Assembly (NCBI GenBank): GCA_020426325.1
Contig: JAGQQG010000066.1
Span: 1-32,788 of the forward strand
Direction of reading: 5' to 3'
Origin: Planctomycetaceae bacterium
Lineage (GTDB): Bacteria > Planctomycetota > Planctomycetia > Planctomycetales > Planctomycetaceae
DNA: 32,788 nt
This document shows, piece after piece, positions 1 through 32,788 of this stretch (its first letter is position 1; every line of letters begins with the position of its first letter). Under the pieces are notes generated by a model that saw nothing but the letters and a program-made list of their open reading frames with translations, did not search any database and had not been told where the DNA came from. Position numbers and translations under genes: made by a program.

Positions 1-28
1 TCCAGCGGCACACTGCTGATTGACTTAC

Positions 29-969
29 CTAACCCGAACTCTCATAAGCCTGGTACAAAAAATGGGGGCATCTCAGTGGGACATGAGGGCTGCGACCGTC
101 ATCGAGTCGACCCCAGATTCCAACATGCGAGTGGCAAAGCTGTGACGATAAGCCGTGAGACAGTACTTGACGCCGATGTGCTTCTGCATTCGGGCGAAGC
201 GGCAGTTCACGGCGTCGGGTGTCCAAGCCATCCCATCAGTGTTTCGGAACAAAGCTCCATCTGTATATCTCGTCGATAACCGCTCGGTGATCTCCATCGC
301 AGTGTCGGTGAGATAGACGGCCCGTGGTCGTCCACCTTTTCCTTTACTGAAGAACCACCGTCGCCGTTTGAGGTCTACGTGTTCTCCTGTCACCCTTAGG
401 GATTCTTGTGCACGGCACCCCGTCTCCCAGTGGACAGTCAGCAGATTCCTGAATTCCTGGTCACTTGCCAATGCGAGAATCTTCTTGTGATCCTCCAGAG
501 TGATGATCTGTTCTCGTCGTCCGCCTGATGGTTGTTCCATGTGTTGGACGGGAGATCGTTCGATGTAGCCCTGCTGTTCTGCCCAGCGGAAACATCGCTT
601 GACCGCACGGCAGTAATTCCGTCTTGTCCCTGATGCGAGATGATCGTATCCATCAAGGAAGGATTGGACGTGATGAACCCGAACCTCATCACAACTCAGA
701 TCACCGACATGATCAGCAAATGCCTGGAGCCGTTGCCTGTACCACTCGTAGGTATCTGGTGCGCGGTTGCGTTGGGTCCAATCGAGGAACGCTTCGATAA
801 TGGCATAAATCGAATCTCTGCGGATCGTCTTTGGACGCTCAAGCATGAGCTTGTGAAAGAATTGCTCAGCTTGCTTCTTGTTCTTGCCAAGGTTGTGCTG
901 AACACCGTCAATTGTGACGTACCAGCAGCGAGTCTGCTTACGAAACCAAGGGCGTGGAATTCTGGCCAT
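29..969 (-). pseudogene. Tyrosine recombinase (phage-type integrase), C-terminus broken
   Basis: The 298-residue open part (969 down to a TGA at 73-75) has the layout of a tyrosine integrase. An SAM-like N-terminal domain spans about residues 50-145 and a catalytic domain runs from about 155. Visible catalytic-type residues are Arg186 (GCRAQE), Lys209/211 in the beta-hairpin, Arg275-His276 (YRHSFAT) and the His of LMSH at the very end. The usual His three residues before Arg275 is Thr here. The protein stops at LMSH, just before the segment carrying the nucleophilic Tyr. In another frame the DNA continues as a Tyr-containing tail (LYQAYESSG) to a TAG at 29-31, so an in-frame stop plus a frameshift separate the tail from the body. 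The ATG at 969 has a GGAG site 8 bases upstream. Its position beside a cut tRNA gene fits an element integrase. It is probably inactive. Confidence 0.82.
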
Positions 970-985
970 GAATCTTCTCCTGAAG

Positions 986-1009
986 GATTCTGTGCACGAT
1001 TCCGTGCAC
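986..1009. repeat. Two tandem 12-bp repeats between integrase and tRNA fragment
   Basis: Two adjacent copies, GATTCTGTGCAC and GATTCCGTGCAC, differ at one base; each contains the palindrome GTGCAC. A related string with one extra T (GATTCTTGTGCAC) lies inside the integrase gene near position 401. The position between the integrase start and the tRNA crossover point suits arm-type integrase or excisionase binding sites, or an operator for the integrase gene. The function is inferred from position only. Confidence 0.5.
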
Positions 1010-1072
1010 GAGAAGTGGAGAAAATGTTTTGCCCCTTGATTTCAAGCGTTTTTCAACAGTCCGACCGTGGAA

Positions 1073-1111
1073 TCCGGAGGCCGACGCTCTATCCAATTGA
1101 GCCACGGGGAC
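1073..1111 (-). pseudogene. 5' half of a tRNA-Arg(CCG) gene, cut after the anticodon loop
   Basis: Read on the minus strand from 1111, the sequence gives a 7-base acceptor strand (GTCCCCG), TG, a paired D arm (GCTC/GAGC around AATTGGATA), G26, a 5' anticodon strand (TCGGC) and a 7-base loop CTCCGGA with anticodon CCG. The next bases should be GCCGA but are TTCCA. No variable loop, T-arm or 3' acceptor strand follows, so the homology ends at the anticodon loop. Integration of tyrosine-recombinase elements at tRNA anticodon loops is well known, and the integrase gene begins about 100 bases further on. The fragment is therefore most simply one attachment-site junction. Its 3' half would lie to the left of the window if the element is still complete. 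Confidence 0.72.
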
Positions 1112-1286
1112 AAAAGGGTTTTTAGCACACCTGTACTAGATTTCTGAGACCTGTTGCACTCAATTATGCTTCGTCACGGTTGCCAACAGTTCCCAACTCC
1201 TTCGTTGCATCGTAATCTCGGAGACGGCGAAGTTTACCAATGGCCGCGAAACGCCGCAAGAAACGCGTTCCGAAGCTCACGGTGAC

Positions 1287-1427
1287 TCATTTCGTGGTGA
1301 TGCCCAGTTTGTGGAAGAGGTTGGGGACTTTGAGGGCGTTTTCGCGGAGGGCTGCGGTGATGTTGGGGACTTTGAGGGCGCGGAGTGTGTTCATCGCGGC
1401 ATTCTTGATCAGGCTCAACGGCTGGGA
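1287..1427 (-). pseudogene. C-terminal remnant of a DDE-type transposase
   Basis: Immediately after the TAA stop of the VWA gene, and in the same frame, about 46 codons remain open to a TGA at 1287-1289. The reading includes SLIKNAAMNTLRALK, NITAALRENALKV and LFHKLGI. This resembles the C-terminal tail of ISAs1/IS4-type transposases (LRN-A---LR---NI-AALR). No start or catalytic part is present. A 19-base direct repeat (1320-1338 and 1362-1380, period 42 bases) encodes ALKVPN twice, so the tail holds an internal 14-codon duplication. The family assignment is by eye and tentative; a plain degenerate gene end is the alternative. Confidence 0.42.
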
Positions 1428-4400
1428 TTAGTGGCTGTCAACGGGCGGACGTCCGAGCGGATTTCGTTTCCGGCTTGAGGAGGGAGAGTCGAAACTCACC
1501 GTCTCGCTCCAGACGTACCAGTGGGGGTAGACGTAGACCCAGTAGCCGGCGGGGTAGCCTTTTTCGTCGGCATCTTGTGGGCCGGTCCACCAGCCTCGGT
1601 TGTGGAAGGCGCCGTATTGTTTGAAGTCCTCGGGCCGCTGGATTTTGTCCAGCAGGTCCTCGTAGCGGCCGTCGAGTGAGGCCTTGCGGCGGGCTTCGAG
1701 TGACGAGAGTTCGGGTGGCGGGGGCGAGTCTGTGCCGTGTGACTGACGGTGCAGTTGCCGGGCTCTCAGAACCATGTCGATGAACTCGGCGCGTTGACCG
1801 CTGCGGTCGTCACCCATCGCATCGCGGGCCAGTTCGAGGACCGAGTCGAACTTGGCGTTGCCAAGATAGGCCGAGTTTCGCAGCAGCATGCCGAAGGAGG
1901 CGACGGCGGCGGACCATTCGAGGTTGTTTGAGCGTGACTGCTTGTCGGGGTCATCGATCAGTGGGAACTCGAGTTTCTGACTCGTGAAGAATGTGGGGCG
2001 TTTGTAGCGTAGTTTGACTGTTAGCAGATCGGGGGAGACAGTGCGTGGGGTTGCTTCATTCAATTCAAGTTGATGACGTTCAAGTTGTCGAATACGACTT
2101 TGGAGCTCTTGCATCTGCTTGCGGGCGGCAATGACTCCAGGATGTTCCGCGCCGAACTCTTCCTGCAACTCCTTCGTGTGTTGCTCAAACGCCTGCTTTT
2201 CCTTTGCGATAATATCCAGCACGGTTCTCAACTCTTCTGGGGTTGCAGGCAAATCAGAGGAGAGTTGGGGGTTAGTGGTTGATGGTTGAGAGTCAGGTTC
2301 GATCGCGGGGGCTGTCTTTGAGGCGTCTTTGCTCTCCGCTCTTGTCTCTTGACTCTCCGCTGGCTGGTACTTGAGTGGGTCGACGTTCGGTTCGTTTGGC
2401 TGTCGCATCGGTAGTGCATGGGGGGGGACGATCTCGTAGAGCGCGCATACCGAGTGACCGGCGCCGAGGTCGCCGGCGTCGATTTGGTCGTTGTTAAAAT
2501 CCTCTGCGGCGAGGGTGCGGTTTTCGTAGCCGATGAGGCGGTAGGCGCCGACGTGGGCCGGGTTGAACTCGATCTGGAGTTTGACGTCCTGGGCGATCGT
2601 GTAGAGCATGCCGGTGAGTTCGTCGAGGAACACCTTGCGTGCCTGACGCAAGCCGTCGATGTAGTGGTAGTGACCGTTGCCGTGGTCTGCGATCTGTTCA
2701 AGCTTCGCGTCCTTGAGGTTGCCGGTCCCGAAGCCGAAGATGCTGAGGAACACGCCCGTATCACGTTTCCCGGAGATCATCTGCACGAGCGGGGCGTCTG
2801 CACTTTCGCCCACGTTGAAGTCACCGTCGGTGCAGAGGATCACGCGGTTCGAGCCGTTGTCGATCTTGTGCTGCGTGGCGACTTCGTAGGCTGTCTTCAG
2901 TCCTGCTTCGCCATTGGTCGAGCCGCCCGCGGACAGCGAGTCGATGATGGACATGATCTCGTCGCGGTGTTCGCCCGAGGTGCTGTCGAGGAGGAGGCCG
3001 GCGTCGTTTGAGTAAGTGACGATTGCGATGCGGTCGTTCTCGCTCATCTCGTCGACGAGCAGCCGCAGCGACTCCTTGACCAGCGGCAGCTTGTTGTCAT
3101 CCCGCATCGAGCCGGACGTGTCGATGAGAAACACGAGCGACGTCGGCGGCCGGTCCGCGAGGTCGATCTCCTTGCCCTTCACGCCGATGCGCACGAGCCG
3201 ATGCGTCGCATCCCACGGACAGGCGGCTGACTCCAGCGAGACCCGCAACGGATGCTCATCGACCGGCTGCGGATCGTCGTAGGAGAACGAGTTGACCAAC
3301 TCCTCAATCCGCACCGCATCCGGCGGCGGCAGCCGTCCCTCATCCAACAAAAACCGCCGCACATTCGCATAGGAAGCCGTGTCGACATCAAGGCCAAACG
3401 TCGAGAGGGGGGCGTCGACGGGTGAGGTGAACGGGTTCTCGACGATGGGGGCGTAGGACTCGAAGTTGTGCTGATATGTACTGGAGATAACAAGAACTCC
3501 ATCATCGACTCTGTAATCGAGTCTCATCGGCTTGAGGATCAGATTCAAAGCAGATTTCAGCTTGATTCCCTCGACGTTGATCGTAATGGGAACCTGACTC
3601 GTCAAGCCGATCTCGGACAACGACCTCTCATCGATCATGAGATTGATCTTCGCATCGGTTGCCAAGTGCTGTAATACTTCGGTCAAAGGGGCTTCGGTGA
3701 AGCTCAGCGAGACCTGCTTTGAGAGTTCGTCATTCATGACAAGCAATTCCTCTCTCAGCTCGCGTATCTCTGCGGCTCTCTGAGCGGCCAATGTCTGCGT
3801 ATCAACGAACTTCAAACCGAGATGTGATGACACTGCTGAGGAGTTGTCATCGGCCAACTGGAAAATCGCTCCACGTTCAGTCTCGTCGAGTTCTTTCCAA
3901 AAACTCTGTTCCTTGAGCGTGTTGGCCGGGGCTTTGCCATTACTCTGAGGTGACAAATACAGACGAGCACGATCTACGGGGGTTTCTGCTGAGAAACGCG
4001 AAACGGAGGCAGGTGAATGCATCTGCTGCCCTGACGATGGGGTGGATGCTTTGGTGGCAGGTTTACTGCCACTAAAGGACCAGAACCGACTGGAGTTCCG
4101 ATCGGTTGGAGAGTTGATTGGATCGACTGACCCCAATGGGGCAACTGGCAGGAAGTCCTGTTCGGTCTGTTGCTGTAGGTTCTCTGAGGATGCAATGAAA
4201 GGTACTACCACACTTTCACTGCTAACATGATCGTAGGCGACATGCGGACTGTTGGCATCCGATGATTGTTCGGTCGCCTGGGGAGTGACAGCGAATTGAA
4301 GAACGGAATCCACATCGTTTCCGGGAGAGTTTTCGGAGATGCGAAAGTACTCCAAGCGTTGTTGCGTCAGGTCCTCGTGATTCGGGATTTCTGCAAAGTC

Positions 4401-4853
4401 GACGCCGTATGAATCACTTTGTGTTTGTTGCGTGACCATCGCGATACCGTCAGGTGCCGGCTGGTTGTTGACGGGGAGTACGACTGCCAGCAGGAGGGCG
4501 ACGCTGACGGCGAGGACGGTCAGCAGGGCGGTGGTGACGGCGCGTCGTTGAGAGGATTCGGAGCGGTTGTTGTTCGACACGGCGACGCGTTTGGTCGGGC
4601 TGCGGGGCACGCTGCCAGTGGTCGCCGCAGAATGAATCGCGGACCGCTGGGTGTCTGTAAGTGTAGTGACCGGTTCGCTCTGCAGGGCCTCGTCGAGCAG
4701 GACGGTTGTCGCCCGCAGTTCCTCGACCGCACGCCGACATGCGGGTGACGTGGTGAGGTGTGCCTCGACGGTCTCGCGTTCAGCGTCAGAAAGTTCGCCG
4801 AGGACGTAAGCGGTCAGGCGGGGATCGTCGGGAGTGATGGGTGTGTCGGACAT
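1428..4853 (-). CDS. Anti-sigma-like membrane protein with STN and von Willebrand A domains
   Basis: 1141 residues from the ATG at 4853, which has GGAGA upstream; a TTG six codons earlier is open but unlikely. Domains in order: anti-sigma/zinc-finger-like helices at residues 9-55 (LGELSDAE; His32 and Cys39, with Ser36 where the first CxxC Cys is expected); one membrane helix at about 105-128; a long Ser/Gln-rich linker; an STN/secretin-type domain at about 380-455; a VWF-N-like segment at about 470-530; a VWA domain at about 569-745 with the MIDAS string DTSGSM at 578-583 and CTDGDFN; a YfbK-type C-terminal region interrupted by a coiled coil at about 877-935; and a Tyr/Trp-rich end. The N-terminus would sit in the cytoplasm and the STN/VWA part outside. 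It follows the sigma factor gene with one gene between, so it is probably the membrane regulator of that factor. The domain order is seen; the ligand is unknown. Confidence 0.88.
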   Translation of the reverse strand: MSDTPITPDDPRLTAYVLGELSDAERETVEAHLTTSPACRRAVEELRATTVLLDEALQSEPVTTLTDTQRSAIHSAATTGSVPRSPTKRVAVSNNNRSESSQRRAVTTALLTVLAVSVALLLAVVLPVNNQPAPDGIAMVTQQTQSDSYGVDFAEIPNHEDLTQQRLEYFRISENSPGNDVDSVLQFAVTPQATEQSSDANSPHVAYDHVSSESVVVPFIASSENLQQQTEQDFLPVAPLGSVDPINSPTDRNSSRFWSFSGSKPATKASTPSSGQQMHSPASVSRFSAETPVDRARLYLSPQSNGKAPANTLKEQSFWKELDETERGAIFQLADDNSSAVSSHLGLKFVDTQTLAAQRAAEIRELREELLVMNDELSKQVSLSFTEAPLTEVLQHLATDAKINLMIDERSLSEIGLTSQVPITINVEGIKLKSALNLILKPMRLDYRVDDGVLVISSTYQHNFESYAPIVENPFTSPVDAPLSTFGLDVDTASYANVRRFLLDEGRLPPPDAVRIEELVNSFSYDDPQPVDEHPLRVSLESAACPWDATHRLVRIGVKGKEIDLADRPPTSLVFLIDTSGSMRDDNKLPLVKESLRLLVDEMSENDRIAIVTYSNDAGLLLDSTSGEHRDEIMSIIDSLSAGGSTNGEAGLKTAYEVATQHKIDNGSNRVILCTDGDFNVGESADAPLVQMISGKRDTGVFLSIFGFGTGNLKDAKLEQIADHGNGHYHYIDGLRQARKVFLDELTGMLYTIAQDVKLQIEFNPAHVGAYRLIGYENRTLAAEDFNNDQIDAGDLGAGHSVCALYEIVPPHALPMRQPNEPNVDPLKYQPAESQETRAESKDASKTAPAIEPDSQPSTTNPQLSSDLPATPEELRTVLDIIAKEKQAFEQHTKELQEEFGAEHPGVIAARKQMQELQSRIRQLERHQLELNEATPRTVSPDLLTVKLRYKRPTFFTSQKLEFPLIDDPDKQSRSNNLEWSAAVASFGMLLRNSAYLGNAKFDSVLELARDAMGDDRSGQRAEFIDMVLRARQLHRQSHGTDSPPPPELSSLEARRKASLDGRYEDLLDKIQRPEDFKQYGAFHNRGWWTGPQDADEKGYPAGYWVYVYPHWYVWSETVSFDSPSSSRKRNPLGRPPVDSH

Positions 4854-4905
4854 GGGTTGTCTCCACGTCAATTCGTCAAGGTGACGGAATCGTTAAAATG
4901 AGTGA

Positions 4906-5811
4906 TCAGTCTGGTTGTTTGGTCGTCTGTTTCCGGCAGAAGCTGTCGATGGCTCGCAATAATGCCTGATGCCGCGAGACAAGCTCGGGGGACTCTTCTG
5001 CGGCTTCGATTGTGTCGATGGCGGCGGATAATCTTTCCCGCACGTCGTCTGCCGTCTCCCGTTCTAGAGCGCTGCGGAGTCGCGGAAGCTGGGGCGTTGC
5101 GGTCGCCTTGTAGGCACCGATCGCGCCGGCGGCATTGAGGCGGACCCATTTGTCGCCGTCATTGAGCATCTTCGCGACCTCCTCAGCGTCGTTCGAGTCG
5201 AACTGGTTGAGCCGCGAGTAGTGTCCCGTTCCCCATCCCCGCACAGTCCGGTCCCGGGAGGACAACCCCTCGAGGTATCTCAGACGTAGGTCATACTCCT
5301 GGATTACGCTGACCCCCTCCGGGATCACGAGGTCTGCCAACTTGATTCGCTCATTATCAACAGCAACAGTCAGCACCGGGAGTACGGGCCAGAAGTGGTC
5401 ACCCTTGTCCAATGTCGACATGTGGCTTGCGATGCCGCCGATGACATCGAGACTCCAGTCGTAGGGGATCTCATTCCGGCGGAAGTCTTTGGTCGACAGA
5501 GGCGCCGGTCGCAGAACGACCTCGTGCTTCTCCAGTGGAACTGCTGCATACGCTTGCAGGACCTCGTTCAGCGACTCGGTCGTGCCCCGATAGAAGAGTC
5601 CCTCATGTCCGTTGACCCAATAGGCGTAAACTCGGCTCTTGTGGTTGGCGACAGGGTTCAGTTCGGCAAATGACTCCAGAGACATCTCGTCGTTGCCGTG
5701 CTTTTCCGTGCCCCACCCCCATGCCGTCTGAGTCAACACGCCAACGAAGAGCAGGACACATGAGGCCACGCCAGCGAAACGTACGGTCATGATTCGTCGT
5801 AAGTATTCCAT
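4906..5811 (-). CDS. Secreted protein with a C-terminal HEAT-like segment, between sigma and anti-sigma genes
   Basis: 301 residues from the ATG at 5811, preceded by GAGGA seven bases upstream. An earlier ATG at 5844 overlaps the sigma-factor stop as ATGA and would add 11 residues; the signal peptide and ribosome site favour the later one. A hydrophobic segment (VASCVLLFVGVLTQTAWG) fits a signal peptide with cleavage near residue 32. The middle has no family I recognise. The C-terminus (about 215-285) looks like one or two HEAT/armadillo-type helical repeats (DKWVRLNAAGAIGAY, then LRSALE). The gene lies 29 bases after the sigma factor and 52 bases before the VWA protein, so the three are probably co-transcribed. 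It may be an extracytoplasmic partner of the VWA protein; that role is inference from position. Confidence 0.8.
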   Translation of the reverse strand: MEYLRRIMTVRFAGVASCVLLFVGVLTQTAWGWGTEKHGNDEMSLESFAELNPVANHKSRVYAYWVNGHEGLFYRGTTESLNEVLQAYAAVPLEKHEVVLRPAPLSTKDFRRNEIPYDWSLDVIGGIASHMSTLDKGDHFWPVLPVLTVAVDNERIKLADLVIPEGVSVIQEYDLRLRYLEGLSSRDRTVRGWGTGHYSRLNQFDSNDAEEVAKMLNDGDKWVRLNAAGAIGAYKATATPQLPRLRSALERETADDVRERLSAAIDTIEAAEESPELVSRHQALLRAIDSFCRKQTTKQPD

Positions 5812-5840
5812 GCCAAATTCCTCAGTAACGCTGGGTGAGG

Positions 5841-6356
5841 TCATTCGTCGCGGTTCAGTTGTTCTCGCAGTCTCTTGAGGCCCGTGTGGATCAGGAAGCC
5901 GACGTTGGTGGCGGTCAAATCGGTCACTGCGGCGATCTCGCGGTAGCTCAGGCCGTGCTGAAACTTCAGGCGGATGCATTCCTGCTGGTTGTCGGTGAGG
6001 TCGCCCAGGTGATCGAGAATGCGGGCGACGTCATCGCGGTCCTCGGCTGACCGGGCGGGGTTCGGTTCCTCGCTGCAGGTGTCGTCGAGCGTCGGTTCTG
6101 CGATAGCCGTCATCCGTGATTCCTTCCTTCGCACGTCGATCGCCTGATTGCGGCAGACGGTGTACAGCCACTGGGCCAGATGTCCGTCAATCGCCGTCGG
6201 CTGCTCGCGACACAGTTTGAGGAACGTCTCCTGCACGACGTCTTGGGCCCGGTGAGGGTCGCCCGTGATCCGCTGGGCGTAACGCAACAGACGTCCCTCA
6301 AACTGGTTGAGGGCCGCGGCCACCCATTCGTGTCCGGCGTGTCCATTGTGTTTCAT
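5841..6356 (-). CDS. ECF-type RNA polymerase sigma factor
   Basis: 171 residues from the ATG at 6356; a GTG one codon earlier is equally possible, and no strong ribosome site helps the choice. Sigma region 2 is clear at about 18-80 (LLRYAQRITGD, DVVQETFLKLCRE, AQWLYTVCRNQAIDVRR). Region 4 is at about 117-168 (LTDNQQECIRLKFQ, LSYREIAAVT, then a helix ending LKRLREQL). Length and layout match group 4 sigma factors, which redirect RNA polymerase to a small regulon and are held by membrane anti-sigma factors. The second gene downstream encodes such a membrane protein. The 223 bases upstream (6357-6579) presumably hold the promoter; I could not identify a convincing -35/-10 pair there. Confidence 0.93.
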   Translation of the reverse strand: MKHNGHAGHEWVAAALNQFEGRLLRYAQRITGDPHRAQDVVQETFLKLCREQPTAIDGHLAQWLYTVCRNQAIDVRRKESRMTAIAEPTLDDTCSEEPNPARSAEDRDDVARILDHLGDLTDNQQECIRLKFQHGLSYREIAAVTDLTATNVGFLIHTGLKRLREQLNRDE

Positions 6357-6579
6357 CACAGAGTCCGCGACTCGTTCAGCAGGTGTGACGCAGCAAGACG
6401 AAAATCGTTAGCAGAAATCTGATCGATTTTTGAGAAACTGCGACGATTGACTGAGGAAGCTGCTCTCACGGCACTTTGGCTTCGTGGAAGTCAGAGTGAT
6501 GTGCGTGTTCCTGCCCAACGGAGTTGTCGCCTGGATCAGTGCAATGCCGCTGTTTGCGCAAATGCACGACGGCTGTCGA

Positions 6580-7029
6580 TCATTCGTCAGCTGTAGCGGT
6601 TGGTTTCGCGGAGGGAGATGACGTACGGGACTTCGGCTTCATCACCGCACCGTTTTTGCCAGCATGGCTCTTCGGCGGAGTGATGGCCGTCTCCCCGGTC
6701 CCTTCTGTGGTTTCCGTTGAAGATGCATCGGTCTCTATCGATGAGGCTGATTCCGACTGTTCATCAGAAGGCTTTGCTTCGTTGGAGACGTTCTCCGAGT
6801 GCGTGTCCTCAGATTCCTGTGTTTGACCGGCCATTGGATCTTCGGTCGTCAGTTCGCCGTTCGGAAGTTCGTAATAGAGTTGTCCGTTAATGGAGTAGAC
6901 GTTCGGAATCCCCATGCGACGATTATCCTCCTGCGCCTTTTTGGTGGCGCGGCGGCCGATCCGCAGAATGCGGTTGACATTGACGAATTCCGTCAAGTCG
7001 GCCAGATATTCACGCAGAGGTTTTTTCAT
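6580..7029 (-). CDS. Probable antitoxin of a zeta-type toxin pair
   Basis: 149 residues. The first 70 form a compact basic region (KPLREYLADLTEFVNVN, RIGRRATKKAQEDNRR) followed by GIPNVYSINGQLYYELPNGE. This kind of short strand pair ending in an NG turn and PNGE is, from memory, a recurring feature of small proteins encoded beside zeta-like kinases. Residues about 70-149 are low-complexity Ser/Thr/Glu-rich and look disordered. The start overlaps the end of the kinase gene by 20 bases, so the two are translationally coupled. Toxin first and antitoxin second is the less usual order. The antitoxin role is inferred from pairing; a scaffold or substrate of the kinase is the alternative. Confidence 0.65.
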   Translation of the reverse strand: MKKPLREYLADLTEFVNVNRILRIGRRATKKAQEDNRRMGIPNVYSINGQLYYELPNGELTTEDPMAGQTQESEDTHSENVSNEAKPSDEQSESASSIETDASSTETTEGTGETAITPPKSHAGKNGAVMKPKSRTSSPSAKPTATADE

Positions 7030-7645
7030 CGTTCACCAAGGCGAGGAATTGTCCGAACAGAGCTTCATTCTGGATGATGTAGGAGTCCTCGGCTCCCATG
7101 GCGACATCATGGAACTGACTCTCTGCATTGTAAACGAGCACCCACTGATCCGCCAAGAAACGGTAGCTTTCCCAGAAATTGCGGATGCTCCGCCAGAACC
7201 GTCGCCTTACGGCACGGTCGGGGACATTGTGGCCCCCTTTCTGGACCCGTTGCTGGACCCGCTTCAGACAAGTCTCCGGTCCGTCGAGGAACATCATCAC
7301 CAGGGTGATGGGCATGTCGGCCTCACGCGCCCGCTCGAATGTACGTGCCATGCCGATCCCGGACAGCGTCGACTCGATGAGAATCGAATCATCAGTCTTC
7401 ATCGCCTCATTCAGCGCAGAAAAGTATGCCTTGCCCGCTGAGAAACGAGCACCGTCGGGGTCCTCGGGTGCCAGCTTATAGGCCATCAAATCCGCACTGA
7501 GGTAGATGCACGGCTGTTCATCGAGAAACTCGTCCGCAAGCGTCGTCTTGCCGGTCCCGTTTGGTCCGCCGATGACAATCAACTGTCTCGTTGGTGTGAT
7601 CGGCTGCATGGTTGAGTGAGACTCAAGAGACATCGATTGATCCAT
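7010..7645 (-). CDS. Zeta-toxin-like P-loop kinase
   Basis: 211 residues. Walker A is GPNGTGKT at residues 27-34, followed by YLSADLMAYKL (52 is the Asp of the zeta-like NAD/SAD motif), PEDPD at 60-64, and IESTLSG at 90-96, the E(T/S)TLSG string of zeta-family kinases. VMMFLDGPETCLKRVQQRV and the Arg-rich AVRRRFWRS fit the substrate and lid helices. True zeta/PezT toxins phosphorylate UDP-N-acetylglucosamine and block wall synthesis, but this subgroup is biochemically little known. The start is uncertain: ATGs at codons 1, 5 and 13 are all possible and none has a strong ribosome site. The downstream overlapping gene is the probable antitoxin. A non-toxic small-molecule kinase is the main alternative. 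Confidence 0.8.
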   Translation of the reverse strand: MDQSMSLESHSTMQPITPTRQLIVIGGPNGTGKTTLADEFLDEQPCIYLSADLMAYKLAPEDPDGARFSAGKAYFSALNEAMKTDDSILIESTLSGIGMARTFERAREADMPITLVMMFLDGPETCLKRVQQRVQKGGHNVPDRAVRRRFWRSIRNFWESYRFLADQWVLVYNAESQFHDVAMGAEDSYIIQNEALFGQFLALVNDEKTSA

Positions 7646-7688
7646 CAGATGATGTCAGACGCAACGAAGGTTTGGAACACAAGGAATT

Positions 7689-8504
7689 CTATCGTCGCCA
7701 GCGAGTGACTCTGCGCGGGCGACACACGAAACGTTGATGGGAGGATGTTGAACAAGACCTCATCTGACAATCGCATGGATTCTGACATCCTGAAGTCGAT
7801 GACGAATCGCATGACGCGACAATCGGTGCCGGTTCTGGAGACGTGGGGAATTCCTCGAACTGAATGTTTCGATACCAGACTTCGCTGCCGTGATCGGTCA
7901 GCATGATCCGGCCGAAGCGGTTCTGTCCAAATCCCGGATCGTCGTTGAACTTGCTGTCTGCGATGCGATCGTACCATTCACGACTCCCGACGAGGACGCG
8001 CAGAATCTGTTGACCGTTCAGCCAGTGTTCGATCCAGTAATCCTGCACCACGATCTTCGCAGAGTTCCACTCGCCCGCAGGATTGAGCGGCTTGTTGTCG
8101 ATCGGAGGATAGACATCGTACAGCGAACCGGTGCTGTTCTTTGGTTCGATTTGATGATCCGGATGGTCATCGTCGAAAACCTGGTACTCACAGCCCAGCA
8201 TGTTGCCGTTGATGTCCTGCACACGATACTTGATCCCGCTATTCCCCAGCGGGGCGATCTTGAAATCAAACGACAGCACAAAGTTGCCGATATCCCTGTC
8301 CGTGATAATGTTCCCCGAGCGATCCTCCGATGGGGGAAGATGGATCATGCCATCAACGACCTCCCATCCGTTTGTCACGGGTTGACCGTCCATGGTTGTC
8401 CAACCGTTGAGGGTCTGACCGTCGAAGATGGACGACGGGCTGTCCTGCCCCAAGGCGGGAGTCGTCATCAAATATGCGATCATTCCCACGCAAAGCGCTC
8501 TCAT
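7689..8504 (-). CDS. Secreted DUF1080 (3-keto-disaccharide hydrolase-like) protein with a Cys-rich tail
   Basis: 271 residues from the ATG at 8504, preceded by GGAGGAG. A signal peptide (ALCVGMIAYLMTTPALGQ) is followed by a DUF1080 jelly-roll domain at about 24-215. Typical landmarks are IFDGQTLNGWT near the start, GNSGIKYRVQD, GCEYQVFDDD, NSTGSLYDVYPP, GEWNSAKIVV and WYRNIQFEEFP at the end. The family includes 3-keto-disaccharide hydrolases and many planctomycete exoproteins of unknown substrate. After the domain a tail of about 50 residues holds six cysteines and ends in RRVTRWRR. That tail is unusual and might come from a frameshift or lost stop rather than selection. The gene lies 43 bases before the zeta-like kinase and 96 bases after the MoxR gene. 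Confidence 0.85.
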   Translation of the reverse strand: MRALCVGMIAYLMTTPALGQDSPSSIFDGQTLNGWTTMDGQPVTNGWEVVDGMIHLPPSEDRSGNIITDRDIGNFVLSFDFKIAPLGNSGIKYRVQDINGNMLGCEYQVFDDDHPDHQIEPKNSTGSLYDVYPPIDNKPLNPAGEWNSAKIVVQDYWIEHWLNGQQILRVLVGSREWYDRIADSKFNDDPGFGQNRFGRIMLTDHGSEVWYRNIQFEEFPTSPEPAPIVASCDSSSTSGCQNPCDCQMRSCSTSSHQRFVCRPRRVTRWRR

Positions 8505-8600
8505 CAGTGATATCTCCTCCGTCGGGTGGGCTGTGCCCACCAAATTGTTCATCGCAGAATCTGTTTGTTCAACCTCAAACTTTGAGGGACCCAGCTTCCT

Positions 8601-9668
8601 CTATCTCTTTCGGGCACGCTTTTTCGCCCGTTCGTGTAATTCGACCGGAACCTCACGAATGAGCTGATCCACCACGTCGTCGGGCGAGATGCCTTCGCTG
8701 TTGGCCTGAAAGGTCGTGACGATCCGATGCCGCAGGACGGGATGAGCGACCGACTTCACATCTTCGGTCGTCACATGAAACCGGCCTTCGAGAATGGCCC
8801 GAGCTTTTGCACCCACGATGAGGTACTGACCGGCTCGCGGACCGGCACCCCAGGAAATGTAATTCTTCACGAACGTCCGTGCCTCCGGCTCGTCCGGTCG
8901 TGTGGCTCGCACCAGGTCGCGAGCGTAAACGAACACATGTTCGGGCACCGGGACCTTCCGCACTACTTCCTGAAGAGCAAGCACCTGCTTGCCAGTCAGG
9001 GCGTGCGACAACTGCGGCTCCTCGCCTCCGGTTGTCTGTTTGAGGATCAGTAACTCCTCAGCAGCTGACGGGTATTTGACAACCACGTTGAACATAAACC
9101 GATCCAATTGCGCCTCTGGCAACGGATAGGTTCCCTCCTGCTCGATCGGGTTTTGCGTCGCCAGCACGAAGAACGGAGTTGGCAGTCGATACGTGTGCGA
9201 CCCGACTGTGACGTGCCGCTCTTGCATGGCTTCGAGTAAAGCGGCCTGGGTCTTGGGGGGCGTGCGGTTGATCTCGTCCGCGAGAAGTACGTGGGTAAAC
9301 AACGGCCCCTGCATGAACTCAAACCGTCGTTGCCCCGTCTCCGGATCGTCCTGCAACACATCAGTGCCTGTAATGTCTGACGGCATCAGGTCGGGCGTGA
9401 ACTGAATCCGCCGGAACGACAACTGCAGAATGCCCGAGATGGTGCTGACGAGCAGGGTCTTCGCCAGCCCCGGCACGCCGACCAGCAGGCAGTGACCACG
9501 ACTGAACATGGCAATCAGAATCTGATCAACGACGTCGGTCTGCCCGACAATGACCTTGCCGATTTCTTCCCGCATGCGTGCATACGCATTCGCCAGCCCA
9601 CGAATGGCCTGCTCCTCACGCTCCCGCTGGTCCTGCTCAGACAAGACCGCTTGTGCCTGCTCGTTCAT
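8601..9668 (-). CDS. MoxR-family AAA+ ATPase
   Basis: 355 residues, the normal MoxR length. Walker A is GVPGLAKT at 64-71; Walker B is VLLADEIN with DEIN at 131-134. Sensor-1 ATQNP, the LPEAQLDRF arginine-finger region and a C-terminal lid ending in basic KKRARKR are also visible. MoxR ATPases act as chaperones that mature or insert partner proteins, very often ones with VWA domains, and usually lie next to DUF58 genes. No DUF58 gene is present here; the nearest VWA gene is 1428-4853 on the same strand. The stop is followed by the DUF1080 gene. The ATG at 9668 fits the family N-terminus, though its ribosome site is weak. Confidence 0.93.
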
Positions 9669-9700
9669 GAATGGTCAATCATCTTGGCAGTATTCGACAT

Positions 9701-9814
9701 TTATCCGGATCCACATCCTATGGCATCAGTCGATCCATTGGCACTGATGTTGTGCAAGAGGTTACTGGGGTCCAGATAATTCAGATCCACACCATGTCGT
9801 AACAAGAACTGGTG
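9701..9814 (-). pseudogene. Ankyrin-repeat relic directly behind the upstream stop codon
   Basis: In frame with the preceding gene and directly after its TGA (9815-9817), 37 codons are open to a TAA at 9701-9703. The reading FLLRHGVDLNYLDPSNLLH matches the ankyrin-repeat consensus (LL-HGADVN--D--G-TPLH), and ISANGSTDAI matches its second helix. No start codon or further repeats are visible. It is most simply the remnant of an ankyrin gene, or the former C-terminus of the preceding membrane protein lost by a stop mutation. Confidence 0.45.
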
Positions 9815-10585
9815 TCATTGCTGCAATGCCTGAGACATCTCTTCAGTCAAATCGCGAAAGGTGTTGATACCAGACGGCAACGGGTTCCCAAGTTTTTGCA
9901 GCCGTATTGCTATCAAAAACCCAGTTACCGCGACAATCCATCCAGCAACACACAAGAACCACAGCGAGGTGAACGTCATCAGAATCGCGATCAGCCCGGA
10001 ACCGAGTGAGATGAATAGAGACAGGCTGGCAAGACCCTCCCAAGGCCAATCGAGTCTGCGAAGGCGACCCATCGAGTGCAGTTGCAGACGATCCCAAACA
10101 TTGGCGAGTTCCTTTCCTCTGATCGTTTGAATGATCAGGGTGCTGGGACCGAAAGAGGGGGGAGAGGCAGTGACGCTCTGTACAACGTCCTCAATACCTC
10201 TGAAAGTTCCGGCAAGTTGACATCGGTGTCCCGCGATGGAAATTGGAGAATAGGATGGGACCGGAGTGTGCTTGGCAATCCAGTCGACGAAGCGAGAGAT
10301 TGTCAATGTCGGTTTAACAATCTGTTTCCATTCTTCTTCAGAGATGTTTCGGTTGCCAAAGTATTCATCCATTGCTTCGAGAGGGGCGGTCATGCCAAAG
10401 CACGATTGCAGACGCGCATGAACATCTGCAAAGTCCAATTCCTCATAGACTCCATCTCCCAGTGACTTCAGCCAGTCAATGAGATTTGCTTCTGGGTCGA
10501 CATGGGCCTCGTCTTCGTCAATTCCCAGTACATCGACCCAAAGTGAGGGGAGGGCTGCCAAAATCAGTTCGCGCTTGGTTGACAT
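9815..10585 (-). CDS. Membrane protein with a degenerate acyl-carrier-like N-terminal domain
   Basis: 256 residues. Residues 10-108 follow the acyl carrier protein pattern: VDVLGIDEDEAHVDPEANL, then EELDFADVHARLQSCFGM, and finally PTLTISRFVDWIAKH, which corresponds to the TVGDLVDYI end of carrier proteins. The phosphopantetheine motif D-S-L-D reads E-E-L-D (residues 48-51), so the Ser is Glu and no prosthetic group could attach. A middle part of about 70 residues is not recognised. Two membrane helices lie at about 185-230 (LFISLGSGLIAILMTF and FLCVAGWIVAVTGFLIAI). The ATG at 10585 has only a weak purine stretch upstream. The gene is divergent from the DUF1549 gene and precedes MoxR. Cellular role unknown. 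Confidence 0.75.
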   Translation of the reverse strand: MSTKRELILAALPSLWVDVLGIDEDEAHVDPEANLIDWLKSLGDGVYEELDFADVHARLQSCFGMTAPLEAMDEYFGNRNISEEEWKQIVKPTLTISRFVDWIAKHTPVPSYSPISIAGHRCQLAGTFRGIEDVVQSVTASPPSFGPSTLIIQTIRGKELANVWDRLQLHSMGRLRRLDWPWEGLASLSLFISLGSGLIAILMTFTSLWFLCVAGWIVAVTGFLIAIRLQKLGNPLPSGINTFRDLTEEMSQALQQ

Positions 10586-10787
10586 CTTCTCTTCACTATG
10601 AGCTGAAAGTGGAATCTACCATTTCGTTCAATGCACATACATCATCACTCATGGGCCCACAGTTCACGGACCGAGGTCATCTGGTCAACCGAACTCCGAG
10701 TAAGCATCATACGAAGTGCGACGACCGAATGGCAGCCCTGACGACTCCACAGTTTACGCCCCTCACATGACTCGACATCATAGGGTT

Positions 10788-13298
10788 ATGTCAGAATTCG
10801 CACGATCACGACGACTCCTGCCCATTGCTTGTCTGCTTGCGGCCAGTGCTCACGCGGTATGCGCAGCTGACGTTGACTTCAGTCGCGACATCCGGCCGAT
10901 TCTGAGTGACGCCTGCTTTGCGTGTCATGGACCGGATGAGAAAGCTCGTGAGGCCGAACTGCGGTTCGACGTGCAAGACGGGATCTCAAAGGCTCGGGAA
11001 GATGGACTGCTCGGCAACGACCCAACCGATAGCGAACTCATCAGGCGGGTGACATCGGACGATCCGGACGAACGCATGCCGCCACCCAAATCGAACCTGT
11101 CACTGACGCCTCAACAGATTGACTTGCTCAAACAGTGGATCGCTGAGGGAGCCGATGGCGGAGCCCACTGGGCTTATGTCACTCCCGTGCGTCAGGCTCC
11201 GCTTGCGGTTTCGCAACCCAGAAGGACATGCAACGCAATCGATCGTTTCATTCTGGCAAGATTGGACGCCGAAGGACTCTCGCCGTCCCCCGAGGCCGAG
11301 CGTACGCGGCTGTTGCGGCGTGTCACGCTCGACCTCACCGGTGTGCCGCCCACGATTGCCGAGATCGATGCGTTTATCGCGGACGACTCCCCTGATGCGT
11401 ATGAGCGGGTCGTCGATCGCTTGCTTGCTTCAGCTCGATACGGTGAACGAATGGCGTGGGAATGGATGGATGCGGCCCGGTATGCGGACACGAGCGGCTT
11501 CCAGGGAGATCCGGAACGGACCATGTGGCCGTGGCGGGACTGGCTCATCGGTGCTCTCAACGCCGGAATGAAATTCGATCAGTTCACGGTCGAACAACTT
11601 GCAGGCGACCTTCTGCCCGATGCGACTATCGACCAGCGGATCGCGACCGGGTTCTGTCGCAACAACATGCACAACGGCGAAGGGGGCCGAATTCCGGAGG
11701 AGACGCGAGTCGAGAACGTGTTCGACCGAGTTGAAACGTTGGCAACTGTCTGGCTGGGGGCCACGTTGACCTGCGCCCGCTGTCATGATCACAAGTACGA
11801 CCCGTTCACCCAGCAGGAGTATTATCAACTCTACGCTTTCTTCAACAGCACGACCGAAGAAGGTGGCAACTTCCGCGGCGGTCGCATCCCCCCGACGATG
11901 CAGTTGCCGACGGATGATGAGACTGCAGAGCTTGCCAAACTCGACGACTCGATGCAGGAGCAGACGACGAAACTTGTTGAGTGGGAGCAGGCACATGGTG
12001 AGAATTTGTTGCAACCAGCTGAGGCCGAGCAGACGGAAGTTCCAACACCAGTCACCCCTGACAATATTCGTGAGGCACTTGGCAAGCCCGTCAATGAGCG
12101 GTCAAACGAACAGTTGCAGGCAATCATTGATCACTACAAAGCGTCACAAGCGGAGTTTGTACAGCAGTTGACGTCGTTCAAGGAGACCCGCGACCGACGC
12201 AATCAGGTCAACGACCGCATCGTGCAGGTGATGGTCATGGACACACGCGATGAGCCGCGTGACACGTTCGTTCTCGATCGAGGGACGTACAACAAGCCGG
12301 GGAAACAGGTTGCCGCTGCTGTTCCTGCGTCGTTGCCATCGCTGCCGGAAAATCAACCGACGAACCGGCTCACACTCGCCCAGTGGCTCGTCGATCCGCA
12401 GCATCCGCTTACGGCACGTGTCACGGTCAACCGCGAGTGGCAACGGTTCTTCGGGAAAGGGCTCGTCGGCACGGTCGAGGACTTCGGCTCACAAGGCGAT
12501 CTGCCGACGCATCCCGTACTGCTTGACTGGCTCGCCACCGAACTCATCCGCACCGACTGGGACATCAAAAGATTGCAACGACTGATCGTCACCAGTGCGA
12601 CGTACCGGCAGTCCTCCCGAGTCTCTCCCGAGTTGGCTGAGCGCGATCCCGGCAACCAGTTACTCGCTCGAGGACCACGATACCGAATGCCCTCGTGGAT
12701 GCTGCGGGATCAGGCATTGGCGATCAGTGGCCTGCTCAACGATTCGCAAGGTGGTCCGTCAGTCAAGTCATATCAGCCTGCCGGTCTGTGGGCCGAAGCA
12801 ACATTCGGCAAGAAAACCTATGAGCAGGATCACGGGGCGGCGCTGTATCGTCGCAGCCTGTACATCTACTGGCGACGCATCGTCGGCCCGCCCCTGTTCT
12901 TCGACGCGGCCAAACGTCAGACCTGCGAAGTCAACGCGGTCCGCACCAACACACCGTTGCACGCACTCACCACGATGAACGACATCACGTTCGTCGAAGC
13001 GGCCCGCGCTATGGCTCAGCGTGTGCTCCTCGAAGCAGGCGAGGCCGACGAACTTGCAGTCACGCTCGCCTTCCGTCTCGCAACATCCCGTCCCCCCACC
13101 GATGAGGAACTCACCGTCCTGACGACGCGACTGCAAACGCTCCGCGAGCAGTACGTCTCCAATCCAGACTCCTCGAACGAACTGCTCGCAGTCGGCGAGT
13201 CCCCCCGCGACGAATCCCTCAACATCACCGACCATGCCGCGATGACGAGTCTGTGTCTGTTAATCCTCAACCTTGATGAAACACTGACGAAGGAGTGA
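10788..13298 (+). CDS. PSCyt1/DUF1549/DUF1553 haem-binding secreted protein
   Basis: 836 residues from the ATG at 10788, which has AGGG close upstream; an in-frame ATG at 10767 is the alternative. A signal peptide (LLPIACLLAASAHAVCAA) precedes a planctomycete cytochrome domain with haem motif CFACH at 43-47 and the usual MPPPKS string. DUF1549 follows from about residue 145 (NAIDRFILARLDAEGL, RRVTLDLTGVPPT, WMDAARYADTSGFQGD) and contains a second CxxCH, CARCH, in TCARCHDHKYDPF. A linker with a short coiled coil leads to DUF1553 from about 525 (RLTLAQWLVDPQHPLTARV, GTVEDFGSQGDLPTHP, SATYRQSSR, RTNTPLHALTTMND). These proteins are abundant in planctomycetes, are predicted to be exported, and are often paired with a DUF1501 partner gene. 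None is adjacent here. Their exact reaction is not established. Confidence 0.95.
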   Translation: MSEFARSRRLLPIACLLAASAHAVCAADVDFSRDIRPILSDACFACHGPDEKAREAELRFDVQDGISKAREDGLLGNDPTDSELIRRVTSDDPDERMPPPKSNLSLTPQQIDLLKQWIAEGADGGAHWAYVTPVRQAPLAVSQPRRTCNAIDRFILARLDAEGLSPSPEAERTRLLRRVTLDLTGVPPTIAEIDAFIADDSPDAYERVVDRLLASARYGERMAWEWMDAARYADTSGFQGDPERTMWPWRDWLIGALNAGMKFDQFTVEQLAGDLLPDATIDQRIATGFCRNNMHNGEGGRIPEETRVENVFDRVETLATVWLGATLTCARCHDHKYDPFTQQEYYQLYAFFNSTTEEGGNFRGGRIPPTMQLPTDDETAELAKLDDSMQEQTTKLVEWEQAHGENLLQPAEAEQTEVPTPVTPDNIREALGKPVNERSNEQLQAIIDHYKASQAEFVQQLTSFKETRDRRNQVNDRIVQVMVMDTRDEPRDTFVLDRGTYNKPGKQVAAAVPASLPSLPENQPTNRLTLAQWLVDPQHPLTARVTVNREWQRFFGKGLVGTVEDFGSQGDLPTHPVLLDWLATELIRTDWDIKRLQRLIVTSATYRQSSRVSPELAERDPGNQLLARGPRYRMPSWMLRDQALAISGLLNDSQGGPSVKSYQPAGLWAEATFGKKTYEQDHGAALYRRSLYIYWRRIVGPPLFFDAAKRQTCEVNAVRTNTPLHALTTMNDITFVEAARAMAQRVLLEAGEADELAVTLAFRLATSRPPTDEELTVLTTRLQTLREQYVSNPDSSNELLAVGESPRDESLNITDHAAMTSLCLLILNLDETLTKE

Positions 13299-13522
13299 AA
13301 GGGGGTGGCACCTTCCCGATCTCAATTGCGCCCCCTGACTCAAGTTCATTCTTCGCAGAGGGAGTTGGTTGAGACCGGTCCTTAAGATACCATTTCAGGT
13401 GGCCTCAGACGTGTTGGTTACCGAACTTGTTCTCGATGGAAGTCTCGAGATCGTGTCATGTCTCAGTGAAGTTGATGTGTAACCGATAGTCTGAGGTGAA
13501 ACACGACATGTGAGGGTGAACC

Positions 13523-14713
13523 ATGCGTCCGTGTCCACGATGTAATGCGTCAGTTGGCAATGAAGCCAAGGCTTGTCCGGAGTGTGGTGTCTCGATGATT
13601 CCCACGATCGGGTATCAGGCTGCGCCGGCTCCCGGCCCGGATCTGGAGGCACTGGAAAAGATCGACGAAGACCGCCGGACGCTTGGCTGGTACTTTCTGG
13701 GCTTTCATGCTGTGCTGGGCGTTCTGGTTTGGAAGCTTTCCGGAAGTGCAGTCCTGGCCGCATCGGGACTGCTGGTTCTTGTCGCGTTCGAAGCCTTCGT
13801 TATCGACTTGACCATTCTGTTCCCGTTCTGTCTCGCGATCTTGTTGCTATCCCCAACCGTCATCTCTGCGGAAGACGCAGATCCCATCGATCCGATTGGG
13901 ACGCAGTATGCGACCGGACAGGTTGTCTTCACTGCCGGTGACCAGGATGACTGGGATGCGGCCATTCGTGAGCGCGGGTGGATCCTCAAGGAAGGAGACA
14001 CGTACCGCATGTGGTACACCGGCTACGATGGCTCTCGCGAAGGAGTCAAACATCTGGGGCTGGCAACTTCACCTGACGGGATGAAATGGACCCGGTCTGC
14101 GGAGAATCCAATCTTCGACGAGCGTTGGGTGGAGGACATGCAGGTCATGAAGCATGACGGCCGCTATCTCATGTTTGCGGAGACGGCTGATGGCAATTCG
14201 CAACTGCTGACTTCGGACGACGGCATCAAATGGACATGGGACAGCGACCTCGATATCCGGCATCCCAACGGAGAACGCGTGACCGATCGACCGTGCGGCA
14301 CGCCGACAGCCTACTTCGAGGAGGGGACCTGGTATCTGTTCTATGAAAAGTGGGATCAGGGAGTCTGGTTGGCTAAATCGACCGACCTGAAGAGCTTTAC
14401 GAACGTGCAGGAGGACCCGGTGATCACACTCGGTCCGGACAAGTATGATGAATTGATGATCGCTCTGAATCAGGTCATCAAGCAGGGGGACACGTACTAC
14501 GCGTTCTATCATGGCACTGGGACAGAGACGAAACCACGTGACTGGTGCACGTGCATGGCCACCTCAACCGACCTGATTCACTGGACCAAGTCGTCCGAGA
14601 ATCCGTTGTTCCCCACGACGGAGAATGAGTCCAGCGGGATTCTGGTCCACGACGGCGAGAACTGGCGACTGTACACCATGCATGCTCAAGTGAAGTTGCA
14701 TCGCCCAGAATAG
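13523..14713 (+). CDS. Zinc-ribbon membrane segment fused to a glycosidase-type beta-propeller
   Basis: 396 residues; the ATG at 13523 has GAGGG six bases upstream. The N-terminus has a double CxxC zinc ribbon (CPRC at 4-7 and CPEC at 18-21). A hydrophobic stretch at about 53-92 gives one or two membrane helices, followed directly by a second hydrophobic segment that looks like a signal peptide (ILFPFCLAILLLSPTVISAE, 98-117). From about 125 to the end lies a five-bladed propeller of the GH43/GH32-like type, with repeated W-yTGyDG, LATSPDG-KWTR and STDLIHWTKS motifs. A cytoplasmic-type zinc ribbon in front of a secreted propeller is odd and suggests fusion of two once-separate genes. Only 24 bases separate it from the next gene, so the two are probably co-transcribed. 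The substrate is unknown. Confidence 0.82.
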   Translation: MRPCPRCNASVGNEAKACPECGVSMIPTIGYQAAPAPGPDLEALEKIDEDRRTLGWYFLGFHAVLGVLVWKLSGSAVLAASGLLVLVAFEAFVIDLTILFPFCLAILLLSPTVISAEDADPIDPIGTQYATGQVVFTAGDQDDWDAAIRERGWILKEGDTYRMWYTGYDGSREGVKHLGLATSPDGMKWTRSAENPIFDERWVEDMQVMKHDGRYLMFAETADGNSQLLTSDDGIKWTWDSDLDIRHPNGERVTDRPCGTPTAYFEEGTWYLFYEKWDQGVWLAKSTDLKSFTNVQEDPVITLGPDKYDELMIALNQVIKQGDTYYAFYHGTGTETKPRDWCTCMATSTDLIHWTKSSENPLFPTTENESSGILVHDGENWRLYTMHAQVKLHRPE

Positions 14714-14737
14714 CCCTTCGCCCAAAAGGAGTTGCGC

Positions 14738-15118
14738 ATGAGCCAACCAACAGTTGTCATTCTGGGAGCCAGCACCGATCGGAGCAAGTTCGGGAACAAG
14801 TCTGTGCGGGCTCATCTTCAGGCAGGGTATACGGTCTATCCGGTGAATCCCAAAGCGGCAGAAGTCGAGGGGCTAGCCACCTATGCGTCGATTGCTGACC
14901 TGCCGATCGAGACAGTCGATCGTGTCAGCATCTACCTTCCACCAGCGGTGGGGATGACAATGCTTGACAAGATTCTCAGTCTGCATCCGCAGGAAGTCTG
15001 GTTGAACCCCGGCAGCGAGAGTCCTGAACTGCTGGCCCATGCGCAGGCACTCGGTTTACCAGTCGTTCAGGGATGCAGCATCGTCGACCTGGGAATGAGT
15101 CCGTCTCAGTTTCCGTAG
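14738..15118 (+). CDS. CoA-binding (Rossmann-fold) domain protein
   Basis: 126 residues from the ATG at 14738, with AAAGGAG seven bases upstream. This is a single Rossmann-type CoA-binding domain of the YccU kind: VVILGASTDRSKFGNKSV near the start (nucleotide/CoA loop), YPVNPKAAEVEG, a central VSIYLPPAVG strand, and EVWLNPGSESPELLAHAQ. The Cys-containing GCSIVD near the end is typical of the family. Length is normal. Related domains occur at the N-terminus of ADP-forming acyl-CoA synthetases; stand-alone versions have no settled function. The gene converges with the ABC permease gene only 13 bases away. Confidence 0.85.
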   Translation: MSQPTVVILGASTDRSKFGNKSVRAHLQAGYTVYPVNPKAAEVEGLATYASIADLPIETVDRVSIYLPPAVGMTMLDKILSLHPQEVWLNPGSESPELLAHAQALGLPVVQGCSIVDLGMSPSQFP

Positions 15119-15131
15119 GATCTTCGATTGA

Positions 15132-16820
15132 TCACAGAGCGTGATCACAGCTGATGTCGAAGCGGTCAAACACCCGTGCTGAGAGCAGAACGAGAGCCAC
15201 TCCAGTGAACAGCATCATCCCCCAAATGCCGATCACGAACAGGACATGATGTCCGCCGAGTCCAGAGAACAGCGGCAGTTCACTCATCCAGCGACAGTTG
15301 ACGGCCCACAAGAAGATACACGTCAAGGCTGACAGACACAGCACCCCTTTCGCGGTGAACGTCAGAGTCGCGCGAATGAACGGCTGCAAGCCCTCCTCGC
15401 TCTGCCGGTAAGGGAACATCAGGTAAATCAGATTATCCAGCCCGAAAATCAATACGTTCAGCGGGATCAACATCAACAGCGCGTTACCGACGATCAATAA
15501 TGGGAGCGGTCGAACGATGAAAGCAAACAGCAGCACGAAAACCTGTAACAGGGAGGCCAGCAACACTGGTACCGCGAGCTGACCAATCACGATTGCCAAT
15601 GGACTCGCCGGCAGCGTCTTGAGGACCGGCAGGCGATCATAGTCTCGGCGGAAATCAAATTTGAGTGCAGCGGGGAGAAGCAGGAACGAATAGACAATGA
15701 GAGCCGAGGCAACGTTCAGGAACGTATCAACGGAATCATCATTCGCGAGGAGCGGCAAACTGGACAGGACTGCGGGAACTCCCAATGCAAAGAGCAGGCT
15801 CACCTCGTACTTGCGTGCTCCCAGCCACTGCCTCCAGGCGATCGGTCCGACTCCAGACAGCCGCGCAATCTGGGGCAGCGGAGAGCTGCGACGCTTCGCA
15901 TGCTGCTTCGCCCGTTTGGCCGCTGCGATTGAGGCATAGGCGCGGCGAATCGACTCAGCATTCTGGTCGGCGAACAGGCCATCCAGATGAATCACAGCCG
16001 TCGTCAGGGCCAGAGTCATACTGCCTCCCAGGGCCAGCCAGCTCAGGAGCGACACAGAGACAGAGGGGCTTGTGATGATCTCCACAAACGGCAGGAGGGG
16101 AGCCGAGAGCACCATCCCGGCTGACGTTGATCGCAGTTTGACCAGTTCATTCGCGAACTCGATCGGAAGTGAGAAGAATACGGGATATTTGCTGATCAGG
16201 ATAGCAGTCGATGAGATCGCAGAGATGGCTGCACTGATGCCGGCAGTTGCCGCGATCGTCAGCACGGCTGCTCGAATTTTCAGGAAGACCGAATGATCGA
16301 CGCCTGTGATGATGATCTCCGCCGCTAATCGAGTGACGTCGAGAAAGGCCAGACCCAGCAGCATCCCCAGGAATCCCGTCCACCACATGGACAGTTCAGG
16401 GAGGAACATCAGTGAGGCGAACAATGCCTTGAAGATTGTCGCCGTGAAGATTGTCGTGAGCCGGTAGCGAATCAGTTCGGCGCGAGAAAACGGTCCGCCG
16501 CACATCAGCGAACGCTCCGCGGGTGTCCACTCAATCGCAGCCGCCGGACGAAAGGTGGATGCCTTCAGCAGATACCACAAGCAATACGCTGCACCAGTGC
16601 AGAAGACCCCGTTGCGGAATGCCTCGGGTGTGAACGATTCCCGTAACAACATGCTGGCAACGAAGTTCACCACCCAGATGAATGGCAGCACGATCGCAAT
16701 CGCCGAGAGCACGAGGCGCTTGGGAGAGGCAATCTTGCGAAGCATTGATCGCAAACGTGCTTTGCCTCGCGTCACGAATAGTTGCCGCAGGGCGGGATTG
16801 GGGAGAAGGAGTTGAAACAT
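15132..16820 (-). CDS. ABC exporter permease (membrane subunit)
   Basis: 562 residues from the ATG at 16820; an in-frame ATG at 16859 would add 13 residues, and neither has a strong ribosome site. The protein has about ten to twelve hydrophobic segments with basic loops (RGKARLRSMLRKIASPKR near the start and AAAKRAKQHAKRR at mid-protein), as in large ABC-2-like permeases with two six-helix halves. No substrate-specific motif is recognised. The ATPase gene lies 93 bases upstream on the same strand, so they form one transporter. Direction is likely export, or membrane/lipid-related work, because no periplasmic binding protein is nearby. The gene ends 13 bases from the converging CoA-binding gene. 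Confidence 0.82.
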   Translation of the reverse strand: MFQLLLPNPALRQLFVTRGKARLRSMLRKIASPKRLVLSAIAIVLPFIWVVNFVASMLLRESFTPEAFRNGVFCTGAAYCLWYLLKASTFRPAAAIEWTPAERSLMCGGPFSRAELIRYRLTTIFTATIFKALFASLMFLPELSMWWTGFLGMLLGLAFLDVTRLAAEIIITGVDHSVFLKIRAAVLTIAATAGISAAISAISSTAILISKYPVFFSLPIEFANELVKLRSTSAGMVLSAPLLPFVEIITSPSVSVSLLSWLALGGSMTLALTTAVIHLDGLFADQNAESIRRAYASIAAAKRAKQHAKRRSSPLPQIARLSGVGPIAWRQWLGARKYEVSLLFALGVPAVLSSLPLLANDDSVDTFLNVASALIVYSFLLLPAALKFDFRRDYDRLPVLKTLPASPLAIVIGQLAVPVLLASLLQVFVLLFAFIVRPLPLLIVGNALLMLIPLNVLIFGLDNLIYLMFPYRQSEEGLQPFIRATLTFTAKGVLCLSALTCIFLWAVNCRWMSELPLFSGLGGHHVLFVIGIWGMMLFTGVALVLLSARVFDRFDISCDHAL

Positions 16821-16913
16821 GTTGCTGTCCAATAATCTCCGTGAAATCGCTGATCGCATGTGTATGCGAATGAGGTGATGCTCGGTGTGGACTTGCGGTT
16901 ATGGACTGATCGG

Positions 16914-17651
16914 CTACGTGGCCGAAGTCTCTGGCTGAGTTGCCATGAAGAAAATGCGTTCCAGGGTGAGTTCTTCATCCTCACCCACAAAGGTGGTGCG
17001 CAGTTCGTCGATGGTGCCACAGAAGCGTTGACGACCCGAGGCGAGGATCAGGACATGGGTACAGAGGTCTTCGACCATCGCCAATAGATGCGAACTGACG
17101 ATGACTGCTGCTCCGGATGCTGCTCGCTCGCGAATGGACTCCTTGAGTTTATGGATGCCATGAGGATCAAGACCGGTCAAAGGTTCGTCAAACAGGATCG
17201 CACGTGGGTCTCTGAGATAGGCACAGCAGATGGCCAGCTTTTGCCGCATGCCCCTGGAGAGGTCGCCGGCAGGAGTATGCCGCTTCTGCGTCAGCTCGAA
17301 ATCTTTCAACAGCAGGCGTGCTTTCTCGTCCGCGTGATCGACACTATAGGCAGAAGCCACGAATGCCAGATGCTCATCCACAGTGAGATCGTTGAATAAC
17401 TGAGGATCGTCTGCGACGTACGCCAGACGATGTTTGACTTCGATGGGTTGCTTCGACACATCGCATCCGTCAACCGTCAGAGTGCCTTTGCTCGCGGTGA
17501 GCAGGCAACTCAGGGTCCGCATGGTTGTCGTTTTGCCGGCACCGTTTGGGCCGACGAGCCCCAGAATCTGACCGGCAGTCACCTCAAACGACAGCCCGGC
17601 CACGGCAACCGTGTCGTCGTACGCTTTGTGGAAATCTTCTACACGAATCAC
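16914..17651 (-). CDS. ABC transporter ATP-binding protein
   Basis: 245 residues from a GTG at 17651, where the protein begins just before the first beta strand as is usual. A TTG at 17699 is in frame and would add 16 residues without a good ribosome site. Walker A is GPNGAGKT at 34-41. The signature is LSRGMRQKL, Walker B is AILFDEPLTGLDPHG, and the switch His lies in VIVSSHLLAMVEDL. It belongs to the CcmA/NatA-like group of exporter ATPases. It powers the permease encoded directly downstream. Two inverted repeats lie 90-140 bases upstream and may control the pair. Confidence 0.93.
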   Translation of the reverse strand: MIRVEDFHKAYDDTVAVAGLSFEVTAGQILGLVGPNGAGKTTTMRTLSCLLTASKGTLTVDGCDVSKQPIEVKHRLAYVADDPQLFNDLTVDEHLAFVASAYSVDHADEKARLLLKDFELTQKRHTPAGDLSRGMRQKLAICCAYLRDPRAILFDEPLTGLDPHGIHKLKESIRERAASGAAVIVSSHLLAMVEDLCTHVLILASGRQRFCGTIDELRTTFVGEDEELTLERIFFMATQPETSAT

Positions 17652-17745
17652 GGGAGGGGCCCTCGTTTCGTCAGTGGGGAAGGTGCGAACACTGCACAAG
17701 CCTAGCTCACAAACGAGGGGCGGGCAGCGTAGCGAACGAAACGGT

Positions 17746-17793
17746 CATAAGGCTTATGCCGCCCGGAGAACGTCGAGTTCTTGCCATCGACGT
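17746..17793. promoter_or_regulatory. Two inverted repeats upstream of the ABC transporter operon
   Basis: CATAAG-G-CTTATG at 17746-17758 is a perfect 13-base palindrome with a one-base centre. ACGTCGA and its complement TCGACGT at 17770-17776 and 17787-17793 form a second perfect inverted repeat with a 10-base spacer. The first palindrome is enclosed by CGGGC (17721) and GCCCG (17761). Both lie between the ABC ATPase start and the protease terminator, where the ABC promoter must be. They look like operator sites, but no regulator gene is adjacent. Confidence 0.4.
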
Positions 17794-17820
17794 GCAAGGG
17801 GTGGAACAACGCGTTGCATG

Positions 17821-17864
17821 AAAAACCGGAGGCCCGACCGGGCAGAACCGCGATCAGGCCTCCG
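17821..17864 (-). terminator. Rho-independent terminator of the Prc-type protease gene
   Basis: On the minus strand CGGAGGCC (from 17864) pairs perfectly with GGCCTCCG (to 17827) across a 22-base loop and is followed by GTTTTTC. The stem is 8 bp and GC-rich. It begins 30 bases after the protease stop at 17894, and it insulates the ABC operon from the protease gene. Confidence 0.75.
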
Positions 17865-17893
17865 AGGACCACTCGATTTCGAAGACGTAACGA

Positions 17894-20038
17894 TTACCGT
17901 TGGACCGTCTTCATCTGATTCAGGGCATCGACGTAATCCAGCGTGATGTCCAAAACCTCATCAGTATAAAAGTTCTCAGCAAACAGTTTTTTCTCTTTAG
18001 CTCCGTCAGGTTCCTCAGACGGAGTTTCATCGATCGGCACGGCATCACCTGTTGCAGAACGGTCATTGATCGCCTTCGCAAGACGGTCGTCAACTTCCCG
18101 TTCCTCTCTCAAAACGTCCTCGTTGAGAGAGATCGACTTTCGATTCTTGCGTTCGAGATAGCGGCGAATGGCTTCCTGGACCTTTCCGAACTCTTCGTTA
18201 TGTGCGACGCGGTCAGCACTCGACTTGCGAAGAACGGTTCGAATCTCGTCGTTGACCTTGCGGTCCGGGACATAATCGGCTTCGGGAATGTGTTCGAATG
18301 GCAGGGCGTTATCGAGGTACATTTCGCCGACGTCCAGGTGGTCAAACACCGAGGGGAGGACGATATCCGACTGGACGCCCCGGTTTTGTGTGCTGTCACC
18401 ATTGACACGGTAAAACTGGCTGATGGTCAGTTTGAGCGACCCTTGATCGGCACTATTGCTCGGTCGAAAGATGTTGAGCATCTCGCGCGGTTCAACGGGC
18501 ATCACGTTCTGTACTGTCCCCTTCCCGTGAGTGGTCGAGTCCCCCACGATGAGGCCGCGATGGTAGTCCTTGATCACGCCTGCAAAAATCTCAGAGGCTG
18601 ATGCTGACGCACGATTGCAGAGCACAACGAGGGGACCTGAGTACAGGACTCCTCGACGATCATCGGGGTAGGCACGTACACGCCCGTCAGAGTCCTTGAC
18701 CTGAACGACCGGACCATGATCAATGAAATGTCCGGAGACTTCGATGGCTTCGGTCAAGGAACCCCCGCCATTGTCGCGGAGATCGATCACGATGGCATCG
18801 ACACCGCCTTGTCTCGCAAAGTCGTGCAGGACCATCTCCACGTCTCTGGCAGCACTCTTGAAATTGTCGCCTCCGCCCGATGCGCCCGCGAAGTCACGAT
18901 AAAACGAAGGAATGGAGAGCAACCCGATTCGTCCCTTGCGGCCGACACGGGCGTCAGTCTCGATGATCTCCCCTTTCACTTCGGACTCTTTGAGTTCGAT
19001 CTTCTTCCGAACCAGGTCGTAGATTTGCACGACGCCGGTTTCCGGTTTCACCTGCAGACGCACGATTGTGCCGCGGGGTCCACGGATCTTCTCCACAACC
19101 CGACGGAGTTTGAGGTCGACGATGTCTTCGATCTCCCCTTCAGCCTGACCGACGCCGATGATTTTATCGCCGACTTTGAGCCGTCCGTCCTCAGCAGCCG
19201 CCCCGCCTGGGATAATCTCGTGAACGATGGTGTATCCATCTTCCGAGCGGAGTGATGCCCCGATGCCGTCCAGACTCAACTTCATCTGGATGGTGAAGTC
19301 CTTGACGGTGTCCGGTGACATATAGGAGGAGTGCGGATCGAAGCAGTTGGTCAGCGTGGTCAGATAGACTTCCAAGACCTCCAGACCGCCGGTCTGGTCG
19401 ATATTTCGCTTGTTATTGCGATACCGCTTGTGCAAGCGGTCGCGAGCTTCGACCATCGGATCCTCGGCCGGTTCTGTTTCTTCCGAGTCGTCCGACTGCT
19501 TGGCGGCTTCGGCAAGTTTGAGTTGCAGCAACTCGTACTTGACCCGCTTCCGCCAGCGATCATCGATCTCAGCCGTGCTGGCTGCCCAGGCAAGGTCGTC
19601 CCCATCAATCACGATCGACTCATCTTTGGTGAAGTCGAAGTCCTGGTCGATCAGCTTTTCCACAAGGTCATAGCGTTCGCCAAGTCGGGTCCGGTACGTG
19701 TCGAACACCTGATAGGCAAAGTCGACGTTTCCCACTTTGACGGCGTCGTCGAGCATTGTCCGCACCTTGGAGAACCGATCGATGTCCTCTTGGAGGAAGT
19801 ATAACTTCTGAGAATCCCAAGTATCGAAATAGCGATCGAACAATTGCTCGGAGACCGCGTCGTTGATCTGCACCTGATTGATGTGATAGCGAGGGACAAT
19901 CTGTGCGACGAGCTTGGCAATCTGCTGTTCCTCGGGAGCCGCAGAAGAAAACTGCTGGGCGAAGAACGACGTGCCCAGAATGAGCATGACAGCGAGAACA
20001 AGTTTGCTCGAAGCACGAGAGGGTTTGCGTCCGATCAT
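17894..20038 (-). CDS. prc: Tail-specific (carboxy-terminal processing) S41 protease
   Basis: 714 residues from the ATG at 20038, preceded by GAGGA six bases upstream. An N-terminal signal or anchor (KLVLAVMLILGTSFFAQQF) is followed by the Prc-type helical region (QLFDRYFDTWDSQKLYFLQED; DPHSSYMSPDTVKDFTIQM). A PDZ domain follows (GIGASLRSEDGYTIVHEI, GGAAAEDGRLKVGDKIIGVG), then the S41 catalytic core: VIDLRDNGGGSLTEAI, the Ser of CNRASASASEIF and the Lys of GKGTVQ. A Prc C-terminal region (DUF3340-like) with basic helices ends the protein. Length matches E. coli Prc. The enzyme cleaves exported or tagged proteins from their C-termini in the periplasm. The upstream gap is large and the downstream terminator strong, so the gene is probably monocistronic. 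Confidence 0.95.
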   Translation of the reverse strand: MIGRKPSRASSKLVLAVMLILGTSFFAQQFSSAAPEEQQIAKLVAQIVPRYHINQVQINDAVSEQLFDRYFDTWDSQKLYFLQEDIDRFSKVRTMLDDAVKVGNVDFAYQVFDTYRTRLGERYDLVEKLIDQDFDFTKDESIVIDGDDLAWAASTAEIDDRWRKRVKYELLQLKLAEAAKQSDDSEETEPAEDPMVEARDRLHKRYRNNKRNIDQTGGLEVLEVYLTTLTNCFDPHSSYMSPDTVKDFTIQMKLSLDGIGASLRSEDGYTIVHEIIPGGAAAEDGRLKVGDKIIGVGQAEGEIEDIVDLKLRRVVEKIRGPRGTIVRLQVKPETGVVQIYDLVRKKIELKESEVKGEIIETDARVGRKGRIGLLSIPSFYRDFAGASGGGDNFKSAARDVEMVLHDFARQGGVDAIVIDLRDNGGGSLTEAIEVSGHFIDHGPVVQVKDSDGRVRAYPDDRRGVLYSGPLVVLCNRASASASEIFAGVIKDYHRGLIVGDSTTHGKGTVQNVMPVEPREMLNIFRPSNSADQGSLKLTISQFYRVNGDSTQNRGVQSDIVLPSVFDHLDVGEMYLDNALPFEHIPEADYVPDRKVNDEIRTVLRKSSADRVAHNEEFGKVQEAIRRYLERKNRKSISLNEDVLREEREVDDRLAKAINDRSATGDAVPIDETPSEEPDGAKEKKLFAENFYTDEVLDITLDYVDALNQMKTVQR

Positions 20039-20610
20039 GTGATTCCTCAGCAAGAGCAGAGAGTAAGACAGGGCTACCGGGGTGACCAATCCTTTGGTCG
20101 TTTCAGGTTCGCCTGCCACATCCCTTCAGGGCATCTCAAGACTTGAAAGCAAGATCAGATCGGGTGAATTGTCCTTCAGGTGCGGCAAGCCCATGAATGT
20201 TATCGCATTTACCAGAACGCCTCAAGATGCAGTTGGAACCTCTAAACGCCGGGAATGCCTTGCCCGCCTTCAGCTTAGGGATCTCGAAAGGAAGTCATCT
20301 GGAAGATCGACAATTTGGACATCATGAGAAAATCGAACAGCAGATCGCACCTGCATTTGCCCAAGTGCAGGACTGTCATTCATCTCGCCGTTGAATCTGA
20401 GTTGTTGGAATTCTCTTCGGTCGGTTCTGGGGAGCGATTTTTGCCGTTGCGACGTGGCTTCAGAAAATCATTTCCACAACGCCGTCCACAACGGATAGAA
20501 TTCTTCAGAACATCATCTGTTTCGGGGCGCATCCTTCGACCGAGGTCCTTTCATCATCAGACTGATGTTGGTCGTAAGATCGCAATCTGACTCTGCGGAG
20601 CCTGTCGAAA
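20039..20610. other. 572-bp intergenic region with divergent promoters and palindromes
   Basis: This is the region between the divergent protease and FmdB-like genes. I find no convincing gene: short open frames here lack ribosome sites and family features. It holds three inverted repeats: GACCAA-tcct-TTGGTC near 20084-20099, a 22-base hairpin at 20350-20371, and CATCAG-A-CTGATG near 20554-20566. Promoters for both flanking genes must lie here, but I cannot place them. Confidence 0.5.
20350..20371. repeat. 22-base near-perfect palindrome
   Basis: CCTGCATTTG faces CAAGTGCAGG with a two-base centre. Ten positions pair, one of them as G-T. It is not followed by a T run on either strand, so it is more like a protein-binding site than a terminator. 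It lies about 240 bases upstream of the FmdB-like gene and 310 upstream of the protease gene. Confidence 0.4.
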
Positions 20611-20934
20611 ATGCCTACCTACGTTTACGAAGTCATTCAGCCCGACGGACAGCCGGGAGAACAGTTTGAGGTCGTCCAGCCGATCAGCGAACCCGCGTTG
20701 ACCAAACATCCGGAGACGGGAGAACCGGTGCAACGAGTGATTCAACCGGTCTTCATCGGCGGCCAGTGGTCGGAGTCATCCATGCACCGCAACATGCAGG
20801 ATGACAAGAAACTGGACCGGCTGGGTTTCACCAAGTACGTGAAGTCGGGTGACGGCGTCTACGAGAAGCGGGCAGGCAAAGGCCCCGATCTCATCACTCG
20901 GGATGCACCGATCACCGGAAAGGATCTCAAGTGA
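20611..20934 (+). CDS. FmdB-like protein lacking the zinc-ribbon cysteines
   Basis: 107 residues; the ATG at 20611 has GGAG ten bases upstream. The N-terminus follows the FmdB/CxxC_CxxC_SSSS pattern closely: MPTYVYEV, GEQFEVVQPISEPALTKHP, TGEPVQRVIQPV. FmdB proteins normally carry two CxxC pairs in these positions, but this protein contains no cysteine at all, so it cannot bind zinc in the usual way. The C-terminal half (about 55-107) is basic, includes DDKKLDRLGFTKYVKSGDGVYEKRAG and matches nothing I know. The fold assignment is by pattern, the function unknown. It may be a planctomycete family derived from FmdB. Confidence 0.75.
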   Translation: MPTYVYEVIQPDGQPGEQFEVVQPISEPALTKHPETGEPVQRVIQPVFIGGQWSESSMHRNMQDDKKLDRLGFTKYVKSGDGVYEKRAGKGPDLITRDAPITGKDLK

Positions 20935-21090
20935 CATCGTCACGTGAGTGACAACCGTCACAATCGGAAAACTCGATTGACCTGTCCGAACAAAACACAA
21001 GTTGAAGCTGCGTCCTCTCTGATGGTTTGACGATGCAAGAGAATGGAGGAGATGACCATCCGACCATTCCTTGCGTGAGGCAGCGACGCC

Positions 21091-21579
21091 ATGAGGGCGA
21101 CCGTTCGAGACGCGATGTCGACCGATGTGGTGAGCGTCCGCAGCCAAACCAGTATCGATGACGCAGAGCGGTTAGTCGTTCAGTATTGTCTCAGCGAGTT
21201 GTTCGTCACAAACGAGCAAGGCCGGTTAGTCGGCACTTTGCCTGACTATGTCATCTTGAAACGTCGGTTGGCGAAGGCACCCCGACCGAGACAGACGGTC
21301 GAACATTTCATGTCGCGACGATTCCTGGTCATCGATGCGGACTCGCCCGTGTGCGTCGCCGCACGCTATCTGCGGGAGCATGTTCACAACCGGCTCGCTG
21401 TCGTTGAGGGCATGTCTCTAATCGGCCAGATCACACGAGGGGCAGTTCTTCAACTGCTGTCCCAAAACACTCGTGACACGCAGCCGTGCGAAGCTCACCT
21501 CTCGCCGGAAATTCGCCAGATCCATCGACCAAGACTGATCTCCGGCACGATGATATCTCCGACGAACGCGGTCCGCTGA
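21091..21579 (+). CDS. Two-CBS-domain protein
   Basis: 162 residues; the ATG at 21091 has GAGG ten bases upstream. The first CBS domain (about 6-60) shows VRDAMSTDVVSVRSQTSIDDAERLV and GRLVGTLPDYVIL. The second (about 68-125) shows VEHFMSRRFLVIDADSPV and NRLAVVEGMSLIGQITRGAVL. CBS pairs bind adenine nucleotides and act as energy or ion-strength sensors. There is no catalytic domain, so it presumably acts on another protein. The last 35 residues are not conserved-looking. No operon partner is evident, as the next gene is 185 bases away. Confidence 0.85.
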   Translation: MRATVRDAMSTDVVSVRSQTSIDDAERLVVQYCLSELFVTNEQGRLVGTLPDYVILKRRLAKAPRPRQTVEHFMSRRFLVIDADSPVCVAARYLREHVHNRLAVVEGMSLIGQITRGAVLQLLSQNTRDTQPCEAHLSPEIRQIHRPRLISGTMISPTNAVR

Positions 21580-21764
21580 CGCGCTTCGCACATCGCCTCC
21601 GAGCGGATCTCGCTTGGTGGCGACTCTGTTCATGTTTGGTTAACATCAAACTCTAATTCCTCACTGACCGACTTCTCATCGGTCGGAACACTCTTGTGGT
21701 TTGCGGCGGGATCGTCGCACAGTGGAGCACTTCATCCTTCAGATCATCAGAACAGGCAGCACGT

Positions 21765-23870
21765 ATGGCCAGGTCGATTGACAGCGTTCGTAACCTCGCA
21801 TTGGTGGGACATGGAACTGTTGGCAAGACAACGATCGCAGACCTGCTGCTGCACAAGACTGGGGTCAACACGCGTGCCGGTTCTGTTGATGACGGCAGCA
21901 GTCTGCTCGACACCGATGATGATGAGAAGGAACGCAAACACTCGATCAACTCTACGCTGGTTCACTTTGATCACAACGGTAAACACGTCAATCTAATCGA
22001 CTGTCCCGGCATGCCCGACTTCGTGGGGCAGGTCATTGGCTCTCTCCGAGCAGTCGAAACAGCCGTCGTGACGATCAACGCTCACGCGGGAATTGAAGTC
22101 AATACTCGCAAAGCGTTTCAGTATGCCGGCAATGCGGGCATCGCCAGGATGATCGTCATCAACAAGTGTGACACCGAGAACATCCGGTTCGCTGAATTGA
22201 TGGACGGCATCCGCGATTTGTTCGGTCCGGCTTGCGCACTTATGAATGTACCCGTCGGATTGGGGCACGATTTCAGCGGCGTCATCAGCACAGTCAACAT
22301 TCCCGACAGCGTGCCGGTCGGCTGCGTCGTCGACCCGACTGAAGCAAATCAGCAGGTTGTCGATGCCGCTGTTGAAGCCGACGAAGCCTTGATGGAACGA
22401 TATCTTGAAGAGGGGGAGATCTCCGCAGAAGAACTGGCCTCAGCCATCCAGAAGGCCATCGTCGCGGGAACGCTGATTCCCGTGTTCTGCATGAGTGCCC
22501 GGAATGACATCGGCGTTCAGGAATTCCTCGACTCCATCGTTCAGTACGCTCCGGCCCCCAACGCCATCGAACGCACGGCCCAGAAGGGAGAAGAGACGAT
22601 CACCATCGACCAGAAGGCCGATGGTCCGGTCATCGCTCAGGTCTTCAAGACCCGCATCGATCCGTTCGTCGCCAAAATGAGCTACTTGCGAATCTTCTCG
22701 GGGACGCTCACGAAAGACACGTCTTTGCACAACGAACGGACAGGCAAGGCGATGAAAGTGTCTCAGTTACTTGATGTGCAGGGATCACATACCGAGCAGG
22801 AAGCTGACGCTGGACCGGGCGAGATTGTGGTCGTCGTGAAAATGGATGACCTTCACACGGGCGACACCCTGACCAAAGGAGCAGACGGAGTTGTGCTGCC
22901 GTCGATCGCTTTCCCGACCCCGATGATCGGTCTGGCTGTGGAGCCCAAGTCACAGGCTGATCAGGCGAAGATCTCCGGGGCTCTGCAGAAGATCGAGGAG
23001 GAGGACCCGACCTTCGTTGTGAGACGCGACAGTCAGACCAAAGAGATGGTCATGAACGGGATGAGTGAGTTGCACCTCCAGCTCATTCAAAACCGGCTGC
23101 ACAACCGTGAGAAAGTGGATGTGATCACCCACCAGCCCAAGGTCCCCTACCGGGAAACCATCAGTGGCTCCGCAGAAGGTCACTATCGGCACAAGAAGCA
23201 ATCCGGCGGATCAGGCCAGTTTGCAGAGGTCCACTTCCGCGTCGCACACTGCCCTCAAGGGATTGATCCGGAAACGTACTTCACAAAGGAGAACTTCGAG
23301 AGTCTTCGCGAGTACCACTACGATCCGGTCCTCAACTCGTGCTTCTGCGATTGCGTCTCCGGCGGATCGGTTCCCAATCAGTTCATCCCTGCAGTTGAGA
23401 AGGGAGTCAAAGAGCGAATGGATCAGGGGATCATCGCAGGCTATCAGGTTCAGGACATCGTCGTGTCGCTGTTCTTCGGTAAGGATCACCCCGTCGACTC
23501 GAACGAAACGGCTTTCAAGACGGCTGCCCGCATGTGTCTGCGTGACGTCGCCCTCCAGGCGAAGCCGTCACTCCTCGAACCGATTGTCGAGATGGAAATC
23601 ACCGTGCCCAGCGACAAGATCGGCGATATCACCAGCGATCTCAACACCCGCCGTGGCCGCATGGAAGGGATGGACGAAGCTCCCGGGGGCTTCACGGTCG
23701 TCAAGGCACGGGCTCCTTTGGCTGAAGTGATGACTTACGCCCGCAACCTCTCCAGCATGACAGGCGGCCAAGGCTCCTTCAGCCTTGAGTTCAGCCATTA
23801 CGAGGTCGTGCCGCCGAACGAACAAGCCAAAATCGTCGCGGCCGCCAAAAAGGCCGACGAGGAAGATTGA
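21765..23870 (+). CDS. EF-G-2-like translational GTPase
   Basis: 701 residues from the ATG at 21765 with AGG eight bases upstream; an open extension upstream has no start features. Five EF-G domains are expected and the length fits. G1 is GHGTVGKT at 15-22. G3 is DCPGM at 79-83, where canonical elongation factors have DTPGH, so the catalytic His position is Met. G4 is NKCD at 133-136. Domain II (QVFKTRIDPFVAKMSYLRIFSG), domain III (MSELHLQLIQNRL), domain IV (ETISGSAEGHYRHKKQSGGSGQFAEV) and domain V (PIVEMEITVPSDKIGDITSDL, MTYARNLSSMTGGQGSF) are all recognisable. The pattern is that of EF-G-2 paralogues, which bind GTP and ribosomes; their physiological job is unsettled. It is not the main fusA, which usually sits in the str operon. 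Confidence 0.9.
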   Translation: MARSIDSVRNLALVGHGTVGKTTIADLLLHKTGVNTRAGSVDDGSSLLDTDDDEKERKHSINSTLVHFDHNGKHVNLIDCPGMPDFVGQVIGSLRAVETAVVTINAHAGIEVNTRKAFQYAGNAGIARMIVINKCDTENIRFAELMDGIRDLFGPACALMNVPVGLGHDFSGVISTVNIPDSVPVGCVVDPTEANQQVVDAAVEADEALMERYLEEGEISAEELASAIQKAIVAGTLIPVFCMSARNDIGVQEFLDSIVQYAPAPNAIERTAQKGEETITIDQKADGPVIAQVFKTRIDPFVAKMSYLRIFSGTLTKDTSLHNERTGKAMKVSQLLDVQGSHTEQEADAGPGEIVVVVKMDDLHTGDTLTKGADGVVLPSIAFPTPMIGLAVEPKSQADQAKISGALQKIEEEDPTFVVRRDSQTKEMVMNGMSELHLQLIQNRLHNREKVDVITHQPKVPYRETISGSAEGHYRHKKQSGGSGQFAEVHFRVAHCPQGIDPETYFTKENFESLREYHYDPVLNSCFCDCVSGGSVPNQFIPAVEKGVKERMDQGIIAGYQVQDIVVSLFFGKDHPVDSNETAFKTAARMCLRDVALQAKPSLLEPIVEMEITVPSDKIGDITSDLNTRRGRMEGMDEAPGGFTVVKARAPLAEVMTYARNLSSMTGGQGSFSLEFSHYEVVPPNEQAKIVAAAKKADEED

Positions 23871-23900
23871 GCGACATTCGAGGGGTCTAAAATCTCGTTC

Positions 23901-23920
23901 GTCGCTTGCGGCTTAGCGAC
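23901..23920. repeat. Small hairpin between convergent genes
   Basis: GTCGCT and AGCGAC form a perfect 6-bp stem around an 8-base loop (TGCGGCTT). It lies 30 bases after the EF-G-like stop and 60 bases before the converging LarA-like stop. A T run is missing, so it is a weak terminator at best. A REP-like intergenic palindrome is possible and could be tested by looking for other copies in the genome. Confidence 0.4.
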
Positions 23921-23980
23921 ACCAAGAAGCGTCAGACACCGTCACAGTCACGCGAATCCGCAAGCGCCTCTCGTGCGATC

Positions 23981-25249
23981 TCATACGTCCGCGAGGTTCC
24001 CGTTGTGGTCGAAGCTCATCTCGATCGGCCCGTCGATAATCTCAATGGCCTTGTTGGCCTTGATTTCATCGAGGCATGCTTCGCTGATCAACAACTCCGC
24101 GAGGTGCAGCGTGTCAGCGATCTGAACGATCCGGGCGTTTGCCAGTTCGACCATTCCGACCGTCGAGACAGCCGCTGCAATGGCTTCCCGATCGGAGTCG
24201 TACGTGATCGGGATCATTCCGCCTTCGGGGTGCCCGCCCGTAATGCAGTTGGTCCGGGTGATTTCGTGATTGATCTTGTCGACAGCACGCCGCGTCGTGA
24301 ATTCAACGAGGCCGATCCCGGTGGCATTCCCCTTCGTCTTGTCGGTCAGGTCACGGACGAAGATGCGTTTGCAGTTCACGTCATCACGATCGCTGGCCTC
24401 ATGGTGAATGAACTTGCGACCGACGACGTTGGTATCAAGCCCCGTCCCGCTGATGTCCTTGCCGATTCGGTCAATGATCAGCAGATCGAGAGGAGTGACG
24501 GGGAGGCGTGGCAACCAGGCCTTCGCCAGCTTGAGCAATTCCCGCTCCCGATCGAAGAACTGCTCAGGAGGGACCGCTTCGATCCGTCCCGTTTCATCGT
24601 ACGCGTTCTCGATGATCGCCACGCCCGCGAGGACCTTGCAACGACTGATCACCACGTCAGCGACGGCCCGGATGATCTCGATGAAGCTGTAGTCCCGGAT
24701 GGCACGATGGTAGATTTTGGCCCCCTCGTGTTTGCCCAGACCAATGAGCATCATCTTGTGCAGACCTGATTCGATTTCGCCGACGAACCCGGTGTGCGGC
24801 TTGACCCGGCCCGCGACGATCACGTGATCGGCCATCGAGGCGTGTTTGTCGAAGTGGACCGGGATCCCTTGAGGAGTCGTTTCGACGATGATCGTTTCCA
24901 TCGACGAGCGGATTTCCGCTCCCGTGTACTCCTCGGTGACCCCGTACCCTTCGAGAATGGCCCGCTGCCCTTCAGCCGTCCCGCCCCCGTGTGATCCCAT
25001 CGCAGGCACGAGGAACGGTGTCCCCCCTAACGATTTCACGTGATCGACGATGGCCTTGGTGATGACGGCGATGTTCGCGATCCCGCGGCTGCCCACCGTG
25101 ATCGCCACGGTCTGACCCGCGCGAACCTTTTCGCCAAGTTTGAGTCGGCTGAGTTGTGCCTCAACCTCAGCGGGGATGTTCTCAACCCTTTCGGACGGGA
25201 ATTGTTGCCGAATACGCAGCATTCGAGGATAAGACATGGCAGCCATCAT
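23981..25249 (-). CDS. LarA-like (lactate racemase domain, DUF2088) protein
   Basis: 422 residues from the ATG at 25249; ATGs at codons 2 and 5 are alternatives. The N-terminal half matches the LarA/DUF2088 pattern: VAITVGSRGIANIAVITKAIV, FLVPAMGSHGGGTAEGQ, then VIVAGRVKPHTGFVGEIESG and LHKMMLIGLGKHEGAKIYHRA with several His residues in the places used for nickel-pincer cofactor and catalysis in LarA. The C-terminal half continues with DLLIIDRIGKDISGTGLDTNVVGR and NCITGGHPEGGMIPIT. LarA-superfamily enzymes racemise or epimerise 2-hydroxyacids with a nickel-pincer nucleotide. No larB/C/E cofactor genes are in the window. The substrate is unknown and the subgroup differs from true LarA, so a general racemase label is safest. 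Confidence 0.78.
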   Translation of the reverse strand: MMAAMSYPRMLRIRQQFPSERVENIPAEVEAQLSRLKLGEKVRAGQTVAITVGSRGIANIAVITKAIVDHVKSLGGTPFLVPAMGSHGGGTAEGQRAILEGYGVTEEYTGAEIRSSMETIIVETTPQGIPVHFDKHASMADHVIVAGRVKPHTGFVGEIESGLHKMMLIGLGKHEGAKIYHRAIRDYSFIEIIRAVADVVISRCKVLAGVAIIENAYDETGRIEAVPPEQFFDRERELLKLAKAWLPRLPVTPLDLLIIDRIGKDISGTGLDTNVVGRKFIHHEASDRDDVNCKRIFVRDLTDKTKGNATGIGLVEFTTRRAVDKINHEITRTNCITGGHPEGGMIPITYDSDREAIAAAVSTVGMVELANARIVQIADTLHLAELLISEACLDEIKANKAIEIIDGPIEMSFDHNGNLADV

Positions 25250-25315
25250 GAATCGTCATGTATGTTCAGTCTGAGAAGATCACTAGCATCTCAGATTTCT
25301 GGTTCGGGAGCCAGT

Positions 25316-25756
25316 ATGACAGCGGATGATGATATCTTGGTGACGAATGACATTCGCATTCCGCGGTCGGAGCTCACGTTCCAGTTCTCCCGCAGCGGCG
25401 GTCCGGGGGGGCAGAACGTCAATAAGGTGAACACCCGGGTTCAGATGCGCTGGAACATCGAGCAAACCGAGGCCCTGAACGAAGAGGTCTCTCATCGGTT
25501 TCAGGCCCTCAATCGCAGACGGATCAATAGCGATGGTGAACTGATCATCACCAGCCAGCGTTACCGGGACCAGCTGCGAAATATCGACGATTGCATCGAA
25601 AAGCTCCAGGAACTGGTCACCGCTGCCGCCACGAAGCCCCGTCGCAGACGTCCAACCAAACCCTCAGCGGGGGCCAAACGTCGTCGACTGCAGGGTAAGC
25701 GTGAACGGTCCGAACGCAAGGAGCGCCGCCGTCCGCCCCGTCTGGGAGAGGACTGA
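25316..25756 (+). CDS. arfB: ArfB-like ribosome-rescue peptidyl-tRNA hydrolase
   Basis: 146 residues from the ATG at 25316, with GGGAG five bases upstream. Residues 10-100 form a class I release-factor catalytic domain: IPRSELTFQFSRSGGPGGQN carries the GGQ motif, then VNKVNTRVQMRW, and INSDGELIITSQRYRDQLRN. There are no stop-codon recognition domains. The C-terminal tail of about 45 residues is rich in Arg and Lys, as in ArfB/YaeJ, where it enters the empty mRNA channel. The protein hydrolyses peptidyl-tRNA on stalled ribosomes. Length matches E. coli ArfB. It is the first gene of the plus-strand run 25316-28711 and is divergent from the LarA-like gene. Confidence 0.92.
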   Translation: MTADDDILVTNDIRIPRSELTFQFSRSGGPGGQNVNKVNTRVQMRWNIEQTEALNEEVSHRFQALNRRRINSDGELIITSQRYRDQLRNIDDCIEKLQELVTAAATKPRRRRPTKPSAGAKRRRLQGKRERSERKERRRPPRLGED

Positions 25757-25778
25757 TCTTGACCAAGCGGCACATTTT

Positions 25779-25807
25779 GCCGGATAGTCCCGGCGAATAG
25801 ACTTTTT
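25779..25807 (+). terminator. Possible weak terminator after arfB
   Basis: GCCGG (25779-25783) pairs with CCGGC (25790-25794) around a 6-base loop, and TTTTT follows at 25803-25807 after an 8-base gap. The stem is short and the T run detached, so termination would be partial. The next gene starts at 25828. Confidence 0.3.
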
Positions 25808-25827
25808 CCCTCTCAGGAGACGTCGAC

Positions 25828-26469
25828 ATGTCGCCCATCGGTTTTTCGTTGTTCACTGCGATGCTCCTCGCTCAGCCTGTGGCGGACCAAGCTTCGACTT
25901 CCGCCGTGCGTGTGACTGACAGCCAGGAATACAACCGTATCATCGATGGTTTGGACGCTGACACACAATTGAAACTGGTGAATGCAACGCTCAGTGAAGC
26001 ACTTCAGCAGCTTGTAGCTCAGCATCATCTCAACTTTGTGGTCGACAATCTGGCACTCAGGGAAGCTCAAAAGGAGTTCGAAGTTGAACGGAATGATCTT
26101 TCGCTGATCGTCAGTAATCTCCGACTCCGTTCTGCATTGAAAATGATGCTGGAACCTCTGGAACTGGATTACGTCATTGATGATGAAGTCATCATCATTA
26201 CCACAAAAGAGGCCGCATTGAGCCATCAAGGGACACACGTCTATGACGTCTCCGCTCTGGTCAAAGGGGGCACAGTCGCCTCTCTCGCAGAGGCGGTCCG
26301 CACAGCCTTACCGAGTTCAGTTCAACGGTCCGCTTCGATTTCAGGTTACCGGAATCTGATGCTCGTCACCGGAAACCGTCAGGTCCACGAGAACGTCAGC
26401 AAGATGTTACGCCTCATCAATGACGGAATCCGAGACGAACCAGTTCCTACGCCAATCCCGACATATTGA
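25828..26469 (+). CDS. Lone STN/secretin-like domain protein, exported
   Basis: 213 residues; AGGAG lies eight bases before the ATG at 25828. A short signal peptide (IGFSLFTAMLLAQPVA) is followed by an STN-like domain at about 48-130: ATLSEALQQLVAQHHLNFVV, then LRLRSALKMMLEPLELDYVI and DDEVIIIT. It aligns by eye with residues 380-455 of the VWA protein encoded at 1428-4853 (shared L-E-LQ-L, SAL-, -L-P--LDY--DD-V--I). A second small domain (about 137-205; THVYDVSALV, LMLVTGNRQVHENVSKMLRLI) resembles a secretin N1-type fold. There is no secretin pore or TonB receptor. It probably acts in the periplasm as a binding module; the partner is unknown. Confidence 0.75.
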   Translation: MSPIGFSLFTAMLLAQPVADQASTSAVRVTDSQEYNRIIDGLDADTQLKLVNATLSEALQQLVAQHHLNFVVDNLALREAQKEFEVERNDLSLIVSNLRLRSALKMMLEPLELDYVIDDEVIIITTKEAALSHQGTHVYDVSALVKGGTVASLAEAVRTALPSSVQRSASISGYRNLMLVTGNRQVHENVSKMLRLINDGIRDEPVPTPIPTY

Positions 26470-26503
26470 CTAGCCTGCCCATCTGTGCAAGGAGGCACGG
26501 GTC

Positions 26504-27142
26504 GTGAAACGCTGGATCTCACAAACGTTTATCGTCGCTTACCTCAGCGTGCTGATGTACGGGGTGTTCTGTCACACCTTGTACTACAAAACCGATCAGC
26601 ATCCGGCGATGTACTTCATCGTCTGGGACATGTTTTGCGGATGGACCGCGTATGAAACGCGCACGCATGTCGTGGGAGAAGGGGTCAGCGGCCAGTACTA
26701 TCAACTGTCGCCCGGCCCGTGGGGGACCATCAAGCCGCACAGCAAGCTGGACCGCCGCCACTATGACTCAGGCAGCTTGTACTCCGTTGATCTGGCGATG
26801 AACACGCTTCGACAGACTCAACACGAGCCAATGGCACGGTTGTATGTCGTCGAAGAAGCCTGGCCGAGGAAGTACAACCTACCCGACAATCTCTGGGCTC
26901 AGCGGTATACCGAACCCAAAGATCGGGTTTCGTACTATCAATTGCGGGGCTCCTACACGCCGGATGGTCAACCGACCGGACAGTGGCCGCCCATTCTGAC
27001 GCGTCTGGCGCAGGACGCCATCATGGCGAATCCCCGTTTAATGCAGGACATGCACAAAGGTAAGCCCTTCTATGCCTTTGATGCCCCGTTGAATCGCGGG
27101 CATGTCATGCCTGTCGGGTACGAAGTTCCCGTGCAGGAGTAA
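26504..27142 (+). CDS. Unknown membrane-anchored protein paired with the HTTM gene
   Basis: 212 residues from a GTG at 26504 with GGAGG eight bases upstream. One N-terminal membrane helix (FIVAYLSVLMYGVFCHTLYY) is followed by an aromatic-rich extracytoplasmic part (MYFIVWDMFCGWTAYE, QYYQLSPGPWGTIKPH, HVMPVGYEVPVQE). I do not recognise a family. Its stop lies six bases before the start of the HTTM gene, so they are almost surely co-transcribed and probably work together, perhaps as anchor or maturation partner. The high Trp/Tyr content and a lone pair of Cys (in VFCHT and MFCGW) are the only visible oddities. Confidence 0.8.
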   Translation: MKRWISQTFIVAYLSVLMYGVFCHTLYYKTDQHPAMYFIVWDMFCGWTAYETRTHVVGEGVSGQYYQLSPGPWGTIKPHSKLDRRHYDSGSLYSVDLAMNTLRQTQHEPMARLYVVEEAWPRKYNLPDNLWAQRYTEPKDRVSYYQLRGSYTPDGQPTGQWPPILTRLAQDAIMANPRLMQDMHKGKPFYAFDAPLNRGHVMPVGYEVPVQE

Positions 27143-27148
27143 CGTCGG

Positions 27149-28711
27149 TTGAGTGAGAGCAACCTGCGTTCGCAACAAGTCGATTCTGTTGTTGATTCCG
27201 CTACCGAGGCCCCTGTCATGTTTCACAGTTTGAGAAGCCGCTGGAACGAATTCTTCTTTGCTCAAGAAGTCCCGTATGGCATGGCTTTGACGCGGATCAC
27301 ACTTCCGCTGGTGCTGTTGATCGGGGCCATCCCGCGCTGGTGGTGGGCGCGTGAACTCTATTCATCTGATGGTTCGCCGGCACCGCTCTGGGTCTCTTAC
27401 GGGTCATCGCCGCTGCTGCCCGATCTGCCTGCTCCGGTCGCTGTTGCGATGGCGACGATCCTGATCGTCAGTCTCGTGACGGCCAGTATTGGCTGGATGA
27501 CACGCTGGTCGCTGGTGGTGTCCTGTGTTCTTTATGCCTGCCTGGGCATCATCGATTCGATGTCGACCCTCACGAAGTACACCGTGGTCGCCTCTCACGT
27601 ACTGCTGTTGTTGGCATTGTCCAATTGCGGAGCGATCTGGTCCGTTGATGCCTGGCTGGCCCGTCGGCGTCAATCACAGGTAAACCTTCCTGCTGCCCCC
27701 CCGCTCGCTCCCGTGTGGCCTCAACGGCTGGTCCAATTGTTCATTGGGATCGTGTATCTGGGGGCGGCCGTCACCAAGATGCACACGCCCGCTTACTTCA
27801 GCGGGGATCAGCTGACCTTCTGGATGTTGTCCGACATCAACTTCGAAAATCCCTTTGGGGAATTCCTGTCGATGTATCCATCCCTGCTGACGATCATGGC
27901 GTACGTCACGATCATCTGGGAGGTCCTGTTCGTCTTCACGACCTGGTCCCGCTTCTGGCGAATCCCGACGCTCGTGATTGGACTGGTCTTTCACCTCATG
28001 ACCTATTTCACACTTGGGTTAATCATTTTCCCGCTGCTCTACTGTGCGACCTATCTTGCGTTTCTCGATCCTTCCGAGGTGGAGTGGACGGCCGTGCGCT
28101 TCCGCCGCATCGTGCGAAGCATTGGTCTTGGTGTCAAACGACGTGTGCCGTCTCGTGCTCCGTCCCCGGCCTGGATGCAACCGACATATGCAGGGGCCGC
28201 ATGGGCGTTGTTACTGGCGACTTCCGCTGTCATTGGGGTTGAGGTGGAACACCAACGAGATGTCTATCAGAGGCGTGGGGAAAACGGTCCTCTGTCTCTG
28301 ACAGCGATGGACCCGCAACTTGTCAAGACGATGCTCAGCCCTGCTCAACCAATCCGCCCCCAGGATATGTATTTCGCCCTGGATGTCGGGACGTCCACCA
28401 TGGGAGGAGTGCTCTCCAATCGTCGGGACACATTCGCACACGGCGAGCGGGCTCTCATCCAGTGCACACTTCAGCCTCCGCACCCGGACATGTGGGTTGA
28501 AGTCAACCTCCACGATGCGGATGACGCGCTGCTCAGACGAGTCGGCACCGTCATTCCTCGGGAAGACCTGCGTGCCAGCTTCTTCTATGACCTGGATGGC
28601 TCACTGCTGCCCGGGAAATATGACTTCGTCCTGAAGTATGACGGACAGGAACTGACGCGGCGCAGCATTACGTTAAGCGGTCCCTCACCCAAACTGACAG
28701 CATCCCGATGA
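27149..28711 (+). CDS. HTTM-domain (vitamin K-dependent gamma-carboxylase-like) membrane protein
   Basis: 520 residues from a TTG at 27149, with AGGAG nine bases upstream overlapping the previous gene's stop; an ATG at codon 24 is possible. Residues 45-320 contain about eight membrane helices of the HTTM type: YGMALTRITLPLVLLIGAIP, a loop with LYSSDGSPAPLW, then VQLFIGIVYLGAAVTKMHTP with YFSGDQLTFWML, and LVIGLVFHLMTYFTLGL. HTTM is related to the membrane part of vitamin K-dependent gamma-glutamyl carboxylases. Bacterial members are common and mostly uncharacterised. After the last helix (about 345-360) a soluble C-terminal part of about 150 residues looks like a beta-sandwich (ALIQCTLQPPHPDMWVEV, LLPGKYDFVLKYDGQELT). 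It is coupled to the preceding unknown protein and ends 2 bases from the converging fhcC. Confidence 0.85.
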   Translation: MSESNLRSQQVDSVVDSATEAPVMFHSLRSRWNEFFFAQEVPYGMALTRITLPLVLLIGAIPRWWWARELYSSDGSPAPLWVSYGSSPLLPDLPAPVAVAMATILIVSLVTASIGWMTRWSLVVSCVLYACLGIIDSMSTLTKYTVVASHVLLLLALSNCGAIWSVDAWLARRRQSQVNLPAAPPLAPVWPQRLVQLFIGIVYLGAAVTKMHTPAYFSGDQLTFWMLSDINFENPFGEFLSMYPSLLTIMAYVTIIWEVLFVFTTWSRFWRIPTLVIGLVFHLMTYFTLGLIIFPLLYCATYLAFLDPSEVEWTAVRFRRIVRSIGLGVKRRVPSRAPSPAWMQPTYAGAAWALLLATSAVIGVEVEHQRDVYQRRGENGPLSLTAMDPQLVKTMLSPAQPIRPQDMYFALDVGTSTMGGVLSNRRDTFAHGERALIQCTLQPPHPDMWVEVNLHDADDALLRRVGTVIPREDLRASFFYDLDGSLLPGKYDFVLKYDGQELTRRSITLSGPSPKLTASR

Positions 28712-28713
28712 GT

Positions 28714-29535
28714 TCATGCGACGCGGGTGAGAATCTCACCCTTGCCCAGTTCAAGGAAGTCGCCGAGAAAGCGGTGATAGGCCGAATCGAGACTCCCTGC
28801 GGGAACTGACCAGCCAAGCCCACTGAGGTGCCGAAACAGGACACGCATGATCGTGGGACGAGAGGTACCACTGTGTTTGAAGGTGGGGAGCATCTCCGGC
28901 GGATCATCACCCAGCAACACGATCGATCCGCGTTTCATGCCGATTCCATAGCGGATGCCCGTCTCCCCCGCGATAACGATCGTCCCCGCGATCATTGAGA
29001 CCCCCGCTGCATCTCCTGCTCGGCCGCCGATGGCGATCAGTCCGCGACGCATCGCATGACCGATCTCATTCCCCGCATTGCCATCGATGAGAATCTCGCC
29101 GTTCGTCATCCCCTTGCGTCCTCCGCGATAAACACCCCCGACGAGATGACCCGCATTCCCTTTGACATGAATGCGACCGCCATGCATCTCTGCCCCTACC
29201 CAGTCGCCCGCATCGCCGTTGACGGTGATCGAGCCGCCCGACATCTCGGCCCCCAGGTGCATGCCTGCGTTCCCCTCGACCATGATCGTGCCGGTCGACA
29301 GGTGTGAGCCAATCAGCTTGACCTTGGAGCAATCCCCCTGCCAGACGAGCGTGTCATCATCAGCGGCAGATCCGTTGACATCGAAGAACTCGCCGACCGT
29401 GACCTGCCGGTTGCCTCGTTGAATGACAGTCGCCTTCACCTGATCCGCAGATTGCACGCGGACCGTCTCCAGCTTGACGGTGTCGACCTCCAGTGGGATC
29501 GAAGTGGGCGTCCGCAGTGTGAGAGTGAGTGGCAT
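28714..29535 (-). CDS. fhcC: Formyltransferase/hydrolase complex subunit C
   Basis: 273 residues. The protein opens with PLTLTLRTPTSIPLEVDTV and then forms a beta-helix of repeated G-NAG--/GD-AG-- units: IMVEGNAGMHLGAEMSGGSI, TVNGDAGDWVGAEMHGGRI, HVKGNAGHLVGGVYRGGRK, ILIDGNAGNEIGHAMRRGLI, then GTIVIAGETGIRYGIGMKRG. This is the FwdC/FhcC family, also related to the C-terminal domain of glutamate synthase. In bacteria that use tetrahydromethanopterin, FhcABCD converts the formyl carrier to formate during C1 oxidation. The other subunits are not in the window. No ribosome site stands out before the ATG at 29535. Confidence 0.88.
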   Translation of the reverse strand: MPLTLTLRTPTSIPLEVDTVKLETVRVQSADQVKATVIQRGNRQVTVGEFFDVNGSAADDDTLVWQGDCSKVKLIGSHLSTGTIMVEGNAGMHLGAEMSGGSITVNGDAGDWVGAEMHGGRIHVKGNAGHLVGGVYRGGRKGMTNGEILIDGNAGNEIGHAMRRGLIAIGGRAGDAAGVSMIAGTIVIAGETGIRYGIGMKRGSIVLLGDDPPEMLPTFKHSGTSRPTIMRVLFRHLSGLGWSVPAGSLDSAYHRFLGDFLELGKGEILTRVA

Positions 29536-29623
29536 TTGGTGTTTTGGTTTTCGGAGTTCGTGCTAGTCCGCGAGCAATCATGACAGGTGCAGATTGTAGC
29601 GCTCCATGCTGTGAATGACCATC

Positions 29624-30304
29624 TCAGGCGGCGTTCCGAGTCGTGACCCATTCTGTGTTGTCAGCCGGCAGGCCTTGCTGGTTGACTTCATGGACCGCGC
29701 GGAACACACCGACGATCAACTGCACGATCCCGATGGCGATCAGGGTTGAGTAGAACAGGGTCGCCCCCATCAAGACCATGCTTACCCCGTTCATGACGCA
29801 GCTGGCAAGGACAAGACCGAAAATTGCGAGCAACGTTTTGAACTCGGTCGGGCCGAATGACGAGAGAGTGAACTCACCGGTGAGCTTGGCCTTGATGTTG
29901 GTCAGTACGGCTGTGGCGAACAGGCCGATGACAGCCATCAGACCCAGATCGAGCCGCCCACACGCCACCGCGATGCCTACAAGCCAGTAGGCGAATGAGA
30001 GCGGGTCGAGGAAGTGGTCGAGCAACTCACCCCCGTTTCTGCATTGACCCGTTGAGCGGGCATGCGTGCCATCGAGCACGTCGGCAAGATGGTTGCCGAT
30101 GATGCCCGCAGCTGCGAGGAGCCCGCCCCACCATGTCGTCGTTGAGAAGGCCAGTCCGACTGAGCCAACAATCGCGAGGAGGTGCCCCGTCAACACAATC
30201 GCCTCCGGCGGCAATCTCTTTGGAATGGGCAGCCGATGGTACTGCTGCTTCACCGGAACGGTCAGATAGGGGTCCAGCAGACTGTGTGAGACGCGTTGGC
30301 TCAT
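29624..30304 (-). CDS. CDP-alcohol phosphatidyltransferase
   Basis: 226 residues from the ATG at 30304; the frame is open further upstream but without start features. The family signature D-x2-DG-x2-AR-x8-G-x3-D-x3-D is complete: DVLDGTHARSTGQCRNGG followed by ELLDHFLD, at about residues 75-100. Six membrane helices are expected and visible (AIVLTGHLLAIVGSVGLAF, LLAAAGIIGNHLA, YWLVGIAVACG, LMAVIGLFATAVL, TLLAIFGLVLASCVM, STLIAIGIVQLIVGVF). These enzymes transfer a phosphoalcohol from a CDP-lipid or CDP-alcohol and make phospholipid head groups. The acceptor cannot be told from sequence. The fhcC gene follows 88 bases downstream on the same strand. Confidence 0.9.
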   Translation of the reverse strand: MSQRVSHSLLDPYLTVPVKQQYHRLPIPKRLPPEAIVLTGHLLAIVGSVGLAFSTTTWWGGLLAAAGIIGNHLADVLDGTHARSTGQCRNGGELLDHFLDPLSFAYWLVGIAVACGRLDLGLMAVIGLFATAVLTNIKAKLTGEFTLSSFGPTEFKTLLAIFGLVLASCVMNGVSMVLMGATLFYSTLIAIGIVQLIVGVFRAVHEVNQQGLPADNTEWVTTRNAA

Positions 30305-30509
30305 GAGATCACCCGAAACCTTGAAGGACAAGAACATGAAATGATGCCGATGCCTTTCAGGCGGCGTGTGTCGTGAGATATCACGCCTCTTTTCATCCTT
30401 TCCGACATGAAACAAACTGTTCGCACTCGGTATTCCAGCGAATCGCGTTGGCCAACAGATTGGTCGTGGGTTAAACTCATGGACCCGGCAGGACTTTGGG
30501 AAGACGAGC

Positions 30510-32612
30510 ATGTTCTCAGCGTTTGACCGACCAACCCGCATGTGTGACGGCTGGAAGAGACGGGAGTTTCTCCGCTGGGGAGGCGTCGGTCCGCTGGGGT
30601 TGTCTCTGTCCAATCTGCTGCACGCTGCGACCGAACCGCCGCCCGTGGGAGTTGTGGACGACCCCTCGTTTGGGGCCGCGAAGAACATCATCTACCTGTG
30701 GCTCCAGGGTGGTCCGCCACAACACGAGACTTTCGATCCCAAGCCAAACGCACCAAGCGAGGTTCGCGGACCTTTCTCGCCGATTCAGACAAACGTCGTC
30801 GGGACCCAGTTCTGCGAGTTGTTGCCTCGAACGGCACGCATCGCAGACAAGCTCGCGGTGGTTCGCTCGCTGTCGACGGACAACAACATTCACTCCGCCA
30901 GCGGGTATCACGTGCTCACGGGGCGGAAGTATGTCGGTCCCAACCCTCGGACCATTACGCCCAACACCGACTGGCCATACTTCGGGTCGCTCGTGAAGAT
31001 GCTCAAGCCAAGTGAGGTGTTGCCTCCGCTGTCGACCGTCTGGCTGCCTGAGATCATTCGGCTGAACGAGAACGTGACGCCGGCCGGACAGACCGCCGGG
31101 TTTCTGGGAAGTCAGTGGGATCCGGATCGATTCCTCGGTCAACCCTGGGCTGCGGATTATCACGTCGAAGGCCTCGATCTGGGCAATGTGTCAGCCGATC
31201 GACTGGAACGGCGGATGTCATTGTTAAGGCAGGTGGAAAGCAGCGTTGGATCTAACGCTGCACGAGCTCAGTCGTTCGACCAGTATCAATCGCAGGCATT
31301 TGATCTGCTGACATCCGGTCGCGTGCAGGATGCCTTTGCGATCGACAAGGAACCGGACGCTCTGCGTGATGCCTACGGCCGCACACGTTGGGGGCAGTGT
31401 TGTGTGCTGGCCCGTCGACTGGTCGAAGCGGGGGTGAGACTGGTGCACGTTGGCTGGCCTCGCGAACCGGGTGACTCTGCGGTCGACAACCCCATGTGGG
31501 ACACGCATGCCCAGAATGCGGACCGCATGGAAGACGTGTTATGTCCCATCTTCGACGTTGGCTTCTCCGCTCTGATCCACGATCTCGATCAGCGGGGCCT
31601 GTTGCAGGAGACGCTCGTCGTCGCGATCTCTGAGTTTGGTCGCACTCCCAAGATCAACGGCAGCGGCGGACGTGACCATTGGGGACCGGTCTTCAGCTTT
31701 GCGATGGCGGGAGCAGGTGTGCAGGCCGGGACGGTGTATGGTGCCAGCGACAACGACGGGGCCTATCCAGCACGCGACCGCGTGACTCCGGGTGATGTGA
31801 CCGCGACGCTCTTTCATCTGCTCGGAATCCCGCACACATCCAAGTTCCGAGATCGTGAGGGACGCGAGCATCTCATCACCGAAGGGAGTCCCATTGATGG
31901 GATTCTCGACAGGGGCAGACGTCCTGCAACGTCGACAACCATGCCCGGCGGCTCGCTCGTCCGTGTGCCTCCTTACAACGACGATCTCCTCTTACACTCA
32001 GGTTTTGGTGATGATGTCCAGTTGTACAACGTCGAAACGGGGTCGCGTCCGAAAGGTTGGCGGGCAACTCCGCTCCTGGCGGATGACTCGACCTCTTCCG
32101 CCGTGTTCCTGATCGACTGGTCAGGAGACCGCGTGGCGGCTTTGGGAGTCGGAAACTCTGATGTCCCCATGCTGTTGGCTCAGGAGATGCGGAATCCGCG
32201 TCTGGGAACGTTTGCCTTTGGCGTACAAGCGTGTGTGCGTGCATCTTCAGAGGGGGCCTACCGGGCATTTCTGGCTCGATATGAATGTCGGCTGGTCATT
32301 TACCGCTACAATGACACGTCGAAGAACCCGCTGCGTCGAACTGACTTCCGGACCGAGTCATTCATTCCTCCGTTTGCTGTCGATGACGAACCGGCCTTCA
32401 CCTGGTTCGAGTTGACCCAGCATCTCGACAGTCCCGGACCGGGTCAGAATTTTCCGATCGGCAACGGCTATGGCATCGCGGTGCTCGTGGAACCTGTCAA
32501 TGAGAGCGGTTCGGCGCCGGGCGAAGTTGATGGCCAACTAACACTGCTTTGCATCAAGGAAGTTCAATTGAACTTCACTGAACGAACGATCAATGACGAC
32601 GTGACGGTTTGA
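30510..32612 (+). CDS. DUF1501 protein with a large extra C-terminal domain
   Basis: 700 residues; the ATG at 30510 has GGGAAGACGAGC upstream. A Tat-like leader (RREFLRWGGVGPLGLSLSNL, residues 17-36) precedes a full DUF1501 domain at about 55-465: IIYLWLQGGPPQHETFDPKP, GYHVLTGRKY, GQCCVLARRLVEAGVRLVHV, WDTHAQNADRM, VVAISEFGRTPKINGSGGRD, HWGPVFSFAMAGAGVQ and DVTATLFHLLGIP. DUF1501 belongs to the alkaline-phosphatase-like sulfatase fold, is exported, and is often encoded next to a DUF1549/DUF1553 protein. DUF1501 proteins usually end near residue 470; here about 220 more residues follow, with GFGDDVQLYNVETG and strand-rich stretches of no family I know. The usual DUF1549 partner lies about 17 kb away. 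Confidence 0.9.
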   Translation: MFSAFDRPTRMCDGWKRREFLRWGGVGPLGLSLSNLLHAATEPPPVGVVDDPSFGAAKNIIYLWLQGGPPQHETFDPKPNAPSEVRGPFSPIQTNVVGTQFCELLPRTARIADKLAVVRSLSTDNNIHSASGYHVLTGRKYVGPNPRTITPNTDWPYFGSLVKMLKPSEVLPPLSTVWLPEIIRLNENVTPAGQTAGFLGSQWDPDRFLGQPWAADYHVEGLDLGNVSADRLERRMSLLRQVESSVGSNAARAQSFDQYQSQAFDLLTSGRVQDAFAIDKEPDALRDAYGRTRWGQCCVLARRLVEAGVRLVHVGWPREPGDSAVDNPMWDTHAQNADRMEDVLCPIFDVGFSALIHDLDQRGLLQETLVVAISEFGRTPKINGSGGRDHWGPVFSFAMAGAGVQAGTVYGASDNDGAYPARDRVTPGDVTATLFHLLGIPHTSKFRDREGREHLITEGSPIDGILDRGRRPATSTTMPGGSLVRVPPYNDDLLLHSGFGDDVQLYNVETGSRPKGWRATPLLADDSTSSAVFLIDWSGDRVAALGVGNSDVPMLLAQEMRNPRLGTFAFGVQACVRASSEGAYRAFLARYECRLVIYRYNDTSKNPLRRTDFRTESFIPPFAVDDEPAFTWFELTQHLDSPGPGQNFPIGNGYGIAVLVEPVNESGSAPGEVDGQLTLLCIKEVQLNFTERTINDDVTV

Positions 32613-32788
32613 TCGGTCGCCAGCAATCGCATTCGTCGGCACGAATTGTGCGACAATCGCCCTTCCGTCTGCATCAGGTCATTCTGATCGGCTGCAAATC
32701 CTCATTTCAACGACTTCGGTCAACTCGTCAGTTCACTTTGGATTGCATCGCCTCTCGACACCTGTGGCATTTTGCAACAGATCGAGTG

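Follow-up and report, generated by a model that had tools for sequence, protein, structure and literature searches.

A conserved gene pair in Planctomycetota linking an ECF sigma factor to a likely membrane-anchored anti-sigma factor with a YfbK-type VWA outer part

The window analyzed here is a stretch of 32,788 nucleotides from a Planctomycetaceae bacterium (contig JAGQQG010000066.1). It carries three minus-strand genes at positions 1428-6356, and a check of the sequence and its open reading frames confirmed that these are real and correctly placed, as the first-pass annotation had stated. All features described below lie on the same strand. The first gene (5841..6356; 171 aa, ATG at 6356) encodes an ECF sigma factor that matched Sigma70_r2 (50.9 bits) and r4_2 (35.2 bits), both above the Pfam cut-offs, as well as TIGR02937; the solved structures that matched it are ECF sigma factors, with SigE as the best and SigL as the second. 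Upstream of this gene we identified, with a two-block motif, a putative -35 element CTAACG (6406..6411) and, 15 nt past it, a putative -10 element CGTC (6387..6390), which together may form an ECF-type promoter of the operon. The second gene (4906..5811; 301 aa, ATG at 5811) encodes a secreted HEAT-like protein with a hydrophobic N-terminus, a HEAT_2 score of 23.9 bits, below the cut-off of 27.7, and a structure model from two sequences with a mean pLDDT of 38.6. The third (1428..4853; 1141 aa, ATG at 4853) encodes a fused anti-sigma/transmembrane/VWA protein. A PADLOC search gave no match for the sigma factor or the VWA protein and one weak match for the HEAT-like protein.

The N-terminus of the 1141-aa protein (residues 1-80; 4614..4853) resembles a class I anti-sigma domain. 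It matched zf-HC2 in Pfam with 32.1 bits against a cut-off of 22.2, and by sequence the PDB chain 3hug_B (E 3.8e-5), which we take to be M. tuberculosis RslA with SigL. Helices were predicted at residues 11-17, 23-35, 37-58 and 67-78, the last with low confidence. The region is thus predicted to be helical, confidently so at residues 11-50, and the anti-sigma-like character ascribed to it in the first-pass annotation was upheld by both matches. The NF052375 model scored 60.4 bits, under its cut-off of 100. The zinc motif Hx3Cx2C is absent from the window protein and was found in one of the 89 fused domains of this type. Since zf-HC2 was detected at E<=0.01 in 17 of the 89 N-terminal regions (RskA_N in four), and the zinc motif in a single one, the anti-sigma call for most fused proteins rests on a model built in this analysis.

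A single transmembrane helix at residues 102-125 (4479..4550), recognized by hydropathy and as a predicted helix, is followed by a probably flexible linker (residues 126-379; 3717..4478; pLDDT mostly <50) and an STN-like segment at residues of about 380-460 (3474..3716). Next come a vWF_A module (PF12450; residues 463-555; 3189..3467; 111.5 bits in Pfam) and a VWA domain (2649..3137; Pfam 75.2 bits, with Foldseek matches to VWA structures) that carries the full MIDAS set D578-S580-S582, T646 and D676. The YfbK_C domain (PF12034; 1752..2609; 210.9 bits in Pfam) is in two pieces, and the segment between them, at residues 872-933 (2055-2240), is a helical insertion. PF12450, VWA and PF12034 occur in the order of the YfbK family. 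A C-terminal module of 56 residues (1503..1670), with GYWVYVYPHWYVW, was found by a model built in this analysis in 24 of the 89 fused proteins; no Pfam domain was reported there. The first-pass annotation was also right about the single membrane helix and the MIDAS-bearing VWA domain beyond it, which hydropathy, structure prediction, Pfam and the MIDAS alignment all support.

The structure model of the whole protein has a mean pLDDT of 52.8 and is poor except in the anti-sigma and VWA parts; in a Foldseek search with it, VWA-type structures made up nearly all of the best 50 of 998 matches, which is uninformative about the STN-like segment. The five MIDAS residues do not vary in a 12-row alignment, and this suggests metal-dependent binding. 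Among the 89 homologues the distance from the transmembrane helix to the core ranges from 79 to 615 residues, with a median of 249, and an excess of lysine and arginine lies on the anti-sigma side of the helix in 67 and is lacking in 22. The 1141-aa protein is best read as a class I anti-sigma factor of the non-zinc kind that is anchored in the membrane and bears a VWA module with a MIDAS on the outside.

The conserved core of the locus is a cassette of two genes, encoding the sigma factor and the anti-sigma/transmembrane/VWA protein, across the Planctomycetota. In the phylum sample, each of the 87 fused loci that could be evaluated has a sigma gene next to the fused gene, a pairing beyond chance; like all locus counts here, this one takes related loci as independent. 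The sigma gene lies on the same strand and at most 1 kb upstream in 86 of the 87 (44/44 in the order, 42/43 in the phylum), within 300 nt in 82 of these 86 (median 70), and directly downstream in one locus only (L251). Four loci (L067, L068, L069 and L080) were left out of the counts as the same records as L123, L140, L150 and L112; six (L079, L081, L082, L150, L188 and L189) gave no YfbK core frame; and two fused and 16 unfused loci of the order, which lie at the ends of contigs, were excluded from the sigma-neighbor counts. L140, from genus-mate G065, was scored as unfused; unread bases interrupt its gene. When open reading frames lying antisense to either of the two cassette genes are set aside, no third conserved neighbor was found in more than four of the 87 loci. 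Two candidate neighbor clusters were rejected on this ground, one in 17 of the 87 loci (16 of its 18 frames antisense to the sigma gene) and one in seven loci (antisense to the VWA gene in 7/7).

The secreted HEAT-like gene, which the first-pass annotation had counted as part of the unit, is not conserved. Among all loci fetched from the order and the phylum, it is found at the cassette only in the window and in G065, that is, in two of the four cassette-carrying members of the genus. Of the three-gene order proposed earlier, the sigma/anti-sigma pair is thus widespread and the HEAT-like gene is not, and we rejected the latter as a core part of the cassette. It sits in the 988-nt gap between the sigma and anti-sigma genes of the window, the longest such gap among the 86. 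In the 1.5-kb flanks of the HEAT homologues from other genera (34-44%), there is no gene for a sigma factor, an anti-sigma factor or YfbK. As a separate observation, sigma matches adjoin weaker HEAT homologues in L065 and L066, and VWA-model matches do so in L057, L065 and L066.

The sigma factors linked to the fused genes are nearly one clade: a single bipartition (support 0.964) contains 84 of the 86, and its three other members are also VWA-linked. Many of the linked sigma genes share an ECF-type promoter, YCTAAGA-N15-CGTCWT, of which the window has a weaker variant, CTAACG-N15-CGTC, scoring 13.4 with the two-block motif, which was trained on 85 regions upstream of sigma genes, and ranking 64th among these. 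The word pair CTAAG/CGTC occurs in 28 of the 85 regions, whereas no pair exceeded 14 in any of 20 shuffled sets. In the order alone it occurs in 19 of 44 regions versus 8 in shuffled sequences, and in the phylum alone the best word pair reached 10 of 41, a count that shuffled sequences also attained (maximum 10). When a motif was derived de novo from the order, 14 of the 41 held-out phylum regions scored at least 14 with it, versus 1% of shuffled ones, and the other 27 scored below 14.

The outer module is that of the YfbK family, with matches to PF12450, VWA and PF12034 above the Pfam cut-offs; E. coli, which has YfbK itself, was positive as a control in the YfbK search. Most stand-alone YfbK proteins have no anti-sigma domain and, in 48 of 61 evaluable loci, no sigma neighbor; in the window, by contrast, an anti-sigma-type protein carries the module as its outer part. 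Homologues of the VWA protein without a neighboring sigma gene do therefore exist, but as stand-alone YfbK, whereas the fused form was accompanied by one in 87/87 loci. A sigma gene lies upstream in 11 of the 61 YfbK loci without a recognized anti-sigma domain, and nine of the 61 have, by crude hydropathy, a long N-terminus before the transmembrane helix and no sigma gene. Split versions were also observed. In six of nine proteobacterial YfbK loci a sigma gene lies directly downstream, and in four of them (L070, L071, L073 and L078) a transmembrane protein comes next. Like the cassette, these four combine the VWA core with a neighboring ECF sigma gene, but they consist of three separate genes with the VWA gene first, and their sigma factors do not belong to the clade of the fused-linked ones; no anti-sigma Pfam domain was reported in the third protein. 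In L159 and L163, YfbK is followed by sigma and then by a separate zf-HC2 protein scoring above the cut-off.

We favor the hypothesis that the cassette encodes a self-regulated pair of an ECF sigma factor and a membrane anti-sigma factor whose outer part is a VWA module with a MIDAS, with a probability of roughly 0.8. The phylum-wide gene pairing, the near-monophyly of the sigma factors, the promoter motif shared by many loci, the order of the domains and the lost zinc ligands are computed features. In the scheme that we infer for the capture and release of the sigma factor, the topology of the membrane protein, the signal and the regulon, the N-terminal helical domain would capture and silence the neighboring ECF sigma factor in the cytoplasm, and the single transmembrane helix and flexible linker would join this domain to the outer YfbK-type VWA module with its MIDAS. 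An event at the VWA module, such as the binding of a ligand or metal, a mechanical load or proteolysis, could then release the sigma factor. Once freed, it would transcribe its own operon from the ECF-type promoter, yielding more sigma factor, more anti-sigma/VWA protein and, in the window, also the secreted HEAT-like protein. This arrangement is like that of the membrane class I anti-sigma factors in the RslA/SigL and RskA/SigK pairs, with a helical N-terminal domain, a single transmembrane helix and an adjoining ECF sigma gene, but differs in having a MIDAS-bearing YfbK/VWA module on the outside and in that 88 of the 89 fused proteins are without the zinc motif. In the sigma/anti-sigma complex as described in PMC7406223, helix 1 is placed against sigma4, whereas helix 4 is placed against sigma2.

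We also considered the possibility that the regulon of the sigma factor hardly extends past its own operon, in which case the cassette would serve the self-inducing production of a surface VWA protein, with the anti-sigma domain as a brake rather than as a sensor for a wider regulon. In 18 chosen genomes, a strict promoter pattern gave 13 matches, of which 10 are the cassette's own promoter and three are others, and a second pattern gave 19 (13 own and six others). This fits the idea, as do the lack of a third conserved gene and one further site in G001, located just 5' of a gene for a secreted VIT-VWA protein (VIT 104.7 bits, VWA 56.7 bits). However, own-promoter matches are expected because the patterns were tuned on these very promoters, so that degenerate targets are missed; the strict pattern had no match in eight of the 18 genomes; and the reversed-pattern controls were more common than the patterns themselves (36 versus 13 and 173 versus 19), such that the counts show no genome-wide enrichment. 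Another site in G001, 5' of an ECF-type sigma gene, would moreover imply a wider net. We regard such narrow self-induction as possible but doubtful.

It is also conceivable, if somewhat unlikely, that proteolysis of the linker alone switches the anti-sigma factor and that the VWA module merely serves as an anchor or as a partner for envelope proteins. The linker is long, variable and modeled with low confidence, and the genome contains matches to M50 (site-2-type) proteases, as do 14/14 control genomes. The invariance of the MIDAS in the 12 aligned rows speaks against this reading. A more speculative version of the favored hypothesis, to which we would assign a low probability, is an integrin-like outside-in switch, in which a MIDAS-bearing VWA module beyond the inner membrane would attach to a ligand or surface and, through the one helix, free the sigma factor, whose main target would be the gene of this very protein. 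Inherited synteny without function is a very improbable explanation for the pairing: gene order is indeed common to related genomes, but the pair is kept across the phylum sample while other neighbors are not, and both gene orders and split versions exist in other loci.

The first-pass annotation had placed the roles of STN and FecR on one molecule and suggested TonB-type signaling. The STN model scored 20.2 bits on the STN-like segment, below its cut-off of 28.4, and the fold is of low confidence in the structure model. The NCBIfam models for PilQ (E 6.5e-6) and HofQ (E 5.6e-5) matched the segment as well, both far below their own cut-offs, and an open reading frame elsewhere in the window (25828-26469) resembles it (E 8.6e-10). 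STN was detected at E<=0.01 in one of the 89 homologous N-terminal regions, and its distribution comprises the window, the genus-mate G065 and, weakly, L097. A Pfam search of the window protein and of the 89 regions reported no FecR domain, and the draft genome of the window (95.6% complete) had 0 matches each to Plug and the TonB barrel in searches that were each positive in three of 14 control genomes. The window thus resembles the FecI/FecR system with its STN-bearing TonB receptor in having an ECF sigma factor, a membrane anti-sigma factor and an STN-like segment, but differs in these other respects, and we reject as exceedingly improbable the reading that STN contacts an outer-membrane receptor while the 1141-aa protein stands in for FecR, given the missing FecR domain, the rarity of STN and the lack of a TonB receptor match. 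The STN-like segment and the HEAT-like gene are best explained as local additions, and the VWA module as the inherited outer part.

The Planctomycetes are known for their many ECF sigma factors without an assigned signal. Among the matches listed from the open literature, a body that does not cover the main ECF classification papers, there was no description of an anti-sigma factor of the VWA/YfbK type. Our analysis defines a conserved pair whose sigma factors form an almost dedicated clade, together with the likely anti-sigma partner and a promoter motif; the outer domain of the pair is discrete and has a testable metal site. In one lineage, the widespread YfbK family can thereby plausibly be assigned a function as a sensor module. 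If the integrin-like switch were true, an adhesion-type protein would be produced in a self-amplifying manner across the Planctomycetota.

The three minus-strand genes described in the first-pass annotation are all present in the window, which is contig C387 in a draft genome of 6.85 Mb; the nearest named relatives are planctomycete bins. They encode an ECF sigma factor (5841-6356; Pfam sigma regions 2 and 4 above the cut-offs), a secreted HEAT-like protein (4906-5811; HEAT_2 under the Pfam cut-off) and a 1141-residue protein (1428-4853), in which zf-HC2, vWF_A, VWA and YfbK_C score above the Pfam cut-offs and STN below. The MIDAS residues of the VWA domain showed no variation in 12 aligned proteins (three fused ones, plus nine taken from proteobacterial records with names), in agreement with the proposed MIDAS-bearing domain. 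A tyrosine-recombinase (Phage_integrase) gene is located directly downstream of the VWA gene (73-969) and is a possible edge of a mobile element. Upstream of the cassette lie genes for a Zeta-toxin-like/AAA_33 kinase-type protein (7010-7645; both Pfam cut-offs exceeded) and a MoxR-type AAA protein (8601-9668), the latter also present near the cassette in the genus-mate L123 but, with these two loci, no general neighbour.

The anti-sigma-type N-terminus was likewise borne out, by the zf-HC2 match, a structure prediction and a match to 3hug_B, which we take to be RslA. Helices predicted at residues 11-17, 23-35, 37-58 and 67-78 (pLDDT 82-86 at residues 11-50, below 50 for helix 67-78), and a further one at residues 102-125, are consistent with a class I anti-sigma domain and a transmembrane segment after it, and the similarity to 3hug_B agrees with such a domain as well. 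The Hx3Cx2C motif is present in 1 of 89 fused proteins; PMC7406223 puts class I anti-sigma domains without it at about 44%. More lysines and arginines are found on the anti-sigma side of the membrane helix in 67/89 fused proteins, as expected with that side cytoplasmic. The linker is long, of variable length (79-615 residues) and predicted with low confidence.

YfbK_C was found in 85/170 genomes of the order and in 199/392 genomes drawn across the phylum. We examined the stretches around the order matches and around 60 phylum matches, picked by hand among the matches listed with long frames favoured, and recognised fused genes by models built on the order set. This gave 44 judgeable fused anti-sigma/YfbK genes in the order, spread over 27 genera, and 43 in the phylum sample. 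A same-strand sigma gene was located at most 1 kb upstream in 44/44 and 42/43 of these loci, with a gap below 300 nt in 82 of the 86, and directly downstream in the sole exception, L251. The proposed tie to a neighbouring sigma factor thus holds at every judgeable locus of the fused form, whereas YfbK genes without the anti-sigma domain mostly have no sigma neighbour (33/43 in the order, 15/18 in the phylum), the others having one upstream (8/43 and 3/18) or downstream (2/43 in the order). Fisher tests, in which relatedness was ignored, gave p values of 6e-17 and 2e-10. Ten of the 11 domain-less genes with an upstream sigma gene encode a different N-terminus, with at least 50 residues before the membrane helix, and the eleventh (L273) bears HxxxCxxC. 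At L171, L174, L187, L223 and L254, the N-terminus of a YfbK protein with an upstream sigma gene is short before the membrane helix and unrelated-looking, and may be an anti-sigma segment of another type. When 118 sigma domains taken from the fetched loci were placed in a tree, one bipartition (support 0.964) grouped 84 of the 86 fused-linked sigma factors, without L141 and L148, together with three more that are also VWA-linked.

Split versions were also identified. Of nine named proteobacterial loci, six have an ECF sigma gene directly after the YfbK gene; at L070, L071, L073 and L078, four of the six, a transmembrane protein with no anti-sigma Pfam domain reported comes third. In one planctomycete genus (L159 and L163), the third gene encodes a separate transmembrane protein with zf-HC2 above the cut-off (23.0 and 25.2 bits). 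The occurrence of the same functions in fused and split forms argues for a functional link. The transmembrane protein of L078 (10102-11094) has a C-terminal META domain (101.9 bits), an outer domain of another kind on a candidate anti-sigma factor.

Other parts of the earlier proposal were not general. Two NCBIfam models of secretins, PilQ and HofQ, match the STN-like segment, which is therefore probably real, though divergent; L097 resembles it (E 5.6e-12) and the genus member G065 likewise carries STN, but it was recovered at E<=0.01 in only 1/89 N-terminal regions, a set that excludes G065. The suggested TonB-type signalling found no support: Plug and TonB-barrel had no matches in the draft genome, which makes it unlikely that the segment reports on a TonB receptor there. 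A second STN-like protein (25828-26469; 26.2 bits, under the cut-off) is similar to this segment. The HEAT-like gene, thought to belong to the signalling unit, was seen at the cassette in the window and G065 (86% identical) and at no other fetched locus; in G066 and G067, of the same genus, the cassette occurs without the HEAT gene. The gap between sigma and anti-sigma genes in the window is the longest among the 86.

A 56-residue module (GxYxxLLxKI...YGAF...GYWVYVYPHWYVW) is located near the C-terminal end of 24/89 fused proteins (window 1503-1670) and occurs in 6/246 planctomycete genomes. Three proteins of other bacteria, from two planctomycete records and one Sericytochromatia bin, bear it too (L079 8052-8216; L081 8070-8222; L082 4433-4609): one has a caspase domain, one is small and probably a lipoprotein, and one looks secreted. 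No Pfam or NCBIfam model of the module was reported in these three.

The word pair CTAAG/CGTC is present in 28/85 sigma upstream regions, where no pair exceeded 14 in any of 20 dinucleotide-shuffled sets, and in 19/44 regions of the order alone (shuffled maximum 8); the best pair in the phylum set alone (10/41) did not exceed the shuffled maximum of 10. A two-block model, YCTAAGA-N15-CGTCWT, scored at least 14 in 62/85 regions, which were also its training set, against 0.2% of shuffled ones, and a de novo motif from the order alone did so in 14/41 held-out phylum regions against 1%. The promoter is thus firm in the order and extends to a fair share of the phylum sample. In the window it reads CTAACG-N15-CGTC (6411-6387; score 13.4, 64th of 85) and lies 30 bases ahead of the sigma start. 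In 18 genomes chosen as cassette carriers, a strict pattern gave 13 matches, 10 of them the cassette promoter, and a second pattern 19, of which 13 were the cassette's own. Since the patterns were derived from these promoters and the backwards controls were commoner (36 and 173), this only hints at a small regulon. Two additional strict sites in G001, 5' of genes for a VIT-VWA protein and an ECF-type sigma factor, count as a lead rather than a result; the match directly 5' of the secreted VIT-VWA gene (L288, 1501-3028) makes that gene a possible second target of the sigma factor.

The cassette is thus real and more general than the first-pass annotation supposed, and is best grouped with membrane-anchored class I anti-sigma systems.
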